Shown: positions 1 to 64,000 of the stretch, one piece after another | Layout: each line of letters begins with the position of its first letter | How positions within the stretch are numbered: position 1 is the stretch's first letter | Source: Paenibacillus borealis | GTDB lineage: Bacteria; Bacillota; Bacilli; Paenibacillales; Paenibacillaceae | Direction: 5' to 3' | Length of the DNA stretch: 64,000 nt | Assembly: GCF_000758665.1 (NCBI RefSeq) | Contig: NZ_CP009285.1 | Coordinates: 5,208,001 to 5,272,000, forward strand | Made by a program: the position numbers and the translations under genes | The notes under the pieces: generated by a model | Database searches by the model: none | What the model saw: the letters and a program-made list of their open reading frames with translations, nothing else | Told to the model about the DNA's origin: nothing

Positions 1-323
1 AGCCCCATGTAACTGCTGGCAGCGAGAATAATAACATCCGCTTTCTCCTTAATGGAGTCCTCCACCATCCCCACCTGCTCATCGATATCACTCTCCGAAT
101 CCGGCGCTTTGAACGTCAGCTTGACATTGAATTCCTTCGCTGCAGCATCCGCCCCCAGCTTCACCGTGTTCCAGTAGTCCCCTTTGTTCATCTTGACGAT
201 AAGATGGATATTACGTGTCTTGTTCGTACTGATATAAGCAGGCGACGAATTGAAGCAGGAGGACACGGAGATCCAGAGCACCCCGCACAGCAGCAGGGTC
301 AGCCAAAAACGTATGTTTCTCAC
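1..323 (-). CDS. Substrate-binding lipoprotein of sugar ABC/three-component system (partial, N-terminal part)
   Basis: The gene runs off the left edge; about 107 N-terminal residues are visible. They begin with a short basic stretch, a hydrophobic helix and a Cys in a SVSSC context, as in a lipoprotein signal, so the protein is probably anchored outside the membrane. The mature part begins with a segment typical of periplasmic binding protein type 1 domains (MNKGDYWNTVKLGADAAAKE), the family that binds ribose, xylose or galactose. The GTG start at 323 overlaps the stop of the kinase gene (GTGA) and has an AAGGAGGAGA ribosome site 7 bases upstream. This tight coupling to a YesM/YesN-type pair suggests that it supplies the ligand for the kinase. 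The ligand itself cannot be told from this fragment. Confidence 0.8.
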   Translation of the reverse strand, partial: MRNIRFWLTLLLCGVLWISVSSCFNSSPAYISTNKTRNIHLIVKMNKGDYWNTVKLGADAAAKEFNVKLTFKAPDSESDIDEQVGMVEDSIKEKADVIILAASSYMG

Positions 324-2146
324 CGGTTGGTCTCCTCCTTCTGCTCTTCCATGCCTTCTCCGGCCAGCCGGGCCGGGAACACAATGGTGACGATTGTACC
401 TTCTTCAATTTCACTTTGAAAGGTTAGTCCATATTCACGTCCATAATATAAGCCGATCCGCTCATGAACATTCCGTACGCCTACGCCTGAGCCGCTTCCG
501 CTTTTGACGCCTCCGCTCAGAATGACGTTCATCGTTTCTTTGGACATCCCGAGGCCGTTGTCACTGACCGTGATAATGATGAGTCCATCCTTAAGCTCTG
601 CGCTGATGGAGATCAGTCCTTCATCCGGCATCATTTCGATCCCATGGTAGAGCGCATTCTCTACAATAGGCTGCAGGATCAGCTTAACCGTCTGGTACTG
701 CAATACTTCATCCTGGGCCGTGATCTCATAACGGAACTTATTTTTGAAACGGAAGCTCTGAATCACCAGGTAATGGCGGATATGATCCAGCTCCTCCTGG
801 ATAGTAATGATATTCTTGCCTTTGCTCAGACTGATCCGGAAAAATTTTGAAAGCGACTGAATCATCGTGACGACCTCATCTGTTTTGCCGCGCTCTGCCA
901 GCCGTATCACCGAATTCAGCGTATTATATAGAAAATGAGGGTTGATCTGCGACTGCAGCACTTCAAGCTCGCCTTTGCGCTTGGTCTCCTGCTCATAGAT
1001 GATCTGATCCATCAGCTGGCGGATGCGCTGGAGCATCATATTGAAGCGTTTGGACAGCTGCTCCACCTCATAAGCGCCGCTCACATTGATCGGGGTATTG
1101 AGATCTCCCTCTCCCACCTGCTTGACGGTGCGCTCCAGCTTGCGGATCGGACTGGCAATCAGCCAGGACAGGAACACCGACACCGCAATTACACACACCA
1201 GGACAACTGCGAGGAACCAGGAGAGAAATTGATTCAGATCGCGTTTGGTCGTGACAATCTCATCGTAATAGGCGACTCCGACTATCTTCCAGCCGGTCTG
1301 GGCCAATGTACGCACGGTAATAAACCGCTTCTCTCCGGTCGATTCATCCAGATAGCTGCGGAAGGCATATTCCAGCACCGGCTCCACATTCTCATATTTA
1401 AGTCCGGCATAGATCAGCTGCTGCTGCGGATGGTAGACGATATTCCCCAGCGGATCGAGAATGTAAGCGTATCCTCTTTTACCGAGCTTCACTTGCCGGC
1501 TTAGCTCATCGATTGTCCTGAAATTGAAATCCAGCAGCAGAACACCGGTTTTCAGCTCCCCGTTCTCCCTGTATTGAATCATTTTGCTGATCGATACGAC
1601 CCAGGTATACCGTCCTTTGAACAAATTCTGAATATGCGGGGCAGAGTAGGATATCTCCGAGGTCCGCTTGGCTGTGGTGAACCAGCTCTGGCTCTCCAGC
1701 TGTGTGTTCAGGCGCATGCTTTGTCCCGGTGTACCCACCACATATTTGCCCTGGGGTGTAAAAACAGCCACGGATACGAGATCCTCGCGGCTGCTCATAA
1801 GTGTGTCCATACGTTCGTAGAGCAGCGGAGAGTCAATCGATTGACTCGTTGTGATCTGCTTCTCCGCTGTCGCAAAAATGCTGCCCATCCCCTTAACATA
1901 GAGCTCCAGATTATAATTCACCTGCTCGATAATCTGCTGCATGTTGAGATTGGCATTCTCCTCCGCCGTATTGGCGAACTTGCCGTACAGCATAATGCTG
2001 ACGATCACTGCAACGGCTACAGTGACCGCCGTAAAGGTCAGGGTAATAATGAGCTGGATACTCCGCAGCTTGGAAGACAGGCGGATTTTGCCTCTCTTGC
2101 GGGACTGCGGGCGGAGCGGGAAGAAAGTACCTTTCGGCTTGGTCAT
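320..2146 (-). CDS. Two-component sensor histidine kinase, YesM-like
   Basis: This 608-residue membrane kinase has a transmembrane helix at about 29-54, a large outside sensor domain of the dCache type (about 55-300) and a second helix at about 307-329. A HAMP linker follows, then a His_kinase domain with the phosphorylated His in SQINPHFLYNTLNSV (about residue 404), and a C-terminal ATPase domain with the N box in PIVENALYHG and a DNGLGM G box. This architecture is that of the LytS/YesM class, whose members mostly control carbohydrate uptake or hydrolase genes. The ATG start has GGGAGGATAACCC in front and lies 3 bases after the regulator stop. The stop overlaps the start of the binding lipoprotein gene, so the three genes form one operon. 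Confidence 0.93.
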   Translation of the reverse strand: MTKPKGTFFPLRPQSRKRGKIRLSSKLRSIQLIITLTFTAVTVAVAVIVSIMLYGKFANTAEENANLNMQQIIEQVNYNLELYVKGMGSIFATAEKQITTSQSIDSPLLYERMDTLMSSREDLVSVAVFTPQGKYVVGTPGQSMRLNTQLESQSWFTTAKRTSEISYSAPHIQNLFKGRYTWVVSISKMIQYRENGELKTGVLLLDFNFRTIDELSRQVKLGKRGYAYILDPLGNIVYHPQQQLIYAGLKYENVEPVLEYAFRSYLDESTGEKRFITVRTLAQTGWKIVGVAYYDEIVTTKRDLNQFLSWFLAVVLVCVIAVSVFLSWLIASPIRKLERTVKQVGEGDLNTPINVSGAYEVEQLSKRFNMMLQRIRQLMDQIIYEQETKRKGELEVLQSQINPHFLYNTLNSVIRLAERGKTDEVVTMIQSLSKFFRISLSKGKNIITIQEELDHIRHYLVIQSFRFKNKFRYEITAQDEVLQYQTVKLILQPIVENALYHGIEMMPDEGLISISAELKDGLIIITVSDNGLGMSKETMNVILSGGVKSGSGSGVGVRNVHERIGLYYGREYGLTFQSEIEEGTIVTIVFPARLAGEGMEEQKEETNR

Positions 2147-2149
2147 GGG

Positions 2150-3799
2150 TTATCCTCCCCGCGAGCTGTTCTTATACTCTTTGGGAGATTGTCCGTATTT
2201 CTTGCGGAAGCAGAAGCTGAAATAGTTCGGATCGGCAAAACCAATCCGCTCGGCAATTTCAAATGCCTTCAGCTCGGTCGAGCGCAGCATTTCCTTCGCC
2301 GCCTCCAGCCGGATCTGCAGCAGATAGCTGACAAAGGTCATCTTCATTTCTTTCTTGAAAATACTGCTGAAATAGCCGGTGCTGATATGCAGATGCTGGC
2401 ATACCCTGCCGATGGAAATGTCAGATTCCTCATAATGGGCCCGGATATAATCCTTGGCCTGGTCAATCAGCTGCTTATAGCTCGACTGCCGCTCGGAAGC
2501 AATGGTATCCATCAGCCGGCTGCACACCGTGATAATCCACTGCTTGGCTTCACCCATATTGTTGAACTTATTGAGCTCAGTCAGCGATGAAATGCCGGAG
2601 CCGATAAAGTCATTCGTTTCACTGCCCGCTTCCTTGGCTACACGCAGAATGGACGTAATGATCTCCAGCAGGAAAATCTGATAGTCCTGTGTCGAGACCT
2701 GCGCCGTATCCAGTCCCCCGAACAGCTCATCGACCACTTCGCGCAGTTCCTGGACTGTGCCCAGCTTGATCGTGCGGATCAGCGACTGCTGGGTTAGCTC
2801 ATCATAGGCCAGCATCTGGCTGGATCTCGATTCCACATCCTCGATCCAGATCACCCGGTTGTTGCCGAGAATCAGCCGGTAATCCAGTGCCTGCAGCGCA
2901 TCCCCGAAGGAATTGAACAGCAGGGACGGCATCCGGCATACTGTACCGGCACCTGCTGTTACCGTCAATTTCAGGAAACGCTGTACATTCTGGCGGATTT
3001 CTTCAAGAATAGCGAAGGTTCTGCCAGTGATATCGCTCTCATCGGTTCCCTGGCTGACCGAGAGCAGCACAACATCATCACGGTGGATGAACACCTTGCC
3101 GAAGCTGTGCTTCTGGCAGATCTCCTCGGCAATGTTCAGCACGGCAAAGAGCTGCAGATTACGGTCACCGGTGTCCCGCAAGGATACCGGCCCCGCCTCA
3201 GGAACGCCGGAGCTTCTGTCCGGACGGATATAATCAATACTGATTACAGAGGATTGGAATAACTCCCCGCTCAGATTAATGCCATATTCCGCACTTTTCT
3301 CGGCAATTTCCGCGGAACGCAAACGGCGCGACACCAGGGAGGACAGGAACTGTTCACGCAGCACCGGCAGGCTCTTGCGGTAATGCTCACTGAGCACGAA
3401 TACATTTTCCTTCTCGGCAATCTCGGTCTCAATCGCCGCTCTAACCTTCATCAGGACATCAATCAGCTCCTGGGAAGAGAAGGGCTTAAGAATATATTCA
3501 TCAATCTGCAGCTTAATCGCCTTCTGGGCATATTCGAATTCATCATAGCCGGTCAGAATGATTATCTTCGTATTAGGGTGACGGCTGCGGATCCATTCCG
3601 CCAGCTGAAGTCCGTTCATGAAAGGCATCTGGATATCGGTAACTACCACATCCGGCAGCAGACGGTCTATCGCATCGGCTGCTTCACGGCCGTTCTCCGC
3701 CTGCTCTACCACTTCGAATCCGTATTTCTCCCAGTCGATCTGTGCGATAATGCCTTCTCTTACATCTTCCTCGTCTTCGGCGAGAATTAATTTATACAT
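2150..3799 (-). CDS. Response regulator with AraC-type DNA-binding domain, YesN-like
   Basis: This 549-residue cytoplasmic regulator begins with a receiver domain (acidic pocket in LAEDEEDV, phosphorylated Asp about residue 55 in VVVTDIQMP, conserved Lys in ILKPFSSQ). A middle region of about 300 residues follows, as is usual in YesN proteins, and the C-terminus (about 440-545) is an AraC/XylS double helix-turn-helix with the motifs ISTGYFSSIFKK and FADPNYFSFCFRKKYGQSP. It is the first gene of the operon with the kinase and the binding lipoprotein. AAGAGGGATGAAGC lies in front of the ATG. By analogy with other YesMN pairs it probably activates a nearby sugar transporter or glycosidase operon, perhaps beyond the left edge. 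The target is inferred, not seen. Confidence 0.93.
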   Translation of the reverse strand: MYKLILAEDEEDVREGIIAQIDWEKYGFEVVEQAENGREAADAIDRLLPDVVVTDIQMPFMNGLQLAEWIRSRHPNTKIIILTGYDEFEYAQKAIKLQIDEYILKPFSSQELIDVLMKVRAAIETEIAEKENVFVLSEHYRKSLPVLREQFLSSLVSRRLRSAEIAEKSAEYGINLSGELFQSSVISIDYIRPDRSSGVPEAGPVSLRDTGDRNLQLFAVLNIAEEICQKHSFGKVFIHRDDVVLLSVSQGTDESDITGRTFAILEEIRQNVQRFLKLTVTAGAGTVCRMPSLLFNSFGDALQALDYRLILGNNRVIWIEDVESRSSQMLAYDELTQQSLIRTIKLGTVQELREVVDELFGGLDTAQVSTQDYQIFLLEIITSILRVAKEAGSETNDFIGSGISSLTELNKFNNMGEAKQWIITVCSRLMDTIASERQSSYKQLIDQAKDYIRAHYEESDISIGRVCQHLHISTGYFSSIFKKEMKMTFVSYLLQIRLEAAKEMLRSTELKAFEIAERIGFADPNYFSFCFRKKYGQSPKEYKNSSRGG

Positions 3800-3990
3800 G
3801 CTTCATCCCTCTTCGGATATGGTTTTGGAGTTTTACAGAATTATAATAGCTGATTCGGCAAGCTCAATCTATGTTTATATAAATAAAGCTGCTGTAGCGG
3901 ATCATGTCAAATGCGGGGAGCAATTTACTATATAGGCTGACTGCATTTATTGCAAGAGAATATTATGTACATACATAGGCTGTCACAGGC

Positions 3991-4170
3991 AAATCTTGCT
4001 CATAATACAACGTTTTGCTCAAGATTACGTCCATAATCCAAAATTGTTGTATAAAACGCAGCATTTCTCCTCCTCCGGACGGGTTAGCACGATAATTCTT
4101 GTATTTCGTACAACAATCTGTCCAAACACCCCGGTATCCGGGAATCAAGGTTGCACAACGTACAACATTT
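3991..4170 (-). repeat. 180-bp dispersed intergenic element, copy 1
   Basis: One of three copies in the window (others at 11050-11229 and 52559-52738) that align over 180 bases without gaps. Read on the minus strand, it holds GTTGTA and TACAAC boxes that can pair into short hairpins: TTGTA-N5-TACAA at element positions about 58-72, and TACAAC (about 120-126) with GTTGTA (about 160-165). A reading frame stays open from element position 26 in all copies, but its codons show no clear third-position bias, so I treat it as a non-coding or mobile (MITE-like) element rather than a gene. It lies after the GNAT gene and its terminator, and in the same orientation. Confidence 0.8.
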
Positions 4171-4215
4171 ATGTCTACAGTGCTTACTAAGAAGTCCTCA
4201 TTCTGCCGGGAAGAT

Positions 4216-4246
4216 AAAAAAAACCATCCCGCTTACGCCGGGATGG
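4216..4246 (-). terminator. Intrinsic terminator of the purT-GNAT operon
   Basis: Stem CCATCCCG (4224-4231) pairs with CGGGATGG (4239-4246), followed on the minus strand by eight T. It lies 24 bases after the GNAT stop. Confidence 0.88.
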
Positions 4247-4269
4247 GGATGTTCGGTTACGTATAGGAA

Positions 4270-4734
4270 TTATAGCAATGCTTTGTTGAAGCGGTAGCCT
4301 GCTGTCTTTTCGAATCCGATATGGCGGTAAAAGGCATGCGCCGGTGCACGTTCGACGCGGTTGCCGCTTCGCAGGAACAGCTGGCAGCAGCCTTGATGGC
4401 GTGCCCATTCTTCCGCTGCGGATACGAGTCTTTTGCCAAGGCCTTGTCCTCTAAGTTCCTCTGATACGATCAGCGCGGTAATTTCCGTAATACAATCTGC
4501 ATGTTTGTAATAGGACTTCACCTGCCGGAGTCCGATCATTCCCACAACTTCGTTATTGAGTTCTGCGACCATTGTGCAGTGGAGCGGATCATGCTCCATG
4601 CCTTCCATTCTCTCTTTCATCACGCTAAGCGTTGTCGGATAGCCGAATTCCCGCAGAAGGGCTGTAACTCTCTCCAGATCATTCATGCCACATTTGCGAA
4701 TTTGCAGTACCTGCTCCTGAGTACTACTGTTCAT
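4270..4734 (-). CDS. GNAT-family N-acetyltransferase
   Basis: A 154-residue single-domain GNAT protein that would transfer an acetyl group from acetyl-CoA to an unknown amine. The acetyl-CoA binding motif is [18 protein letters not shown] (about residues 95-112), preceded by the beta-strand [10 protein letters not shown]. The C-terminal part ([20 protein letters not shown]) is the usual strand-helix-strand end. The length is typical for the family. The ATG has a GTGGAGG site in front and overlaps the end of purT by 11 bases, so translation is probably coupled. An intrinsic terminator follows. The substrate cannot be inferred, and the link to purine synthesis may be only positional. Confidence 0.9.
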
Positions 4735-5914
4735 CCTCGTATACCTCCACTTTTAGCATAGACGCTGCCTGCTTGGCCGTCGTCCGCGCGATTTCCACAT
4801 CTTCCGCTGAACTGAGTGTTACTGCCATCCGCCGTCCAGGGCGGATCTCCGGCTTGCCGAATACCCGGACTTGCGTACGGGGAAGGGCAAGCGCCTCATC
4901 GATCCCGCTTACCGCAAAAGCTTGTCCAGCCTCTTCGGCCTTCAGGGTTGCTGAAGCTCCCGGTGTCAACAAACGAACCGATTCCAGCGGAAATCCAAGA
5001 ATGGCTCTGACATGCAGAGCAAATTCCGACAAATCCTGCGTAATCATTGTAACCATACCTGTATCATGCGGTCTGGGTGATACTTCGCTGAACAGTACCC
5101 CCTCCGGGGTCAGAAACAGCTCCACTCCAAAAATTCCATAACCGCCAAGCTGATCCGTCACGGCCCGGGCCACCGACTGTGCTTCGGCAAGCAGCGCTTC
5201 ACTCATCTGATGCGGCTGCCAGGACTCCACATAATCGCCATCCTTCTGGATGTGGCCGATCGGCGGACAAAATACGGTTCCGCTAACCGAACGGACGGTA
5301 AGTAATGTAATCTCGCTCTCAAAAGTAACGAAAGCCTCTACAATGACGCGCGTACCTTTGGCACGCGCTCCTTCCAGAGCCGTATTCCAGCATTCTGCGG
5401 CATCCTCAGGTGTCCTGCAAATACTCTGTCCCTTGCCGGAAGAGCTCATGATCGGCTTGATCACACACGGTGTTCCAAGCTCACTTACGGCCTGGCGAAG
5501 TTCTTCCAGACTGTCAGCGAACCGGTAGCCGGCGGTCGGCAGACCCAGTTCCTCAGCCGCAAGGCGGCGGATGCCTTCCCGGTCCATCGTCAGCCGTGCA
5601 GCGCGGGCAGTTGGCACTACGAGGAAGCCTTCCTCCTCCAGCTCCACCAGTGCCCCGGTAGCAATGGCTTCGATCTCGGGCACAATCAAATCCGGTTTCT
5701 CTGAACGGATTAACTGCTTCAGTGCCTCTGCATCCAGCATATCCAGTACATAAGAGCGGTGGGCTACACCCATCGCAGGTGCATCTTCATAACGATCCAC
5801 AGCTACGGTCTCTACGCCAAGGCGCTGAGCTTCGATAATGACTTCCTTACCCAGTTCACCGCTGCCGAGCAGCAGCAGCTTCTTGCTCCGGGCTGAAAAA
5901 GGAGCTCCCCACAT
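4724..5914 (-). CDS. purT: Formate-dependent phosphoribosylglycinamide formyltransferase (GAR transformylase 2)
   Basis: PurT makes formyl-GAR from GAR, formate and ATP in purine synthesis, a folate-independent alternative to PurN. The 396-residue protein is an ATP-grasp enzyme: N-terminal fold with [13 protein letters not shown], a central ATP-grasp domain ([15 protein letters not shown], about residues 150-165; metal-binding [24 protein letters not shown]) and a C-terminal domain with [13 protein letters not shown]. The ATG at 5914 was chosen because GGTTGGAG lies 6 bases upstream; a TTG four codons earlier is possible but has no properly spaced site. No purine riboswitch is visible in the 150 bases upstream. 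It is followed by an overlapping GNAT gene. Confidence 0.95.
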
Positions 5915-6062
5915 TGTCGACTCCAACCTCTTTTCGCAAATTTGACTGCCGACTTCTCTATTTCTGTAAAATGTCGCAGTTTCATTGTAAATTTTCAGGC
6001 TTCTTTATTTTCATCCATCAACCACCAGATTGCAAGTGTTCTTCGACATTTTCCTACAAACT

Positions 6063-9000
6063 TCACAGATAACTGTCCACCATATCGTCGAAAGATTGTT
6101 CAAGGAGCGATAATTCCCCGGCAATTTGGCTCCAGTGCTGCGCTGAATCACCCCCTTTCAGGAGTTCCGACATGGCCGCTTCCCGCTCGGCCAGACCTTC
6201 ACGCAGCTGATCCGCCGCACGTGAAAGTGCGGCAGCTGCCGCACCGGTATAGAAGGACAGCAACTGTTCTTCCTGGCTCGCAGCTGCAGCAGCAACCGCA
6301 TCTTTGAGCCAGGGCTCTGCAGCTGCGCGGATTTCAGCCCGTCCAGGGCCCTCAAAGAAATGACGCGGTGATTTGAAGCGGCTCCACAGCCCCGCCCAAT
6401 CCAGCGGGGCAAGGGAGCAATCCAGCCTCGAAGGGGCGGGCCAGCGCTCGTCCGGATTATCGAGAAGCTGAATGTCCTGCCCCGGGATGGAAAGATCCGC
6501 TGCTGCGGCTTCAGCCGCCCGGGTAACGAACCTGCGCCCGGCTGCCTCCAGCCGCAAAGTGGTCGCCCACAGCTCCTGCTCCAGTTCACGCAGGATACTG
6601 CGTTCCAGCTCCCGGCCGCAGGCAGTGAAGATGTCTTTCAGATTGCCCCCATCCTCCCGGAGGATAGAGGGATGGAACGATTCCTGAAAGGAACGGCCAA
6701 AGGAGAAGGCCAGGCGCTGCCGGACATGATAGAGCAGCTCTTCACCCTCGCGGCGCAGATCCCGGATGGGCCGCTCTTCGCGCTCCAGCTGTGCCAGCCG
6801 GAGGCCGGCGTCATCCCGGTGCTGCCGGAACTGACGCAGCCCTTCCTCCCGCTGGTCCGCTGCCATAAGCGCCATTTGCTGCCACTCCTCCGCGCGGAGA
6901 CGGACCGAACGAAGACTGTCCCTCGCCGCCGCCAGTGACAACCGCGGCAGCTCCTCGCCTGCAAATTCAGAGAGCGCCGCTTCGAAGCTGCTGAACCCGG
7001 AAGCCTCATACGCTTCCCGGACCCCGCGGGACTTGCCCTCCAGCGCAAGCAGACTGGACAAGGTATAGATCCGTGGAGAAGTCAGGCCGCCGGCACGCAG
7101 ATTCTGCAATACATGCATCTTCACTTCTTCGAGCTCTGCCTCGTCTGAAGCGAGGTCTGACGCGTTGATGATAAAGAACATTTTATCAAGGGCGAAGCTG
7201 TCCTTAATTCTGCCCAGCTGGGCTAGAAGACTGCGGTCGGCTTTGGAAAAGGCATGATTATAATAGGTCACGAAACAGATGGCATCCGCATTCTTCATGT
7301 AGCCAAAGGTCACACCGGTATGCCGGGCATGTAAGGAATCCGCTCCGGGGGTGTCAACCAGTACGATGCCGCTCCGTGTCAGGGGGCTGTCATAATAGAG
7401 GTCCGTATTCTGCACGAAGCAGGCCCGTTTCTCATCAGCCACCAGACTGCGGTATTCCTGCAGGCTCACTATGCGCTCTGTTCCGAGCAGCGGGCCGGAT
7501 TCCTCCCAGCCCGCTGCCGCCGCGCGCAGGAATCCGGCATGCGGCAGCGAGGACGGATGAAGCCCGCTGGTCTGCAGGCGGGACGCCGCTGCGGTCCAAG
7601 ACTCCCGCTGCGGCGGTGCCAGCTGCAGCACACTGAAGGAATGGAGGATATCCTCCCAGAAATCCTCCGCCGACTTCATCGTTACGGTCGCAGTCGCGTG
7701 GGCGAATCCGCCCTCCGGAGCCAGAATGCGGCCGACGGCGGCCGTGGCGGGATGCGGAGACACGGGCATCACCTCTTCGCCCAGCAGGGCGTTGGCGAAG
7801 GAGGACTTGCCGGCGCTGAACGCTCCGAACAGCGCCATCGTGAAGCGGCCGCCGGCGAGGTCCTCCGCCCGCGCCGCCAGGCTGCGCGCGGCCGAGGCCA
7901 TGGCCGGCTCGCGGCGCAGCAGCCCGGCCGCAGCGTGCAGCGCTGCTGCGGCCTCATTCAGCCGGCGGCGCCCGCCCGACGGCTGTGCAGTACCCGCCGC
8001 CCACGGTGCGGCGGCGGGGTGCGAAGCCGCTGCGCTGCGCGGCGGCTGCTCCGGGCTGGCGGCGCGCAGCGCGCCAGCCGTTAGGGCCCTCACCTCCGGC
8101 AGGACGCCGGGGGTGAGGGTACGGCGCGGCGGCAGCAGCGCCGCGAGTTCGTCCGCGCGGGCGGCAGCCGCGCGGTCCAGGGCGGCCAGCGCGGCGTGCG
8201 CGTGCGCCTGCCGCCGCAGGGCCGCCTCGCGGCGCGAGAGCTCCGCGCGCCGCTCGTCCAGCAGCGGCGGCAGCTGGGCCAGCAGCTGCTCGCCGAAGGC
8301 CAGGGCCGCGCGGCGGAACTGTCCCTTAATTTCTGCCGCAAGCGCGCGGCAGAAATTAAGCAGCGCCTCGCCGGAAGACCCGGTTCCCGGCTTAGCCTGA
8401 TCCGCCAGCCACTGCTGGCTCAGCGCCGGGAACGCCTGCTTCAGCAGCGGCTCCGCCCCTTCCTGCCACAGCCCTGCGCCTTCAGCCCAGTCACGCACGA
8501 GCTGGAGTATATGCCACTCCAGCTGAGCTGTGATCTCTCTCTGCTGAAGCCCATGCCAGTGGAGAAGTCGCGTTGCCTGCTCCTTCTCCCGCTTCGCCGC
8601 GGTGAACAATAACCCGCGCCGGAAACCCGGGCTGCTGCTCTCGATATAAGCTCCAGCAGCATCCCGTACATCGGCTGGCATCAGATTGCTGTTGCCAAGC
8701 AGGCCATCCAGCTTACTGCGCAGCTCCAGCCGCATCTGCTCCGGCAGCTGCACGAGCAGATCCTCTCCCTGCGAAACCGCCTGGAGCTCTGCTGCAACAA
8801 CTTCCTCACCGGTACCGCCGGTCTCTTCCAGCAGCTGAGACCGCTCCTCCTGCTGCTCCTCGCGGTAAGCCGCAAGCACCGCGGCCGCTGTATGGTGCAG
8901 GGAACGGGATAAACTGTAGCCGAGCAGTTCTCCCCGCTGCTCCAGCAGACCTGCAATGATATTCAGCAGGTCATTCCATTGGTTCAGTGGGTGATCCTTC

Positions 9001-9740
9001 ACTTTGAGGGAAGTGAACAACAGGCCTGCGGAATGAATCCCCCATTCATGGAAAGCGCTTTCGACTTGCTGCCGGTATTCCGCTATGGGGATTTCATGTT
9101 CCCTGTGCTTATCAATCTGATTGATGATGAGGTACAGCGGCTTGCCCCAGTCGCTGAGGCTTTTGGCAAATGCCAGGTTATTCTCTGACTGCACATGATT
9201 GTAATCCATGACATAGAACACGGCATCCGCCAGGTGCAGCGCCGAATGAGTTGCAGCCTGATGCCCCTCATCTGTAGAATCCACCCCGGGAGTATCCATG
9301 AGTACGCCGTGTATCCCCAGCAGCGGAACTTCCTCCCAGACCTCAATCGCTGAATATTCTGCACCCTGGCGGCAGTACTCCTGCAGCCGGTCCGGTGTAG
9401 TCTCAATAACTTGGTATACACCGGGAGCCCCGGCTTGAGGATGAAGCAATACCCGCGGAGCACCGCTTCGGATCGATACGATGTTGGCGCTGGTTGGAAC
9501 CGGACCTGAGGGCAGCACTGCTTTTCCGCATAGTCCATTGATCATACTTGATTTGCCGGCCGAGAAATGACCGCAGAACGCAAGCGTAAGTTCACCCGCC
9601 TGTTCCTTGACTATAAGATCCGCAATAATTCCTGTACTCTCCTGTTCTTCCCAGTCCTCCATCCGCTGCTTGAGCAGCGTGAGCGGAGATTCACCGGATA
9701 TTACCATTTCCCGTTCCAGCCTGCCCTGTTCTGCTCCCAC
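6063..9740 (-). CDS. dynA: Double dynamin-like GTPase (DynA/YpbR type)
   Basis: This large (1225-residue) protein has two complete dynamin-type GTPase domains in tandem, as in Bacillus subtilis DynA (about 1190 residues), a membrane-bound protein that tethers and fuses membranes and helps repair membrane damage. The first G domain has GHFSAGKSS (about 57-65), MDTPGVDST (about 148-156) and NQID (about 207-210). The second has GAFSAGKSS (about 638-646), VDTPGADSLHARHTG and a NASD motif. Long helical regions rich in Glu, Arg and Leu follow each G domain. The linker between the halves (about residues 450-630) is very rich in Ala, Arg and Pro, and its DNA is strikingly GC-rich compared with the flanks. 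A GTG start with AAGGTGGGG 5 bases upstream is used. Confidence 0.92.
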   Translation of the reverse strand: MGAEQGRLEREMVISGESPLTLLKQRMEDWEEQESTGIIADLIVKEQAGELTLAFCGHFSAGKSSMINGLCGKAVLPSGPVPTSANIVSIRSGAPRVLLHPQAGAPGVYQVIETTPDRLQEYCRQGAEYSAIEVWEEVPLLGIHGVLMDTPGVDSTDEGHQAATHSALHLADAVFYVMDYNHVQSENNLAFAKSLSDWGKPLYLIINQIDKHREHEIPIAEYRQQVESAFHEWGIHSAGLLFTSLKVKDHPLNQWNDLLNIIAGLLEQRGELLGYSLSRSLHHTAAAVLAAYREEQQEERSQLLEETGGTGEEVVAAELQAVSQGEDLLVQLPEQMRLELRSKLDGLLGNSNLMPADVRDAAGAYIESSSPGFRRGLLFTAAKREKEQATRLLHWHGLQQREITAQLEWHILQLVRDWAEGAGLWQEGAEPLLKQAFPALSQQWLADQAKPGTGSSGEALLNFCRALAAEIKGQFRRAALAFGEQLLAQLPPLLDERRAELSRREAALRRQAHAHAALAALDRAAAARADELAALLPPRRTLTPGVLPEVRALTAGALRAASPEQPPRSAAASHPAAAPWAAGTAQPSGGRRRLNEAAAALHAAAGLLRREPAMASAARSLAARAEDLAGGRFTMALFGAFSAGKSSFANALLGEEVMPVSPHPATAAVGRILAPEGGFAHATATVTMKSAEDFWEDILHSFSVLQLAPPQRESWTAAASRLQTSGLHPSSLPHAGFLRAAAAGWEESGPLLGTERIVSLQEYRSLVADEKRACFVQNTDLYYDSPLTRSGIVLVDTPGADSLHARHTGVTFGYMKNADAICFVTYYNHAFSKADRSLLAQLGRIKDSFALDKMFFIINASDLASDEAELEEVKMHVLQNLRAGGLTSPRIYTLSSLLALEGKSRGVREAYEASGFSSFEAALSEFAGEELPRLSLAAARDSLRSVRLRAEEWQQMALMAADQREEGLRQFRQHRDDAGLRLAQLEREERPIRDLRREGEELLYHVRQRLAFSFGRSFQESFHPSILREDGGNLKDIFTACGRELERSILRELEQELWATTLRLEAAGRRFVTRAAEAAAADLSIPGQDIQLLDNPDERWPAPSRLDCSLAPLDWAGLWSRFKSPRHFFEGPGRAEIRAAAEPWLKDAVAAAAASQEEQLLSFYTGAAAAALSRAADQLREGLAEREAAMSELLKGGDSAQHWSQIAGELSLLEQSFDDMVDSYL

Positions 9741-9976
9741 GACAACCCCACCTTCGCTGCAATCTGTAACTTGTGAATCCGCCTATATGTAAGAATAAGA
9801 ATTTATATGCTTCATGCTAACCATTATCTGCATCATTCCCAAGGCAAAGCCGTTTGTGTGAAGCCATTACATTTATATGTTTATCTTGTCAGCAAGAATA
9901 GAATAATTACATTTTATCATCAGTTTGTCACAAATCAACTATCCGCTTTTACAAAATCAGCTATAATCCCTCACGA

Positions 9977-10011
9977 AAATCACACCTTGACCGCTGAAAT
10001 CGCACCTTGAC
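9977..10011. repeat. Pair of 15-bp direct repeats 20 bp apart
   Basis: AAATCACACCTTGAC (9977-9991) and AAATCGCACCTTGAC (9997-10011) differ at one base and have a 20-bp period, about two turns of DNA. They lie in the 378-bp gap between the divergent dynA and padR. The spacing fits a dimer binding site, but no regulator is known. The rest of the gap (9741-9976) is AT-rich and must hold the dynA promoter, which I could not pick with confidence. Confidence 0.55.
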
Positions 10012-10031
10012 AGATGATTCCAGATTCATTA

Positions 10032-10085
10032 ATATATCCATAACGGATATATCACTTTTGGATATAGCCAATGTGGATATATAAT
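10032..10085 (+). promoter_or_regulatory. padR promoter with GGATATA operator boxes
   Basis: ATATATCC (10032-10039) faces GGATATAT (10045-10052) as an inverted repeat. Two further boxes, GGATATA (10060-10066) and GGATATAT (10075-10082), overlap a promoter with -35 TTTGGA (10057-10062) and -10 TATAAT (10080-10085), 17 bases apart. ATAT-rich dyads of this kind are typical PadR sites, so autoregulation of padR is likely. Confidence 0.7.
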
Positions 10086-10118
10086 CATGATATCAAATTA
10101 TCGGACAGGAGGTGTGTA

Positions 10119-10469
10119 ATGTCTAAGAACAACCCATTGCCAACGGAGCAATTATCTGACTCGGCTTATTATATTCTGCTCGCTTTGCTCACTCCGAAGC
10201 ACGGCTATGCAATCATGAAGTACATCGAAGAGCTAACCGAGGGGGAGGTCAAGATGGGGCCTGCCACACTCTACACACTAATAAAGAAACTGCAGAAATC
10301 CGGCTACATTCTATTGAACGAGGATGAGGATGAGCGGCGCAAGACCTATCAGATCACCTCAAGCGGAACGGCTCTGGTGGAAGCTGAGATCGAACGGAGA
10401 CTACGTATGTCGAGGCACGGGAATATAGCACAGCTAAATGCTAAGGAGGCGTTGACTTATGAAAATTAA
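10119..10469 (+). CDS. PadR-family transcriptional regulator
   Basis: A 116-residue PadR-type winged-helix repressor. The N-terminal domain shows the family pattern (LSDSAYYILLALLTPKHGYA, then GPATLYTLIKKLQKSGYI with the recognition helix, then a wing ending RRKTYQITSSG). The C-terminal dimerisation helix is short, as in the small PadR-s2 subgroup. The ATG at 10119 has AGGAGGTGTGTA directly upstream. The gene overlaps the next one by 11 bases, and GGATATA boxes cover its promoter. In Firmicutes such pairs of padR and a DUF2812 membrane gene form small self-regulated units, often responsive to membrane or antibiotic stress; the inducer here is unknown. Confidence 0.93.
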   Translation: MSKNNPLPTEQLSDSAYYILLALLTPKHGYAIMKYIEELTEGEVKMGPATLYTLIKKLQKSGYILLNEDEDERRKTYQITSSGTALVEAEIERRLRMSRHGNIAQLNAKEALTYEN

Positions 10470-11016
10470 TAAGCAGACACGGTACATTCTGTCTAAGGGA
10501 CTGGCTTTTGCAGAACAGAGTGAAATGAATAAATTAAGCAGGTTGTCGGAGAATGGCTGGGTGCTGGAGCGTTTCTCCCGGTTTGGTTCTGGTTTCATTG
10601 TCCGCAGAGGTCCTGCGCATAAGCAAATTTACTGTCTGGATATCCAGCATGTGCCGCAGAAGGACGAGAAGGAGTACCATGAAATGTTCGCTGACAGCGG
10701 CTGGGGTTATGTTTGTTCCGCCGGGGATATGCACATATTCACTGCTGAACCGGGAACCGTTCCCATTCATACGGACCGCTCAACACTCTATGAGAAATAC
10801 CGCAAAATTACCCGCACCAGCAAACTTTTCGCCATCGTAGTGATGGTGCTGACAATTCTCACCATGACCTTGATGTACCTGTCGAGCCAGGTCTGGGGTC
10901 ATGAGCTGCCATATAATCTAACACAAGTTTCCCTGTTGCTATGTGCCATGTTCTTCCTGCCTGCAATGATGGTATACATCGCCTTCTCTTTAAGGCTGCG
11001 TGCCCATTCAAATTAA
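10459..11016 (+). CDS. DUF2812-family membrane protein paired with PadR
   Basis: A 185-residue protein of the DUF2812 family. The N-terminal half is soluble, with the family pattern of a Gly-Trp turn (LSENGWVLERFSRFG) and a DSGWGYVCSAGDMHIF segment (about residues 75-92). Two transmembrane helices follow (about 120-142 and 153-176). The start overlaps padR by 11 bases, and GGAGGCGTTGACTT lies in front of the ATG. Co-transcription with padR is well established for the family, but its molecular role is unknown. It may sense or pass on membrane stress to PadR; that is inference. Confidence 0.85.
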   Translation: MKINKQTRYILSKGLAFAEQSEMNKLSRLSENGWVLERFSRFGSGFIVRRGPAHKQIYCLDIQHVPQKDEKEYHEMFADSGWGYVCSAGDMHIFTAEPGTVPIHTDRSTLYEKYRKITRTSKLFAIVVMVLTILTMTLMYLSSQVWGHELPYNLTQVSLLLCAMFFLPAMMVYIAFSLRLRAHSN

Positions 11017-11049
11017 TTCACTCCGGCTATATTAACTGTTATGCTTCAT

Positions 11050-11229
11050 CCTTGTTGTACGTATTACAACTTTGATTCAGCGATCCCTGCGTACTCGGAA
11101 GGATTGTTGTATAAAATACAAGAATTGTCCGGCTAAACCGCCTGGAGGAGGAGAAAAGCTGCTTTTCCTACAACAATTTCGAAATAACGCCGTGAAAATG
11201 AGCAAATTGTTGTACTTAGTGCAGGATTT
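11050..11229 (+). repeat. 180-bp dispersed intergenic element, copy 2
   Basis: Second copy of the element seen at 3991-4170 and 52559-52738, here on the plus strand downstream of the DUF2812 gene and in its orientation. This copy has the best hairpins: GTTGTA-N5-TACAAC near the start, TTGTA-N5-TACAA in the middle, and an 11-bp stem between TACAACAATTT and AAATTGTTGTA near the end. The conserved core between the hairpins contains GGAGGAGGAGAAA. Confidence 0.82.
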
Positions 11230-11261
11230 TTATAAAAATTGGTTTCACACCAACATAGCTC

Positions 11262-11292
11262 AAAAAGAGCCGGCCACAAGGGCCGGCTCTTT
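11262..11292. terminator. Bidirectional intrinsic terminator
   Basis: A 12-bp stem, AAAGAGCCGGCC with GGCCGGCTCTTT around a 5-base loop. On the minus strand it is followed by T-rich sequence and ends the nth transcript; on the plus strand it could stop transcription from padR through the repeat. Confidence 0.88.
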
Positions 11293-11309
11293 ATACTTGT
11301 AGAGTGCTA

Positions 11310-11576
11310 TTAAGCTGTTTCCAGAACTGGAAGCAGGATTTCGAACACTTTGCCGTGCTGCAGAATAGTGAGGCCGCGGGCTTTGTCCTTCATTACAACC
11401 ACTTCAGGTTTCACGGACATACGTTCCAGGTAAAACTCAGGTACGTCGCCGGAATGGCTGATTGTAATACCTTCTACTTCCTGCTCTTCATTTTCTTCCA
11501 TCGGGCTGTCGACCACACGGTCAAAAATATCGGAGAAAGCTTCAAAATTATCGGTGTATACAGAAATGCACTTCAT
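11310..11576 (-). CDS. Conserved hypothetical protein downstream of nth
   Basis: An 88-residue soluble acidic protein (MKCISVYTDNFEAFSDIFDR at the start). It has no signal peptide, membrane helix or motif that I recognise; the pattern of alternating hydrophobic residues suggests a small alpha/beta fold. The ATG lies 2 bases after the nth stop, and the shared terminator comes just after it, so it is very probably the last gene of an nth operon. A TTTAGAGATGAAG site precedes the start. No function can be assigned. Confidence 0.75.
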   Translation of the reverse strand: MKCISVYTDNFEAFSDIFDRVVDSPMEENEEQEVEGITISHSGDVPEFYLERMSVKPEVVVMKDKARGLTILQHGKVFEILLPVLETA

Positions 11577-11578
11577 CT

Positions 11579-12289
11579 CTATCCCATCCTCTTCTTCATC
11601 TCTAAATCTTTGTTTGGTTTCGTATGAACCTTATCTTTCCTGATTACAGCGGTTTTCATACGTTTTTTGCCTTCCCGGCATACATCCAGCAGCGGGCAGA
11701 CCTGGCATTGCGGATTCTGCGACTTACAGTGATAACGCCCGAAAAAGATCAGCCGGTGGTGCGTTAGCGTCCATTCGTCACGCGGCACCGCCTTCATCAG
11801 CTTCTTCTCCACTTCCAGCACCGAATCTTTCCAGCCCGCAAGCGCGAGCCGTTTGGCTACCCGTTCCACATGAGTATCCACGGCAATGGCCGGTACGCCG
11901 AAAGCGTTCGATATGACCACATTCGCAGTCTTGCGGCCGACACCCGGTAAGGTTACCAGCAAATCATGGGCCTGAGGCACTTCTCCGCCATACTGCTCAA
12001 TAAGAATGGAGCAGAGGTTCTGAATATGCTTGGCCTTGTTGCGAAATAAGCCAATCCGCCGGATATCCCGCTCGAGCTCTTCAAGCGGCACTGAAATGTA
12101 GTCGATGGGAGCTTTGTACTTCTGAAACAGGTCCTCGGTCACTTTGTTCACTGTTGCGTCCGTACATTGGGCCGAGAGCAGCACCGCAATGGTTAGCTCA
12201 AAAGCGTTACTGTGATTCAGCTCGCAATGCGCATCAGGGAACATGCCTCCGATGGTATCCAGGATGTGGCGGACTTCTGCGACTTTCAT
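11579..12289 (-). CDS. nth: Endonuclease III
   Basis: Nth is the base-excision repair enzyme that removes oxidised pyrimidines and cuts at abasic sites. The 236-residue protein has the helix-hairpin-helix LPGVGRKTANVV with the catalytic Lys, and the catalytic Asp in the following AIAVDTHVERVAKRL (about residues 112-148). A C-terminal iron-sulfur loop has four Cys (CKSQNPQCQVCPLLDVC, about 188-204). The length is a little longer than Escherichia coli Nth (211), with a basic tail. The ATG follows GAGGGGACACT. In B. subtilis nth directly follows dnaD; here the two are 17 kb apart, so the cluster has been broken. Confidence 0.96.
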   Translation of the reverse strand: MKVAEVRHILDTIGGMFPDAHCELNHSNAFELTIAVLLSAQCTDATVNKVTEDLFQKYKAPIDYISVPLEELERDIRRIGLFRNKAKHIQNLCSILIEQYGGEVPQAHDLLVTLPGVGRKTANVVISNAFGVPAIAVDTHVERVAKRLALAGWKDSVLEVEKKLMKAVPRDEWTLTHHRLIFFGRYHCKSQNPQCQVCPLLDVCREGKKRMKTAVIRKDKVHTKPNKDLEMKKRMG

Positions 12290-12431
12290 AGTGTCCCCTC
12301 CACGGAGTCCTTACACCCGCAGCAGATCACACGGGCATAATTTCTCTAGTTAAAAGAAATATAAGCAAAGAATACATTATATCGTATACTTCCATAGCGT
12401 TCAAGCGAACACAGTGCTGACCTTATATTTC

Positions 12432-12473
12432 AAAAAAACGTCTTGATTCAGGGCTGAAGCCTGGATCAAGACG
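12432..12473 (-). terminator. Intrinsic terminator of the SLH gene
   Basis: A 14-bp stem (12439-12452 with 12460-12473, one G-U pair) followed by seven T on the minus strand, 30 bases past the stop of the SLH gene. Confidence 0.9.
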
Positions 12474-12502
12474 GTGTTTCACACGGAAAATCACCAAAAC
12501 GA

Positions 12503-15253
12503 TTATTGTTTCACTATTTCCACGATCTTGTCGTTATTAAAATACATTATAATATTATCATTTTCTTTGAGAGATTGCACGGATAAAGTCGTGTCACCTT
12601 GATGAATATATGCATTTGCAGCAAGCGCAAATTTATAATTTTCATTAAGTGTGGCGCGTTTGGTCATAATTTCATTGGTCGCAGTCTCATAACGCGAGAA
12701 GGTGCGGCTGAGCTGACTGAATACGGAAATAATGATTACTCCGCTGGCATCCTTACGCGCTAATACCCGATCCGCTGTAGTAAGGCCGCTCAGATCTGTG
12801 GTAGTCACACCGTCACGGGTAATTCTTACCCCTGCGCTGGCGGTGAAGATCTGTGGCACTCCGGAATAATCCTTCACGGTGAAGGTTTTCGCTGCAGCAT
12901 CCACTGCTGAGACTTGACCGGAATACTGCTTAACCGACTGCAGCGATAATACTGTAGTCCCGTCAAAGTTAATGTTCACATAATCGCCCGTCTTAATCTC
13001 ACTAAGAGTGGTTGTCTGGCCGGCTTCATTGGTAAGAGGAACTGCCGCTACATAAATATCGCTGGTTCCACTGCTTGTCTTGACAGTGACTTTGTTGGTA
13101 TTGGCATTCACTCCTGCAACCTCAAGCTGTGCAGATGAGGCTACCCGCAGAACCGAAATTACCTCTTGATTGCCCGATAGTACTGCAGTTACAGGCACAT
13201 TCACCGAAACATCTGCCATGGTCGCACCGGTTTTGCCGAAGATATCGACGGCGAGTGGATAACTCATGGTCATCAGCTGTCCATTACTCATTTTGAAAAT
13301 GATGGTCTTCGTCGCAGCATTGATCGCAGTGAGTGTACCGGAATATTTAGTTGACAGCTCAACAGACAATGCCCGCTCATTAATAGCAGTCACATCTACT
13401 TTCCGGTTTTCGGCAAGCCTTGCACCCATACTGGTAATCGATGTTGTCGGGGTACCATCATAAGACATTTTAGTACTTGTATCCAGCTTGATTACATGTG
13501 CTTTGCCAACATTATCAGTGAAGGTAAGGAATTGTGTCTTCGCATTGAAATCAACCACCGTTGCTCCGGTAAACTGATTGATTTGCCGGCTGACTACCTC
13601 AATTTGGGTTACCTGATCACTGCTGTTCAGTGTGAGCTGAACATTGTCACCGCCTACTGTGTCAGCAATCAAATCACTCATAACAGGATTAGTAATATTG
13701 GGAATAATAATTACAGGCTTCGCAGCCAGCAGCTTCACTTCACGGCTTCCATCCGTCTTTTGATAGACAATTGTAGAATTCGTCAGTTCATAGATAAAGC
13801 CCTTAACAGTACGCTCTACACCTGAAGTAACTTCTACAGAACGGATCACGTTATCCTTGATCGTGTAGGAGGCAGCAGCACCTGCCTTCAAATCAGCCGG
13901 CAGAAGAATGGAATTCTGGGAGCTGAATAGGGAAACCCCATCTTCCCATTTGAAGCTTTCTGTAGTTCCGTCTGCATTCTTGAACGTTATGCTCTTGGAA
14001 GCCGTATCCACACTTTGGATCGTGCCGGTTGCGGTCTTATTTACTATGCCAGAGGTCACTTGAACCTTCACCACTTTATGGGAACCGCTGTACGTTTCAC
14101 GTGTTAATCTAATTTTGCTGCCTGCAGTAATCGATGACGGCTGGATCACTGTTCCATTCACATCGGTGAATACAGTACCGGCATCATAGTCATATTGATC
14201 ATAACCCAAAGCTGAATCAACCCAGACTATACCCGAAGAGACCTTCGTTAAAGTCCCCTCCGCCTGATCGATTTGTTGTGTCGGGTCAGTCAGCTCTACA
14301 TAAGCTGCGTTATACGTTGCACCGATAACGGTCACCTTGGTGTAAGGCTGAATCTCATTCAAAGAGATACGGGTTTCGGAAGCACTTGTGAAATAAGCAG
14401 TGTTCGCATTCAAAGTGAAGTCCGCTGTGTTGCCATTACTAAATAATGTCAGCTTGCCGTCATTCAACGAACTAACTGTGCCTTTGAATGTATTGTCGTA
14501 GTCAAGCGTGTTGTGTGCCTCAGCACGGCTGAAGAAGGTTGCCAGCTGGGCACGGGTAACAGCACCCTGCGGGTCGAAGCGGTTGCCGTCCAATCCGTTG
14601 GCCAGCCCCAAATCAACTGCGGTGTTAATATAGCCGCGCTTATTGGCAGATACCTTGGAATCGTCGGCAAAACCGGTCGGTTCACCCGCTGCCGCTACTG
14701 CAGATGCACTCTTGCCCAGCGCCCGGACCAGCAATTCTGCAACCCATTCGCGGCTTGCCTTGCGCTCTCCCCAGGAGGTCTTCAGGTTATCTGCAGCCAT
14801 TTCTACCGTTTTATCCAGCAGCCCCTGCTGGAAGGCCAACACAACGTAAGGCTTATAATAGTTAGTTACAAGGAAATCAGCAGGCAGAACCACATCTGTG
14901 CTGGTGTTCACGTTGCCCTGCAGCTTCATAAAGCGCAGTGCCATGAGAACAGCCTCTTGCTGGGTAACCGAGTCTCCCGGACGGAATAAACCGTTATTGC
15001 CGACAACGATCCCTTGGGTTGCCAGCTTGTAAATATGTTTCTCGGCCCAGAAGCCCGTTTTGACATCACTGAATATCCCTGCAGCAGCTGCTGCTGTCTG
15101 GGTAGTTACGGCTGCTGTGGATGTTCCGGCGGTGGTACTGTCGGCAAAAGCCGCTCCCGCACCGCTAAGCACCATAGCGCCGGCCAATACAGCTGACACC
15201 GCTTTGGCAGAATAGGATTGAACGCTACGCTTTAATCTTTTTTGACCGGACAA
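12503..15253 (-). CDS. S-layer homology (SLH) domain surface protein
   Basis: A secreted wall protein of about 916 residues. A basic N-terminus, hydrophobic core and GAGAAFA cut site form a signal peptide (about 1-37). Three SLH repeats follow (starting near IFSDVKTGFWAEKHIYKLA, about residues 50-230; the clearest are the first and third, with RPGDSVTQQEAVLMALRF and DPQGAVTRAQLATFFSRA), which normally bind pyruvylated wall polymer. The rest is a series of beta modules of about 70-90 residues with a recurring pattern such as GTIQSVDTASKSITFKNADG and GQVSAVDAAAKTFTVKDYSG. The TTG start at 15253 was chosen because GAGGGGA lies 8 bases before it and the signal peptide starts there; ATG codons further up would add an odd leader. 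Confidence 0.85.
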   Translation of the reverse strand: MSGQKRLKRSVQSYSAKAVSAVLAGAMVLSGAGAAFADSTTAGTSTAAVTTQTAAAAAGIFSDVKTGFWAEKHIYKLATQGIVVGNNGLFRPGDSVTQQEAVLMALRFMKLQGNVNTSTDVVLPADFLVTNYYKPYVVLAFQQGLLDKTVEMAADNLKTSWGERKASREWVAELLVRALGKSASAVAAAGEPTGFADDSKVSANKRGYINTAVDLGLANGLDGNRFDPQGAVTRAQLATFFSRAEAHNTLDYDNTFKGTVSSLNDGKLTLFSNGNTADFTLNANTAYFTSASETRISLNEIQPYTKVTVIGATYNAAYVELTDPTQQIDQAEGTLTKVSSGIVWVDSALGYDQYDYDAGTVFTDVNGTVIQPSSITAGSKIRLTRETYSGSHKVVKVQVTSGIVNKTATGTIQSVDTASKSITFKNADGTTESFKWEDGVSLFSSQNSILLPADLKAGAAASYTIKDNVIRSVEVTSGVERTVKGFIYELTNSTIVYQKTDGSREVKLLAAKPVIIIPNITNPVMSDLIADTVGGDNVQLTLNSSDQVTQIEVVSRQINQFTGATVVDFNAKTQFLTFTDNVGKAHVIKLDTSTKMSYDGTPTTSITSMGARLAENRKVDVTAINERALSVELSTKYSGTLTAINAATKTIIFKMSNGQLMTMSYPLAVDIFGKTGATMADVSVNVPVTAVLSGNQEVISVLRVASSAQLEVAGVNANTNKVTVKTSSGTSDIYVAAVPLTNEAGQTTTLSEIKTGDYVNINFDGTTVLSLQSVKQYSGQVSAVDAAAKTFTVKDYSGVPQIFTASAGVRITRDGVTTTDLSGLTTADRVLARKDASGVIIISVFSQLSRTFSRYETATNEIMTKRATLNENYKFALAANAYIHQGDTTLSVQSLKENDNIIMYFNNDKIVEIVKQ

Positions 15254-15335
15254 TTCGATATTCCCCTCTCTATGGCTCATATGAATTTCTATGTTGGCTA
15301 TTTCGTCAGCCATTGGCCCTTTTCCTGCGCAATGC

Positions 15336-15995
15336 CTACAATCCGTTGTTCTCACGTGTAATCGGATGCACGAGATCCACATGCCCCATCAGGCTCTCTA
15401 CCTGCTCTCCGTCTACCAGCACATCGATATTCTTCACTTCTTCAAACTGGAAGAAGGTCTGGGACAACGCGCTAATTGCCAGGGCCTCACCGCCTGCACC
15501 AAGCTGCGCTTCATCCGGCTTATGAATATCCAGGACAATCTGTCCATTCGTGAATTCCAGAGATTTCAGCTCAATTTTGTTCCAAAGCGGAATCTGATCA
15601 GCATTCTTGCTGGTTTGCAGAGCCTTGAAGGCTTCTGTATATTTTTCTTTGGCATCCGTGAAGCTGATGGAGACTTCGGCCGCCACCAGATCTGTCTGCT
15701 GAGGATCCGTATAATAAATTTGGATATTCTGGTTCTGCTTCTCTGGTGCTGCCGGCTGTTCAGTAGCTGCAGGAGCTTCTGTGGCCGCAGGCTCTGTCGT
15801 ACTTGTTGCCTGAGGTGCATTAGTGCTATTAGCACTGCTGTCGTTTCCTGCGTTTCCTTCAGCTCCGCTCGAAACGGAGGATGAATCCTGTCCCGCTGCA
15901 TCCGCCGGCGATGCAGTTGGTTTGTCACCGCATCCCGAAATTACTGCGAGCAGCAATACTGCTATACCTGCATATGTCAATTTCTTGTTCATCAC
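15336..15995 (-). CDS. GerMN-domain lipoprotein
   Basis: A 219-residue lipoprotein: a short signal ends in VISGCGDKP, so Cys about 22 is the likely lipid anchor. A low-complexity linker rich in Ala, Ser, Thr and Gln (about 25-85) leads to a C-terminal GerMN domain (about 88-205; IYYTDPQQTDLVAAEVSISF and LDIHKPDEAQLGAGGEALAI). The domain was named after GerM of B. subtilis, needed for sporulation and germination, where it acts at the cortex side of the wall. A GGAGGGGG site precedes a GTG-ATG pair; either could be the start. Its position just downstream of two wall amidases fits a role in wall remodelling, which is inference. Confidence 0.85.
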   Translation of the reverse strand: MMNKKLTYAGIAVLLLAVISGCGDKPTASPADAAGQDSSSVSSGAEGNAGNDSSANSTNAPQATSTTEPAATEAPAATEQPAAPEKQNQNIQIYYTDPQQTDLVAAEVSISFTDAKEKYTEAFKALQTSKNADQIPLWNKIELKSLEFTNGQIVLDIHKPDEAQLGAGGEALAISALSQTFFQFEEVKNIDVLVDGEQVESLMGHVDLVHPITRENNGL

Positions 15996-16028
15996 TAAAT
16001 AACCCCCTCCATATGAATACGGGCAGGA

Positions 16029-16086
16029 CAGGGCCGCAAAGTCCTCAGACCCGAATCTATGGCCGAAAGACGACTTTGCGGCCCTG
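16029..16086. repeat. 15-bp inverted repeat between amidase and lipoprotein genes
   Basis: CAGGGCCGCAAAGTC (16029-16043) and GACTTTGCGGCCCTG (16072-16086) are a perfect inverted repeat around a 28-base loop. No T tract follows on either strand, so it is not a standard terminator. It begins 13 bases after the amidase stop and could be an RNA-stabilising or processing hairpin. Confidence 0.7.
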
Positions 16087-16099
16087 CTGCCGCCCGCTG

Positions 16100-17542
16100 T
16101 TATTGAACCCCGAGATATTCCTTAATCCCGCTGACCATAGATGCAGCAACTTTGTTCTGAAGTGATTCCGTGAACAGAAGTGCCTCATCATTCTTGTTGC
16201 TGAGGTAGCCAACTTCAAGCAGTACCGCAGGCATTGTTGTCTCGCGTATAACGTGGAAGTTGCCGTAACGTACACCCCGGTCACTAAGTCCGGTAGCCTG
16301 TACAAGATACTTGTGCATCACATTAGCCAGAGCCTTACTGGCTTCGCGCTGGTAATAGGTCTCCGTTCCGCTTGCTGCGGACGAGCCGCTGCTGTTGGCA
16401 TGGACGGAAATGAATAAATCAGCTTTGAGGTTATTGGCAATTGCCGCCCTGTCCTTCAGTTCAAGGAAGGTATCATCACTGCGGGTCAGAACCACGTCAA
16501 TTTTGTTCTCCTGCTTCAGCAGCTCTGCCGCCTTCAGAATAACAGCGAGGTTGAAATTCTTCTCGTATTTACCCGTAACACCCACGGCCCCAGAATCTTT
16601 GGCTCCATGCCCGGCATCGAGCACCACCAGTTTACGCCCGCTGTTGCCAGGCTGTGTAGAAGTATCCCCGGTGCTCTGCGCATTCAAATCAATGACAATC
16701 AGCTTGGAGACATCGCCTGAAACTTCAACGCTATAATTTTTGGAGGTATTAAGGTCAATTACAAAACGGACTGTATACGGATTGGTACTATACAGCGAAT
16801 AGCGTATACCGGATACTTCCGGATAATCCGTAACCGTAAGCATACCGTTCAGATTGGGATCCAGCTGTTGTCCTGTACCGAATACATCAGAGAAAGTGGC
16901 ATTCGGCAGGTCAATCACAATCCGGTCCGGTCCGGTCACTTTGGAAACCTTCGGCTGGGTGTTGCCCTCAAGGGCAATGGTTAGCCGGTTCTCATTGAAG
17001 CTGATTCCGTTAATCATGCTTAGGCCGTTTGCCGCGTCATCCGGCGGGACTACAACGGTCCCCCCGTCTCCGCTACTTCCACCCGTTTCGGTGTTAGAAT
17101 CCGGGATTTCCGGGGTAATAAGATCTACAATCTTCTTCGTATTGTCCCATTTGACTGTAAGGCCAAACTGCTCTCCGATGAATCTGATCGGCACTAGGGT
17201 TGTACCGTTCCGCAGGAGCGGTGACGTGGTCAAGATCACGGTCTTGCCGTCTACGGAGGCTGCTGTCTGATTAACGATCAGCTGCATAGTCTTTCCTTGT
17301 TGTTCAATCGTAACGGTCTTGCTTGTCTGATTCCAGTCTACCTTGTATCCAAGGTTCTCAGCGATCATTCTTAGCGGCACCATAATGGAGTTGTTTACAT
17401 TTTCCACCGGAACATCCTGCCCTGCGGTCAGTTCCTGTCCATCCAGGAAAATCTTGTTGGTAGCGGCGGCAGCTTGTCCATGCCCCGGCAGAATCACAAC
17501 AAAGAACAGCAGCAGCAACAGCATACAAGCAAATTTCTTCAT
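16100..17542 (-). CDS. N-acetylmuramoyl-L-alanine amidase with copper amine oxidase-like N-domain and AMIN domain
   Basis: A 480-residue secreted wall hydrolase. After a signal peptide (about 1-25, ending GQAAAA) comes a copper amine oxidase N-terminal-like domain (about 30-140: VPLRMIAENLGYKVDWNQ and VPIRFIGEQFGLTVKWDN), then an AMIN domain (about 175-290; NRLTIALEG, DRIVIDLPNATF), which targets wall, and an Amidase_3 zinc domain (about 305-478). The zinc and catalytic residues lie in VVLDAGHGAKDSG, SVHANSS and LLEVGYLSN. It cleaves the bond between muramic acid and the stem peptide. A close paralog lies upstream, suggesting tandem duplication. The start ATG follows TAGAGGTGAAGA. Confidence 0.93.
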   Translation of the reverse strand: MKKFACMLLLLLFFVVILPGHGQAAAATNKIFLDGQELTAGQDVPVENVNNSIMVPLRMIAENLGYKVDWNQTSKTVTIEQQGKTMQLIVNQTAASVDGKTVILTTSPLLRNGTTLVPIRFIGEQFGLTVKWDNTKKIVDLITPEIPDSNTETGGSSGDGGTVVVPPDDAANGLSMINGISFNENRLTIALEGNTQPKVSKVTGPDRIVIDLPNATFSDVFGTGQQLDPNLNGMLTVTDYPEVSGIRYSLYSTNPYTVRFVIDLNTSKNYSVEVSGDVSKLIVIDLNAQSTGDTSTQPGNSGRKLVVLDAGHGAKDSGAVGVTGKYEKNFNLAVILKAAELLKQENKIDVVLTRSDDTFLELKDRAAIANNLKADLFISVHANSSGSSAASGTETYYQREASKALANVMHKYLVQATGLSDRGVRYGNFHVIRETTMPAVLLEVGYLSNKNDEALLFTESLQNKVAASMVSGIKEYLGVQ

Positions 17543-17705
17543 TCTTCACCTCTAAGACTCTAGTATTCCGCCCCCAAACGAGCGTTCTTGATGCATCCCT
17601 ACTGACAACCTTCGACATAGTTTAGACGCCTGATGAGCTTAAAAGTTGCGAATAAATACCATTTAAAATCAAGACTGTTCACACGCAGCTCCCTTGCCGC
17701 GGTAT

Positions 17706-19280
17706 TTAAAGCCCCAAATATTCCTTAATTCCCGCCACAATTTCCCGTGCCAGGTTATTTTGCATCTGCTCGCTGTACATGGCTGCTTCATTGCCCGGAT
17801 TAGTCAGATAACCTGCCTCAAGCAGAACGGCCGGCATGCTTGTCTCTCTGGTGACATGCAGACTCTTTGATCTGACCCCGTTATCTTTGAACCCTGTCCC
17901 CGCCACCAGATGCTTTTGCATAATTTGGGCAAGCGGAAGACTTTCGCTGCGGCTGTAATAGGTTTCACTGCCATTGACTTTGTCCCGGTTGGGGTACCCT
18001 ACATCCAATGAATTACCATGCAGGGAAACAAACAGCGTAGCCTTTGCAGCCTCAGCGATTTTGACACGGTCCTGCAGTCCAAGTGTGCTATCTGTTGTAC
18101 GTGTATAAATAACATCAACTAAGCCTTCCTGTGACAGAATTGTTCCGGCTTTAAGAATTACCGCAAGATTGAAGTCCTTTTCCGCCTTGCCTGTGAGGCT
18201 GATGGCCCCCGGCTGTGTTCCGCCATGCCCCGCATCAAGTGCGATGACGGGTTTGCCGGTCATTCCCGTATTCACAGGCGTGCCGGTTCCGCTATTCACC
18301 GTATTGAGATCTATCGTTACCAGCCCGGTGCTGTCATCCGTACTCAGCTGGTAATTCTGGCTGCCTGCGGTTTGAATTACGAACCGTACTGTAGAGGGAC
18401 TGGTGCTGAAAAGCGCATAGCGTATTTCAGATACCAGCGGGTAGCCGCTTACGTCCAGTTTGCCCTGCGGACTGCCGCTGCTGGAAACACCCGGAAAGCT
18501 GCCGCTGAAATCAGAGGCAAAGACAGCTCCCTGGAAATCAACCACAATCCGGTCAGGTCCGGTAATCTTGGTAACCGTAGGTTTGGCGCCTCCGGCAACC
18601 GCTACAATAAGGCGGTTCTCGCTGAACACAGCCCCCTTAACCGTCGGGGATGTAACTGCCGGAGTCGGTGAGGACGTAATACTGCCCTCGACCTCTTCAG
18701 TGATCTCTGTATTGGTCTGAGGCTGCGGTGTCGGAGCAGGTGATTGCACTGCCACCACAGGGCCTGCAGACGCTGCAGGCGCCACAGTAGCTGAAGGCAG
18801 CGGATCTGCGCTTACAGGTGTTTCAAGCGGGATACCGCCGCTTAAGTAGACTGTTTTGTCGGTATTATCCCAGCCGACACTGAGTCCGAACTGTTCACTG
18901 ACGAAACGGATGGGCACCAGTACGGTCCCGCCGTTCTGCTTCGGGGCGGCATTCAGCAGCAGACTTACGCCATCGGCTTCAGCCGTCTTGCTTCCTACTG
19001 CAAGCTGTACCGTTTTGCCGTCCTGCTGGACGGTTACCTTGCGGGTCGTCTGCTCCCAGAGCACTTCAAAACCAAGGTTCTCCACCACCACGCGGATTGG
19101 AATCATAACGCTTCCATTCACGTTCTCAAGGATGACCCCTTTGGGCAGCGCAAGCTCCTTACTGTCCATTACAATCCTTCCCTGGCCGCTTGCGGCTGCA
19201 GCAGCTTCATGGCCGGCGAATGATAGTAACAAGAGCGGCAGCAGCAGTAGAAATAACATCCGTTGTCCGGCTTTCTTCAT
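17706..19280 (-). CDS. N-acetylmuramoyl-L-alanine amidase, paralog of the downstream amidase
   Basis: A 524-residue protein with the same order of domains as its neighbour: signal peptide (about 1-30), copper amine oxidase-like N-domain (VPIRVVVENLGFEVLWEQ; VPIRFVSEQFGLSVGWDN), a Pro/Ser/Thr/Val-rich linker (about 150-215) that the paralog lacks, an AMIN domain (NRLIVAVAGG, DRIVVDFQGAVF) and a C-terminal Amidase_3 domain with ALDAGHGGTQPG, SLHGNSL and LLEAGYLTN. The second zinc-site motif has SLHGN where the paralog has SVHAN; the ligand His is kept. The ATG at 19280 follows AAAGGAGAGGAAAGG. The gap to the next gene is 163 bp with no terminator, so co-transcription is possible. Confidence 0.92.
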   Translation of the reverse strand: MKKAGQRMLFLLLLPLLLLSFAGHEAAAAASGQGRIVMDSKELALPKGVILENVNGSVMIPIRVVVENLGFEVLWEQTTRKVTVQQDGKTVQLAVGSKTAEADGVSLLLNAAPKQNGGTVLVPIRFVSEQFGLSVGWDNTDKTVYLSGGIPLETPVSADPLPSATVAPAASAGPVVAVQSPAPTPQPQTNTEITEEVEGSITSSPTPAVTSPTVKGAVFSENRLIVAVAGGAKPTVTKITGPDRIVVDFQGAVFASDFSGSFPGVSSSGSPQGKLDVSGYPLVSEIRYALFSTSPSTVRFVIQTAGSQNYQLSTDDSTGLVTIDLNTVNSGTGTPVNTGMTGKPVIALDAGHGGTQPGAISLTGKAEKDFNLAVILKAGTILSQEGLVDVIYTRTTDSTLGLQDRVKIAEAAKATLFVSLHGNSLDVGYPNRDKVNGSETYYSRSESLPLAQIMQKHLVAGTGFKDNGVRSKSLHVTRETSMPAVLLEAGYLTNPGNEAAMYSEQMQNNLAREIVAGIKEYLGL

Positions 19281-19382
19281 CCTTTCCTCTCCTTTTGTCA
19301 ATTGATAGATCCATAGATAAGATTAAGACGACAGAAATCCCCAAAAGTTGCCTTCTCAGGCAATGAATATATCGATTATAGC

Positions 19383-19420
19383 AAAAAAACTTCTATTTCC
19401 GACACCCGGAAATAGAAGTT
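19383..19420 (-). terminator. Intrinsic terminator of leuCD
   Basis: A 13-bp stem (AACTTCTATTTCC with GGAAATAGAAGTT) followed by T on the minus strand, about 75 bases after leuD. Confidence 0.9.
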
Positions 19421-19494
19421 TTGTGTAAAATTTGTAAAGTTTACGAATATCTTCGCCGGTTGTTCAATCTCTTGCTTGAATATCCCGGAATCGC

Positions 19495-20097
19495 TTAGCC
19501 GAACAGCTTAGCAGCATGACGTTCCTCGTAGGCGGCAATCTCATCCGCATGCTGAAGCGTCAGACCGATATCATCCAGACCTTGGAGCAGGAACTGGCGG
19601 CGGTGCTCATCCAGCTCGATAGTGATGTCTAGACCGTAGTCATCGCTCAGCTTGTTGTTCTCAAGATCCACTGTCAGCGTGTAACCTTCATGCTCTGCCG
19701 TGCGGCTGAACAGGTCATCCACCTGTGTTTCCGACAGCTTGATCGGCAGAATGCCGTTCTTAAAGCAGTTGTTATAGAAAATGTCGGCATAGGATGGTGC
19801 AATGACTACTCTGAACCCGTAATCCATGATGGCCCAAGGCGCATGCTCCCGTGAGGAGCCGCAGCCGAAGTTCGCACGCGAGATCAGCACGGATGCTCCC
19901 TTGTAACGCGGTTTGTTCATCTCAAACGCTGCATTGTCATTTCCCGCTTCATCAAAGCGCCATTCGTAGAAAAGAAATTGTCCAAAGCCGGTGCGCTCGA
20001 TCCGTTTCAGGAATTGCTTCGGAATGATCGCATCCGTATCTACATTAACCCGGTCTACCGGGGCTACGATACCTGTTAATTTCTTAAATTCTTCCAT
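19495..20097 (-). CDS. leuD: 3-isopropylmalate dehydratase small subunit
   Basis: LeuD (200 residues) is the small, swivelling subunit of isopropylmalate isomerase, which converts 2- to 3-isopropylmalate in leucine synthesis. It shows the family start ([22 protein letters not shown]), the [13 protein letters not shown] loop that contacts substrate (about residues 73-85) and [15 protein letters not shown]. The length is normal. AGGAGGACACAGCAA precedes the ATG, and the gene starts 30 bases after leuC, in one operon. Confidence 0.97.
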
Positions 20098-20127
20098 TTG
20101 CTGTGTCCTCCTGCTCTCTCAAATATT

Positions 20128-21552
20128 CTATGAATTGACGGCTTCCGTCTTGTAGTTCCAGTCGCGGACGTCAGTGAAACGTCCTTTGATTGCAGCCGCA
20201 GCCGCCATTGCAGGGGAGACCAGATGCGTGCGTCCGCCGCGTCCCTGGCGCCCTTCGAAATTGCGGTTAGAGGTCGATGCGCAGCGTTGTCCAGGCTGGA
20301 GAACATCCGGGTTCATCGCGAGGCACATACTGCAGCCTGCTTCACGCCATTCAAATCCGGCTTCTGTGAAGACCTTATCCAGCCCTTCCTTCTCAGCCTG
20401 CAGCTTAACGCGGCCGGAGCCCGGCACAACAATTGCCGTCACCTTATCGGATACCTTATGGCCTTTGGCTACTTGAGCCGCAGCCCGCAAATCCTCAATC
20501 CGCCCGTTGGTGCAGGAACCGATAAAGACATAGTCAATACCGATCTCAGAGATAGGCGTACCTGGAGCCAAATCCATATATTCAAGCGCTTTTTCAGCGG
20601 CTTTACGTTCATTTTCAGTGGTGAAGTCTGCAGGATTCGGCACACTTGAGTTGATGTCTGTACCCATCCCCGGGCTGGTCCCCCAGGTAACCTGCGGAAT
20701 CAGTGTCTCTACATCGAATTCTACAACAGTGTCATACTGTGCGCCTTCATCGCTTACGAGACCTTTCCAGATTTCAACAGCAGTATCATACGCTTCACCT
20801 TGCGGCACATATTGACGACCGCGCAGATAGTCGAAGGTAGTCTCGTCAGGTGCGATCAGGCCGGCTCTTGCTCCGCCTTCGATCGACATGTTGCAGACCG
20901 TCATGCGTTCTTCCATCGACAGTTCACGGATAGCTTCGCCGGTATATTCGATGACATAGCCAGTGGCAAAATCAGTACCGTATTTGGCGATGACGCCGAG
21001 GATCATATCTTTGGCGGTTACTCCCGGATTACGGCTGCCTGTGAAGCGCACTTCCATAGTCTTAGCCTTGGACTGCTGCAGACACTGGGTCGCAAGCACA
21101 TGTTCAACTTCGCTGGTGCCGATACCGAAGGCAAGCGCACCGAACGCTCCGTGTGTGGAGGTGTGGCTGTCCCCGCAGACAATGGTCTTGCCGGGATGTG
21201 TCAGGCCAATTTCCGGCCCCATAACGTGTACGACACCCTGGTCAATATCATTCAGGTCGAACAGTCTGACCCCGAAATCACGGCAGTTCTGTGAGAGGGT
21301 ATCAATCTGCTGCTTGGAGATAGGATCTGTAATATTGTATCGGTCCTTGGTAGGCACGTTGTGATCCATAGTTGCAAAAGTAAGTCCCGGACGGCGGACC
21401 GGACGGCCGCTCAGACGCAATCCTTCAAAGGCCTGTGGAGAAGTAACCTCATGAACGAGATGCAGATCGATATAAATGATGCTAGGCTTACCTTCCTCTT
21501 GATGAATAACGTGATTATCCCAAATCTTTTCAAACATTGTCTTGTTGCCCAT
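20128..21552 (-). CDS. leuC: 3-isopropylmalate dehydratase large subunit
   Basis: LeuC (474 residues) carries the 4Fe-4S cluster of isopropylmalate isomerase. Visible are [20 protein letters not shown] (about residues 128-147), the cluster Cys in [16 protein letters not shown] and in the later [10 protein letters not shown], and [20 protein letters not shown] near the end. The ATG at 21552 was chosen for the GAGGTGAAATTC site directly upstream. No T-box is present. A sigma-A-like promoter and a possible LysR box lie upstream. leuA, leuB and ilv genes are not in the window, so leuCD forms a separate unit here. Confidence 0.97.
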
Positions 21553-21621
21553 GAATTTCACCTCATATAGTAGAATCGTTCCATTTGGAAGAGAGCGTGG
21601 AGTCTCTCTTGAATGTTCTAA

Positions 21622-21678
21622 ATATAACATCAGTACGTTTATAATTCCAAGATATGATTTCTATAGCACTTATAGGTT
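21622..21678 (-). promoter_or_regulatory. leuC promoter with possible LysR box
   Basis: On the minus strand, TTGGAA (21645-21650) and TTATAT (21622-21627) are 17 bases apart. AACCTATA (21671-21678) lies just upstream of the -35; the same octamer occurs at 22313-22320 in front of the divergent lysR gene. Confidence 0.5.
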
Positions 21679-21751
21679 CAGCCTATGAGACACTCCTACA
21701 GTAAACATAGCCTGGGGCCGAGACCTTGCCCATGTAAGCTTCTGCCGTTCC

Positions 21752-22144
21752 TTACTGGTAGGTACCAGCAATGATTCCGCGCTGAATGTCCATTTCCAGC
21801 TTAATCTCACTAAAAACATCTTCCAGTGTACTCTCCGGAAGCAGTGTGTTCTGCCTGATATGATTGAGCACGATAGCAGTGCTTCGCTCAAAATTATGGT
21901 ATTGTCCGCTTTTGACATTGACCAGCATTTGGCTGCAAAGTGCGGTTAAGCGCAAGTAATCCGCCAGCACATGCTTCTGCATATGAGCCTGGTGAGGCTG
22001 CGGTTTCGACCAAAAGCCCGCCTCCCCGTACTGATAGTCCTGCGGCTCCTCCAAAGCTTCAATTGCAGAATTATTATAAATAAAATACTCCAGCTGTTCT
22101 TCGATCTCGTCAAACGAATGCATTATCCTTGCCAGAACGCCCAT
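21752..22144 (-). CDS. Conserved hypothetical protein between leuC and lysR
   Basis: A 130-residue mainly helical soluble protein with no signal peptide or membrane segment. It begins with an acidic helical stretch (MHSFDEIEEQLEYFIYNN after a few residues) and has a His-rich turn (PQPHQAHMQKHVLADYLRL, about residues 48-66). No family was recognised. The ATG at 22144 was chosen because GGGGGTG lies 6 bases before it; a GTG three codons earlier would overlap that site. It lies between leuC and lysR, with promoter space on both sides. Its long open frame and good ribosome site support a real gene; no function is offered. Confidence 0.65.
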   Translation of the reverse strand: MGVLARIMHSFDEIEEQLEYFIYNNSAIEALEEPQDYQYGEAGFWSKPQPHQAHMQKHVLADYLRLTALCSQMLVNVKSGQYHNFERSTAIVLNHIRQNTLLPESTLEDVFSEIKLEMDIQRGIIAGTYQ

Positions 22145-22312
22145 ATAATACACCCCCGTTTATTTGAAGAGCGTATGCCCAAACCATGCATGAAGGGCTC
22201 CTTATGAATGGCTTAAGTATATACTTATTTTTAATATAAAGATATTTCGGTATGCAAATTCCGTAAGCCCATTATCTTACTTAAGCTCACTATCTTATCC
22301 ATGCAAATCATC

Positions 22313-22342
22313 AACCTATACTAAATTAAATCTTGATAGGTT
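22313..22342. promoter_or_regulatory. Candidate LysR-type operator upstream of lysR
   Basis: AACCTAT (22313-22319) and ATAGGTT (22336-22342) form an inverted repeat 46 bases before the lysR start, the usual place for an autoregulated LysR site. AACCTATA also lies upstream of the leuC -35. Confidence 0.45.
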
Positions 22343-22387
22343 ATACTTATAGACAGATTTTCTATTCTTATTATAAAGGAGCCGTCC

Positions 22388-23299
22388 ATGGAGCTCAGAC
22401 AATTGCAATATACACTTCAGATCGCTGCAGAAAGAAACTTCTCACGTGCAGCAGACAAGCTGCATATCGCCCAGCCCTCGCTGAGCCAGCAGCTGTCCAA
22501 ACTGGAAAAGGAGCTGGGTGTTCTGCTCTTCCAGCGTAATACCAGCTCTGTTGAACTGACCTATGCCGGGGAAAAGTTTGTGGATCAGGCTCAAGCCATC
22601 ATTGATGCCGTGGAACTGCTGCGCCAGGAAATGTCCGATATCTCCCAGCTGCGCACCGGACGGGTTGTGGTAGGCAGCATGCCGATTACTGGAGCGCATC
22701 TGCTGCCGCATGTGCTGCCGGTGTTCAAAAGCAAATACTCGGAGGTTGAAATCGCCCTGCTTGAGGACTCCTCCATGAATCTTGAGAAGCTGACCGCCAG
22801 CGGCCAGACGGATCTAAGCCTGCTCTCCCTGCCGCTGGAGATTCCCGCACTCGCTTATGAAGTACTGGGTGAGGAACGAATCGATCTGGCGGTCCCGCCT
22901 GAGCATCCGCTGGCAGCACGGAGCGCTCTGGGCATCCGTACTTCACTGGCCGAGCTTAAGGATGAACCGTTTATTGTCCTTAAAGAAGGTCAGGGCTTCC
23001 GTAAATTGACCGTCGAGCTATGCCGGGAGGCCGGTTTTGAGCCGCGGATTGTCTTTGAGAGCAACAATATGGAGACAGTACAATCACTTGTTGCCACCGG
23101 AATGGGCGTTACACTAGTTCCGCATTTCATCGCACGTGCTCCGCGCAGTGAATTCGTGCCTGTCTACCTGCTCTTAGCTGATCCGGTACCCAGCCGTACG
23201 CTGGTTGTCGCTTACCGCCGCGGACGCTACTTGTCCCGGGCCGCCGAAGCTTTCATTGAAACCTTCAAGGCAACGGTTGCCGGACTGGCAGATGAATAA
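22388..23299 (+). CDS. LysR-family transcriptional regulator
   Basis: A 303-residue LysR regulator. The N-terminal winged helix-turn-helix is clear (MELRQLQYTLQIAAERNFSR, then IAQPSLSQQLSKLEKELG, about residues 1-60), followed by the two-lobed effector domain (GRVVVGSMPITGAHLLPHVL; EQGFRKLTV-like loop GQGFRKLTVELC; VATGMGVTLVPHFIA). It resembles the CynR/GltC/YwqM group, but I cannot assign a subtype. AAAGGAGCCGTCC precedes the ATG. It faces away from leuC and the unknown gene at 21752, so either may be a target. A shared AACCTATA box supports leuC weakly. Confidence 0.93.
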   Translation: MELRQLQYTLQIAAERNFSRAADKLHIAQPSLSQQLSKLEKELGVLLFQRNTSSVELTYAGEKFVDQAQAIIDAVELLRQEMSDISQLRTGRVVVGSMPITGAHLLPHVLPVFKSKYSEVEIALLEDSSMNLEKLTASGQTDLSLLSLPLEIPALAYEVLGEERIDLAVPPEHPLAARSALGIRTSLAELKDEPFIVLKEGQGFRKLTVELCREAGFEPRIVFESNNMETVQSLVATGMGVTLVPHFIARAPRSEFVPVYLLLADPVPSRTLVVAYRRGRYLSRAAEAFIETFKATVAGLADE

Positions 23300-23314
23300 A
23301 AGCAGCATAATATT

Positions 23315-23360
23315 GCAAATGCCCATCCGGCTGCTGTCATGAAGCCGGATGGGCATTTGC
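23315..23360. terminator. Large hairpin between lysR and a convergent small gene
   Basis: An 18-bp perfect stem (23315-23332 with 23343-23360) around a 10-base loop lies between convergent genes. T-rich flanks are weak on both strands, but position and stability suggest a bidirectional terminator. Confidence 0.75.
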
Positions 23361-23384
23361 TGTATTGTCGCGGGTAGCGGTTAT

Positions 23385-23582
23385 TTATTTGCGTAAATTA
23401 TGCTGTGTGATCAGACGGTTCTGATCATCAGGCATACGGCCCGTGCTCTCATCAACCGGCCCCTTAGTACGGGAATCCGTGGCTTTCTCCTCGACAAATT
23501 CTCTGATCGCCTTGTTTTGGAATTCGGCGGCTTCTTTGGAATTCTGTTTCTGTTCCTGTTGGACATTAGTGTTCTTACTCAA
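23385..23582 (-). CDS. Small hydrophilic hypothetical protein
   Basis: A 65-residue, highly charged and Gln/Glu/Asn-rich protein without hydrophobic core (MSKNTNVQQEQKQNSKEAAE at the start, then a KGPVDESTGRMPDDQN segment). It begins with TTG at 23582, 8 bases after a strong AGGAGGTGGAG site, which is the main evidence that it is translated. Composition suggests a disordered or small spore-type protein, but no motif of the acid-soluble spore protein families is visible, so I do not assign it. It ends at the large hairpin shared with lysR. Confidence 0.65.
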   Translation of the reverse strand: MSKNTNVQQEQKQNSKEAAEFQNKAIREFVEEKATDSRTKGPVDESTGRMPDDQNRLITQHNLRK

Positions 23583-23691
23583 ATCACTCCACCTCCTGGT
23601 AACAGATTATAAATACTTTACCCGTTCTCATGAAGGGTAAACATCTAATTCGCTCCCCGCTCCATCAGAAAAAAATCCGCCCTCCGGCTCT

Positions 23692-23720
23692 TTGCAAACC
23701 CGGCAATCCCATGGTATTCT
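23692..23720 (+). promoter_or_regulatory. Promoter of the proBAC leader
   Basis: TTGCAA (23692-23697) and TATTCT (23715-23720) are 17 bases apart; transcription would begin near 23727, just before the T-box stem I. Confidence 0.5.
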
Positions 23721-23726
23721 AAATGA

Positions 23727-23980
23727 CAAATAGTGAAACGTGCAGACGGGACCAGTAAGAATTGACAATAATTCGCGTGCAGAGAGTAAATTCCGGAAGG
23801 CTGGGAGAATTTACCGCGGATGTCTATTCTGAATCCTACCCCCGAGCGGCCTGCCCTGCAGGACGGTTACTCCCGTTATGAGAATGAAGTCGGATGAACC
23901 CTCATCAATGAAGGTGGTACCGCGGAAGTTAACCAAGCTTTCGTCCTTTGCTAAGTCTAAGGATGGGGGCTTTTTGTCAT
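23727..23980 (+). ncRNA. T-box riboswitch leader, probably proline-specific
   Basis: The T-box sequence AATGAAGGTGGTACCGCGG (23907-23925) is exact in its core and pairs with the uncharged tRNA acceptor end. Stem I elements are visible upstream (an AGTA motif near 23751 and a GAGAG/GGCTGG region around 23780-23805). The specifier is probably CCT (23835-23837, after GAAT and before A), a proline codon that agrees with the proBAC genes downstream. A terminator (about 23936-23977, stem with TCCTT and AAGGA, then five T) follows. When uncharged tRNA-Pro binds, the antiterminator forms and the operon is read. Confidence 0.92.
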
Positions 23981-24037
23981 TTTCGGGTTTGCAGCGATTG
24001 AACAGCGATTTTATTTTTGAGAGGAAAGTGAAAGAGA

Positions 24038-25141
24038 ATGACTACAAGAATCGTGGTCAAAATCGGCAGCAGCTCACTGAGCGGCCCTGAAGGCGGATTG
24101 AACCGGGCTGCGGTCGCCTTCTTCGCCGCCGAAATTGCTGCACTCCGCAAGCAAGGCTGTGAAGTCCTGCTGGTCACCTCTGGAGCGGTGGCAGCCGGAT
24201 TCCGTGCCATCGGCTACCCGTCCCGCCCCAAGCTGCTGCACGAGAAGCAGGCCGCAGCAGCGGTGGGACAGGTTATGCTGATGCAGGCTTACCAGGAGGC
24301 CTTCGCGCAGCATGGTATTCCTACCGCACAGATTCTTCTGACCCGAACGGACTTCTGCAGCCGCCGGGCTATGAACAACGCCATGATGACCGTAGAGGAG
24401 TTACTCCGGCTGGGCGCTGTACCCGTATTCAATGAGAACGACACTGTATCAGTAGACGAATTGAAATTCGGTGATAATGATACCTTGTCGGCGCTGGTCG
24501 CCAATCTCCTGAAGGCTTCACGGCTGCTGGTTCTGACAGATATGGACGGCGTCTACAGCGGAGATCCGCGCAAGCATCCGGATGCGGTCCGCTATCAGCA
24601 TATAGAGGAGATTACACCCGAGATCTACGCCATTGCAGGCGGCGCAGGCTCCAGCGTAGGTACGGGCGGTATGCGTTCGAAGATCGATGCTGCCAAGATT
24701 GCCACACGGGGAGGAGTTCCGGTCTTTGTAGGCAGAGTTACGGAGCCTGGTGATCTTTCACTGGCGGCTGAAGGAACAGGCAAAGGCACATATTTTGCCA
24801 CAACACTCTCCTCCCTGCCCGTCAAGAAACAATGGCTTGGATTCATGTCTACCCCTCTGGGTTCACTGTATGTTGACGACGGCGCGGTGGAAGCCCTGCT
24901 CCATGGCGGGCATAGCCTTCTGCCGGTCGGGGTCAGACGGATCGAGGGCAGCTTCCACTCCGGAGACGTCGTAGAGGTGCTCGGCCCGGATGCCAAGCTG
25001 CTTGGACGGGGTATCGTCAATTATGACGATACCCAGCTCCGCAGCATCCAGGGATTACCCAGCCGCGAGGTTGTTCCAAGGCTCGGTGAAGTGCACCGGC
25101 TTGAGGTTATCCACCGCGATGAGTGGATTACACTGCGCTAA
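24038..25141 (+). CDS. proB: Glutamate 5-kinase
   Basis: ProB phosphorylates glutamate, the first and feedback-controlled step of proline synthesis. The 367-residue protein starts with the kinase domain (RIVVKIGSSSL, about residues 4-14; LVTSGAVAAGF; FNENDTVSVDELKFGDNDTLSA, about 128-149; LTDMDGVYSGDPRK) and ends with a PUA domain (about 275-365; GAVEALLHGGHSLLPVGVRRIEGSFHSGD in part). The length is typical of ProB with PUA. A GAGAGGAAAGTGAAAGAGA stretch precedes the ATG. It is the first gene of proBAC, under the T-box leader. Confidence 0.97.
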   Translation: MTTRIVVKIGSSSLSGPEGGLNRAAVAFFAAEIAALRKQGCEVLLVTSGAVAAGFRAIGYPSRPKLLHEKQAAAAVGQVMLMQAYQEAFAQHGIPTAQILLTRTDFCSRRAMNNAMMTVEELLRLGAVPVFNENDTVSVDELKFGDNDTLSALVANLLKASRLLVLTDMDGVYSGDPRKHPDAVRYQHIEEITPEIYAIAGGAGSSVGTGGMRSKIDAAKIATRGGVPVFVGRVTEPGDLSLAAEGTGKGTYFATTLSSLPVKKQWLGFMSTPLGSLYVDDGAVEALLHGGHSLLPVGVRRIEGSFHSGDVVEVLGPDAKLLGRGIVNYDDTQLRSIQGLPSREVVPRLGEVHRLEVIHRDEWITLR

Positions 25142-25234
25142 GTTCGCACCAGACTATAGCGAACGCCTTCAAAGCATGTTTTGTCTGAAGCAGTATAGTG
25201 ATGCATTGCCAATAAACCTTTAGGGGGAATAGTC

Positions 25235-26482
25235 ATGAGTGAAGTGGTAAACAAAACAACGCTGGCGAAAGCAACCACCGGGGTACTCGCAAGCCTGACT
25301 ACCGGTCAGAAGAATGAAGCTCTGCTTGTTATGGCCGCAGCGCTTCGCGCGGAAGCGGATTACATTATTGCCGCCAACGCCGAAGACCTGGAGCGCGGGC
25401 GGCTCAACGGAACACCGGAGTCGATGCTCGACCGGCTGGCACTGGATACAGGCCGGATTGACAGCATCGCCGAGGGCTTGCAGCAAATCGCCGTACTGCC
25501 TGATCCGATTGGTGATCATCTGGAAACCATTGAACGCCCGAACGGCCTGTTTATCGAGAAGGTCCGTGTACCGCTTGGCGTTATCGGCATTATCTATGAA
25601 GCCCGTCCGAACGTAACCGTTGATGCTGCCGGCTTATGCCTCAAAACAGGCAATGCCGTTGTCCTGCGCGGCGGCTCATCCGCTCTTTCCTCAAACCGCG
25701 CGATTGCAGAGGTTCTGCACCGCGCTCTGGCGGGTACAGCTGTGCCGCCGGATGCCCTACAGCTGATCGAAGATCCGAACCGCTCCTCCGTAGATGAAAT
25801 GCTGAAGCTGAACGGACTGCTGGATGTTATCATTCCGCGCGGCGGAAGCTCACTGATACAGAATGTGGTCCTTAATGCCACTGTACCGGTAATTGAAACA
25901 GGTGCAGGCGTATGCCATACTTATCTGGATGCAAGCGCCGAACCCGGGATGGCTCAGCGCATCAGTCTGAATGCGAAAGCGCAGCGGCCCTCCGTCTGTA
26001 ACTCCATGGAGACCTTGCTTGTCCACCGTGATTTTGCCGCCACTCATCTGCTGGCTTTGGCAGAGGCCTTCCGTGATGTCCGAGTGGAATTGCGCGGCTG
26101 TCCGGATACGACCGCTCTTGTCCCTTGGGCTCTGCCAGTTACACCGCAGGATTTCGCCACGGAATACAATGATTATATTCTCAATGTCAAAATCGTGGAC
26201 ACTCTTGAAGCGGCTCTCGGCCATATTGCCGAGTTCAGCACCAAACATTCTGAGTGCATTGTGACAGAGGATGCCGCGAATGCTGCCCGCTTCCTGCAGG
26301 AAGTGGATGCCGCCGCTGTATATCATAATGCCTCCACCCGGTTCACTGATGGATTCGAATTCGGCTTTGGTGCCGAAATCGGCATCAGCACCCAGAAGCT
26401 GCACGCCCGCGGCCCGATGGGGCTGCCTGCATTGACTTCATGCAAGTATATTATCCATGGCTCCGGCCAAATTAGGGGATAA
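25235..26482 (+). CDS. proA: Gamma-glutamyl phosphate reductase
   Basis: ProA (415 residues) reduces glutamyl phosphate to glutamate semialdehyde with NADPH. Family motifs include GLFIEKVRVPLGVIGIIYEA, NAVVLRGGSSALSSN, VIETGAGVCHTYLD and the catalytic Cys in KAQRPSVCNSMETLLVH (about residue 255). The end has the usual FGAEIGISTQKLHARGPMGL. It lies 93 bases after proB, with AGGGGGAATAGTC before the ATG, and has no separate promoter that I can see. Confidence 0.97.
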   Translation: MSEVVNKTTLAKATTGVLASLTTGQKNEALLVMAAALRAEADYIIAANAEDLERGRLNGTPESMLDRLALDTGRIDSIAEGLQQIAVLPDPIGDHLETIERPNGLFIEKVRVPLGVIGIIYEARPNVTVDAAGLCLKTGNAVVLRGGSSALSSNRAIAEVLHRALAGTAVPPDALQLIEDPNRSSVDEMLKLNGLLDVIIPRGGSSLIQNVVLNATVPVIETGAGVCHTYLDASAEPGMAQRISLNAKAQRPSVCNSMETLLVHRDFAATHLLALAEAFRDVRVELRGCPDTTALVPWALPVTPQDFATEYNDYILNVKIVDTLEAALGHIAEFSTKHSECIVTEDAANAARFLQEVDAAAVYHNASTRFTDGFEFGFGAEIGISTQKLHARGPMGLPALTSCKYIIHGSGQIRG

Positions 26483-26575
26483 ACAAGTATTTATGCTCCG
26501 GCTACGGGTTTTCTGCGCAGCAGTTCACTGCAGTAAATCATATGCTAACATAACTTTTTAGGGGGACTACCAGCC

Positions 26576-27442
26576 ATGTGTCAGCAACCATCCATTCCAC
26601 TTATCAATCATAATATCGTTTTTTATGGCGCAGGCTCGATGGCTGAGGCAATTGTGCGCGGAATGATCGCCCGGAACGTAGTTGAATCCGGTAAAATCAT
26701 CATGCTAAACCGCAGCAGCAGCGAACGTCTGGCCGAGCTGCGCAGCCGTTACGGCGTTCTGGGCTACAATGATCCCGAACAAAAAACAGAAGCTCTGCGT
26801 ACAGCACCTGTAATCGTCCTTGCGATGAAACCCAAGGATGCCGCAGAAGCATTACGTAATCTGGGCCCGCTGCTGTCGCCGGATCAGCTCGTGATTTCCG
26901 TGATTGCCGGACTGACAATCCGTACTATGCAGGGTCTGCTGGGTACACAACAGCCTGTAGTCCGCTCGATGCCTAACACCTCCAGCTCCATCGGCCTGGG
27001 TGCAACCGGCATAGCCTTCTCCAAGGAGGTTGACGAACCGGGCCGCCGAACAGCCCTTAATATCTTCGAGGCTGTCGGGTTAACGGCCGTTATCGATGAG
27101 GAGCGGATGGAAACCTTAACAGGGATTTCGGGCAGCGGACCGGCTTATATCTACTACATGATGGAGGCCATGATCGCCGCCGGCATCCGCGGCGGACTGC
27201 CGCTTGAGCAGAGCCGCGAGCTGACGGTTCAGACCGTGCTGGGAGCAGCGCGGATGGTACAGCAGACAGGCGAAGAACCGGCTGCGCTCCGCAAGAAGGT
27301 CACATCGCCAAACGGTTCTACCCAGGCAGCGATTGAAGTGTTAGAGCGCGGAGATTTCTTCGAAACGGTCATCTCTGCAGTTAGCCGCTGTGCCGAGCGT
27401 TCCCGTGAAATGGGCTCGGCTCTGGAGAAAGAGCTGCAATAA
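26576..27442 (+). CDS. proC: Pyrroline-5-carboxylate reductase
   Basis: ProC (288 residues) makes proline from pyrroline-5-carboxylate. It has a Rossmann NADPH motif (IVFYGAGSMAEAIVRGM, about residues 14-30), the central VVRSMPNTSSSIGLGATGI and the C-terminal substrate motif TGISGSGPAYIYYMMEAM and KKVTSPNGSTQAAIEVLE. The ATG lies behind AGGGGGACTACCAGCC. It is the last gene of the T-box-controlled operon, which completes proline synthesis from glutamate in one unit. Confidence 0.97.
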   Translation: MCQQPSIPLINHNIVFYGAGSMAEAIVRGMIARNVVESGKIIMLNRSSSERLAELRSRYGVLGYNDPEQKTEALRTAPVIVLAMKPKDAAEALRNLGPLLSPDQLVISVIAGLTIRTMQGLLGTQQPVVRSMPNTSSSIGLGATGIAFSKEVDEPGRRTALNIFEAVGLTAVIDEERMETLTGISGSGPAYIYYMMEAMIAAGIRGGLPLEQSRELTVQTVLGAARMVQQTGEEPAALRKKVTSPNGSTQAAIEVLERGDFFETVISAVSRCAERSREMGSALEKELQ

Positions 27443-27480
27443 TTCTTTTGAATTAGTACATGTCCATTATCCCCAACTCC

Positions 27481-27533
27481 ACAGCAAACAGCCCGCAGCT
27501 GCTTCCCCGAAGCAACTGCGGGCTGTTTGCTGT
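27481..27533. terminator. Large hairpin after proC
   Basis: An 18-bp perfect stem (27481-27498 with 27516-27533) separates proC from the convergent acetyltransferase gene, whose stop is at 27539. Inside it, GCTTC and GAAGC form a further short stem. T tracts are weak; it is taken as a bidirectional terminator. Confidence 0.8.
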
Positions 27534-27538
27534 ATGCG

Positions 27539-28345
27539 TTATCCCTTCCTGTGCTGCTCCATCCAGACCTTGGCCCAATCTGCCAATGACCTGAGTTCCA
27601 TTAATCTGACCTCCGCATTCCCCGCCCGGTGGACCTGCAGATTCACCGCCTGCTCATACTCCTGTCCTAACTGAACGAAATCACTGTCATCCACTGATTG
27701 TGTCGGGTAAGTTACCCACTTGCGGACACCATCCACCAAAAGAGCACTGCTCTCATTAACCATCTGCTTTCCCGGATAATCGGAACGGGTCTCGGCCAGA
27801 TGCAGAGATGTATTCTTGTCATGCCCAACGCCAATCAGAAGAATATGCCCGTTCAGCTGATACAATTTATCCAGCGGTGAACCGGCGCCAAAGATATTGC
27901 TCAGCTCATGGTTTGCTGTCAAATACTCCGCATGTTTGCCTACTGCTGCAAAAGAGCGGGCAGGATGCTCCGACCTTGCGGCTCCCGGCCATTTCCGGAA
28001 CATTTCAGCTACCACCCCCATCCCGATAGCCGGAGTAATTTCCTTGTCGTACGCAGGCCAGTGCTTACGAATGAGCGGCCACCACTCCACGGGCTCTTCC
28101 CAGTGCACCCCGGTCTGGGGATCGAGATTCTTCCAGGTCTGCGAAGGCATCATAAGGGTACCGTTCCCGCCGACAAGCTCCAGCAGCACACGGATTAATG
28201 TCTCTGCCCCGCCAATGACAAACCCCAGACTGCTGAGTGATACATGCACAATCAATTGCTGCCCTTCTTTAATCCCGCAGGCTCTCAACTGTTCTGCCAG
28301 TTCTTCCTTTGTCAGGATCTGCCTTGTTTCCTTATGTTCATTCAT
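27539..28345 (-). CDS. Aminoglycoside N(3)-acetyltransferase family protein (YokD-like)
   Basis: A 268-residue member of the AAC(3) family, which transfers acetyl from acetyl-CoA to the 3-amino group of 2-deoxystreptamine in some members. Visible motifs: VHVSLSSLGFVIGGAETLI (about residues 30-48), PSQTWKNLDP, ARSEHPARSFAAVG and HILLIGVGHDKNTSLHLAE (about 175-193). Chromosomal copies in Bacillales such as YokD share these motifs, and their natural substrates are uncertain; resistance is not implied. The ATG at 28345 was chosen because AAAAGGAGTGCAGAGC lies directly upstream. It appears to be a single-gene unit following the dnaD terminator. Confidence 0.88.
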   Translation of the reverse strand: MNEHKETRQILTKEELAEQLRACGIKEGQQLIVHVSLSSLGFVIGGAETLIRVLLELVGGNGTLMMPSQTWKNLDPQTGVHWEEPVEWWPLIRKHWPAYDKEITPAIGMGVVAEMFRKWPGAARSEHPARSFAAVGKHAEYLTANHELSNIFGAGSPLDKLYQLNGHILLIGVGHDKNTSLHLAETRSDYPGKQMVNESSALLVDGVRKWVTYPTQSVDDSDFVQLGQEYEQAVNLQVHRAGNAEVRLMELRSLADWAKVWMEQHRKG

Positions 28346-28382
28346 GCTCTGCACTCCTTTTCTTGGAACTCCATATATATAC

Positions 28383-28418
28383 AAAAAGACAACCCCGCAG
28401 TAAGCTGCGGGGTTGTCT
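28383..28418 (-). terminator. Intrinsic terminator of hbd-ackA-asnS-dnaD
   Basis: A 13-bp stem (GACAACCCCGCAG with CTGCGGGGTTGTC, loop of 4) followed by five T on the minus strand, about 70 bases after the dnaD stop. Confidence 0.92.
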
Positions 28419-28488
28419 CCGGTGTAAGCTGGAAAGCAGTGCCCTTGAGTTCAGTTCATTCTATGACAGGCATTGTAACGGTATGAGT

Positions 28489-29256
28489 TCATCTTCCGCC
28501 GCTGCGGAATTTCTGGGAATAGGCTTTGACATCCTGGGCATTCTTCACCCGGTTACGGGCCCATTCCAGCAGAATGCGGTCAATATAGCGGAAATGAACT
28601 TTCCCGGCGAAGACAGATTCCTTCAGCGCCAGCAGAATCAGCTCTTCAGGATACCGGTCCTCATCCACCCAGCCGGAAATAGACTCACATTCCATCGGAG
28701 ACAGCGGACGGCCGAATTCCTTCTCGAAAATACTGAACAGATTACGGCTATCCTCTGCTTCGTTGCCTGCCGGTGCGGCCGGCCGGCCATAACCGCCCTC
28801 CGGAGCAGGTGCACCGGAATAATGGGCGGAAGCCCGGGAACCCGGCTCAGTCTCAGCACGGCTGCGCTTCTCCTGCGAATTCTCCTGCGAGACTTCGGCC
28901 AGATAAGCACCGAGCTTGCCGTACAGTCCGGAGAAGTTGTAGCGCTCATAATGGATATCGCGCAGCTCGTCGTTGTCTCCGTCGATGCTGATGAAGCCTT
29001 CCTTCATGAGCTTCTGCAGCTCTCCGGCAATAACCGAGATACTGCGTCCGGTTACGGCCTGCAGCTCCTCAAGTGAAGGGAAATCAATTCCCTCCACTTG
29101 CCGGAACGAGAGCAGATGAATCAGCAGCATCGCCTCGCTGCCGGTCAGATTCAGCTTCCGGTAATATTTCAAGAGTGCATAAGGAATGACGGCCATTCCG
29201 TTCTCCAGGCCGAAAGCTACGCCTTCGCCCCAGGTATTCCAACCTTTTCCGTCCAT
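28489..29256 (-). CDS. dnaD: DNA replication initiation protein DnaD
   Basis: DnaD works with DnaB and DnaI in loading the replicative helicase at oriC and at restarted forks. The 255-residue protein has an N-terminal winged-helix oligomerisation domain (ALLKYYRKLNLTGSEAMLLI; FPSLEELQAVTGRSISVIAG) and a C-terminal DnaD/DnaB_2 domain (about 165-245; FSIFEKEFGRPLSPMECESI, GKVHFRYIDRILLEWARN). The linker (about 120-160) is long and rich in Ala, Gly and Glu, which accounts for the extra length against B. subtilis DnaD (232). The ATG at 29256 follows AAGGGGGCTTAAGT. It lies 23 bases after asnS. Confidence 0.94.
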   Translation of the reverse strand: MDGKGWNTWGEGVAFGLENGMAVIPYALLKYYRKLNLTGSEAMLLIHLLSFRQVEGIDFPSLEELQAVTGRSISVIAGELQKLMKEGFISIDGDNDELRDIHYERYNFSGLYGKLGAYLAEVSQENSQEKRSRAETEPGSRASAHYSGAPAPEGGYGRPAAPAGNEAEDSRNLFSIFEKEFGRPLSPMECESISGWVDEDRYPEELILLALKESVFAGKVHFRYIDRILLEWARNRVKNAQDVKAYSQKFRSGGR

Positions 29257-29279
29257 ACTTAAGCCCCCTTTGCCCATCC

Positions 29280-30575
29280 TTACGGGTAAAGACGGTACAG
29301 TGTACGAGGGAAGGCAATCGTTTCACGCACATGGTCGAGCCCGCAAATCCAAGCCACGGTACGCTCCAGCCCCAGACCGAAGCCGGAGTGAGGAACGGAA
29401 CCGTAAGTGCGGAGATCCATATACCATTTGTAAGTATCCATCGAAAGATTATGTTCCTTGAAACGGGCTTCCAGCAGCGCCGGATCGTCGATACGCTGCG
29501 ATCCGCCGATAATCTCCCCGTACCCTTCAGGAGCGATCATATCCGCGCACAGCACCACTTCAGGACGCTCAGGATGCGGCTTCATGTAGAAGGCCTTGAA
29601 CGAAGCCGGATAGTGGGTAATGAAGACCGGCTTGTCGCTCATTTCGGCAATTGCCGTTTCATGAGGTGCACCGAAATCATCGCCCCAGGCGATTTCATAG
29701 CCTTTCTCATTCAGGAACTTGATCGCATCGTCATAGGAAATACGCGGGAATGGCGCTTTGATGTTCTCCAGCTTCGAGACATCGCGGCCAACCGCTTCCA
29801 GCTCGGCACGGCAGTTCGTCAGCACAGACTGCACCACAAAGCTGATGAAATCTTCCTGCACACGCAGGCTTTCTTCATGATCCGTGAACGCCATTTCCGG
29901 TTCGATCATCCAGAATTCAATTAAGTGGCGGCGGGTCTTGGATTTCTCCGCACGGAAGGTAGGTCCGAAGGAATAGACGCGTCCGAGCGCCATTGCTGCA
30001 GCTTCCATATACAGCTGTCCGCTCTGGGTCAGGTAGGCATCCTCTTCGAAATACTTCGTATGGAACAGGTTGGTTGTTCCTTCAGCTGACGTTGGTGTCA
30101 GAATCGGCGGGTCAACCTTAGTGAATCCACTCTCATTGAAGAATTGCTGAACCGCGCGGATAATCTCCGCACGAATCACCATTACTGCCCGCTGCTTGGA
30201 AGAACGCAGCCAGAGATGACGGTGGTCCATCAGGAAATCGACGCCATGCTCCTTCGGAGTAATCGGATAATTCTCAGTAAGATGCAATACCTCTATACCA
30301 GTAACCGTCATTTCATACCCTGACTGGCTGCGGGGCTCTTCACGGATGATTCCGGTAACATACAGCGAGCTTTCCTGGGTAAGGCTCTTGGCATCATCCC
30401 AGACCTGCTCAGGCACTTCCGATTTCACCACAACACCCTGGATATAGCCTGTACCATCCCGAAGCTGCAGGAACTGAATTTTACCGCTGGAGCGCTTGTT
30501 GTTAACCCAACAGCCGATGACAACACTCTCTCCGACATGCTCATTCACGTTCTTGATTACACTCTTGTTAGCCAT
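29280..30575 (-). CDS. asnS: Asparaginyl-tRNA synthetase
   Basis: AsnS charges tRNA-Asn. The 431-residue class IIb synthetase has an N-terminal OB-fold (about 15-105; [20 protein letters not shown]), class II motif 2 ([20 protein letters not shown]) and motif 3 ([20 protein letters not shown], about 395-414). The order asnS-dnaD is kept from B. subtilis, but aspB, which normally precedes asnS, is absent and ackA stands there instead. AGAGGAGAGATCTTAGGC precedes the ATG. No T-box is present upstream. Confidence 0.97.
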
Positions 30576-30596
30576 GCCTAAGATCTCTCCTCTAAT

Positions 30597-31805
30597 TTAG
30601 CCGTTAATTCCTTGCACAATACTGTAAGTATCACGTGCAATGACAAGCTCTTCGTTTGTCGGAACCACAAGCACCTGAACCTTGGAACCAGCCGTAGAGA
30701 TGCGGCGCGGATCGCCGGAGCGGACCTTGTTAGCTTCTGCATCCAGTTCGATTCCGAGGAACGTAAGATTGTTCAGTACTTTTTCACGCAGCAGGGAAGC
30801 ATTCTCGCCCACACCGGCAGTAAACACGATTACATCTACGCCGTTCATGGCAGCTGCGTAAGAACCGATGTATTTACGCAAACGGTACTCATACATTTCA
30901 AAAGCAAGTGTAGAATTAGCCTCGCCTTTCTCCGCACCGTCAATAATATCACGCATGTCACTGCTAACGCCAGAAATAGCCAGCAGTCCGCTGTGCTTGT
31001 TCAGCATGGAGTTCACTTCACCGACAGACAGTTCTTCCTTGTTCATCACATAAGGAACAATTGCCGGGTCAAGGTCACCGCTGCGTGTACCCATCATCAG
31101 GCCTTCCAGCGGAGTCATACCCATGGAAGTATCCACCGACACGCCGCCAGCAACTGCAGTCACGCTGGCACCGTTACCGATGTGGCAAGTGATAATCTTC
31201 AGTTCACCCAGCGGACGGTCCAGATAATCTGCAGCAGCTTTGCTGACGAAATCATGGGAGGTACCATGCGCGCCATAGCGGCGGACTTTATATTTGTTGT
31301 ACAGCACTCTCGGAATGGCATACATATAAGCCTTCTCAGGCATCGTCTGGTGGAAGGCAGTGTCGAATACAACTACCTGAGGCACACCCGGCATATTAAT
31401 TTCAGTCGCTGTAATCCCCATCATAGCAGCCGGGTTATGCAGCGGCGCAAGGTCAAACAGCTGGCGGATCTTCGTCTTCGCATCTGCATCTACAAGTGCG
31501 GAAGCCTTGAAGAATTCTCCCCCGTGTACTACTCGGTGTCCTACGGCATTGATCTCGTCGGTGGAGGCAATTACACCATGTTCCTTGTCAGTCAGACAAG
31601 CAAGCACTTTACGGATTGCCGTGTTGTGTTCGAGAATTTCGCTTACTTCGGTTACTTCCTGTTTGCCGGTTGGCTTGTGGTTCAGAATGGAGGAATCCAT
31701 TCCGATACGTTCTACCAGACCTTTGGCAAGTACAGATTCATCTGTCATATTGTACAGCTGGTATTTCAATGAAGAACTGCCGGAGTTAATAACTAAGATA
31801 TTCAT
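30597..31805 (-). CDS. ackA: Acetate kinase
   Basis: AckA (402 residues) interconverts acetyl phosphate and acetate with ADP/ATP. It shows NSGSSSLKYQLYNM at the start, the HRVVHGGEFF and DTAFHQTMPEKAYMYAIP motifs, HIGNGASVTAVAGG, and the C-terminal VFTAGVGENASLLRE. The ATG overlaps the stop of the dehydrogenase gene (ATGA), so the two are translationally coupled. It is followed after 21 bases by asnS. No phosphotransacetylase gene is in the window. Confidence 0.97.
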   Translation of the reverse strand: MNILVINSGSSSLKYQLYNMTDESVLAKGLVERIGMDSSILNHKPTGKQEVTEVSEILEHNTAIRKVLACLTDKEHGVIASTDEINAVGHRVVHGGEFFKASALVDADAKTKIRQLFDLAPLHNPAAMMGITATEINMPGVPQVVVFDTAFHQTMPEKAYMYAIPRVLYNKYKVRRYGAHGTSHDFVSKAAADYLDRPLGELKIITCHIGNGASVTAVAGGVSVDTSMGMTPLEGLMMGTRSGDLDPAIVPYVMNKEELSVGEVNSMLNKHSGLLAISGVSSDMRDIIDGAEKGEANSTLAFEMYEYRLRKYIGSYAAAMNGVDVIVFTAGVGENASLLREKVLNNLTFLGIELDAEANKVRSGDPRRISTAGSKVQVLVVPTNEELVIARDTYSIVQGING

Positions 31806-32674
31806 ACACGGTCACCATCCTTGTCATACTTGAAGAAGCCTTCGCCTGATTTCGCACCCAGTTGTCCTGCACGTACCATCTTCTTAAGAATTGTAGATGG
31901 ACGATACTTGAGTTCGCCGTATTCACGGAACATATTCTCAAGTGCAGCAAGAACGGAATCCAGACCGAAACGGTCTGCCATCTCCAGAGGCCCATTCTGG
32001 AACTGGTAGCCGATGCGCATAGCATCGTCAATATCTTCAGGAGAAGCGACACCTTCCTGTAGAACGTGCATTGCCTCGTTGATGAACAGACAAATGAGAC
32101 GTGAACTTACAAATCCCGGGGATTCATAGATCATTACGCCTTTTTTCTCAACGATCTCGTCAACAAAGGTTTTGGTGTCTTCAAAAGTGCTGTCGGAAGT
32201 TTTCAGTCCGCGCACGATTTCAACCAGATCAACCTTGCCTACAGGATGTATGAAGTGCATGCCGATTACGCGCTCCGGATACATTGTCGAGCTTGCAAGC
32301 TCAGTCAAGCTTAAAGTTGACGTGTTGCTGGCAAGGATAATGTGGCTCGGACACACCTGATCGAGCTGATTGAATACCTTCTGCTTCGCTTCCAGATCTT
32401 CTACGATGGTCTCAATAACCATATCGCAGGAGCTCAGTTCAGCAAAATGTGTCACTTTTTGGATACGGCTAAGAATCAGTTTCTTCTCCGCTTGGGTAAT
32501 GGCCCATTTCTCCAGCTGTTTGTCGAGACTCGTCTCGATCATTTCGTAGGAGTAGTTCAGTCTTTCTGCAGTTTTCTCCACCAGCATTACATCCAGGCCC
32601 TTGGCTGCCAGCATTTCAGCAATCCCTTGTCCCATTGTGCCACCGCCGATGACACCGATCTTTTTAAAATTCAT
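31802..32674 (-). CDS. 3-hydroxybutyryl-CoA dehydrogenase
   Basis: A 290-residue NAD(P)-dependent 3-hydroxyacyl-CoA dehydrogenase of the Hbd/MmgB type, which interconverts acetoacetyl-CoA and 3-hydroxybutyryl-CoA. It has the Rossmann motif KIGVIGGGTMGQGIAEMLAA (about residues 5-24), SNTSTLSLTELAS, the catalytic His in VIGMHFIHPVGKVDLVEIV (about residue 139) and FVSSRLICLFINEAMHVLQEG in the C-terminal dimer domain. AAAGGATGGAGACTTTTAA precedes the ATG. It starts an operon with ackA, asnS and dnaD. Thiolase or crotonase genes, the usual partners, are not near, so its pathway (fermentation, polyester or fatty acid) is open. Confidence 0.93.
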   Translation of the reverse strand: MNFKKIGVIGGGTMGQGIAEMLAAKGLDVMLVEKTAERLNYSYEMIETSLDKQLEKWAITQAEKKLILSRIQKVTHFAELSSCDMVIETIVEDLEAKQKVFNQLDQVCPSHIILASNTSTLSLTELASSTMYPERVIGMHFIHPVGKVDLVEIVRGLKTSDSTFEDTKTFVDEIVEKKGVMIYESPGFVSSRLICLFINEAMHVLQEGVASPEDIDDAMRIGYQFQNGPLEMADRFGLDSVLAALENMFREYGELKYRPSTILKKMVRAGQLGAKSGEGFFKYDKDGDRV

Positions 32675-32781
32675 TTAAAAGTCTCCATCCTTTCAGGTAT
32701 CTATACTTTTGTATTGTACCTTGTCTGTCGAAAAAAATATGTAGCCCGACATATAATAATATCTTAGCATGTCTGAAAAGT

Positions 32782-32816
32782 AAAAAAAAATAACCGGCAT
32801 AAAGAATTATGCCGGT
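32782..32816 (-). terminator. Intrinsic terminator overlapping the end of the FtsH-like gene
   Basis: Stem ACCGGCATA (32793-32801) with TATGCCGGT (32808-32816), then T-rich sequence on the minus strand. The 5' arm contains the last codons and the stop of the gene. Confidence 0.85.
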
Positions 32817-34309
32817 AAAAGGACACTGTCACGAAATTGACAACGAAATTGCTCTCCGGAGAGAACTTCTTCCTTCATTAAAATGTCAAGAGAGTAATCA
32901 AATACATTTCTTTGCTTATTAAGCAGGTCATTCGTGCGGACCATCAGCTCATCCAGAATTTTACTATTCTCTTTCATCAGCTCTTCAGTGGTTACCATTT
33001 GCAGATTCGCGATCCCGAGGGAGGTAAGTCCTGACTTCATCATCGTCTCCACTATATTCAGCGCCTGGTCAAAGTCTCCGCGTGAACCGGTACTGCGTCC
33101 GCCGTAATACATCTCTTCGGCAGCTGCTCCGCCCAGGGCAATCATGATCTGATTCTCCAGATAATCCTTCGTGTACAGATACTGCTCGGTCTGCGGATTA
33201 TGTCGTACATACCCGAGAGCTTGTCCGCGCGGAGTCAGGGTCACCTGGCTAACGCTTCCCGGACGAAGCAGTTCAGCCATAATAGCATGTCCCAGCTCAT
33301 GAATCGCTACCCGCTGTTTCTCCTCATGATTCGTTTCCCGGTCGGTCTTCTCACCCATCATCACTTTGTCAATGGCCATAGACAGATGACGTTGCTCTAC
33401 CTGGGTCAGATTCTCACGCATCATGTAAATCGCCGCTTCGTTCATTACGCTTTCCAGCTGTGCACCCGAGAAGCCATAAGCTTCCTCGGCGATTTTATCC
33501 AAACTTACCGTTTCATGCAGCGGTTTGTTCTTGGCATGCAGATCGAGAATTGACTTGCGGCCTTTCTTGTCCGGCATGTCAACCTGGATGTGACGGTCGA
33601 ACCGGCCCGGACGCAGCAGTGCAGAGTCAAGCATTTCCTTGCGGTTCGTTGCCGCTACCAGCAGAATGCGCGGGGTTTCATTGTTGTAAATCCCGTCCAT
33701 CTCGGTCAGCAGCTGATTAAGCGTCTGGTCATATTCCCGCTGCTGTCCGCCTTCACGCTTGCCGCCGATCACATCAATCTCATCGATAAAAATAATGGCG
33801 CTTTGCTTATTTTCCTTAAGCGCACGCGTGCGGGCATCCTTGAACAAGTCGCGGACACGTCCGGCACCGACACCGACATACATTTCCACAAACTCACTGC
33901 CTGATGCAGCCACAAAAACAGAGTTGGTATAATGTGCGGCAGCCTTGGCCATCAGCGTCTTCCCGGTTCCCGGAGGGCCTGTCAGCAGAATCCCCTTCAG
34001 CGGGCGAATCCCAAATTTACTGATTTCTTCATGCCGGATCAGGAAGTCCAGTGCTTCCCGCAGCTCCTGCTTAGCGTTGTCCTGGCCGCCGATTTCTTCA
34101 AAAGTAAGCTTGGACGGGCCATTCTTCTTGCGTTTCTTATCTGCGCCTGCATTCACCGTCAGACCGCCGCGGGCGTGGGCAATAAACAGGAGGGCAACAA
34201 CCATGCCGAAGGCAATAATTACAGGGAAAATATTAATCCCGACAAAAACCATAAAAATCAGCATCACCGGAACAAATCCGGCCAGGACTTCTTTCCAATA
34301 CTTAGGCAT
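32807..34309 (-). CDS. FtsH-like AAA+ zinc metalloprotease without outside domain
   Basis: A 500-residue membrane-anchored AAA protease related to FtsH but shorter (FtsH has about 640). Two hydrophobic helices (about 8-28 and 30-48) are joined by only a few residues, so the outside domain of about 75 residues found in FtsH is missing. The AAA domain has LTFEEIGGQDNAKQELREAL, Walker A GPPGTGKT (about 118-125), Walker B IIFIDEID and ATNRKEMLDSALLRPGRFDR. The protease domain has the zinc motif HELGHAIMAE (about 345-354). The ATG at 34309 follows GGGAGTG and lies 8 bases inside the end of the upstream gene. It probably degrades membrane or unfolded proteins, with the upstream protein as partner. 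Confidence 0.9.
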   Translation of the reverse strand: MPKYWKEVLAGFVPVMLIFMVFVGINIFPVIIAFGMVVALLFIAHARGGLTVNAGADKKRKKNGPSKLTFEEIGGQDNAKQELREALDFLIRHEEISKFGIRPLKGILLTGPPGTGKTLMAKAAAHYTNSVFVAASGSEFVEMYVGVGAGRVRDLFKDARTRALKENKQSAIIFIDEIDVIGGKREGGQQREYDQTLNQLLTEMDGIYNNETPRILLVAATNRKEMLDSALLRPGRFDRHIQVDMPDKKGRKSILDLHAKNKPLHETVSLDKIAEEAYGFSGAQLESVMNEAAIYMMRENLTQVEQRHLSMAIDKVMMGEKTDRETNHEEKQRVAIHELGHAIMAELLRPGSVSQVTLTPRGQALGYVRHNPQTEQYLYTKDYLENQIMIALGGAAAEEMYYGGRSTGSRGDFDQALNIVETMMKSGLTSLGIANLQMVTTEELMKENSKILDELMVRTNDLLNKQRNVFDYSLDILMKEEVLSGEQFRCQFRDSVLLPA

Positions 34310-34844
34310 TGTTCCACACTCCCATCGTGGCCGCCGCACGCGGCAGAATGATGAACTTACTCTCTGACCCGTTGCTCAGACTCACATACACGTTGTTGTC
34401 ATCAATTTCAGTTGTTGCTGTAACCCCGCTGTACTTGCTGTCTTGCACCTTCAGACCATCCAGCTTGGCAGGGATTAATGTATACTTCCGGCTCTCCATA
34501 GCTTCTGCTACAGAGAACATGGCTTTATCCCAATACTCATCCAGCAAAGCGCTGGAATTCTGTTCAACATCCAATTTTAGTGTCCGGCCATTGATAGCTG
34601 AGCTGCCCTCTTTGGATACATACTGCACCAGCTCACGTAATTTCGTTCCCGGCTGCAGATCAAGTTTCAAAGTAACCTCATTGCGTTTAATACTAATATG
34701 GGAATCCTTCACTCCCTCATAGGATGATACGAGCTTTTGCAGCGGCTCCTGCACGGCGAACTGACGATAGGAATACCAGCCCCCGAATAACAATGCAGCG
34801 GACAGCAGAGACGTTAGCAGTACAGGCATAAGACGCAGTTTCAA
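34302..34844 (-). CDS. Membrane-anchored protein paired with the FtsH-like protease
   Basis: A 180-residue protein with one N-terminal hydrophobic segment (LMPVLLTSLLSAALLFGGWY, about residues 5-24) and a soluble domain predicted outside the cell, made of alternating strands and helices (SHISIKRNEVTLKLDLQPG; DDNNVYVSLSNGSESKFIIL). No known family was recognised. The TTG at 34844 was taken as start because GAGAGGAGGA lies 6 bases before it; an ATG five codons later is less well placed. Its end overlaps the start of the protease gene by 8 bases, so the two are expressed together. It may replace the missing outside domain of the protease or act as adaptor; that is inference. Confidence 0.75.
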   Translation of the reverse strand: MKLRLMPVLLTSLLSAALLFGGWYSYRQFAVQEPLQKLVSSYEGVKDSHISIKRNEVTLKLDLQPGTKLRELVQYVSKEGSSAINGRTLKLDVEQNSSALLDEYWDKAMFSVAEAMESRKYTLIPAKLDGLKVQDSKYSGVTATTEIDDNNVYVSLSNGSESKFIILPRAAATMGVWNNA

Positions 34845-34923
34845 GAAACGTCCTCCTCTCAATGATGACCGAACATAAATCTATAATAAGACCAACCAGC
34901 GTGTCTAGCGCCCATCCGAGACT

Positions 34924-34943
34924 GACATGCTCTTAAGCATGTC
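34924..34943. promoter_or_regulatory. 20-bp palindrome, possible operator of the protease pair
   Basis: GACATGCT (34924-34931) and AGCATGTC (34936-34943) are perfect inverted repeats around CTTA, 80 bases upstream of the TTG start. No T tract follows, so an operator is more likely than a terminator. Confidence 0.4.
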
Positions 34944-35177
34944 TTGATACAAGTAGTAGTATATCATAGGTGTATATACGATTTTACATAAAAGTGTGAA
35001 TATATTTAAAATTTTTGATACTAATTTCTGGATGTTTCAGTAGATTATCTTTCTTATCGGCAAAAAATATGTACAGAATTAGCTTTGCCGTAAGGATAAC
35101 AGAGAAAGAGCGCCCTTAAGCATATAAATGCCTGCGGCGCTCTCTTTTGGATGATGTGGACATAGTGTTTCGGACTC

Positions 35178-35240
35178 AGATTCCGTTAATTGACCGATCA
35201 CACCCCATTTCGGGCTCAAATGAACAAGATAACGGAATCT
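35178..35240. repeat. 63-bp intergenic palindromic element
   Basis: AGATTCCGTTA (35178-35188) and TAACGGAATCT (35230-35240) form an 11-bp stem around a 41-base loop that contains CATTTCGGGCTCAAATG, itself partly self-complementary. CAGTCCGCTTC follows directly and recurs at 35291-35301. It looks like a genus-specific REP-type element; only one copy is in the window. Confidence 0.6.
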
Positions 35241-35314
35241 CAGTCCGCTTCGATGCCAGAATAGGCTTTTTAGAAGAAATAAGGGCTTCTCAGTCCGCTT
35301 CACTCCGCTTGAAT

Positions 35315-36082
35315 TTACACTTTGGCTTGGTGCTGTCTGATTTCGCCGGCCATATATTCTGCAAAATCAATTAATAACTCCGGGTCGTAACTACTGTCAC
35401 TCGCCACACCGCTATATTCTTCAAGGCAGTGCTTCAGCAGCCCGTGATAGCTGGACGGCAAATGCTGCAGGCCCCACTCCCCGCCTTCCTTTTTGGAAGA
35501 CACTACTTCTTCCCGCACAAAATACAGCACCCGGCACAAATTCAGTGTGTAGTACACAGGAGAATCTATGATTTGCTGAGCCGCATCTCCGATATCACCT
35601 AGGATAGAATCCAGGTAGTATTGGCGGTCTACCGGCAGAAACGCTTCGCGGATAGGTTCACCGTACAAAATAAATCCCCGCTGATAGACGACGGCAAATT
35701 GAGCCGCAAGATCCCTGTCCTCATAACCGCCGCATAAATAATTCTCATCATTTCTGTAGCGGTCCAGATGAAAGTCCGAGAAATGAAACTCAAAAGGTGC
35801 CGGATGCACAAAATTCTTCAGATATTTCTTCAGTACAACAGTTAGCTCAATCCCGCGCCGGTTCGGCAGACTGTCGTGATAAGCTATCACTTTCTTGGCC
35901 AGTTTCCGGCTAACCTCTACAGGAAGCTTGTCGTGTACGACAATCAGCAGATCAATATCACTTTTATCCGGATGAAAGCAGCCCATGGCCAGCGAACCGT
36001 GCAGATAAATCCCGGACAAATTCGCCCCCATTTCCTCTTTGAACAACGTTACCGCCTGATCTAAATAGGCTAGAATTTCCAA
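35315..36082 (-). CDS. Nucleotidyltransferase, aminoglycoside adenylyltransferase-like
   Basis: A 255-residue protein with an N-terminal nucleotidyltransferase domain: the GS...DxD motif is HGSLAMGCFHPDKSDIDLLI (about residues 28-47), with a third acidic residue likely in GIELTVVLKKYL. A C-terminal helical domain of the DUF4111 type follows (SPVYYTLNLCRVLYFVREEV). This is the layout of ANT(3'')/ANT(9) enzymes, which adenylate aminoglycosides, but many chromosomal relatives have no proven substrate. The TTG at 36082 was chosen since AGGAGG lies 9 bases upstream; the ATG eight codons earlier overlaps that site. It stands alone between two intergenic regions. Confidence 0.8.
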   Translation of the reverse strand: MEILAYLDQAVTLFKEEMGANLSGIYLHGSLAMGCFHPDKSDIDLLIVVHDKLPVEVSRKLAKKVIAYHDSLPNRRGIELTVVLKKYLKNFVHPAPFEFHFSDFHLDRYRNDENYLCGGYEDRDLAAQFAVVYQRGFILYGEPIREAFLPVDRQYYLDSILGDIGDAAQQIIDSPVYYTLNLCRVLYFVREEVVSSKKEGGEWGLQHLPSSYHGLLKHCLEEYSGVASDSSYDPELLIDFAEYMAGEIRQHQAKV

Positions 36083-36395
36083 CTTTATGATCCTCCTGAA
36101 TGTCAATTATGGTTGAAACAGATGCCGGGAACACATACTTCCGATATGGCAATCCGGTATGTATCATCGTATATACTAATTGATGCTATCCAGCTGGCAA
36201 GCCATCGAAACGGGTTGGAATTTTCCCCTCCCGTATTATTAAGCCATAGCTCCCGGTGAGTCACAAGTCCAAGAATGGCTATAGACTGTTCTCTCCCTTG
36301 AAGAAGCATTTAAATTCCGGCTTATATGCATAAAAAATGCGGGAGAACAGTTCAACTGTCCCCCCGCTCCTGCTGTAAACCATACTGGCTGCCGC
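36083..36395. other. 313-bp intergenic region
   Basis: It contains the ypmB terminator (36333-36367) and the upstream region of the nucleotidyltransferase. No small gene with a credible ribosome site was found. Confidence 0.6.
36333..36367 (-). terminator. Intrinsic terminator of rex-mtaD-ypmB
   Basis: A G/C-rich stem (GCGGG with CCCGC outside, ACAGTT with AACTGT inside) followed by six T on the minus strand, about 30 bases after ypmB. Confidence 0.87.
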
Positions 36396-36917
36396 TTACC
36401 GGTTGGGCAGGCTATACCCTTCACCGATAGCACTGCCGTCTGTGAAACGATAGAAGCTGTAATAGAACCTGCCGTCCTTTTTGTAAAACAGCTGCCAGGC
36501 ATATTCTCCATTATATACTCCGGGCAGCAGCCGCTTAATCGTAATACCCGGAAGCTGGTCAGCTATAATATCACGGATTTGCGCCTCAGAAGTCCCTTTG
36601 CTGAGCTCCTCCGCGTATAAATCATTTTCGCCTCCGGCAGGCTGGCCTTCCCTGGTAAAGCGGACCCAAACCATCATTTCAGTCCCTGCATCATTTTTTC
36701 CGGTAAGCACCCAGTAAATCGCATTTTCATCCCAGACGGATTTCTGTGCTTTGGATATCTCAGTTAAGCCGGCCCGTGCTCTGGCAATCTCTTTGGCTTC
36801 ACTCCGCTCGTTCCACTGATCCTTCATAATGTAGGCATAGAACTGGCTTAGTCCGAACAGAAGGAGCAGAACCAGGGAGATCCCCAGCGGAAGCCATTTT
36901 CTCCTCTTCTTCAACAT
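36396..36917 (-). CDS. ypmB: YpmB-like membrane protein (DUF5590/PepSY-like)
   Basis: A 173-residue protein with one N-terminal membrane helix (WLPLGISLVLLLLFGLSQFY, about residues 8-27) and an outside part with two PepSY-like halves (about 45-105 and 115-170; IYWVLTGKNDAGTEMMVWVR; AWQLFYKKDGRFYYSFYRFT). In B. subtilis ypmB lies between dinG and aspB-asnS, and the placement here near dinG agrees. AAGGAAGCTGT precedes the ATG. The function is unknown; PepSY-type domains often restrain proteases or bind wall components. The gene begins 26 bases after mtaD. Confidence 0.85.
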   Translation of the reverse strand: MLKKRRKWLPLGISLVLLLLFGLSQFYAYIMKDQWNERSEAKEIARARAGLTEISKAQKSVWDENAIYWVLTGKNDAGTEMMVWVRFTREGQPAGGENDLYAEELSKGTSEAQIRDIIADQLPGITIKRLLPGVYNGEYAWQLFYKKDGRFYYSFYRFTDGSAIGEGYSLPNR

Positions 36918-36943
36918 ACAGCTTCCTTTCCATTTAGCCTGTA

Positions 36944-38245
36944 TTACCGTTTAAGCAGAGCTTCGAACGTTTCCTGTGCTTTGCGGCGGATGGCTTCTTC
37001 ATCGAGTGTCAGGCATTGTCCGTGCTTCACAACCTGTTTGCCGTTCACCCAGACATGCTCGACATCCTTGGCACTGGCTGAATATACTGCATGGGACAAA
37101 AGATCGGTATGCGGGAGCAAATGCGGCTGATCAATATCAATCGCGATGAAGTCGGCCTTCATCCCTGCTGAAAGCCTGCCCACCTGGTTCAGGAAAATAG
37201 ACTGCGCACCATATTCGGTCGCCATCAGCAGCGCCTCTGGAGCCGGTACTGCTGTCGGATCACCGCTTACGCCTTTGTGAATCAGCGCGGCCAGACGCAT
37301 CTCTTCGAACATATCCAGGTTGTTGTTGCTTGCTGCACCGTCCGTACCCAGGGAGACCTTAACTCCTGCTCTGAGCAGCTCAGGAACACGGGCTACTCCG
37401 CTGGCCAGCTTCAGGTTGCTGCCTGGATTATGGGATACACCGACATTGTGGCGGGCCAGAATCTCAATCTCTTCATCATTCAGATGAACGCCATGGGCGA
37501 TCAGGGACGGCCGGGTGAACATTCCCAGCTTCTCCAGATGAGCGACCGGACGCAGGCCGTAATCGGCCACATTCTGCTCCACCTCATGGCGGGTTTCGGA
37601 CATATGCGTGTGCATTGGCAGATCAAGATCATGAGCCGCCTGGACAAACTTCATGAAAAACTCCGGAGGACAGGTGTAAGGCGCATGCGGCGAGAGCATC
37701 GCAGTAATTCGGCCGTCAGCCTTACCATGCCAGTTACGGGCAAAAGCAATTGCCTCAGCCAGCTTGTGATTCTGGACCTCTTCCGGACAGAGTCCGATGA
37801 CACCGCGCATCAGCACGCCGCGGATGCCGGACTGCTCGGTGACCTCAGCAACCCGGTCCATGTGATCATACATATCAAGGAAGGTCGTAGTGCCGCCCTT
37901 CAGCATCTCAAGAACAGACAGAGAGGTTCCCCAGTACACATCCTCACCGGTGAATTTCTCTTCCATCGGCCACATTTTTTCCTGCAGCCAAGCCTGAAGC
38001 ACCATATCATCACCGTACCCGCGCAGCAGGGACATCGCTGCATGGCCGTGGGTGTTGACGAGACCCGGCATAAACAGCAGACGGCTGCCGTCAATAACCC
38101 GGGCATCCTCTTCGATTACAGGCTTCGCTTCACCTATGTAAGTAATCAGATCATTCTCTATGGTCATATAACCGTTCAGAACCGGCTTGTCGCTGCCTGG
38201 AACCAGGAAACGGCCGTCTTTAATAATCGTTTTATTGCTGCTCAT
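36944..38245 (-). CDS. mtaD: 5-methylthioadenosine/S-adenosylhomocysteine deaminase
   Basis: A 433-residue amidohydrolase of the MtaD/SsnA group, which deaminates S-adenosylhomocysteine, methylthioadenosine or related nucleosides. Metal and catalytic residues are seen in MPGLVNTHGHAAMSLLRG (His pair, about residues 58-60), LPMHTHMSETRHEVEQ, LIAHGVHLNDEE and VSLGTDGAASNNNLDMF. The ATG at 38245 was chosen because it is where the family alignment begins; it overlaps the end of rex by 14 bases. The true substrate among nucleosides is not fixed by sequence. ypmB follows. Confidence 0.9.
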   Translation of the reverse strand: MSSNKTIIKDGRFLVPGSDKPVLNGYMTIENDLITYIGEAKPVIEEDARVIDGSRLLFMPGLVNTHGHAAMSLLRGYGDDMVLQAWLQEKMWPMEEKFTGEDVYWGTSLSVLEMLKGGTTTFLDMYDHMDRVAEVTEQSGIRGVLMRGVIGLCPEEVQNHKLAEAIAFARNWHGKADGRITAMLSPHAPYTCPPEFFMKFVQAAHDLDLPMHTHMSETRHEVEQNVADYGLRPVAHLEKLGMFTRPSLIAHGVHLNDEEIEILARHNVGVSHNPGSNLKLASGVARVPELLRAGVKVSLGTDGAASNNNLDMFEEMRLAALIHKGVSGDPTAVPAPEALLMATEYGAQSIFLNQVGRLSAGMKADFIAIDIDQPHLLPHTDLLSHAVYSASAKDVEHVWVNGKQVVKHGQCLTLDEEAIRRKAQETFEALLKR

Positions 38246-38885
38246 CTTCAGCTTCGTCCTTTCCGTCATGTAAATAATAAGCCAGACTCTGCAGATCAGT
38301 GGTGAAATCGGCGGCATGAATCCGGATATTAGCCGGAGTCTTAAGAATAACAGGGGCAAAATTGAGGATGGCCTCAATGCCCGAATCCACCAGAATATCC
38401 GCTACGTTCTGTGCTTCACTGTCCGGAACGGTAATAATTCCGATACGGATGCCCTGCGCACGGATGGTATCCCCCAGCTCACTCATCGGCTGCACAGTCA
38501 ACGAGTTGATCTGCTGGCCTACCTTAGGCTCGTAAGCATCAAATATAGCTGTAATCTTCATCGTATCCTTCAAGTAGGCATTGTAATTCGACAAGGCGTG
38601 GCCGAGATTACCCGCACCTACTAGAGCTACGTTAATCTGCTGGTCCAGCTTCAGAATATGACGGATCTTCTCAATCAGATAAGAGACGTCATAACCGATG
38701 CCCTTTCTGCCGAAATCACCGAAATAAGCCAGGTCCTTGCGGATCTGGGCGGGATTAAGATCAAGCTTCTGTCCCAGCTCCTGAGAAGAAACTGTAGAGA
38801 TTTCACGTTTTTGGAGATCGTTCAGGAAACGCAGGTACACTGGGAGTCTGCGGACGACGGCCTCCGATATTTTATCCGATTTCAT
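38232..38885 (-). CDS. rex: Redox-sensing transcriptional repressor Rex
   Basis: Rex (217 residues) is a repressor that leaves DNA when NADH is high, turning on fermentation and respiration genes. The N-terminal winged helix (about 1-75; VVRRLPVYLRFLNDLQKREI, SSQELGQKLDLNPAQIRKDL) and the Rossmann NAD(H) domain (VALVGAGNLGHALSNY, about 88-103; IDAYE-type acid at AIFDAYEP) are complete, with the C-terminal swapped helix. TAGGAGGAGAAAAC precedes the ATG. It is the first gene of rex-mtaD-ypmB, with a -10 TATAAT about 50 bases upstream. No full Rex dyad (TTGTGA-N6-TCACAA) was found in the window. Confidence 0.95.
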   Translation of the reverse strand: MKSDKISEAVVRRLPVYLRFLNDLQKREISTVSSQELGQKLDLNPAQIRKDLAYFGDFGRKGIGYDVSYLIEKIRHILKLDQQINVALVGAGNLGHALSNYNAYLKDTMKITAIFDAYEPKVGQQINSLTVQPMSELGDTIRAQGIRIGIITVPDSEAQNVADILVDSGIEAILNFAPVILKTPANIRIHAADFTTDLQSLAYYLHDGKDEAEDEQQ

Positions 38886-38943
38886 GTTTTCTCCTCCTAA
38901 AAGTTTGATGTGATAATCCGATTATAGGAACCGTGCTCCGGTA

Positions 38944-38959
38944 CTGCCCAATTGGGCAG
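38944..38959. repeat. 16-bp perfect palindrome between rex and dinG
   Basis: CTGCCCAATTGGGCAG reads the same on both strands. It lies upstream of the rex -10 region and 66 bases after dinG. A protein site is more likely than a terminator because no T tract follows. Confidence 0.45.
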
Positions 38960-39025
38960 CAGCCGTGGAGCGCGGGACTTCAGAACCATAATTACTTATA
39001 CATAATATCAACCGGGGAACGGATA

Positions 39026-41884
39026 TTAAACCCCGCCTTCTTCCAGCCACTCTGCAATCCGCGGCACCATCTGATCAGTCAGCATATGCTCCATCTTGGG
39101 ACCGGGCAGCGAATACAGGAAATACTTCCCATAATAAGATTCAATGACTCTGGTATCATATACAATAACAATTCCGCGGTCCTGTGCGGTGCGGACCAGC
39201 CTTCCGAAGCCTTGCTTGAATCGGATCACGGCCTGCGGGACAGACAGCTTCATGAAAGGATTCTTCTTCTGTGCCTGCAGCAGCTCTGATTTCGCTTCAG
39301 CCAGCGGATGATTTGGCGGCTGGAAGGGCAGTCTGACAATCGCCAGGCAGGTCAAAGCCTCCCCGGGAATATCTACACCCTCCCAGAAGCTGCTCGTACC
39401 GAGCAAGACAGACGCCGAACTGTCCTGGAACCGCCGGATCAGCTTGCTCCGGCTGCCGCCTTCTACACCCTGGCCTAGCACCATGATATCCTGCGAAGCC
39501 AACGCCTCTTTCAGCGGATCATAAACCTGGCGCAGCATCTTGTAGGATGTGAACAGTACGAGCATCCGCCCCCGTGTGGCCACTGCAGTTTCGGCCAGAG
39601 AATGGACCAGCGTATCTACAAAGCGGGCATCCCCAATGCTTCCCTTGACGCTCGGGAAATCACGCGGAATGACAAGCAGCGCCTGTTCGCGGTATTTGAA
39701 CGGAGACGGAAGCAGTGCTGTCATCAGACGCCCCTGCTCTGCTGCCTCGCCAAGACCCAGATTATCTATCATGAACTGGAATGACTTATCCACAGACAAG
39801 GTGGCCGAGGTCAGGATGATACTCCTCTTCTTGTCGAAGAACAGCTCCCGCAGCTGGGTGCTGACATCCACCGGAACGGCATACATCTGCAGCGACTTGC
39901 CGCGGTAATTACCGCTCCCCTCCAGCCAGTACACAATATTCTCGTCATTCAGTCCCATAAAGAATCGGATCTGCTCTCTAATGGAGGCCAGGTCCTTGAA
40001 CAACCCGCCGATATCCGTCACGAGGCTGTCCGATGAGGACTGGCTGTCCGTATCACGCATCTCACTAAGCATTTTATCACCCTTGCGGATGATATCGCTC
40101 AGGCTGAGGTTGAGTGTATTCTCCAGGGCAGCCAGCTCCTCCCACTCTTTGGGCTTCTTGCCCGGCTGCAGGCGTGCGACCAGCTGGCCGGCTTCACCAG
40201 CTCCGGCATCGCTGCGTTCAGGCAGCAGGGCGAAGAGCTTATCGCTAAGCGTATCCCAGGACTCCTTAACGGTAAGCAGATCCGGGTAGATCCGGTCGAT
40301 GACGCCGCTCCATTCCGAAGCCTGCTCACTGCCGGACGATTGCAGAGTCTGGCGCAGAGCAGGCAGCTGTCCGCTCCGGCTGTCCTTGTACAGGCGGGTG
40401 AGCGTATGCGCTACGGTGAAGTATTTCATCTGCATGCCGAGGTGTTTGCCGGCTATATCCTCCAGATGATGAGCCTCATCTATAATGAGATGCTCGTAAG
40501 CCGGAAGCAGCTGATGCCCGGCCTTAACGTCTGCAAATAATTTGGAGTGATTGGTCACCACCACATCGGAAATTCCGGCTTCATGTTTAGCCCGGTGATA
40601 ATAACATTTCCGGAACCAAGGGCACGAACGTCCCAGACAGGAGTCGGTATCACTGGCTACGGTCTCCCAGAAGTCACCGCCGCGCCCGCTTAAGTTAAGC
40701 TCTTCATCATCGCCTGTCTCCGTTTGGGTCAGCCAGACAATCATCTGAGCAGCGGTAAGCGCTTCTTCCCTGGGACTTATGAAGTCCTTTTTATTTATTC
40801 TATGTTCAAACTTGCGCAGACACAAATAGTGCCCTCTTCCCTTAAAGATCGCAGCCTTGAATGGAAATGGCACAACACTCGTCAAAAGAGGGATGTCGCG
40901 CTCACGCAGCTGATCCTGAAGGTTGATCGTATGCGTGCTGACCATGACCTTCTGATTGCTGCGGACACTGTGATAAATGGCCGGAAGCAGATACCCCAGC
41001 GATTTGCCGGTACCTGTGCCCGCTTCAATCAGCAGGTGCTTATCCTGATCAAGCGCCGTTATGACCTCATGGATCATCAGTTCCTGTGCCTCACGGCTCT
41101 CATACTGCGGAAGGGTGTCCTTCAGACGCTTGGTTACCTCTTCCATATACTCCCCGAAGGTAATATTCTGCAGCGGGTTGTCAGATCCTTCATCTCGCGG
41201 CGGAGCCAGCTCTGCCCAGTCACCTACAGCAAGTGCCAGCTGGCGGTAGAAGGTCAGGTCTCCTTCCGGCTGGAAGGTCTCCATTTCGCGCTCACGCTGC
41301 AGACCGTCGAAATACCAGGCCAGGTCACTGTCCTCATCGGCGAACAGCTCATTGAGACGCTGGATGGTCAGGAGAGGCAGGCTGTCCAGCTCCTCCATAC
41401 ATTTCAGCAGCACAAGCGCCGTCGCGAGGGCATCACTGTCCGCCTGATGCGGACGCTCATGCGTAAGGCCGAAATGACTGCTCACTGCCCCAAGCTGATA
41501 GGTAGTCAGCGAGGGAAAGCATATTTTGAGAAAATCGATGGTATCCAGAATCCGGCCCTGAAACGGCAAATAGCCGCAGCGGTCCAGCGCATTCTGCAAG
41601 AAATGAAAATCAAACGCCACATTATGTCCAACCAGCACAACATCATCGAGCAGAGGCACCAGTTCCATCATCATCTCATCAAGCTCCGGCGCATCCTGCA
41701 CATCACTGTCTGTAATTCCGGTCAAGCCCGTAATAAAAGGAGGAATGGGTGCTCCGGGCTTGACAAAGGAACCATACACCCGGGAGATGGACCTGTCTTC
41801 TTCTATAATGGCAAGGCCAACCTGGATGATCTCACCCACAGATTGGGTTCCCGTAGTTTCAAAATCAAGCACGGCAAATTTCAT
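39026..41884 (-). CDS. dinG: DinG-family helicase with N-terminal 3'-5' exonuclease
   Basis: A 952-residue DNA-repair protein. The N-terminal DnaQ-like exonuclease (about 1-170) starts with AVLDFETTGTQSVGEIIQVG and continues with GHNVAFDFHFLQ and HQADSDALATA. The helicase half has Walker A EAGTGTGKSLGYLLP (about 288-302), the DEAHHLED box, and the C-terminal motifs GTSSFWEGVDIPGE and QGFGRLVRTAQDRG. Four Cys (one in HYLCLRKFEHR, three in SCLGRSCPWFRKCYYH) are placed like the iron-sulfur cluster of XPD/DinG helicases. The fusion is usual in Bacillales, though some relatives lack these Cys and helicase activity. GAAAGGGAATAG precedes the ATG. Confidence 0.94.
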   Translation of the reverse strand: MKFAVLDFETTGTQSVGEIIQVGLAIIEEDRSISRVYGSFVKPGAPIPPFITGLTGITDSDVQDAPELDEMMMELVPLLDDVVLVGHNVAFDFHFLQNALDRCGYLPFQGRILDTIDFLKICFPSLTTYQLGAVSSHFGLTHERPHQADSDALATALVLLKCMEELDSLPLLTIQRLNELFADEDSDLAWYFDGLQREREMETFQPEGDLTFYRQLALAVGDWAELAPPRDEGSDNPLQNITFGEYMEEVTKRLKDTLPQYESREAQELMIHEVITALDQDKHLLIEAGTGTGKSLGYLLPAIYHSVRSNQKVMVSTHTINLQDQLRERDIPLLTSVVPFPFKAAIFKGRGHYLCLRKFEHRINKKDFISPREEALTAAQMIVWLTQTETGDDEELNLSGRGGDFWETVASDTDSCLGRSCPWFRKCYYHRAKHEAGISDVVVTNHSKLFADVKAGHQLLPAYEHLIIDEAHHLEDIAGKHLGMQMKYFTVAHTLTRLYKDSRSGQLPALRQTLQSSGSEQASEWSGVIDRIYPDLLTVKESWDTLSDKLFALLPERSDAGAGEAGQLVARLQPGKKPKEWEELAALENTLNLSLSDIIRKGDKMLSEMRDTDSQSSSDSLVTDIGGLFKDLASIREQIRFFMGLNDENIVYWLEGSGNYRGKSLQMYAVPVDVSTQLRELFFDKKRSIILTSATLSVDKSFQFMIDNLGLGEAAEQGRLMTALLPSPFKYREQALLVIPRDFPSVKGSIGDARFVDTLVHSLAETAVATRGRMLVLFTSYKMLRQVYDPLKEALASQDIMVLGQGVEGGSRSKLIRRFQDSSASVLLGTSSFWEGVDIPGEALTCLAIVRLPFQPPNHPLAEAKSELLQAQKKNPFMKLSVPQAVIRFKQGFGRLVRTAQDRGIVIVYDTRVIESYYGKYFLYSLPGPKMEHMLTDQMVPRIAEWLEEGGV

Positions 41885-41939
41885 TATAAGTTCTATTCCC
41901 TTTCACTTGAGACTCTTTATCAGCATAACAGAAGTTACG

Positions 41940-41981
41940 AAAAAAGGCGATGCACACCCCCTGGGAAGAAGGCCGCATCGC
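41940..41981 (-). terminator. Intrinsic terminator after the TPR gene
   Basis: GCGATGC (41947-41953) pairs with GCATCGC (41975-41981); six T follow on the minus strand. It separates the TPR gene from dinG. Confidence 0.75.
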
Positions 41982-42000
41982 TTGAATGGATGAAAAGTAA

Positions 42001-42648
42001 TTATAAAAGCGAGACCAGCTGATGTCCGAATTGAAGCTTTCCGCCCCGCTTGCGGCAAACCTCCAGATTAACGTTCGGCTCAGGGAGAGCGGGATCATGC
42101 AGGAGAGAAAGGCTGAACAGCTCACTTGCTTCATTAAAGCGTTCCTGGGAGGCTCTGATGCAGCCAAGCGCGTTATAGATCATCGCCTTCAGCTTCGTTT
42201 CACGGATGAGGCCAAGCATATGATTCAGATGGCCCCAAGCCGTCTCCGCTTCGCCTTCCTGCAGGTAAGCCATCGCCAGGTACAGGCGGGCAGCCAGACT
42301 GTCCGGGTGCCGGGCAGTGACTTCCTTGAACTGTTCGATACATTTGCGGTACATAAGCAGCTTATAATAGCCCTGTCCCCTGACAAAAGCATCCATAGCA
42401 AGCTCTGGCGCTTCCTCCTCAGGTGCTTCCTGCTCCTGCTCCGGTTGCGGCTGGAAATCCGCCTGATCGCGGAACTGGCTCAGCTTCTCGGCAAAGGCCA
42501 GCCATTCATCCATTACCTCATCGCTGATCCGGTGGAGCATATTATATTTGGATAAAAGGTCGTTGCGGCGGGCACCCTCCGCAGTAGGATAGTCAGTACT
42601 GATCTCCTGCAGCATCTTGTTCATCTCAGCAAATAAATGTTGAAACAC
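42001..42648 (-). CDS. TPR-repeat protein
   Basis: A 215-residue soluble protein with an N-terminal helical region, an acidic Pro/Glu/Gln linker (about 75-95, QPEQEQEAPEEEAPELAMDA) and about three tetratricopeptide repeats (about 100-200; GYYKLLMYRKCIEQFKEVTA, LYLAMAYLQEGEAETAWGHL, ALGCIRASQERFNEASELFS). Such proteins act as scaffolds; the partner is unknown. The GTG at 42648 was chosen for the AAGGGTGGGA site 6 bases upstream; an in-frame ATG lies 8 codons later and would also be possible. It lies between panD and dinG. Confidence 0.8.
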   Translation of the reverse strand: MFQHLFAEMNKMLQEISTDYPTAEGARRNDLLSKYNMLHRISDEVMDEWLAFAEKLSQFRDQADFQPQPEQEQEAPEEEAPELAMDAFVRGQGYYKLLMYRKCIEQFKEVTARHPDSLAARLYLAMAYLQEGEAETAWGHLNHMLGLIRETKLKAMIYNALGCIRASQERFNEASELFSLSLLHDPALPEPNVNLEVCRKRGGKLQFGHQLVSLL

Positions 42649-42762
42649 CGGACATCCCACCCTTACTGATAATGAAGTCAGCTTAAGCTTGCCTGACTTC
42701 ATTTTTCACAAGTCGGGGTGTCTTCATCCCTGCCATTGATTACATGGCTCAAACAGCGGGGT

Positions 42763-43134
42763 TTAGGCAATCGTCGCGTGGATCTCATGATCCGCCAGCT
42801 TCACCGGCTGATTGTCGGCATCTACAAACACAACAGTCGGCTTGTGGGCCGCCAGCTCTTCGGATGACAGCATGGCGTAAGAAATAATGATCACAGTATC
42901 CCCCGGCTGTACCAGGCGAGCGGCTGCACCGTTCAGACAAATAACGCCGCTGCCGCGCGGCCCCGGGATCACATAGGTTTCCAGCCGGGAACCATTGTTG
43001 TTATCCACGATCTGCACTTTCTCGTTCTCCAGCAAATCCGCGGCTTCCATCAGATTCTCATCTATGGTAATGCTGCCGACATAATTTAAATTGGCTTCGG
43101 TGACGGTAGCACGGTGAATTTTGGATTTCATCAT
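42763..43134 (-). CDS. panD: Aspartate 1-decarboxylase
   Basis: PanD makes beta-alanine from aspartate for pantothenate synthesis. The 123-residue proenzyme has the self-cleaving Gly-Ser in [18 protein letters not shown] (about residues 24-25), which yields the pyruvoyl group, and the conserved [28 protein letters not shown] and [10 protein letters not shown]. The start is at one of two adjacent ATG codons just after panC (5 bases); a clear ribosome site is not seen at the usual distance, so translational coupling to panC is likely. Confidence 0.95.
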
Positions 43135-43138
43135 ATGT

Positions 43139-44029
43139 CTAAACAAGAGCGTGAGCCTCCTTGGGAATAAATACATTATTGTCGATCAGGCGGGTTCTGC
43201 CGAATTTCACGGCAAGTGCCATAATCACCTCTCCGCCGGCAGCACTCAGCTTACTGCCGCCTTCCAGGCTCTCCAGATCAGGGAAAGTCAGGATTTCCGC
43301 GTAATCGATGACCGCGAGCGGGGATTCAGCAATAACCGAAACCAGCAGCTCCCGCGCCTCATTCACTGTTCTCACCTTGCCGTCTTCCAGAGCCTGGCGC
43401 ACTTCACGCAAGGAGCGGGACAACACCAGTGCCTGTCTGCGCTCTTCAGCGCTCAGATAGACATTGCGTGAGCTCAGGGCCAGTCCGTCTTCTTCCCGCA
43501 CAATCGGACAGGCGATAATTTCCACATTCATATTCAGATCAGCCACCATCCGGCGGAGAACAGCTACCTGCTGGGCATCCTTCAGCCCGAAGAAGGCATA
43601 ATCCGGCTGTACAATATTAAACAGCTTGCTCACCACCGTAGTCACTCCGTCAAAATGGCCCGGACGAGAAGCTCCGCAGAGCTGTGTAGTAAGTGAAGAC
43701 ACCGAAACTCCCGTGCGGATCGGCTGGGGATACATTTCCTCGACACTTGGGATAAATACAATATCCGCACCCTCGCGTTCAGCAAGCGCCAGATCACGCT
43801 GCTCATCGCGGGGATAGGAAGCGAAATCCTCATTAGGGCCAAACTGCAGCGGATTGACAAATATACTCATCACTACTGTGCCGCTCTTCTCACCTGCTGC
43901 GCGCAGCAGGCTCGCATGGCCTTCATGCAGATACCCCATGGTAGGTACAAAACCGACCGGCCCATGGCCGCCTTGACGCATATATTCCAGCGCTTCACGC
44001 ATCTGTGCAATTGTTCTGACTACTCTCAT
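43139..44029 (-). CDS. panC: Pantothenate synthetase (pantoate-beta-alanine ligase)
   Basis: PanC (296 residues) joins pantoate and beta-alanine with ATP. It shows [20 protein letters not shown] (HxGH, about residues 27-46), [41 protein letters not shown] and the KMSKS-like end of the loop at [13 protein letters not shown]. The ATG at 44029 starts 1 base after the panB stop and has AAAGGAGCAAAATAAG in front, so a longer start inside panB is rejected. Confidence 0.97.
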
Positions 44030-44030
44030 C

Positions 44031-44897
44031 TTATTTTGCTCCTTTGCCGGCACCGCCGTATAGGGATTCCAGTACTGTTTCATCCGCGTTAAACACATGT
44101 TCCTCCGCCGGGAAGGAGCGGTCTTTCACTTCCCGGACATAGCTGCTGATGCCTTCACGGATCAGACTGCCGACATCGGCATAGGTTTTGACAAACCGTT
44201 TCTCCCGGTAAGGGGAGGCATAGCGCAGCACATCATGGAACACCAGCACCTGACCGTCACAATAGCGGCCCGCACCAATGCCGATGGTCGGAATGCTGAC
44301 AGCCTTGGAGATGGCGGCCGCCACTTCTTCCGTTACCAGTTCGAGGACGATACCGAAGGCACCGGCAGCTTCAAGCGCCTTTGCCTCATCGATCAGCCGC
44401 TGTGCATCCTTGGCATCCTTGCCCTGAATCCGGTAGCCGCCGATCATATTGACCGATTGCGGAGTCAAGCCGATGTGTCCGAGTACAGGCACTCCGGCGG
44501 CAACTACAGCGGATACTGCTGCGCAGATTTCAAGGCCGCCTTCCATTTTGACGGCATGGGCCTGGCCTTCCTGCATTAGCCTGCGCACCCCGCGCAAGGT
44601 CTCATCCACACTTCCGTGATACGTCATGAAGGGCATATCCGCGATTATAAACGTGTTCTGCGCCCCGCGCTTCACAGAGCGGGTGTGGTAGACCATATCG
44701 TCTATGGTAACCGGCAGGGTTGTATCGTAACCAAGCACGACATTCCCTAGTGAGTCGCCTACCAGAATCAGGTCGACGCCTGCCTCCTCGGCCAGGAGGG
44801 CCGAAGGATAATCATAAGCGGTCAGCATGCTCAGCGGCACACCGTCCGTTTTCATTTTTTTCATTTTGATAATATTCAGCGGATGTTTCTCAGCCAT
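44031..44897 (-). CDS. panB: 3-methyl-2-oxobutanoate hydroxymethyltransferase
   Basis: PanB (288 residues) makes ketopantoate, the first step of the pantothenate branch. It has MLTAYDYPSALLAEEAGVDL and ILVGDSLGNVVLGYDTTLPV near the start, HIGLTPQSVNMIGGYRIQGK and IGIGAGRYCDGQVLVFHDVL. The length is normal, with a C-terminal extension of basic and acidic residues. It is the first gene of panBCD, and its 250-base leader contains a terminator with a possible antiterminator (see the leader). AAAAGGGGAATGAGAGC precedes the ATG. Confidence 0.97.
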   Translation of the reverse strand: MAEKHPLNIIKMKKMKTDGVPLSMLTAYDYPSALLAEEAGVDLILVGDSLGNVVLGYDTTLPVTIDDMVYHTRSVKRGAQNTFIIADMPFMTYHGSVDETLRGVRRLMQEGQAHAVKMEGGLEICAAVSAVVAAGVPVLGHIGLTPQSVNMIGGYRIQGKDAKDAQRLIDEAKALEAAGAFGIVLELVTEEVAAAISKAVSIPTIGIGAGRYCDGQVLVFHDVLRYASPYREKRFVKTYADVGSLIREGISSYVREVKDRSFPAEEHVFNADETVLESLYGGAGKGAK

Positions 44898-44943
44898 TAG
44901 CTCTCATTCCCCTTTTCCATAAAATACGCGTTACCGCGCAAAC

Positions 44944-44977
44944 AAAAAAACCTTTTAGCATGGTCCGCTAAAAAGGT
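44944..44977 (-). terminator. Terminator within the panB leader
   Basis: GCTAAAAAGG (44968-44977) and CCTTTTAGC (44951-44959) pair around a loop with GGACCAT, followed by seven T on the minus strand. It lies between the putative promoter and panB, so it is either an attenuator or the end of the birA transcript. Confidence 0.85.
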
Positions 44978-45149
44978 CCGAAGGGCAAAAAAGAGTCACT
45001 CGCGATCGTCCCTTCTGTCTCGGTCCTTACGGCTCAGAGCAGAATCCAACGTAACCGTTACATACAGTTATGAAGGTAAATCCGGTAAACAACTTCTTAA
45101 AAGGTTCAGTGGCATGAAGTACAGCTCGCCCGCAAGCGATGCCGCCTCT
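44944..45149 (-). ncRNA. Candidate transcription-attenuation leader of panBCD
   Basis: From a putative start near 45149, about 205 bases run to the terminator at 44944-44977, 47 bases before panB. The segment AACCTTTTA (45098-45106, minus strand) is exactly complementary to TAAAAGGTT in the 3' arm of the terminator, so an alternative fold can disrupt it. The rest is rich in paired segments. No T-box core is present, and I do not recognise a known riboswitch; a published pan RNA motif upstream of panB in some other bacteria should be compared. Confidence 0.5.
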
Positions 45150-45155
45150 GAAGCT

Positions 45156-45164
45156 ATTATAACA
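45156..45164 (-). promoter_or_regulatory. Extended -10 promoter of panBCD
   Basis: TGTTATAAT on the minus strand is a full extended -10 (TGN plus TATAAT). The -35 region 17 bases upstream is weak (GTGTAA). It lies 56-64 bases after the birA stop. Confidence 0.6.
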
Positions 45165-45219
45165 AAATCTGCAGACAATTACACCTAAAAATATGACATA
45201 AGGCGGCATATTCCGGTGC

Positions 45220-46020
45220 TCAGATGATTTCGATCTCTCCTGACAATACGCTTGTAATCTCGCCAGCGCTATTGCGCAGCCGCAATCCTCCGTTGTCATC
45301 CAGACCTACTGCGGTGGCTTCGCTGCGGCCTTGCGGCGTATTCACACACACCTGGCGCCCCAGCGTTACCGACATCGATTCCCACAGTTCCCTGATAGGC
45401 TGAAAGCCCTGCTCTATGTAAAGAGTGTACAGATATTCGAGCTCTTCCAGCACCGCATCAGCAAGCCTGGTACGGTCGACGGGAATGCCCCCGCCTTCAA
45501 TCAGCAGCGAAGTACCAATCCCCTGCAGCTCGGCGGGGTAATCGTCATTTGTCAGATTGACAGCAATGCCGATCCCCGCGATGCAGTAATGAAGGCCTCC
45601 CTCCCTCAGGGAGGATTCAAGCAGAATACCGCAGATTTTGCGCCCGCCGGCCAGCAGATCATTAGGCCACTTGATACCGGCAGGAACCCCGGTAACCTCA
45701 CGGATTGCCGTGCAGACAGCAACCCCTGCCAGCAAAGTCAGCTGCGGGGTCAGGGACAGCGGGAGATTCGGACGCAGCACCAGGCTCATCCAGATTCCCT
45801 TGCCGCGCGGGGAATGCCATTTGCGGCCCATTCTGCCCCGGCCGCCGGTCTGCTCCTCGGCCATAATTGCGGTGCCCTCAGGAGCCCCATTCTCGGCAAG
45901 CTTCTTGGCTTCCTCCTGGGTGGACGCCACCGAATCCATCCGGACGATTTCGCCAGGCCAGCCGGAAACGAAATCCTCCCGCTTCATGAGGCGAAGCGGC
46001 AGGGTATCATCACTGTTCAT
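45220..46020 (-). CDS. birA: Biotin-acetyl-CoA-carboxylase ligase without helix-turn-helix domain
   Basis: BirA attaches biotin to the carrier protein of acetyl-CoA carboxylase. The 266-residue protein has the ligase motifs MDSVASTQEEAKKLAENG, the biotinyl-AMP loop TGGRGRMGRKWHSPRGKGIW (about residues 57-76), GIKWPNDLLAGGRKICGILL and a C-terminal SH3-like domain (GRSEATAVGLDDNGGLRL). B. subtilis BirA (325 residues), in the same gene order, starts with a winged helix that represses biotin genes; that domain is missing here, and the upstream sequence belongs to cca. The ATG at 46020 follows AAAGGATGGATAGAG and overlaps cca by 11 bases. It is thus a monofunctional ligase. Confidence 0.9.
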   Translation of the reverse strand: MNSDDTLPLRLMKREDFVSGWPGEIVRMDSVASTQEEAKKLAENGAPEGTAIMAEEQTGGRGRMGRKWHSPRGKGIWMSLVLRPNLPLSLTPQLTLLAGVAVCTAIREVTGVPAGIKWPNDLLAGGRKICGILLESSLREGGLHYCIAGIGIAVNLTNDDYPAELQGIGTSLLIEGGGIPVDRTRLADAVLEELEYLYTLYIEQGFQPIRELWESMSVTLGRQVCVNTPQGRSEATAVGLDDNGGLRLRNSAGEITSVLSGEIEII

Positions 46021-47341
46021 CTCTATCCATCCTTTGTGCTTCCTGCAGCAATAATTGTTTGTCATTTGCAATAGCGCCGGCTGCTGCTGCCAGCAGCAGC
46101 TTATGCAGCAGCACGCCAAGCCAAGGCCCGGGCCGCTTCTGCAGCAGCTCTGCCAGCTCATGGCCCGTAACCGCCAGCTCCGCGAGACTGCGGAGCGGCA
46201 TGGCCGCGGTCCAGGAGCGCAGGAGCTGCGCACGAGGTCCGGCGGGGACATCCTGGCCAGCCGGGACGGCGCCAGTGCTAATTGCTGGCGCCGCGGAAGC
46301 CTCCGCCGCCGCCAGCAGCGTCAGCCACCCTTCGGCGGCTGACTGGCCGTGGGCCAGCACGGCGGCGATCCACCGCCGCCGCAGGCCCTCCGTGGCGCCC
46401 GGGTCCTCCGGCCGCGCCGAAGACAGAGCCGCGTCCCAGGCTTCGCGGACGCGCAGTACGGCGGCGGCGCTGCTGCGCGCCGCCCCCGGGAACGTCCATG
46501 CCCGCAGGAGCTCATCCGCCGCAGCGGCGGACGATCCCAGTGCATGCAGCAGGAGCGCCCACCGCAGGCGGGCGTCCTGCAGGTCTCCGAGACCGGCTGT
46601 ACGGGCGGCGGCTGCCGCCAGGTCACTGCCGGTCCAGGGGAACGGCGCTTTGCCGCGCGGCAGCAGGCCGCTGCGCAGCAGGAGGCCCAGCCCGCGCTGC
46701 GGGTGCGGACCTTCCACGATGCGCTCGACCTCCGCGCGCACCCGCTCCACAGCAATATGCGCCAGCTTGTCCCGCTGGCGCATCAGGCCGCGCCACGTAT
46801 TCTTGGCGATGGCGAAATCCAGCACGGAGGCGAAGCGCACGCAGCGCAGCATCCGCAGCGCATCCTCGCCGAAGCGTTCCTCCGCCTTGCCCACACAGCG
46901 GATCCGGCGGAGCTGAAGATCCCGCTCACCGCCGAAGGGATCAACCAGCACACCATCCATACCGGAGCACATGGCGTTGATCGTGAAATCACGGCGGCGG
47001 AGGTCCTCCTTCACATCGCTCACAAAAAAGACGTGCTCCGGACGGCGGTGATCGGCATAGCCGCTCTCCGTCCGGTACGTCGTAACTTCAAAGCTATAAC
47101 CATCCTGCAGCACAGTGACCGTGCCATGAGCCAGCCCGGTAGGAACACAGCGCGGAAACAGGGCCATAACCTCCTCCGGCAGTGCAGAGGTGGTAAGATC
47201 CATATCATGCACAGGTCTGCCAAGCAGTTCATCGCGCAGGCAGCCGCCGACGAAATAAGCCTCATGGCCGCCGTCCAGCAGGCCGGTGATTACGGTGCCG
47301 GCGGCTTCCGCCATGCCGGATGATGCCATTGTCCATTCCAT
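46010..47341 (-). CDS. cca: CCA tRNA nucleotidyltransferase
   Basis: Cca adds the CCA end to tRNAs without a template. The 443-residue class II enzyme has the catalytic head (AYFVGGCLRDELLGRPVHDM with DMDL as DxD, about residues 30-52), RRDFTINAM, FGEDALRMLRCVRFASVLDF and EDALRxxR-type motifs. The C-terminal half (about 230-420) is rich in Ala, Arg and Leu and its DNA is unusually GC-rich compared with its neighbours. The ATG at 47341 follows GTAAGGAGTACGGC. The gene stands between bshA and birA, as in B. subtilis (papS). Confidence 0.94.
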   Translation of the reverse strand: MEWTMASSGMAEAAGTVITGLLDGGHEAYFVGGCLRDELLGRPVHDMDLTTSALPEEVMALFPRCVPTGLAHGTVTVLQDGYSFEVTTYRTESGYADHRRPEHVFFVSDVKEDLRRRDFTINAMCSGMDGVLVDPFGGERDLQLRRIRCVGKAEERFGEDALRMLRCVRFASVLDFAIAKNTWRGLMRQRDKLAHIAVERVRAEVERIVEGPHPQRGLGLLLRSGLLPRGKAPFPWTGSDLAAAAARTAGLGDLQDARLRWALLLHALGSSAAAADELLRAWTFPGAARSSAAAVLRVREAWDAALSSARPEDPGATEGLRRRWIAAVLAHGQSAAEGWLTLLAAAEASAAPAISTGAVPAGQDVPAGPRAQLLRSWTAAMPLRSLAELAVTGHELAELLQKRPGPWLGVLLHKLLLAAAAGAIANDKQLLLQEAQRMDRDEQ

Positions 47342-47351
47342 GCCGTACTCC

Positions 47352-48509
47352 TTACCCCCGGATATGATCAAGGCCCAGTACCTTGCGTCCTAGCACACGG
47401 TAATATATATCTTCATATTGATTCGTAATCATATCTCTGCTGAAATCATTACAGGCCCGTTCCAGACAGGCTCGTCTGAACCTTTCGGCCAAAGCATCAT
47501 CCGAGAGCAGCTTAACCGCATATTCAGCCATAGAATCCGTATCCCCCACCGGGGCGAGGAATCCGGTTTTGCCATGCTGGATCAGCTCCGGAATTCCTCC
47601 GGTCTGCGATCCGATTGTCGGAACGCCGCAGGCCATCGCTTCCAGCGCAACGAGCCCGAAGCTCTCCTTCTCTGAAGGGAGCAGCAGCAGGTCAGCCAGT
47701 GAGATCACCTGGGCGATTTCATCCTGCTTCCCCAGAAACCGGACTTTGTCGTCCAGCCCCATCTCGCTGATCTTGGCCTGGATCTTCGGCAGATCAGGAC
47801 CTTCGCCCACCAGAAGCAGGCGGGAAGGCAGATGCTTGTTCACCTTCGCGAACACATCCACCACATCACTTACCCGCTTAACCGGACGGAAGTTACTGAT
47901 ATGCATCAGGATCTTCTCATCCGGTGAAGCGAAATCGCCGCGCAGGTCCGTGACATCACGGGGATAATAAACCCGTTTGTCCACGAAATTATAGGTCAGG
48001 TCAATCTCACGGGTAATATCAAGCACTTTGCGCGTTTCCTTGATCAGATCCTGAGATACTGCCGTCACTGCATCGCTTTCATTAATGCCGAGACGGATCA
48101 GATCCTTAAGCGATTCATCCTGGCCCAGAACCGTAATATCAGTCCCGTGCAGCGTGGTAACAACCTTAATGTCATTACCCAGCATCTGCTTCGCCAGAAA
48201 AGCACAGACCGCATGAGGCACCGCATAATGGACATGGAACAAGTCCAGCTTCTGCATTTTGGCCACCTGGGCCATCTTGGTCGCCAGTGCGAGATCATAA
48301 GGCGGATAACGGAACACATAATAATCGTTAACCTCTACCTCATGATAGAATATATTTTTTTGAAACGTTCCCAGCCGGAACGGGATGCTGTGTGTAATAA
48401 AGTGGACCTCATGGCCTTTCTCGGCCAAAAGCTTGCCCAGTTCAGTCGCCACTACGCCCGAGCCGCCAAGAGACGGATAACAAGTGATGCCTATTTTCAG
48501 CCGGTCCAT
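47352..48509 (-). CDS. bshA: N-acetyl-alpha-D-glucosaminyl L-malate synthase
   Basis: BshA (385 residues) is the GT4 glycosyltransferase that starts bacillithiol synthesis by joining malate and UDP-GlcNAc. It has KIGITCYPSLGGSGVVATEL at the N-terminus, HVHYAVPHAVCAFLAKQML, and the GT4 donor motif EKESFGLVALEAMACGVPTI (about residues 280-299). AAGGGGCGGAGCT precedes the ATG. Its neighbours bshB1 and cca are as in B. subtilis (ypjH-papS). The final enzyme bshC is not in the window. Confidence 0.95.
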   Translation of the reverse strand: MDRLKIGITCYPSLGGSGVVATELGKLLAEKGHEVHFITHSIPFRLGTFQKNIFYHEVEVNDYYVFRYPPYDLALATKMAQVAKMQKLDLFHVHYAVPHAVCAFLAKQMLGNDIKVVTTLHGTDITVLGQDESLKDLIRLGINESDAVTAVSQDLIKETRKVLDITREIDLTYNFVDKRVYYPRDVTDLRGDFASPDEKILMHISNFRPVKRVSDVVDVFAKVNKHLPSRLLLVGEGPDLPKIQAKISEMGLDDKVRFLGKQDEIAQVISLADLLLLPSEKESFGLVALEAMACGVPTIGSQTGGIPELIQHGKTGFLAPVGDTDSMAEYAVKLLSDDALAERFRRACLERACNDFSRDMITNQYEDIYYRVLGRKVLGLDHIRG

Positions 48510-48601
48510 AGCTCCGCCCCTTCATTTGACATAAATCTATTACTACAAGTAATGACATGAATTTATTATAGTTGTTTTTCGGGCTTTTTCAAATCAGGGC
48601 C

Positions 48602-49306
48602 TTATTTACCGGGAGTACCGAACAAGCCCACCGTATGCGGCACCTTGCCCGCGAACCCTTCGGCATAAGGAATGAGCCTCCGCTGCCCGAGCAGCATATC
48701 TCTCGAACGTACACGCTCGATATAGCCTTCTGTTAAGGGTGTCTTCACGGCATCCTCCCCAGGGAGTATACCAAATTGCGACCGGTAGCAGGTTAAAGCC
48801 TGCTCCTTGAGCGGATATTGTTCTGTTACATCGACAATCAGATCGGTACGGCCCAGATCGTTAATGAAATAGAAATATAATTGCGGCTCAGGAACAGCAG
48901 GCAGGTCCGGCATATATTTACGCAGCTTGGCGTTAAATACGGCCTCTTCCACCAGCTTGCTGCAGGCGATATGATCCGGGTGCCTGTCCTCCCAATAAGG
49001 AGCGAACACTATGGAAGGCGCATAACGGCGGATTTCCGCAGTCACGGCCGCCAGATGGCTCTCTGTCATATAGAGCCCCCGGTCAGGAAGACCGAGGTTC
49101 GTGCGCACCGCAGCCCCCAGCACCTCCGCAGCCTGCTGTGCCTCAAGTTTACGCAGCTCCACCGTTCCGTTCGAAGACATTTCCGCCTGTGTCAGATCAC
49201 ACAACCCCACTTGGAAGCCGGCAGCAGTGTGTTTGGCGATGGTTCCCGCCATGCCGATCTCCGCATCATCGGCATGAGCGCCGAATACCAGAATGTCGAG
49301 TTTCAT
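48602..49306 (-). CDS. bshB1: Bacillithiol biosynthesis deacetylase
   Basis: BshB1 (234 residues) is the zinc deacetylase that turns GlcNAc-malate into GlcN-malate. It is a LmbE-type protein with the metal motif FGAHADDAEIGMAGTIAKHT (AHxDD, about residues 8-27) and YWEDRHPDHIACSKLVEEAV (about 103-122) for the third ligand. The start codon shares a base with the mgsA stop (TAATG), so the two are coupled. The end is 92 bases before bshA, without a terminator. Confidence 0.95.
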   Translation of the reverse strand: MKLDILVFGAHADDAEIGMAGTIAKHTAAGFQVGLCDLTQAEMSSNGTVELRKLEAQQAAEVLGAAVRTNLGLPDRGLYMTESHLAAVTAEIRRYAPSIVFAPYWEDRHPDHIACSKLVEEAVFNAKLRKYMPDLPAVPEPQLYFYFINDLGRTDLIVDVTEQYPLKEQALTCYRSQFGILPGEDAVKTPLTEGYIERVRSRDMLLGQRRLIPYAEGFAGKVPHTVGLFGTPGK

Positions 49307-49728
49307 TATTCATCCACACCCGGTTTGTATTTATGTACCAGCTCGCGCCAGCCGAAATCTCCGCGGTCGATCGCCTTGACCAGAATTTCCGCTGTAGCAA
49401 TATTGGTTGCCACCGGAATCCCGTATACATCACACAGACGGAGCAGTGCCGTGATATCCGGTTCATGCGGCTGGGCCATCAGCGGATCGCGCAGGAAAAT
49501 AATCAAATCCAGCTCATCTGTTGCCACCATCGAGCCAATTTGCTGATCTCCGCCCAGCGGGCCGGACATATAGCGGTGAATGATGAGTTTGGTTGCTTCC
49601 ATAATCCGTTGTCCGGTGGTTCCGGTCGAATATAACTGATGCCCTTCAAATACATGCTCATAGGCGGTTACGAAATTGACCATCTCATCTTTCTTGCGGT
49701 CATGTGCGATAAAAGCGATTTTTAACAT
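49306..49728 (-). CDS. mgsA: Methylglyoxal synthase
   Basis: MgsA (140 residues) converts dihydroxyacetone phosphate into methylglyoxal and phosphate, a bypass of lower glycolysis when phosphorylated sugars pile up. It has [20 protein letters not shown] at the start, [14 protein letters not shown] and the catalytic [20 protein letters not shown] (Asp about residue 60), then [20 protein letters not shown]. The length is typical (B. subtilis 137). It lies 15 bases after dapB and next to the bacillithiol genes; bacillithiol helps detoxify methylglyoxal, so the link makes sense. AGGGGAGAGCAAT precedes the ATG. Confidence 0.96.
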
Positions 49729-49743
49729 ATTGCTCTCCCCTGT

Positions 49744-50547
49744 CTATTCTATAAAATGCTCAAACCCGTAGACCAAACCGGTATAACCCATCACCTTCTG
49801 GATTCCCATCTTGACTCCCGGCATGTAACCGGCGCGCTCGTATGAATCATGGCGGATCTTAAGTGATTGTCCGAACCCGCCGAAGACCACTTCCTCCTGG
49901 GCGAATACACCGGGAAGCCGAACGCTGTGAATCCGGAATCCGTTATAGTAACCGCCGCGCGATCCCTCAATAATCTCTTCTTCCTCCGGATGCCCCTGGC
50001 GGAGTTCTTGCCGCGCCTCTGAGATCATCTCTGCCGTTTTGATGGCCGTTCCTGAAGGTGCATCCAGCTTCTGGTCTCCATGATACTCGATAATCTCCAG
50101 ATGCGGGAAATATTTGGCAGCCTGGGCCGCGAATTTCATTAGAAGAATGGCTCCGATGGAGAAGTTCGGCGCAATGAGTCCGCCGATCTCCTGCTCCTGA
50201 CATTGCTTGTCCAGCTCGGCGATCTGCTCAGGCGTAAATCCGGTAGTTCCGATCACCGGACGAACGCCGTATTTGATAGCCAGGGCAGTGTTGGTGTAGG
50301 CTGATTGCGGAATGGTAAAGTCCACCAGCACATCTGCAGCAACTCCTGCAAGAGCTGCCTCCAGGTCCGAAGTCACCCGAACACCACAATCCTCAAGGCC
50401 AACCAGCCGGCCGGCATCGCTGTCGCCCGCAGAGCGGTCGACAGCTGCAGCCAGCTCCAGTTCATCATCCTGCAGTACCAGCCTAACAACCTCTTTGCCC
50501 ATTCTGCCTCCGGCTCCGGAGACAATAACCCTGATCTTGTTGCTCAA
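49744..50547 (-). CDS. dapB: 4-hydroxy-tetrahydrodipicolinate reductase
   Basis: DapB (267 residues) reduces hydroxytetrahydrodipicolinate with NAD(P)H in the lysine/diaminopimelate pathway. It has the Rossmann motif IRVIVSGAGGRMGKEVVRLV (about residues 4-23), DFTIPQSAYTN, GTTGFTPEQIAELDKQCQ, the catalytic EIIEYHGDQKLDAPSGTAIK (about 152-171) and GFRIHSVRLPG. GCGGGGAGGAATTAATTTG-type sequence precedes the ATG. It lies between a TPR gene and mgsA, in B. subtilis order. Confidence 0.96.
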   Translation of the reverse strand: MSNKIRVIVSGAGGRMGKEVVRLVLQDDELELAAAVDRSAGDSDAGRLVGLEDCGVRVTSDLEAALAGVAADVLVDFTIPQSAYTNTALAIKYGVRPVIGTTGFTPEQIAELDKQCQEQEIGGLIAPNFSIGAILLMKFAAQAAKYFPHLEIIEYHGDQKLDAPSGTAIKTAEMISEARQELRQGHPEEEEIIEGSRGGYYNGFRIHSVRLPGVFAQEEVVFGGFGQSLKIRHDSYERAGYMPGVKMGIQKVMGYTGLVYGFEHFIE

Positions 50548-50580
50548 ATTAATTCCTCCCCGCTTTCCCTGGCTCTTATA

Positions 50581-51102
50581 TTATTGTATATATTTTTGCA
50601 GTGATTTCTGCAGATCCTTCATCAGCTGGCGCAGTCCGGTATCATCCGGGTGCAGCGACATGACTTCTTTCAATACTGCTATCGCCTGCAGATGTTCATT
50701 CATCCGGCTGTGCGCAATAGCCAGCCATACATAAGCATCCCCATACAAGGGGTCCAGCGATACCGCTTGTTTCAGCAAGGTAACCGGATGATATGGATTC
50801 GCCGGTACGGCCGCCTCATCCTCCAGCAGCCTTTTTGCTTCCTGTACGAGCTGCAGTGCCTGTAAATGCTGGAGATGCAGCTCGTACTCCGGTTTGGAAA
50901 CATCCAGTTTACGTGCAGCTACTGCATGTTCAAGCGCCTTCTCCAGCATGCCGCTGCGTGCATAAGTTATAGAGCAGCGGTATCTTACTTCAGCGTCATC
51001 CGGACTGGCTGCGATGGCCGCTTCGAACAAAGTAATCGCCTCAGCGAAGTCACTGCGCAGAATTGAGCGGTATGCCGCTTTTACATAGTCGTTATGATCC
51101 AT
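50581..51102 (-). CDS. TPR-repeat protein upstream of dapB
   Basis: A 173-residue soluble protein built almost wholly of tetratricopeptide repeats (about 4-37, 38-71, 105-138; AAYRSILRSDFAEAITLFEA, YRCSITYARSGMLEKALEHA, AYVWLAIAHSRMNEHLQAIA). No catalytic motif is present. It starts after a GAGGATGGTGAGGATAT site and ends 33 bases before dapB, likely in the ypjD-TPR-dapB-mgsA-bshB1 transcript. It is a probable scaffold; its partner is unknown. Confidence 0.85.
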   Translation of the reverse strand: MDHNDYVKAAYRSILRSDFAEAITLFEAAIAASPDDAEVRYRCSITYARSGMLEKALEHAVAARKLDVSKPEYELHLQHLQALQLVQEAKRLLEDEAAVPANPYHPVTLLKQAVSLDPLYGDAYVWLAIAHSRMNEHLQAIAVLKEVMSLHPDDTGLRQLMKDLQKSLQKYIQ

Positions 51103-51161
51103 ATCCTCACCATCCTCACGGCTAAATCCCGTTCGTTTGGTACAGCATATGTAGTAAAGGC

Positions 51162-51506
51162 CTAATCGGTGTTTTTGGGCGTCCAGCGCCCGGCATCGCG
51201 GGTATTGAACTTGTGCATGACCTTGTTATGGGCTTCAGTGAGATCTATGCCCAGGGAATTGGCGAAACAAACGGTAATGAAGAGAATATCGCCCAGCTCC
51301 AGCTCGATCGAATTATCGGCTTCATCCGCTTTTTTCGGTTTCTCGCCAAACTGATGGTTTACTTCCCTTGCCAGCTCTCCGACTTCCTCGGACATCCGGG
51401 CCAGCATGGACAGCGGGCTGAAATAACCTTCTTTAAATTGTGAGATATAAGCATCAACCTCACGCTGAATGTCACCAAGACTTTTATCCATAAATTGTTG
51501 TTTCAC
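51162..51506 (-). CDS. MazG-like nucleotide pyrophosphohydrolase (YpjD)
   Basis: A 114-residue all-alpha NTP pyrophosphohydrolase related to MazG and B. subtilis YpjD, which stands at the same place before dapB. The metal-binding residues are in MSEEVGELAREVNHQFGEKP (ExxE, about residues 34-53) and IELELGDILFITVCFANSLG (ExxD, about 67-86). Such enzymes remove unwanted or damaged nucleotides. AACAACAATTTATGG follows a GGGGGGTG site at the ATG. It starts the long minus-strand transcript that goes on to dapB; the plus-strand yitT gene starts divergently 154 bases away. Confidence 0.93.
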   Translation of the reverse strand: MKQQFMDKSLGDIQREVDAYISQFKEGYFSPLSMLARMSEEVGELAREVNHQFGEKPKKADEADNSIELELGDILFITVCFANSLGIDLTEAHNKVMHKFNTRDAGRWTPKNTD

Positions 51507-51659
51507 CCCCCGTATGTTCTTGCCTTCTGTTTGCCCCTATGTTATCGTAAAGACGTTTTGAAGACAAATCTTTTTTGAAAGTCTTCCTGGATTTGCAGCT
51601 TTATCCGTGAGAATAACTACCTATAAACTGCCCATTTAGAGGCATAGGCGAGGGATTAT

Positions 51660-52532
51660 ATGAAATCATCAATTAAATTTAGCACCATCAGCAAAACCAT
51701 TGCCCCCATCATGCTGGGTGCTGCAATCTACGCATTCGGACTTCTGTACTTCATTGTACCCAACCAGCTGATGGAAGGCGGAGTAACCGGGATTACCATC
51801 CTGCTCAACTATGCCTTCAGCATACCTATCTTCTTGACCACGCTGCTGCTGAATCTCCCGCTCTTTCTGCTCGGCTGGAAGGTGCTGGGCGCCAATCAAA
51901 TCGTCTATACAGGCCTAGGTATCGGCTCCTTGTCCTTTTTCCTCTGGCTGTTCGAAAGAATGATTGATGCCGGATGGATTGTAACGTTCAGCACAGAGCA
52001 TGATTTCATACTTGCTTCATTATATGCCGGGGTAACACTGGGGCTGGGCCTGGGGATTGTCTTCCGCTTCGGCGGCACCACCGGGGGTGTAGATATTGTA
52101 GCGCGGATTCTCGGACGCAAGTTCGGCTGGAGCATGGGGCAGATCATTCTGGCAGTCGATGTGATCATTATCGGAGCTTCCCTGCTCTATATCCCCCGTG
52201 AAAAAATATTGTACACACTGGTAGCCGTCTTCATCTCGTCACGCGTCATTGATTTCATCCAGGAGGGGGCTTATGCGGCCAAAGCGTTCACCATCATCAG
52301 TGATGATGCTCCGCAGATCGCCGAGCTGATTACGGCAGAGATGGAGCGCGGCGTTACACTGATCCCGGCGATTGGAGCCTATTCCAAACAGGCGAAGCAT
52401 ATGGTGTACTGCGTTGTTTCCAGACAGGAGATCCGCCGGCTCAGCCTGCTGGTCAAGTCCGTCGACCCCAAGGCATTCGTCATTATCAGCGACGTTCATG
52501 ATGTGCACGGCGAAGGCTTCCGGGAGACCTGA
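51660..52532 (+). CDS. YitT-family membrane protein (YpjC-like)
   Basis: A 290-residue protein of the YitT family. The N-terminal two thirds hold about five transmembrane helices (YitT_membrane, formerly DUF161; LGAAIYAFGLLYFIVPNQLM and GLGLGIVFRFGGTTGGVDIV), and the C-terminus is a soluble DUF2179 domain (about 215-280; AFTIISDDAPQIAELITAEM). In B. subtilis ypjC stands at this site in the block, and here the gene is divergent from the MazG-like gene. AGGCGAGGGATTAT precedes the ATG. The function is unknown; transport or ligand sensing has been suggested for the family. Confidence 0.9.
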   Translation: MKSSIKFSTISKTIAPIMLGAAIYAFGLLYFIVPNQLMEGGVTGITILLNYAFSIPIFLTTLLLNLPLFLLGWKVLGANQIVYTGLGIGSLSFFLWLFERMIDAGWIVTFSTEHDFILASLYAGVTLGLGLGIVFRFGGTTGGVDIVARILGRKFGWSMGQIILAVDVIIIGASLLYIPREKILYTLVAVFISSRVIDFIQEGAYAAKAFTIISDDAPQIAELITAEMERGVTLIPAIGAYSKQAKHMVYCVVSRQEIRRLSLLVKSVDPKAFVIISDVHDVHGEGFRET

Positions 52533-52558
52533 TCAGCTGAAGTAAAGCAATTAACATG

Positions 52559-52738
52559 AAATCCTGCACACTGTACAACTTTTCCCTCATGATCTTGGCC
52601 TTAATCCGAAAATGTTGTATTAAAGGCAACAATCCGCCTTCTCCAAACGGCTTAGCAGCAAAATTCTTGTACTCCATACAACAATCTTCCCGAATACACT
52701 GGTTTATAGAAAATCAAGTTGTAATATGTACAACATTT
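52559..52738 (-). repeat. 180-bp dispersed intergenic element, copy 3
   Basis: Third copy of the element at 3991-4170 and 11050-11229. In this copy the first and last 21 bases match as inverted repeats at 15 of 21 positions, which suggests terminal inverted repeats. The internal TTGTA-N5-TACAA hairpin is kept. It lies between convergent yitT and ypjB, after the ypjB terminator, in the orientation of ypjB. Confidence 0.8.
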
Positions 52739-52771
52739 TACTTACTCATTAATTGCAGTTTCAGATGTACT

Positions 52772-52815
52772 AAAAAAGCTCCCTTCATCCGCATCAGCGG
52801 GAAGAGAGCTTTTTA
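52772..52815. terminator. Bidirectional terminator between yitT and ypjB
   Basis: AAAAAAGCTC at one end and GAGCTTTTT at the other flank a stem with CTTC/GAAG and CCGC/GCGG around ATCA. T tracts exist on both strands. It serves ypjB; it could also stop yitT transcription after the repeat. Confidence 0.88.
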
Positions 52816-52877
52816 AAGTTTAAAAGATTCAAATGCCTAAAGGGAAGACCAGCTTCAGCGAATGTTTCCCTCCCAGC

Positions 52878-53777
52878 CTATACAGCCTTCCACTCCCCGT
52901 TCTGGCCCCGGTACTTGCGGTAGGCGGCGTAGGCCAGCACGGTAAGGATGAACGCACCTGCCAGCAGCCCCCAGGTTCCGTACTGCTGCGGAGCGAGCGG
53001 CAGTGACAACGCCGGCTCATCGCGCTCTTTACCGAACATGACCCGGGCTGCATCCTGCCCGTAGGACACAATCTCCAGCAGCCGGGCCCGTTCCACCGGC
53101 TGTGCGGAGGTGGCGGTTCCCTGTGCATAAGAGATCCAGGAATCAAACGTATTCACGGCCTCTGGCGGCCGGGAGATGATTACCGCCGGACGGATATTAT
53201 TGTACCGGCTCTGCAGTCTGGCCAGAGCGGCCTTCCAGCTCTTCAGATCATTAGCGGCAGCGCTTTGCTCCATATCATTCAGATCCTCGCGGACCAGCTT
53301 GTAATACTGCAGCCACATCGGCTGCCGCGGGTGGTTCAGACTGTTCGCGGCGAGCCGGAGCCTGGCTGCGGCTGCTTCCCACCGCTGCGGGGAAGGCTCT
53401 ACAGCCGCTACTGCAGACTTCATATCCATAATCACTGTGGACAATGCATTGATTCCTTCCACCGATGTTAATCCTTCGAAGGAAGAAGAGATGAAGATCT
53501 GCGAGACCGCCTCACTCTCCTGCCTTGCCTTGACCACATCCCCTTCAAGCACATAAGCATATAAGGCTTCCGCTGCCTGCTCCAGCCGCTGTGCCCCGCT
53601 TCTGCCGGTGAGGGCAGCGGGGTCACTAACGGCGACTCCTGTTGCCTCTATGTATGCTTCAGTTCCGGAATTCGCATCAGCAGCTTCTGCTTCCGCCAGA
53701 ACTCTTCCTCCATGAATACCGGCCAGCAGCAAGCACAGCACAATCCCTGACAGTATGAACATTCTCCTGCGCGGCAT
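52878..53777 (-). CDS. ypjB: Sporulation-type membrane protein YpjB
   Basis: A 299-residue protein with a signal-like hydrophobic segment (MFILSGIVLCLLLAGIHGGR, about residues 6-25), a helical outside domain (about 45-250; RLEQAAEALYAYVLEGDVVK, NSLNHPRQPMWLQYYKLVRE) and a C-terminal membrane helix (WGLLAGAFILTVLAYAAYRK, about 272-291) with a basic tail. It corresponds in position and shape to B. subtilis YpjB, annotated as a sporulation protein, whose role is not known. The ATG at 53777 follows GGTGGGAGGGATGTCTC. It lies 55 bases after ypjA. Confidence 0.85.
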   Translation of the reverse strand: MPRRRMFILSGIVLCLLLAGIHGGRVLAEAEAADANSGTEAYIEATGVAVSDPAALTGRSGAQRLEQAAEALYAYVLEGDVVKARQESEAVSQIFISSSFEGLTSVEGINALSTVIMDMKSAVAAVEPSPQRWEAAAARLRLAANSLNHPRQPMWLQYYKLVREDLNDMEQSAAANDLKSWKAALARLQSRYNNIRPAVIISRPPEAVNTFDSWISYAQGTATSAQPVERARLLEIVSYGQDAARVMFGKERDEPALSLPLAPQQYGTWGLLAGAFILTVLAYAAYRKYRGQNGEWKAV

Positions 53778-53832
53778 GAGACATCCCTCCCACCTTAATG
53801 TATGGCGGAGGGACAAGAGTTAGAACAGCCTG

Positions 53833-54480
53833 TCAGTGCCTGTCAGCAGATTTGGCGGGAAGAGCTGGACGCCTTGTTCTGCCGCCGAATAACCACGCCG
53901 CAGCTGTGCTGAACAACGTAAGACCCATAGTGAAATACTGTACGGCACTGATATCATCATCCAGCACTGAAGGCAGCCACGGAAATACGCCCTCAGAATA
54001 ATCGACCATATCATTCGCGAAAGTCCATAACAGCGCAACGGGCAGCATTCTGCGGAACGAGAAGAAACGGGCATAGATTAACGCTTCAACTGCCATCCCG
54101 GTATGGGATATCATCAGCATCCAGTCTTTCCAGGTGACCGTATCGCCCTGATAACCGCCGGCAACAATCATGCTGACTGCCCAGATGCCGTATTTCACCG
54201 ATGTAACTACAGCCAGTGCCTCGATCAGCTGGCGCACCAAAGTTCCGGTAAGTCCCTTAGGCGGATATAGCAGCAGCAATAATGAAGCAGTAAAGAACAG
54301 GCTGGCCGTAGGACTGTCCGGAACAAAAGGAAGCAGCCAGTGCGGATAATTATCAGCGGTAAACGCCAGCTGATTGCCATACCACATGTATCCGTAAACC
54401 GTACCCAGAAGATTCACGATGAACAGCAGCCAAATGATCCTTCTGTCCCTGAATAATCTGTCAAACCAATGAACCGGCAT
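53833..54480 (-). CDS. ypjA: DUF1405 membrane protein YpjA
   Basis: A 215-residue integral membrane protein of the DUF1405 family with about six helices (IIWLLFIVNLLGTVYGYMWY, PTASLFFTASLLLLLYPPKG, YFTMGLTLFSTAAAWLFGGR). In B. subtilis ypjA follows qcrC, as here. The start ATG follows GGGAGGAAGTTGTCTAT. It comes after the qcr terminator, so it has its own promoter or is read through. No function is known. Confidence 0.88.
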   Translation of the reverse strand: MPVHWFDRLFRDRRIIWLLFIVNLLGTVYGYMWYGNQLAFTADNYPHWLLPFVPDSPTASLFFTASLLLLLYPPKGLTGTLVRQLIEALAVVTSVKYGIWAVSMIVAGGYQGDTVTWKDWMLMISHTGMAVEALIYARFFSFRRMLPVALLWTFANDMVDYSEGVFPWLPSVLDDDISAVQYFTMGLTLFSTAAAWLFGGRTRRPALPAKSADRH

Positions 54481-54517
54481 ATAGACAACTTCCTCCCGAC
54501 TGTAGCAGCTTCAATTC

Positions 54518-54558
54518 AAAAAAAGCAAAAACCTGACCGCATGCACGATCAGGTTTGC
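54518..54558 (-). terminator. Intrinsic terminator of qcrABC
   Basis: AAACCTGA (54529-54536) pairs with TCAGGTTT (54549-54556), with further pairs outside; T-rich sequence follows on the minus strand. It lies 13 bases after qcrC. Confidence 0.87.
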
Positions 54559-54570
54559 GTTAATTTTATT

Positions 54571-55446
54571 TTACTGTTCGCTTTTTTGTTTGGCAAGCCA
54601 GCCGGCCAGATCGTCAATATCCTGCTCGGACAGCCCCGCTCCCATCGCGGTCTCGTACATCGGAGGCATTTGTCCTTTACCTTCTTTAATAATAGTAAGA
54701 ATCGCTGCCTTATCATGCTTATCCCCGACCCCGCGCAGCGAAGGCGGACCGCCGGAACCCTTCATATCTACCGCGTGGCAGGATACGCAGGTGGCTTGCT
54801 TATAGAGTGCCATCGCCGGATCATCCTTGTCCACAATGGCAATGTCCTTCGTCTGGACGACACTGGTGGTCGGCAAGCCCGCCGCCCTGTTCTCGGCCGC
54901 TTTCTCCTCACGCTGCACATCCTCCGGAATCTGTCCCGTCTCTGCCATTTCGTGCTTGTATTCCGTCCAGGCGGTGTTGGTCAAGTAAACAATCGCCGCC
55001 AGGGACAGAAACATAAGAGAGGAAGCAATCGGTCTACGGTAGAACCGGCGTTCACGGCCCGTATCCAGAAAAGGGGCCAGAAGCAGCGAGCCAAACGCTA
55101 CACCAGTCACGCCCAGCGTTCCCAGCACGATATAATCTCCCGATGCATAAGGCAGCTTGAGATACTGATAGAGAAACAAAAAGTACCAGTCCGGTATCGG
55201 AATAACCGTCGCTGTCGCATTTGCGGGAAACCCGAGCGGAGCCGGCTCCGATATCGTCAGAACCAGAATACCCACCAGCACCACTACGCCAACCATCCAT
55301 TCCTTAAGCAGAAAGTTAGGTATAAAAGCTTCAGACTTGCCCGGATAGGCCGAATAGTCAGGAGGAGTAATGAACCCGTTGCCCCTGCGGACGCGGGAAT
55401 CCCCTACGAATACCACCTTCTCTTTGGAGTCGTCTTTATGCGCCAT
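54571..55446 (-). CDS. qcrC: Menaquinol-cytochrome c reductase, cytochrome b/c subunit
   Basis: QcrC (291 residues) unites the C-terminal part of cytochrome b with a cytochrome c domain, as is normal in Bacillales bc complexes. The N-terminal part has three membrane helices (VGVVVLVGILVLTISEPAPL, DYIVLGTLGVTGVAFGSLLL, IASSLMFLSLAAIVYLTNTA). The C-terminal part has the covalent heme motif CVSCH (about residue 224) and the axial Met in KGQMPPMYE. It takes electrons from the Rieske protein. The ATG at 55446 follows TAGGAGGAACGGTC. It lies 97 bases after qcrB. Confidence 0.96.
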   Translation of the reverse strand: MAHKDDSKEKVVFVGDSRVRRGNGFITPPDYSAYPGKSEAFIPNFLLKEWMVGVVVLVGILVLTISEPAPLGFPANATATVIPIPDWYFLFLYQYLKLPYASGDYIVLGTLGVTGVAFGSLLLAPFLDTGRERRFYRRPIASSLMFLSLAAIVYLTNTAWTEYKHEMAETGQIPEDVQREEKAAENRAAGLPTTSVVQTKDIAIVDKDDPAMALYKQATCVSCHAVDMKGSGGPPSLRGVGDKHDKAAILTIIKEGKGQMPPMYETAMGAGLSEQDIDDLAGWLAKQKSEQ

Positions 55447-55543
55447 GACCGTTCCTCCTAAAAGTTTTGTGAGCCTCTGCTTCTCGAACCGCTTCATACA
55501 AAACCCGCTTCGGAAGCATACTCTTAAGTTTTGTAAGCTTCAT

Positions 55544-56215
55544 TTACAATGGGCCGGAAATCCCTTGTCTGCGGATCATAATGAAGTGTCCGACCAGCAG
55601 TATAAGCAGGACCGCCGGAAGGAAGAATACATGGAGGGCGAAGAAGCGGGTCAGTGTCTCGGCACCAACAATCGTACCGCCCTGCATCAGCTCCTTCAGC
55701 ACCGGCCCCATAACCGGAACAGAGTTCGCGATCTCCAAGGTAACCTTAGTTGCAAAGTACGCTTTATTGTCCCAAGGCAACAGGTAGCCGGTTAATCCCA
55801 GTCCCAGCATGACGAAGAAAATCAGCATCCCGACTACCCAGTTCATTTCGCGCGGAGCCTTATAGGAGCCGGTGAAGAACACTCGCATTGTATGAAGAAA
55901 CATCATGACAATAACCAGACTCGCCCCCCAGTGGTGCATTCCGCGGACAATCTGGCCGAAGGCGACCTTGGTCTGCAGATATTCCACACTGGCATAGGCA
56001 TTTATGATATCGGGTACATAATACATCGTCAGAAACATGCCTGACAGAATCTGAATGACGGTTATGAAAAAAGTAAGTCCGCCGAAGCAGTATACAAAGG
56101 CTGAGAAGTGATGGGCCGGATTGACATGCTCGGGAACCTCGTGGTCGGCAACATCTCTCCATATCGGCGTAATATCCAGACGTTCATCAATCCAGTTATA
56201 GACATTTTTAAACAT
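55544..56215 (-). CDS. qcrB: Menaquinol-cytochrome c reductase, cytochrome b subunit
   Basis: QcrB (223 residues) is the b6-type cytochrome b of the bc complex. It has four membrane helices with the heme His residues spaced as in b6 (HHFSAFVYCFGGLTFFITVI; RGMHHWGASLVIVMMFLHTM; TRFFALHVFFLPAVLLILLV) and a conserved Cys near the N-terminus region of helix 1 (VYCFGG), where heme ci binds in the family (the ligand is at another site in some members). GGAGGCGTGAATCCG precedes the ATG at 56215; a GTG three codons earlier is too near that site. It starts 5 bases after qcrA. Confidence 0.95.
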   Translation of the reverse strand: MFKNVYNWIDERLDITPIWRDVADHEVPEHVNPAHHFSAFVYCFGGLTFFITVIQILSGMFLTMYYVPDIINAYASVEYLQTKVAFGQIVRGMHHWGASLVIVMMFLHTMRVFFTGSYKAPREMNWVVGMLIFFVMLGLGLTGYLLPWDNKAYFATKVTLEIANSVPVMGPVLKELMQGGTIVGAETLTRFFALHVFFLPAVLLILLVGHFIMIRRQGISGPL

Positions 56216-56220
56216 CGGAT

Positions 56221-56775
56221 TCACGCCTCCTTATTAGCTTCAGTATTTGGAACGATGTCACCCAGATACACCCAGCCTCCGTCAATCTTGGTGGTGTACT
56301 GATCCAGCGGCTTCGGGGCAACCGCCAGATTCTTGCCCAGCTTCGTATAACGCGCCCCGTGGCAAGGGCAGTGATATTCATCCGGAAAAGCCTTGTCATT
56401 GTTCCACCCTACCGTACAGCCAAGGTGCTTGCAGACGGGTGAAAGCGCATAAATTTGTCCGCTCTCATCTTTCCGGATCCACGCCGTCAGCGTCGCTGTA
56501 CTGGCATACCATCCGTCCTGCTGCGGCAGTTCAAAGGTGAACTCCTGTGGCACATCCGTAATTTTGGAAGTTTCGGCTACCTTGATAAAGTCTCCTTCGC
56601 CTTTTTTATGTAATATCGGGTCTACGGCAAAACGAATCATCGGCAGAATGGCTCCGGCTCCCATAAAAGCAGTGGCACCGCCTAGTGTGTAGGCCAAAAA
56701 CTGTCTACGCGATATATCCTTCTTTTGGGGCTTTTCTTGCGGAAGCGGTTCCTGTTCTTCATTAAGGCTGCTCAT
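56221..56775 (-). CDS. qcrA: Menaquinol-cytochrome c reductase, Rieske iron-sulfur subunit
   Basis: QcrA (184 residues) is the Rieske protein. A twin-arginine signal-anchor is seen in DISRRQFLAYTLGGATAFMG (about residues 20-39). The 2Fe-2S cluster is held by CKHLGC (about 114-119) and CPCHG (about 136-140). It passes electrons from menaquinol to cytochrome c. AAAGGGGGTTACACACAGT precedes the ATG. A strong promoter 120 bases upstream drives qcrABC. Confidence 0.96.
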   Translation of the reverse strand: MSSLNEEQEPLPQEKPQKKDISRRQFLAYTLGGATAFMGAGAILPMIRFAVDPILHKKGEGDFIKVAETSKITDVPQEFTFELPQQDGWYASTATLTAWIRKDESGQIYALSPVCKHLGCTVGWNNDKAFPDEYHCPCHGARYTKLGKNLAVAPKPLDQYTTKIDGGWVYLGDIVPNTEANKEA

Positions 56776-56894
56776 ACTGTGTGTAACCCCCTTTTCAAAA
56801 TTTGAGAAGGCACCTGCAGAGTCCGTTCATAGGCATTTCTGGGAATAAATTCGTTTTCAATGAAAAATATCACATGACATATAAGTTCACCCTA

Positions 56895-56923
56895 ATCATA
56901 GCTTAGGCACCAAAACCCGTCAA
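56895..56923 (-). promoter_or_regulatory. Sigma-A promoter of qcrABC
   Basis: TTGACG (56918-56923) and TATGAT (56895-56900) on the minus strand are 17 bases apart. Just upstream are TGTCACAATT and TGTGACGAA-type half sites that could bind Rex, ResD or a similar factor, but no full dyad is present. Confidence 0.75.
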
Positions 56924-56996
56924 GAATATTGTCTAAATTGTGACAGGCATTTATTGCTGAATTCATAATAATTGTTGATTTTTCGTCACATTTAAC

Positions 56997-57422
56997 TCAT
57001 TTTCCATTCAACCACAATCTTTGGATTTCATCCCGTACACGGGAGCTTACAGAAGCATCAGAATCCCCCTTCAATCCAGGCAGGCAAAGGAGTAAATCGC
57101 TTTCATAAACCTTCTCCTCCAAAAGCGCCTCATTCGCAGATAACACGATGGCATACTGGAAACCAATGGATTTGACTTTTCGGCAGAGACCATTCAATAA
57201 GGCTATACTTTCAGCTCCCCCATACTGTACAGCCGGATAGGTCACCACCCGTCCCTGAAAAGGCTTCTCGACTAAATCGAGGAAATCCCGCTGCCGCTCC
57301 AGCGCTGCTACGGTCTCCGGAGGCGTCTCCGTGCCTTGAAGCCCTGTATACGGAATGACACAGGTATCATAGAAATGTCCATCCGCTTCCCAGGTCTTAC
57401 GGTCAAAATCACTGAATTTCAT
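56997..57422 (-). CDS. DUF2487-family protein (YpiF-like)
   Basis: A 141-residue soluble protein of the DUF2487 family, which in B. subtilis (YpiF) stands directly before qcrA as here. It begins FSDFDRKTWEADGHFYDTCV and has the pattern of an alpha/beta fold (VVTYPAVQYGGAESIALLNG; YAIVLSANEALLEE). The ATG at 57422 was chosen because AAGGGGGCCAGACG lies directly upstream. No function is known. Confidence 0.88.
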   Translation of the reverse strand: MKFSDFDRKTWEADGHFYDTCVIPYTGLQGTETPPETVAALERQRDFLDLVEKPFQGRVVTYPAVQYGGAESIALLNGLCRKVKSIGFQYAIVLSANEALLEEKVYESDLLLCLPGLKGDSDASVSSRVRDEIQRLWLNGK

Positions 57423-57558
57423 CGTCTGGCCCCCTTCTTGCCGCTCAGCAGCTTTAAAAACATCATAAATGTAAAATACCCCCACAAAGTGAGGCTTTAC
57501 CTTCGATGATAACACAGGTACTTTGCGGGAACCCCAAAACATGTAAAATCTTATCATT

Positions 57559-57587
57559 AAAAAAAAGAAATGCGCCAGGCGCATTTC
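57559..57587 (-). terminator. Intrinsic terminator after the IDEAL-domain gene
   Basis: GAAATGCGCC with GGCGCATTTC form a tight hairpin that ends 2 bases before the stop codon at 57589; six or more T follow on the minus strand. Confidence 0.88.
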
Positions 57588-57588
57588 C

Positions 57589-57768
57589 TTATGCCAAACT
57601 TTTCAGTTCTTCAGTCAGATTCCGGAAAGCCGCCTCATCTCCGGCAGCCAGCGCCGTGTCAATCTTCCGGTACAAGATGTCGGTACGACGCTTTCTTAAC
57701 GCTTCATCCCAAACCATTTCTGCAGCAAGCCCCAGCATCACTTCATAAGTAGCCTTCATTTTGTCCAT
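57589..57768 (-). CDS. IDEAL-domain protein (YpiB-related)
   Basis: A 59-residue protein that is almost only an IDEAL domain, named for its sequence. The match is LYRKIDTALAAGDEAAFRNL followed by TEELKSL. In B. subtilis the domain is the C-terminal part of YpiB, next to YpiF and qcrA. The ATG at 57768 was chosen because GGAGGTG lies 7 bases upstream. IDEAL domains are short helical motifs in proteins such as ComK and SpxH-linked partners; the role here is unknown. Confidence 0.82.
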   Translation of the reverse strand: MDKMKATYEVMLGLAAEMVWDEALRKRRTDILYRKIDTALAAGDEAAFRNLTEELKSLA

Positions 57769-57786
57769 TCGATACACCTCCGCTGT

Positions 57787-58293
57787 TTAAGAGTTTCCGT
57801 ATTCCAATGCCTTCTTCACGTAGCTATCACTGGTGCGCGCCATCCTCAGCAGATCCTGTTGCGTCAACTCACGGATCACTTTGGCCGGGGTGCCCAAGGA
57901 GAGCGTGTACGGCGGAATGATTTTGTTTTCGGTTACAATGGAGCCGGCTCCTATTAAAGCATATTCACCAATCTCTGCTCCGTTCAATACAATTGCTCCC
58001 ATTCCGATTAATGTGCCTTTGCCTATCCGGCAGCCGTGGATAATCGCTGAATGGCCGACTGATATATCATCTCCCAGAATCAGCGGTAAACCCTCCGCCA
58101 CATGACCCACTGTTCCATCTTGAATATTGCAGCGCTCTCCGATAATTACCGGAGCCAAATCTCCTCTGAGCACGGCATTGAACCAGACGCTGGACTGTTT
58201 CCCCATTCTTACATCGCCCACCAGCTTAGCGCCTTCCGCCACATAGACTGATTCATCAAGCTGCGGTATGTAACTCCCATAAGCAATCCGCAT
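57787..58293 (-). CDS. Gamma-carbonic anhydrase-like hexapeptide protein
   Basis: A 168-residue left-handed beta-helix protein (PaaY/YrdA type). The hexapeptide repeats carry metal-binding His residues in DISVGHSAIIHGCRIGKGTL (about residues 74-93), and an earlier GERCNIQDGTVGHVAEG. A C-terminal helix closes the structure. Related proteins are zinc- or iron-dependent carbonic anhydrases, though many have no shown activity. It starts 11 bases after the 58305 gene, probably in one transcript, with GGGGGAGAGCG before the ATG. Confidence 0.9.
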   Translation of the reverse strand: MRIAYGSYIPQLDESVYVAEGAKLVGDVRMGKQSSVWFNAVLRGDLAPVIIGERCNIQDGTVGHVAEGLPLILGDDISVGHSAIIHGCRIGKGTLIGMGAIVLNGAEIGEYALIGAGSIVTENKIIPPYTLSLGTPAKVIRELTQQDLLRMARTSDSYVKKALEYGNS

Positions 58294-58304
58294 CGCTCTC
58301 CCCC

Positions 58305-59393
58305 TTACTTAAGCAGCAGCTTCGGCACTGCCGCTTCACTTCCCCAGGGCGTCATCATGACCACCGGTCCTTCGGCACCTTCACCAAGCCTGATCATACC
58401 CAGATGCAGCATCATCCGCAGAATCCGCTGTTCAAGTATGGCAGCGGCATCATCATAATAGAACGGCTTAATCAGCCAGCCCAACCCTTCTGAGAGCGAA
58501 GCCACTGTTACCCATCTGCCTGCACTAAGACTAATCCAATAGACGAGCGACGGCAGGTTTGGAATAGCGCCTTTATACAGTCTTAACCAAAAGGAGAATA
58601 ACTGCATCAGCTTTTCCGATTTCCCTTCCTCCAGAAACTGCCCGCCTGCGGCTGTGAGCTTCAGCCGGTAGCCCTCCTCCGAGATCCAGCGGCGGTGGCG
58701 GGCATAATCATACAGCAGGGCAAATCTCGGCGGATAATGCTCACAGGCCCTGCCGTAGCCGAATCTCCACCCGCCTTTGCCGAGCAGGGGTTCAGCAATT
58801 TGCAAGGCATTCATCACACCCTGCTGATTGCGTTTATAGAGTGCACCTTCCTGGCCAAGCTCAGGCTCGTTCTCCTGTACATAGCGCAGGAAGAGCAGCA
58901 GATCGCCCGCCAGCAGATCGCCCTCCCCCCGGTACATTGCCGGTTCAGGACTGGGAGTAATGCCTTCCTTCAGATGCTCACCCATCCTGTCGCGGAAGCG
59001 GTTCTTCAAATCGAGTGGAACCTGAAATAAATACCTGCTCTGCTGCGATGCACCGGTAAACAGCCAGCCGCCGTTTTTGAACCTGCTGACCATATCGCGG
59101 TAGCTGCCGCTTTTGCCGGAGGGGGTGTCGAAACATGCCTGCCTTGCGGCGGCAAGAAGGTCTTCCAGACTGAAGTGGCTGCGCTCATCAAATAATAACG
59201 TGTTCAGGAACCGCAGTTCCTCGGGTGTACAGCCCCGGATATGAGATTCCATAAACTCACGGCTGCCCAAGGTGATGAGTATACTCTGAATCAAATCATG
59301 TTTGGAATTCCGTTTGCACTCACACTGATAGCGTCCCGCAATGGCGGTAAGCTGACCAATGTCTGCGTAAGTGAGCATATCCGCCAGATTCAT
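58305..59393 (-). CDS. Conserved hypothetical protein, possible winged-helix array
   Basis: A 362-residue soluble protein. It starts with a SAP-like helical region (DMLTYADIGQLTAIAGRYQC, then KHDLIQSILITL, about residues 5-42). The rest looks like several winged-helix modules (FSLEDLLAAARQACFDTP; WISEEGYRLKLTAAGGQFLE; RILRMMLHLGMIRLGEG). This arrangement recalls the helicase-associated XPB/Ssl2 N-terminal domain proteins, but there is no helicase part, and I do not assert the family. AAAAGATGAATCTGG at the start has only a modest ribosome site. It is followed at 12 bases by the carbonic anhydrase-like gene. Confidence 0.7.
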   Translation of the reverse strand: MNLADMLTYADIGQLTAIAGRYQCECKRNSKHDLIQSILITLGSREFMESHIRGCTPEELRFLNTLLFDERSHFSLEDLLAAARQACFDTPSGKSGSYRDMVSRFKNGGWLFTGASQQSRYLFQVPLDLKNRFRDRMGEHLKEGITPSPEPAMYRGEGDLLAGDLLLFLRYVQENEPELGQEGALYKRNQQGVMNALQIAEPLLGKGGWRFGYGRACEHYPPRFALLYDYARHRRWISEEGYRLKLTAAGGQFLEEGKSEKLMQLFSFWLRLYKGAIPNLPSLVYWISLSAGRWVTVASLSEGLGWLIKPFYYDDAAAILEQRILRMMLHLGMIRLGEGAEGPVVMMTPWGSEAAVPKLLLK

Positions 59394-59457
59394 CTTTTAT
59401 CGCCTCACCGTTTTACTACCATTATGGGAAATACAGCCCTTTTTATTCCTTATTACG

Positions 59458-59486
59458 CAAAAAAAATAACCCGAAGGGTCGGGTTA
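59458..59486 (-). terminator. Terminator overlapping the stop of the phosphatase gene
   Basis: TAACCCGAC and GTCGGGTTA-type arms around CCCTTCGGG, followed by eight T on the minus strand. The 5' arm includes the stop codon at 59484. Confidence 0.85.
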
Positions 59487-60071
59487 ACGCTGATTCTGCA
59501 AGATATGACGGGTACAGTTGTACAATAACGGATTCCATTCCTGCTCGTTTTTCTCCAAAATCGTCAGGGAGAGGTTGCCGAGCCGTTCCGAATACTTGTC
59601 TTTGTATAGCGCGGTATACAGCTGTGCAAGAAACCCTCCATGGGAGATAACCAGTACATTCTTGTCCGGATACCGGGCCGAGAGATCCTCAAGGAAAGCA
59701 AGCCCGCGGACCTGAAGCGCCTCATCGCTCTCCTGCCCCAGTGTTAACTGATTCCAGTCTTTGCCCCATTTAGCCTCGCGGGCTGCGGCCGTCATGCCTT
59801 CTACCTGGCCGTAGGCGCGCTCACGGATACGATGATCAGGGTCCAGTAAAGGAATTCCCAGCTTGGCGGCAACAATCTTCCCTGTCTCAGCTGCACGGGA
59901 AAGACTGCTCGTTATGCAGTAGTCCCAGCGGTAGGGCTCCTGCAGAAGCCGGTCACCCAGCATCTCAGCCTGCCTCCGGCCTTCGTCGTTAAGCGGAATG
60001 TCACTTTGTCCCTGAATCTTACCTTCCGCGTTCCAATCCGTCAGCCCGTGGCGTATTAAGCCGATCAGCAT
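59484..60071 (-). CDS. Histidine phosphatase (phosphoglycerate mutase-like)
   Basis: A 195-residue branch of the histidine phosphatase superfamily. The phospho-acceptor His is in IGLIRHGLTDWNAEGKIQGQ (RHG, about residues 5-8), with a second site at VLVISHGGFLAQLYTAL (about 140) and RIRERAYGQVEGM. Such proteins remove phosphate from small sugars or nucleotides (GpmB/CobC/PhoE-like); the substrate cannot be told. GGTGATAGGCT precedes the ATG. It stands alone, with its own terminator. Confidence 0.9.
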   Translation of the reverse strand: MLIGLIRHGLTDWNAEGKIQGQSDIPLNDEGRRQAEMLGDRLLQEPYRWDYCITSSLSRAAETGKIVAAKLGIPLLDPDHRIRERAYGQVEGMTAAAREAKWGKDWNQLTLGQESDEALQVRGLAFLEDLSARYPDKNVLVISHGGFLAQLYTALYKDKYSERLGNLSLTILEKNEQEWNPLLYNCTRHILQNQR

Positions 60072-60193
60072 AGCCTATCACCTTTCCCTTTCATTTATGT
60101 TTGCTTAATAATGTAACACGAATGAAAACAAATGTCTTCTTTTTTAACAAATATGCAAGTCTATTTATCACTTGCAGCACATATGCGGATACG

Positions 60194-60227
60194 AAAAAAG
60201 CCCTCTTCACTATACAAGTAAAGGGGC
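60194..60227 (-). terminator. Intrinsic terminator of the sigma/anti-sigma operon
   Basis: GCCC/GGGC ends with ACTTG-type inner pairs around ATACA, followed by six T on the minus strand; it begins 3 bases after the anti-sigma stop. Confidence 0.82.
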
Positions 60228-60229
60228 CT

Positions 60230-60820
60230 TCATTGTCTGCGGTAACGGTTCAGGCGTACCAGCAGGAAGATAGACAACCCGACGCCGAGCGTCGACAACA
60301 CCATCCAGTATTGCGGGTGGGAGGGGCCCATATTGGCTACAAGCGGTTCAATAATACCGCCTTCCGACTCAACCGGATAAGAAGATGACCAATCCAGCGT
60401 CAGTCCTGCCACACCTGTTTCTACTATCCCGCTCTGTGCTGCAGTGGTATTCAAGGGTGTTTTGAACATCGTGAAATATAAAAAGCTGGAGATGAACACC
60501 GCCAGAAAACAGGCAATCCACAGGCTCAGCCGGCGGCGGAATACAGCGGAGCTGCCCGCAGATTTGCCGTCCCCGGGCATAAGCCAGGGGCTTTCCAGAT
60601 AGATCCGCTCCATAACCTTAAGGTTAATCGCTTCTGCACGCTCATCACTCACTTCAAATCTTGAGTCCTGCATAAGCTCGCTAGTCTCCTGCCACAATGC
60701 CCATTCGGCACTGCAGAAGGAACAAGTCGCGATATGTTTTTCCAGTCTAATCCGTCTGGGATCCGTGGGGGGAGCGTCCCACAAGAGCGGAATGGAATCC
60801 TGCGCTTCCCTGCAATTCAT
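60230..60820 (-). CDS. Zinc-finger (zf-HC2) anti-sigma factor
   Basis: A 196-residue membrane protein with an N-terminal cytoplasmic anti-sigma domain (MNCREAQDSIPLLWDA; HIATCSFCSAEW, the HxxxCxxC zinc motif, about residues 29-36). Two membrane helices follow (LSLWIACFLAVFISSFLYFT, about 94-113; MVLSTLGVGLSIFLLVRLN, about 172-190), with about 55 residues outside between them. It starts 5 bases after the sigma gene and very probably binds and inhibits it until a membrane signal acts. The outside loop carries no known domain. AGGGTGTAAGGCC precedes the ATG. Confidence 0.9.
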   Translation of the reverse strand: MNCREAQDSIPLLWDAPPTDPRRIRLEKHIATCSFCSAEWALWQETSELMQDSRFEVSDERAEAINLKVMERIYLESPWLMPGDGKSAGSSAVFRRRLSLWIACFLAVFISSFLYFTMFKTPLNTTAAQSGIVETGVAGLTLDWSSSYPVESEGGIIEPLVANMGPSHPQYWMVLSTLGVGLSIFLLVRLNRYRRQ

Positions 60821-60825
60821 TGGCC

Positions 60826-61413
60826 TTACACCCTCTCAGCCTGCTCATCTAATTCAGGCTCATAGAAATAGGATTCGAGCTGGAGCTTCACACTGCTCCT
60901 GGCACGGAACAATAGTGATTTCACGGAGCTGACACTCTGATCCAGAATCACTGCAATTTCCTGGTAATCCATCTGATCATATTCACGCAGAATCAGCGCA
61001 GAACGCTGCTTCTCCGGGAGATTGTTAATGGCTTCACGGACCAGATTCATCCGTTCTTTACGTAATGCCGCCTGTTCCGGGGCAACGTCAAGCGGTGCCA
61101 CAGGAGTATATCCGCTCTCTTCAAGCGACACATTGCCGGCACGGTTCTTGCGCAGCTCACTAAGCACCGTATTACGGGCAATAGTGTACAGCCATGTAGA
61201 AAAAGAAGCATCCACTTCACGGAACGAATGAAGACTCCGGAAAGCCTTGTAGAAGGTCTCCGAACAGAGGTCTTCGGCAATCAGCTCCATATGGGAATTC
61301 TTAAGCATGTGATACACGAACGCCAGTATCTTGCGCTGATAACGTCGCATCAATTCCGAGTATAATTCTGTATCTCCTTGCTTGATAAGCTGGATCAACT
61401 GGGAATCCGTCAT
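60826..61413 (-). CDS. ECF-type RNA polymerase sigma factor
   Basis: A 195-residue sigma-70 factor of the extracytoplasmic function group. Region 2 is clear (YSELMRRYQRKILAFVYHML; AEDLCSETFYKAFRSLHSFR; FSTWLYTIARN, about residues 18-90), as is region 4 (LPEKQRSALILREYDQMDYQ; ILDQSVSSVKSLLFRARS, about 130-178). The ATG at 61413 was chosen at the family start (MTDSQLIQLIKQGDTE); GGAGGG lies 11 bases before it, a little far. The next gene is its likely anti-sigma factor. The regulon is unknown; the outside part of the anti-sigma suggests an envelope signal. Confidence 0.92.
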   Translation of the reverse strand: MTDSQLIQLIKQGDTELYSELMRRYQRKILAFVYHMLKNSHMELIAEDLCSETFYKAFRSLHSFREVDASFSTWLYTIARNTVLSELRKNRAGNVSLEESGYTPVAPLDVAPEQAALRKERMNLVREAINNLPEKQRSALILREYDQMDYQEIAVILDQSVSSVKSLLFRARSSVKLQLESYFYEPELDEQAERV

Positions 61414-61778
61414 GGTGAGTTCGGCCCTCCTCGCCCTTGCACGTTTAATCCCGTCCGGTCCGTATCTACTTATACCGGTCAGGTAAGAAAAAGTTGCGGC
61501 ATTGCTACAAATTTGCACGATTAAATGAAATACTTCCTATGTATATTCAACCAGCCGTTAAATAAGGCATACTGTATGTAAATACAGAAAGAAATTCGTA
61601 CCTTTACAATTTCCCAATAATCTTCAGATAGGCAAACGGCTTCCTAATACCTGGAAGAAATCTATAAACATACTTAACCCAGTATAGCATACATTCTAAC
61701 AGGATGACATTAATAGACTTACAGATTCCAGCACAAGTCGAATTTTGAAAGCGGTGTTATTAATGTTTGATAAAGGGG
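61414..61778. other. Upstream region of the sigma gene, no gene seen
   Basis: This part of the 690-bp gap is AT-rich and shows no credible gene. A weak ECF-type promoter (see 61471-61497) is the only signal that I support. Confidence 0.55.
61471..61497 (-). promoter_or_regulatory. Possible ECF-type promoter of the sigma gene
   Basis: On the minus strand GCAAC (61493-61497) precedes CGGTATA (61471-61477) at about 16 bases, similar to the AAC and CGT-type elements of ECF promoters. This would allow the factor to activate its own gene. Confidence 0.35.
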
Positions 61779-61807
61779 TTGACAGAATGTAACCGTATAC
61801 ATATAAT
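61779..61807 (+). promoter_or_regulatory. Consensus sigma-A promoter with internal cre box
   Basis: TTGACA (61779-61784) and TATAAT (61802-61807) are both exact consensus hexamers with a 17-base spacer. The spacer and one base on each side hold ATGTAACCGTATACAT (61787-61802), which matches the CcpA operator consensus WTGNAANCGNWNNCWW at every defined position. A bound CcpA would cover the promoter and repress it. Confidence 0.85.
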
Positions 61808-61813
61808 AAAAGT

Positions 61814-61906
61814 ACAGTATGGTTTCTCTCCACTCCTATCCAAACACTGCACGGTTCCAATACAATGTGAACTGTAACCGCTTATTATGTAAGCGGTCTT
61901 TTTTTT
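61814..61906 (+). ncRNA. Candidate CcpA-repressed small RNA
   Basis: A transcript from the promoter at 61779-61807 would start near 61814 and end after the terminator ACCGCTTA-TTATG-TAAGCGGT (61877-61897) and its eight T, giving about 93 nucleotides. The 5' half has a 24-base stretch without G and rich in C and U (61823-61846, with CTCTCCACTCCTATCC), able to pair with Shine-Dalgarno sequences; a small hairpin (GTTC with GAAC) comes before the terminator. There is no ribosome site, and an ATG at 61819 only opens a frame that runs through the terminator, so coding is unlikely. Confidence 0.75.
61877..61906 (+). terminator. Intrinsic terminator of the small RNA
   Basis: An 8-bp stem with a 5-base loop, then C and eight T. 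Confidence 0.9.
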
Positions 61907-62071
61907 GTCCATTTTTGCGAACAATTGGGTATTGTCCGTATGGACGAAAAAAGCAGCATTTCAAGCAGAACGTCCCTCCAGTCCGCATGGCGCCCAGCCA
62001 GCTCCAGCTCCCGTCCCAACGGGAAATAGAAGGACAAGTAATCATGCGCAGCAAATAAATCCTTATATAAA

Positions 62072-62099
62072 GAAAAAGCCGGGGCATTATGCCCCGGCT
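62072..62099 (-). terminator. Intrinsic terminator of hisC-tyrA
   Basis: An 11-bp stem (AGCCGGGGCAT with ATGCCCCGGCT, sharing a tight loop) followed by five T on the minus strand, 6 bases after the tyrA stop. Confidence 0.9.
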
Positions 62100-62104
62100 C
62101 TACT

Positions 62105-63199
62105 CTACACATATACCGTATAATCATTCTGCTGCAGCACAACCTTGGCCCGCTCCATATCATGCTCCTGGCGGAAGGACAAGCGCATAATCCCGGGAAC
62201 ATCCTCCCGGCTCTCTATAATCTGCACGTTGCTAAGATTGATGCCCTGGTCGCCAAGCTCCGTTGTGATGCGTCCGATAATCCCGGGATGATCGGGAACA
62301 TCAATATGAAGGTCGAACAGCGGGACAATCATTCCTTTGCGGCGTTCAGGCAGCTGGCTGCGGAATTCATTCGCCTCATGGAAAGCCGACTCGATCCCTG
62401 CACCATCCCCCTGCTCCAGCAGATGGATGAACGAAGAGACCTCATCACTCCAGTCTTTGAGCAGACGCAGCATGACCGAGCGGTTATTCAGCAGGATATC
62501 ACGCCAGATGATCGGATCACTTGAGGCAATCCGCGTAATATCCCGGAACCCTCCGGCCGCCAGTGTGCTGTACAAAGAATCTGAATCATGGTAGGCATGA
62601 ATCTGGTTGACCAGCGCCACCGCTATAATATGCGGCAGGTGGCTGATCGCTCCGACAATCTCATCATGGCGCTCCGGGTCAAGCCGGACAATATGCGCTC
62701 TGGTATGTAGAAGCAAAGATTCCAGTGCATGATAAGCTTCCTCCGGAACTCCGGGCGGAGGCGTCAGCACATAATAGGCATTCTCGAACAGCAAGGAGGA
62801 GGCTGCCTCAACGCCTGAACGCTCCGAGCCGGCCATGGGATGGCCGCCGATGAAATGCACACCGGGAAGGTCAAGCGAAGCTGCGCAGGCCGCTATGCTG
62901 GCCTTGGTGCTGCCGACGTCGGTGATAATACAGCCCGGCTTCAGCGGCAGCCGGCTTAGCTGCTGAAGATAATCCTCTATCATGCCTACAGGCACACACA
63001 GAAAAATATAATCGGCGCCCAGCGCCGCTTCCTCAAGGGATAGTGTAGCCTCGTCGACTACACCTCTGCTGACATATTTGATTGCTGATTCAGGACGGTG
63101 GGCATGTCCTACAACGGTCAGGCCCTCCTTGCCTTTGAAGCAAAGGGCCAGTGAGCCGCCGATCAGACCGACACCGAAAATTGCTATTTTTGTCGTCAT
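62105..63199 (-). CDS. tyrA: Prephenate dehydrogenase
   Basis: TyrA (364 residues) oxidises and decarboxylates prephenate to hydroxyphenylpyruvate for tyrosine. The N-terminal NAD domain has IAIFGVGLIGGSLALCFKGK (about residues 4-23); the middle has VHFIGGHPMAGSERSGVEAA and the helical dimer region. A C-terminal ACT domain (about 290-360; DLHIDVPDHPGIIGRITTEL) is the likely site of feedback control by tyrosine. The ATG at 63199 is at the family start; a TTG twelve codons earlier has no better ribosome site. It follows hisC, an order common in Bacillales (hisC-tyrA-aroE). Confidence 0.95.
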   Translation of the reverse strand: MTTKIAIFGVGLIGGSLALCFKGKEGLTVVGHAHRPESAIKYVSRGVVDEATLSLEEAALGADYIFLCVPVGMIEDYLQQLSRLPLKPGCIITDVGSTKASIAACAASLDLPGVHFIGGHPMAGSERSGVEAASSLLFENAYYVLTPPPGVPEEAYHALESLLLHTRAHIVRLDPERHDEIVGAISHLPHIIAVALVNQIHAYHDSDSLYSTLAAGGFRDITRIASSDPIIWRDILLNNRSVMLRLLKDWSDEVSSFIHLLEQGDGAGIESAFHEANEFRSQLPERRKGMIVPLFDLHIDVPDHPGIIGRITTELGDQGINLSNVQIIESREDVPGIMRLSFRQEHDMERAKVVLQQNDYTVYV

Positions 63200-63253
63200 G
63201 TTCTTAGAACTACCTGCCTTCTGTGATATCGTCAATCCCGCTTCTGATTCAGG

Positions 63254-64000
63254 TTATGCACGTACTCCCTGCTCTTGAAGCGCCTGCTCCAGGGCAGCGA
63301 TAAACGCTGTGTTCTGCTCGGCAGAACCGACTGTAACCCGGATGTAGGTCGGGTAGCGGTGATGGCCTGCTCTCACGATAAGACCTTGCCGCAGCAGGGC
63401 ATCGAAGACCTCAAAGGCCGGCTTACGTACATCCACCATAATGAAATTACCGTGAGCCGGGAAGGATTCCAGCCCAAGCCGCTGGAATTCCGCCTGCAGC
63501 TGCACAATCCCCGCACTGTTAAGCGTACGGCACTGTTGGACATATTCCTGATCAGCCAGTGCAGCCAGAGCCCCTACCTGGGCTAAGCGGGTGGTATTGA
63601 ACGGTTCCCGCACTTTATTGATCAAGGAGATAATCTGCGGGCTGGCCACGCCGTAACCGATGCGGAGTGCAGCAAGACCATAGATCTTGGAGAATGTACG
63701 GAGTACAACAAGATTCGGATAAGTGTCCAGCAGCTTAATGCCGTTAGAGTAACTCAGATCAGTTACATATTCGAAATATGCCTCATCCAGTACAACCATA
63801 ACTCCAGCCGGTACTGCATCCAGGAAAGTAATCAGGGCATCCTCCGGCACAATCGTTCCGGTCGGATTGTTCGGATTGCAGATCCAGATTGCCTTGGTAC
63901 GGTCCGTAATCTTCGCCAGCATGGCATCCAGATCATGGGTACCGTTCTTCAAAGGCACTTCAATAGATACAGCACCTTCTATATCAGCGTTGCTCTTATA
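63254..64000 (-). CDS. hisC: Histidinol-phosphate aminotransferase (partial, C-terminal part)
   Basis: The gene enters from the right edge; 248 C-terminal residues are present. This PLP enzyme makes histidinol phosphate and also serves in tyrosine and phenylalanine synthesis in Bacillales, which explains the link to tyrA. Visible are EVPLKNGTHDLDAML, WICNPNNPTGTIVPEDALIT, VLDEAYFEY, and the PLP-binding Lys in LRTFSKIYGLAALRIGYGVA. The reading frame is open to the last base. An ATG seen further inside is not the true start. Confidence 0.95.
   Translation of the reverse strand, partial: YKSNADIEGAVSIEVPLKNGTHDLDAMLAKITDRTKAIWICNPNNPTGTIVPEDALITFLDAVPAGVMVVLDEAYFEYVTDLSYSNGIKLLDTYPNLVVLRTFSKIYGLAALRIGYGVASPQIISLINKVREPFNTTRLAQVGALAALADQEYVQQCRTLNSAGIVQLQAEFQRLGLESFPAHGNFIMVDVRKPAFEVFDALLRQGLIVRAGHHRYPTYIRVTVGSAEQNTAFIAALEQALQEQGVRA

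Follow-up and report, generated by a model that had tools for sequence, protein, structure and literature searches.

Here we report a small RNA (sRNA) gene in the genome of Paenibacillus borealis that is, with high probability, real, and that adds a new family to an already known kind of sRNA. Comparison between genomes shows the gene, the structure of its transcription unit, a conserved 5' arm and a conserved binding site (cre) for CcpA; its transcription, its repression by CcpA, its base pairing and its targets are what we infer from these sequences. We consider it quite probable that the sRNA is a stand-alone, trans-acting regulator that is repressed by CcpA and uses its C/U-rich 5' arm for pairing at ribosome-binding sites. 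The window, which is the whole 64-kb stretch of DNA that was analysed, contains the following features around the gene:

60826..61518, minus strand: neighbouring gene for an ECF-type sigma factor (Pfam Sigma70_r2 and r4)
61779..61807, plus strand: sigma-A-type promoter TTGACA-N17-TATAAT (-35 box TTGACA, 61779-61784; -10 box TATAAT, 61802-61807)
61787..61802, plus strand: predicted cre (CcpA operator) ATGTAACCGTATACAT, in the spacer, with its last position shared with the start of the -10 box
61814..61906, plus strand: sRNA gene, about 92 nt, both ends predicted, with the start inferred about 7 nt past the -10 box
61821..61840, plus strand: near-invariant core GGUUUCUCUCCACUCCUAUC, predicted to be mostly unpaired; proposed pairing arm
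61851..61875, plus strand: variable middle hairpin, predicted to fold
61877..61906, plus strand: intrinsic terminator, a 9-bp stem (61877-61897) followed by C and eight T
62105..63235, minus strand: neighbouring gene for prephenate dehydrogenase (tyrA; Pfam PDH_N/PDH_C/ACT; NCBIfam prephenate dehydrogenase)

The original prediction, which was made from the window alone, had proposed a perfect promoter with a 16-base cre in its spacer and an intrinsic terminator, and all three elements were recovered. The promoter matches at 12/12 positions with a 17-nt spacer and is the single occurrence of TTGACA-N16-18-TATAAT on both strands of the window. The consensus of cre is WTGNAANCGNWNNCAW, to which the site in the spacer is a full match; a second match to the consensus lies on the minus strand near 57923. 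The terminator stem and its T-run close an RNA of about 92 nt. The G-free, C/U-rich stretch is also present, with a length of 26 nt by count (61823-61848) and not the 24 nt that had been claimed, and there is no GGG run within 61814-61906. Because the flanking sigma factor gene and tyrA are both located on the opposite strand, the sRNA stands alone, and the sequence features include its own promoter, its own terminator and a short unit, as expected of a stand-alone sRNA.

Conservation in related genomes had been set beforehand as a test of the prediction. A similarity search with 181 nt, which is the conservation evidence that is free of any motif filter, matched 60/60 related genomes, which cover all 17 of the sampled genera, with a single copy per genome, a result far beyond chance. 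Throughout the order, the promoter is conserved jointly with the cre, the C/U-rich arm and the terminator. The 24-mer TATGGTTTCTCTCCACTCCTATCC of the 5' segment is identical in 58/60 relatives (L059 and L060 differ slightly), and TTGAC is kept in 59/60, the 60th being masked. A strict cre, TGNAANCGNNNNCA, is found upstream of the core in 59/59 readable loci (one of the 60 relatives is masked there), and the longer form WTG...CAW in 58 of these 59.

The core pattern is present in 137/398 genomes sampled from the class Bacilli and in 7/398 genomes sampled from the phylum, with 7/7 of the latter belonging to the window's own family; it was found in 0/382 genomes outside the class. It occurs as a single copy except in one genome of family f32 (G298), which has two core-pattern copies (C1:1017048 and C1:2251218). 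When up to three mismatches were allowed, a core match was obtained in 12/44 genomes without the exact pattern; L238 looks like a chance match, with no terminator found, and the case is weaker for L236 and L242. Among the 80 loci listed of at least 118 stretches, named carriers include Paenibacillus, Cohnella, Brevibacillus, Aneurinibacillus, Ammoniphilus, Shouchella, Halalkalibacter, Fictibacillus, Marinococcus and Thermoactinomyces. The class-wide loci and those of the mismatch scan were gathered by the core motif, so that conservation of the core among them is by construction. The set of 229 distinct loci used below omits duplicates and loci with less than 60 nt upstream or less than 110 nt downstream; the chance-looking match L238 is included in this set.

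The predicted fold of the sRNA is better than that of 200/200 shuffled sequences (z -4.2 and -3.9) and leaves the C/U-rich 5' arm mostly open, with a mean unpaired probability of the core of 0.85 (223 loci). A terminator-like hairpin, identified by a lenient per-sequence rule without shuffled control, is present in 223/229 distinct loci and has 164 different stems among them, which indicates that the unit is kept while the stems turn over; the sequences of the middle hairpin and of the terminator diverge widely among genera. RNAalifold, applied to 43 of the 60 relatives' sequences, recovered only 3 pairs, of which 0 covary, and hairpins of unequal length do not align; the hairpins therefore rest on the folding of individual sequences and not on covariation in this gapped alignment.

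A cre near the sRNA is common beyond the close relatives as well. A strict cre on either strand within -60..+110 of the core is present in 166/229 distinct loci, compared with 16/2290 control windows taken from the same loci, and lies upstream in 146 and downstream in 25 loci; a score of at least 13 against the 16-position consensus is reached in 158/229 loci and 11/974 controls. In Paenibacillales the promoter contains the site; Brevibacillus and several alkaliphilic Bacillaceae have it within the terminator or close by. The loci whose cre-like sites lie inside or close to the terminator stem, in place of a promoter site or in addition to one, are L079-L090, L106, L108, L109, L137, L143 and L192; CcpA bound at such a site could act as a roadblock. 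Several lineages among the 229 loci (Aneurinibacillus-like, Thermoactinomyces-type and others) have no good cre, so control by CcpA is not universal, and the sRNA seems to predate such control or to extend further than it does. In Paenibacillales control by CcpA is likely. A different element occurs in the promoter spacers of L109, L108, L130, L062, L064, L065 and L241, where up to 12 nt of the core recur as their reverse complement; in L241 it measures 7 nt, and the spacer sequence GGGGTGG matches a core that is itself changed. At these loci, an inverted repeat spans promoter and RNA.

This last arrangement, seen in a few lineages whose promoter has no cre and matching the changed core in L241, would favour a role of the core as an operator in the DNA, bound by some unidentified regulator, and not as an RNA pairing arm. 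We consider this very improbable, given that an upstream match of at least 8 nt exists in only 7/229 loci, that a terminator-like hairpin comes next in 223/229 loci, and that a near-invariant site of 20 nt, normally present once per genome, is unusual for an operator. An ATG at 61819 opens a 79-aa frame in the window, is kept in 219/229 distinct loci, and could be the start of a small peptide or belong to a dual-function RNA. Such a role is very unlikely, since only about 5 nt precede the ATG (from the inferred start) and include no Shine-Dalgarno (SD) sequence, the frame has anything between 8 and 134 codons, the ATG is missing from 10 loci, and every codon position of the core is conserved; the earlier statement that no coding gene fits agrees with the variation in frame length and the missing ATGs. 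A cis-acting leader or attenuator for a neighbouring gene would agree with the conserved neighbourhood of the sRNA, but is extremely improbable in view of the terminator at its end, the change of the downstream gene among lineages, and the genes of the window, which lie on the opposite strand on either side, so that nothing downstream would be read from the sRNA promoter.

The sRNA was compared with 4227 Rfam families, and 0 matched (E up to 5 for the window, E up to 10 for 12 diverse loci). Rfam has a model for RsaI under the name RsaOG. FsrA of Bacillus subtilis is controlled by iron (Fur). The model for RsaE/RoxS (RF01820) was found in 0/33 carrier genomes, where the filters can miss weak matches, and in 25/30 genomes chosen as lacking the core (20 above the Rfam cut-off; B. 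subtilis, as control, was positive), a split that may go back to a single exchange in the phylogeny and is hence no proof of functional replacement. One of these 30 genomes (G065) carries a variant core, and RoxS was not found in it. The view that the sRNA does not look like RoxS or FsrA is supported by the absence of matches to RF01820 and to any other Rfam family. The suggestion that it may be undescribed agrees with the Rfam result, and its reach had been underestimated, as it extends to many families of Bacilli and not to Paenibacillus alone. No description or name was found in the literature searched, including the core motif as text, among the matches listed, as judged by title. For P. 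riograndensis, an excerpt of one report describes 27 intergenic small RNAs, of which 3 are annotated and the others are of unknown function (PMC5670726); the sRNA may be among them.

By mode of action, the nearest system appears to be RsaI (RsaOG) of Staphylococcus aureus, which, according to excerpts of two papers, is CcpA-repressed and stand-alone, uses a C-rich region for its mRNA targets, and represses by pairing with SD sequences, including that of a glucose-uptake mRNA (PMC9266662; PMC8216469), much as is proposed for the sRNA. RsaI differs by its two G-rich regions, which are missing in the sRNA with its lack of GGG runs, and is described in the excerpted text as conserved in Staphylococcus and not in Bacilli (PMC8216469). 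RoxS/RsaE resembles the sRNA in its deep conservation and, as far as the excerpt goes, in its C-rich regions, agrees with the role proposed for the sRNA in the SD binding for some targets and the link to central carbon metabolism, and differs in being repressed by Rex (PMC5419742) and in the absence of RF01820 from the 33 carriers. RosA (S345) of B. subtilis is an sRNA whose gene begins with a CcpA site and is repressed by CcpA, as is proposed here; it is about 229 nt long and contains three G-rich regions, and RoxS and FsrA are the RNAs that it binds (excerpt of PMC8216469), whereas the sRNA has a C/U-rich arm and no GGG, and RoxS was not detected in the 33 carriers; the sRNA belongs to neither RoxS nor RosA. 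FsrA shares C-rich regions (PMC8216469, in excerpt); the sRNA differs from it by its cre and by having no Rfam match.

CcpA works with HPr-Ser-P. In the proposed mechanism, CcpA with HPr-Ser-P would occupy the promoter cre when preferred sugars are plentiful and block transcription, and the sRNA would be made when these sugars are gone. Its mostly unpaired arm, GGUUUCUCUCCACUCCUAUC, would then pair with ribosome sites of mRNAs that read like AGGAGUGG(AGAG) and hide them from the ribosome, while the 3' hairpins would stabilise and terminate the sRNA. The sRNA thus probably stops the translation of selected mRNAs once good sugars run out, and blocking of the SD sequence by the arm is our best guess as to how.

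The target prediction with the C-rich arm, which had been suggested as a check, gave leads in single gene families and no clear excess across genomes. The pattern AGGAGTGGAG before ATG showed no clear excess over one scrambled pattern in 40 genomes; hits with a gap of 2-6 numbered 81 among 150 listed of 168 (hand count), compared with 80 for the scrambled pattern. The 54 genes with AGGAGTGGAG-type sites had mixed functions by eye, and no functional enrichment is claimed. A search of 60 genomes for the full complement of 21 nt, in which as many as 3 mismatches were allowed, returned, besides the sRNA gene, only 7 sites, all with 3 mismatches and one of them common to two genomes (G012 and G018), and full complements were dropped as targets in view of this small number. 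Also set aside were carA, a protein-kinase gene and Gfo/Idh-type oxidoreductases (names by eye; sites shared among four genomes), because much of the leader or of an overlapping coding sequence was conserved as well, or because the genomes were too few.

A DoxX-family membrane protein (PF07681) recurs among the genes with such ribosome sites. Homologues at E 1e-30 or better are present in 33/60 relatives, and 30 of 46 matches had their leaders read. Among close orthologues (at least 64% identity, a cut chosen after the data were seen), AGGAGTG is present in 17/17 leaders and AGGAGTGG at the ribosome site in 14/17; these 17 leaders are all different, with a mean upstream identity of 35%. Among distant homologues the values are 1/13 for AGGAGTG and 0/13 for AGGAGTGG. 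As background, AGGAGTGG occurs at 7/783 ribosome sites of mixed genera, 243 of which have AGGAG. In a control family, the sigma gene, 83 leaders have AGGAG followed by varied letters (led by GGT 25, GGC 15 and GTT 13), and a second one, tyrA, is uninformative with AGGAG in 0/53 leaders. The predicted duplex of arm and DoxX leader in the window's genome has -22.2 kcal/mol, and the 17 leaders gave z-scores of -2.1 to -4.7 against shuffled arms, for a gene that was picked out of a screen and orthologues that share ancestry. In G002, G004 and G006, three DoxX-family gene copies lie near each other. For a glucose-type PTS IIA gene (TIGR00830; 27 loci read), AGGAGTGG is present in 11/18 closest and 0/9 more distant homologues, with the cut again chosen after the data were seen; it is absent from the PTS IIA gene of the window's own genome, and the duplex z-scores against shuffled arms are mostly weak. 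Both genes are suggestive target leads, as far as leader sequences can indicate. A further site was seen in two related genomes (L293 and G012:C1:6429744), where GGATAGGAGTGGAGAGA, a perfect 17-nt complement of the arm, lies just before a start codon; in L293 the gene resembles a membrane glycosyltransferase by eye.

The missing genome-wide enrichment of targets leaves some room for another reading, in which the sRNA is under CcpA control and has a different RNA or a protein as its main partner, by sponging or sequestration, and the matches to ribosome sites are incidental. The arm is conserved more strictly than short SD pairing requires, and RosA of B. subtilis offers a CcpA-repressed precedent for a sponge (excerpt of PMC8216469). 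We nevertheless consider this unlikely, since RosA and RsaI use G-rich regions for their partner RNAs (same excerpt) and the sRNA has no GGG, since RoxS, as a partner, was not found in any of the 33 carriers, and since the ribosome site of DoxX is conserved in close orthologues. Pairing of the arm with ribosome sites is therefore retained as the preferred reading.

RoxS has been called the sole trans-acting sRNA, besides 6S RNA, whose conservation spans both B. subtilis and S. aureus (PMC5419742, in excerpt). The sRNA reported here is another deeply conserved candidate and occurs in families in which no RoxS was detected, and the surprise lies in the depth of its conservation and in this split with RoxS. 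It is a likely post-transcriptional sugar regulator for Paenibacillus, Brevibacillus and alkaliphilic bacilli. Its arm is nearly constant and the position of its cre shifts, and the long-term replacement of carbon-control sRNAs becomes testable. As a tentative scenario, which we hold to be possible and rather less than probable, the sRNA would be the ancestral carbon-status sRNA of class Bacilli, retained at one locus on the tyrA/aroA side and largely under CcpA, and would have been lost in the lineage of the model genera, where RoxS/RsaE and its CcpA-controlled partners took over its role. Its loss from the usual model genera, if true, would explain why it went unnoticed.

Among the nearest neighbours of the sRNA at 240 loci, some of them from the same genomes, the largest clusters are tyrA (122), sigma (116) and AroA-like (58, labelled by eye), and the first two contain the window's own two flanking proteins; a single ancestral locus would explain why the clusters are few. 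The surroundings of aroA in the 30 genomes that had been selected for lacking the core yielded one variant with a terminator (L351), and the 1.5-kb flanks of the other 29/30 contained no homologous RNA; variants elsewhere with more than 3 mismatches escape the pattern search, as L351 did. In G219, about 1 Mb separates RoxS from aroA. Compared with many other loci of the Paenibacillales, those of the Paenibacillus subgroup to which the window belongs have the sRNA in the opposite orientation with respect to the sigma and tyrA genes.
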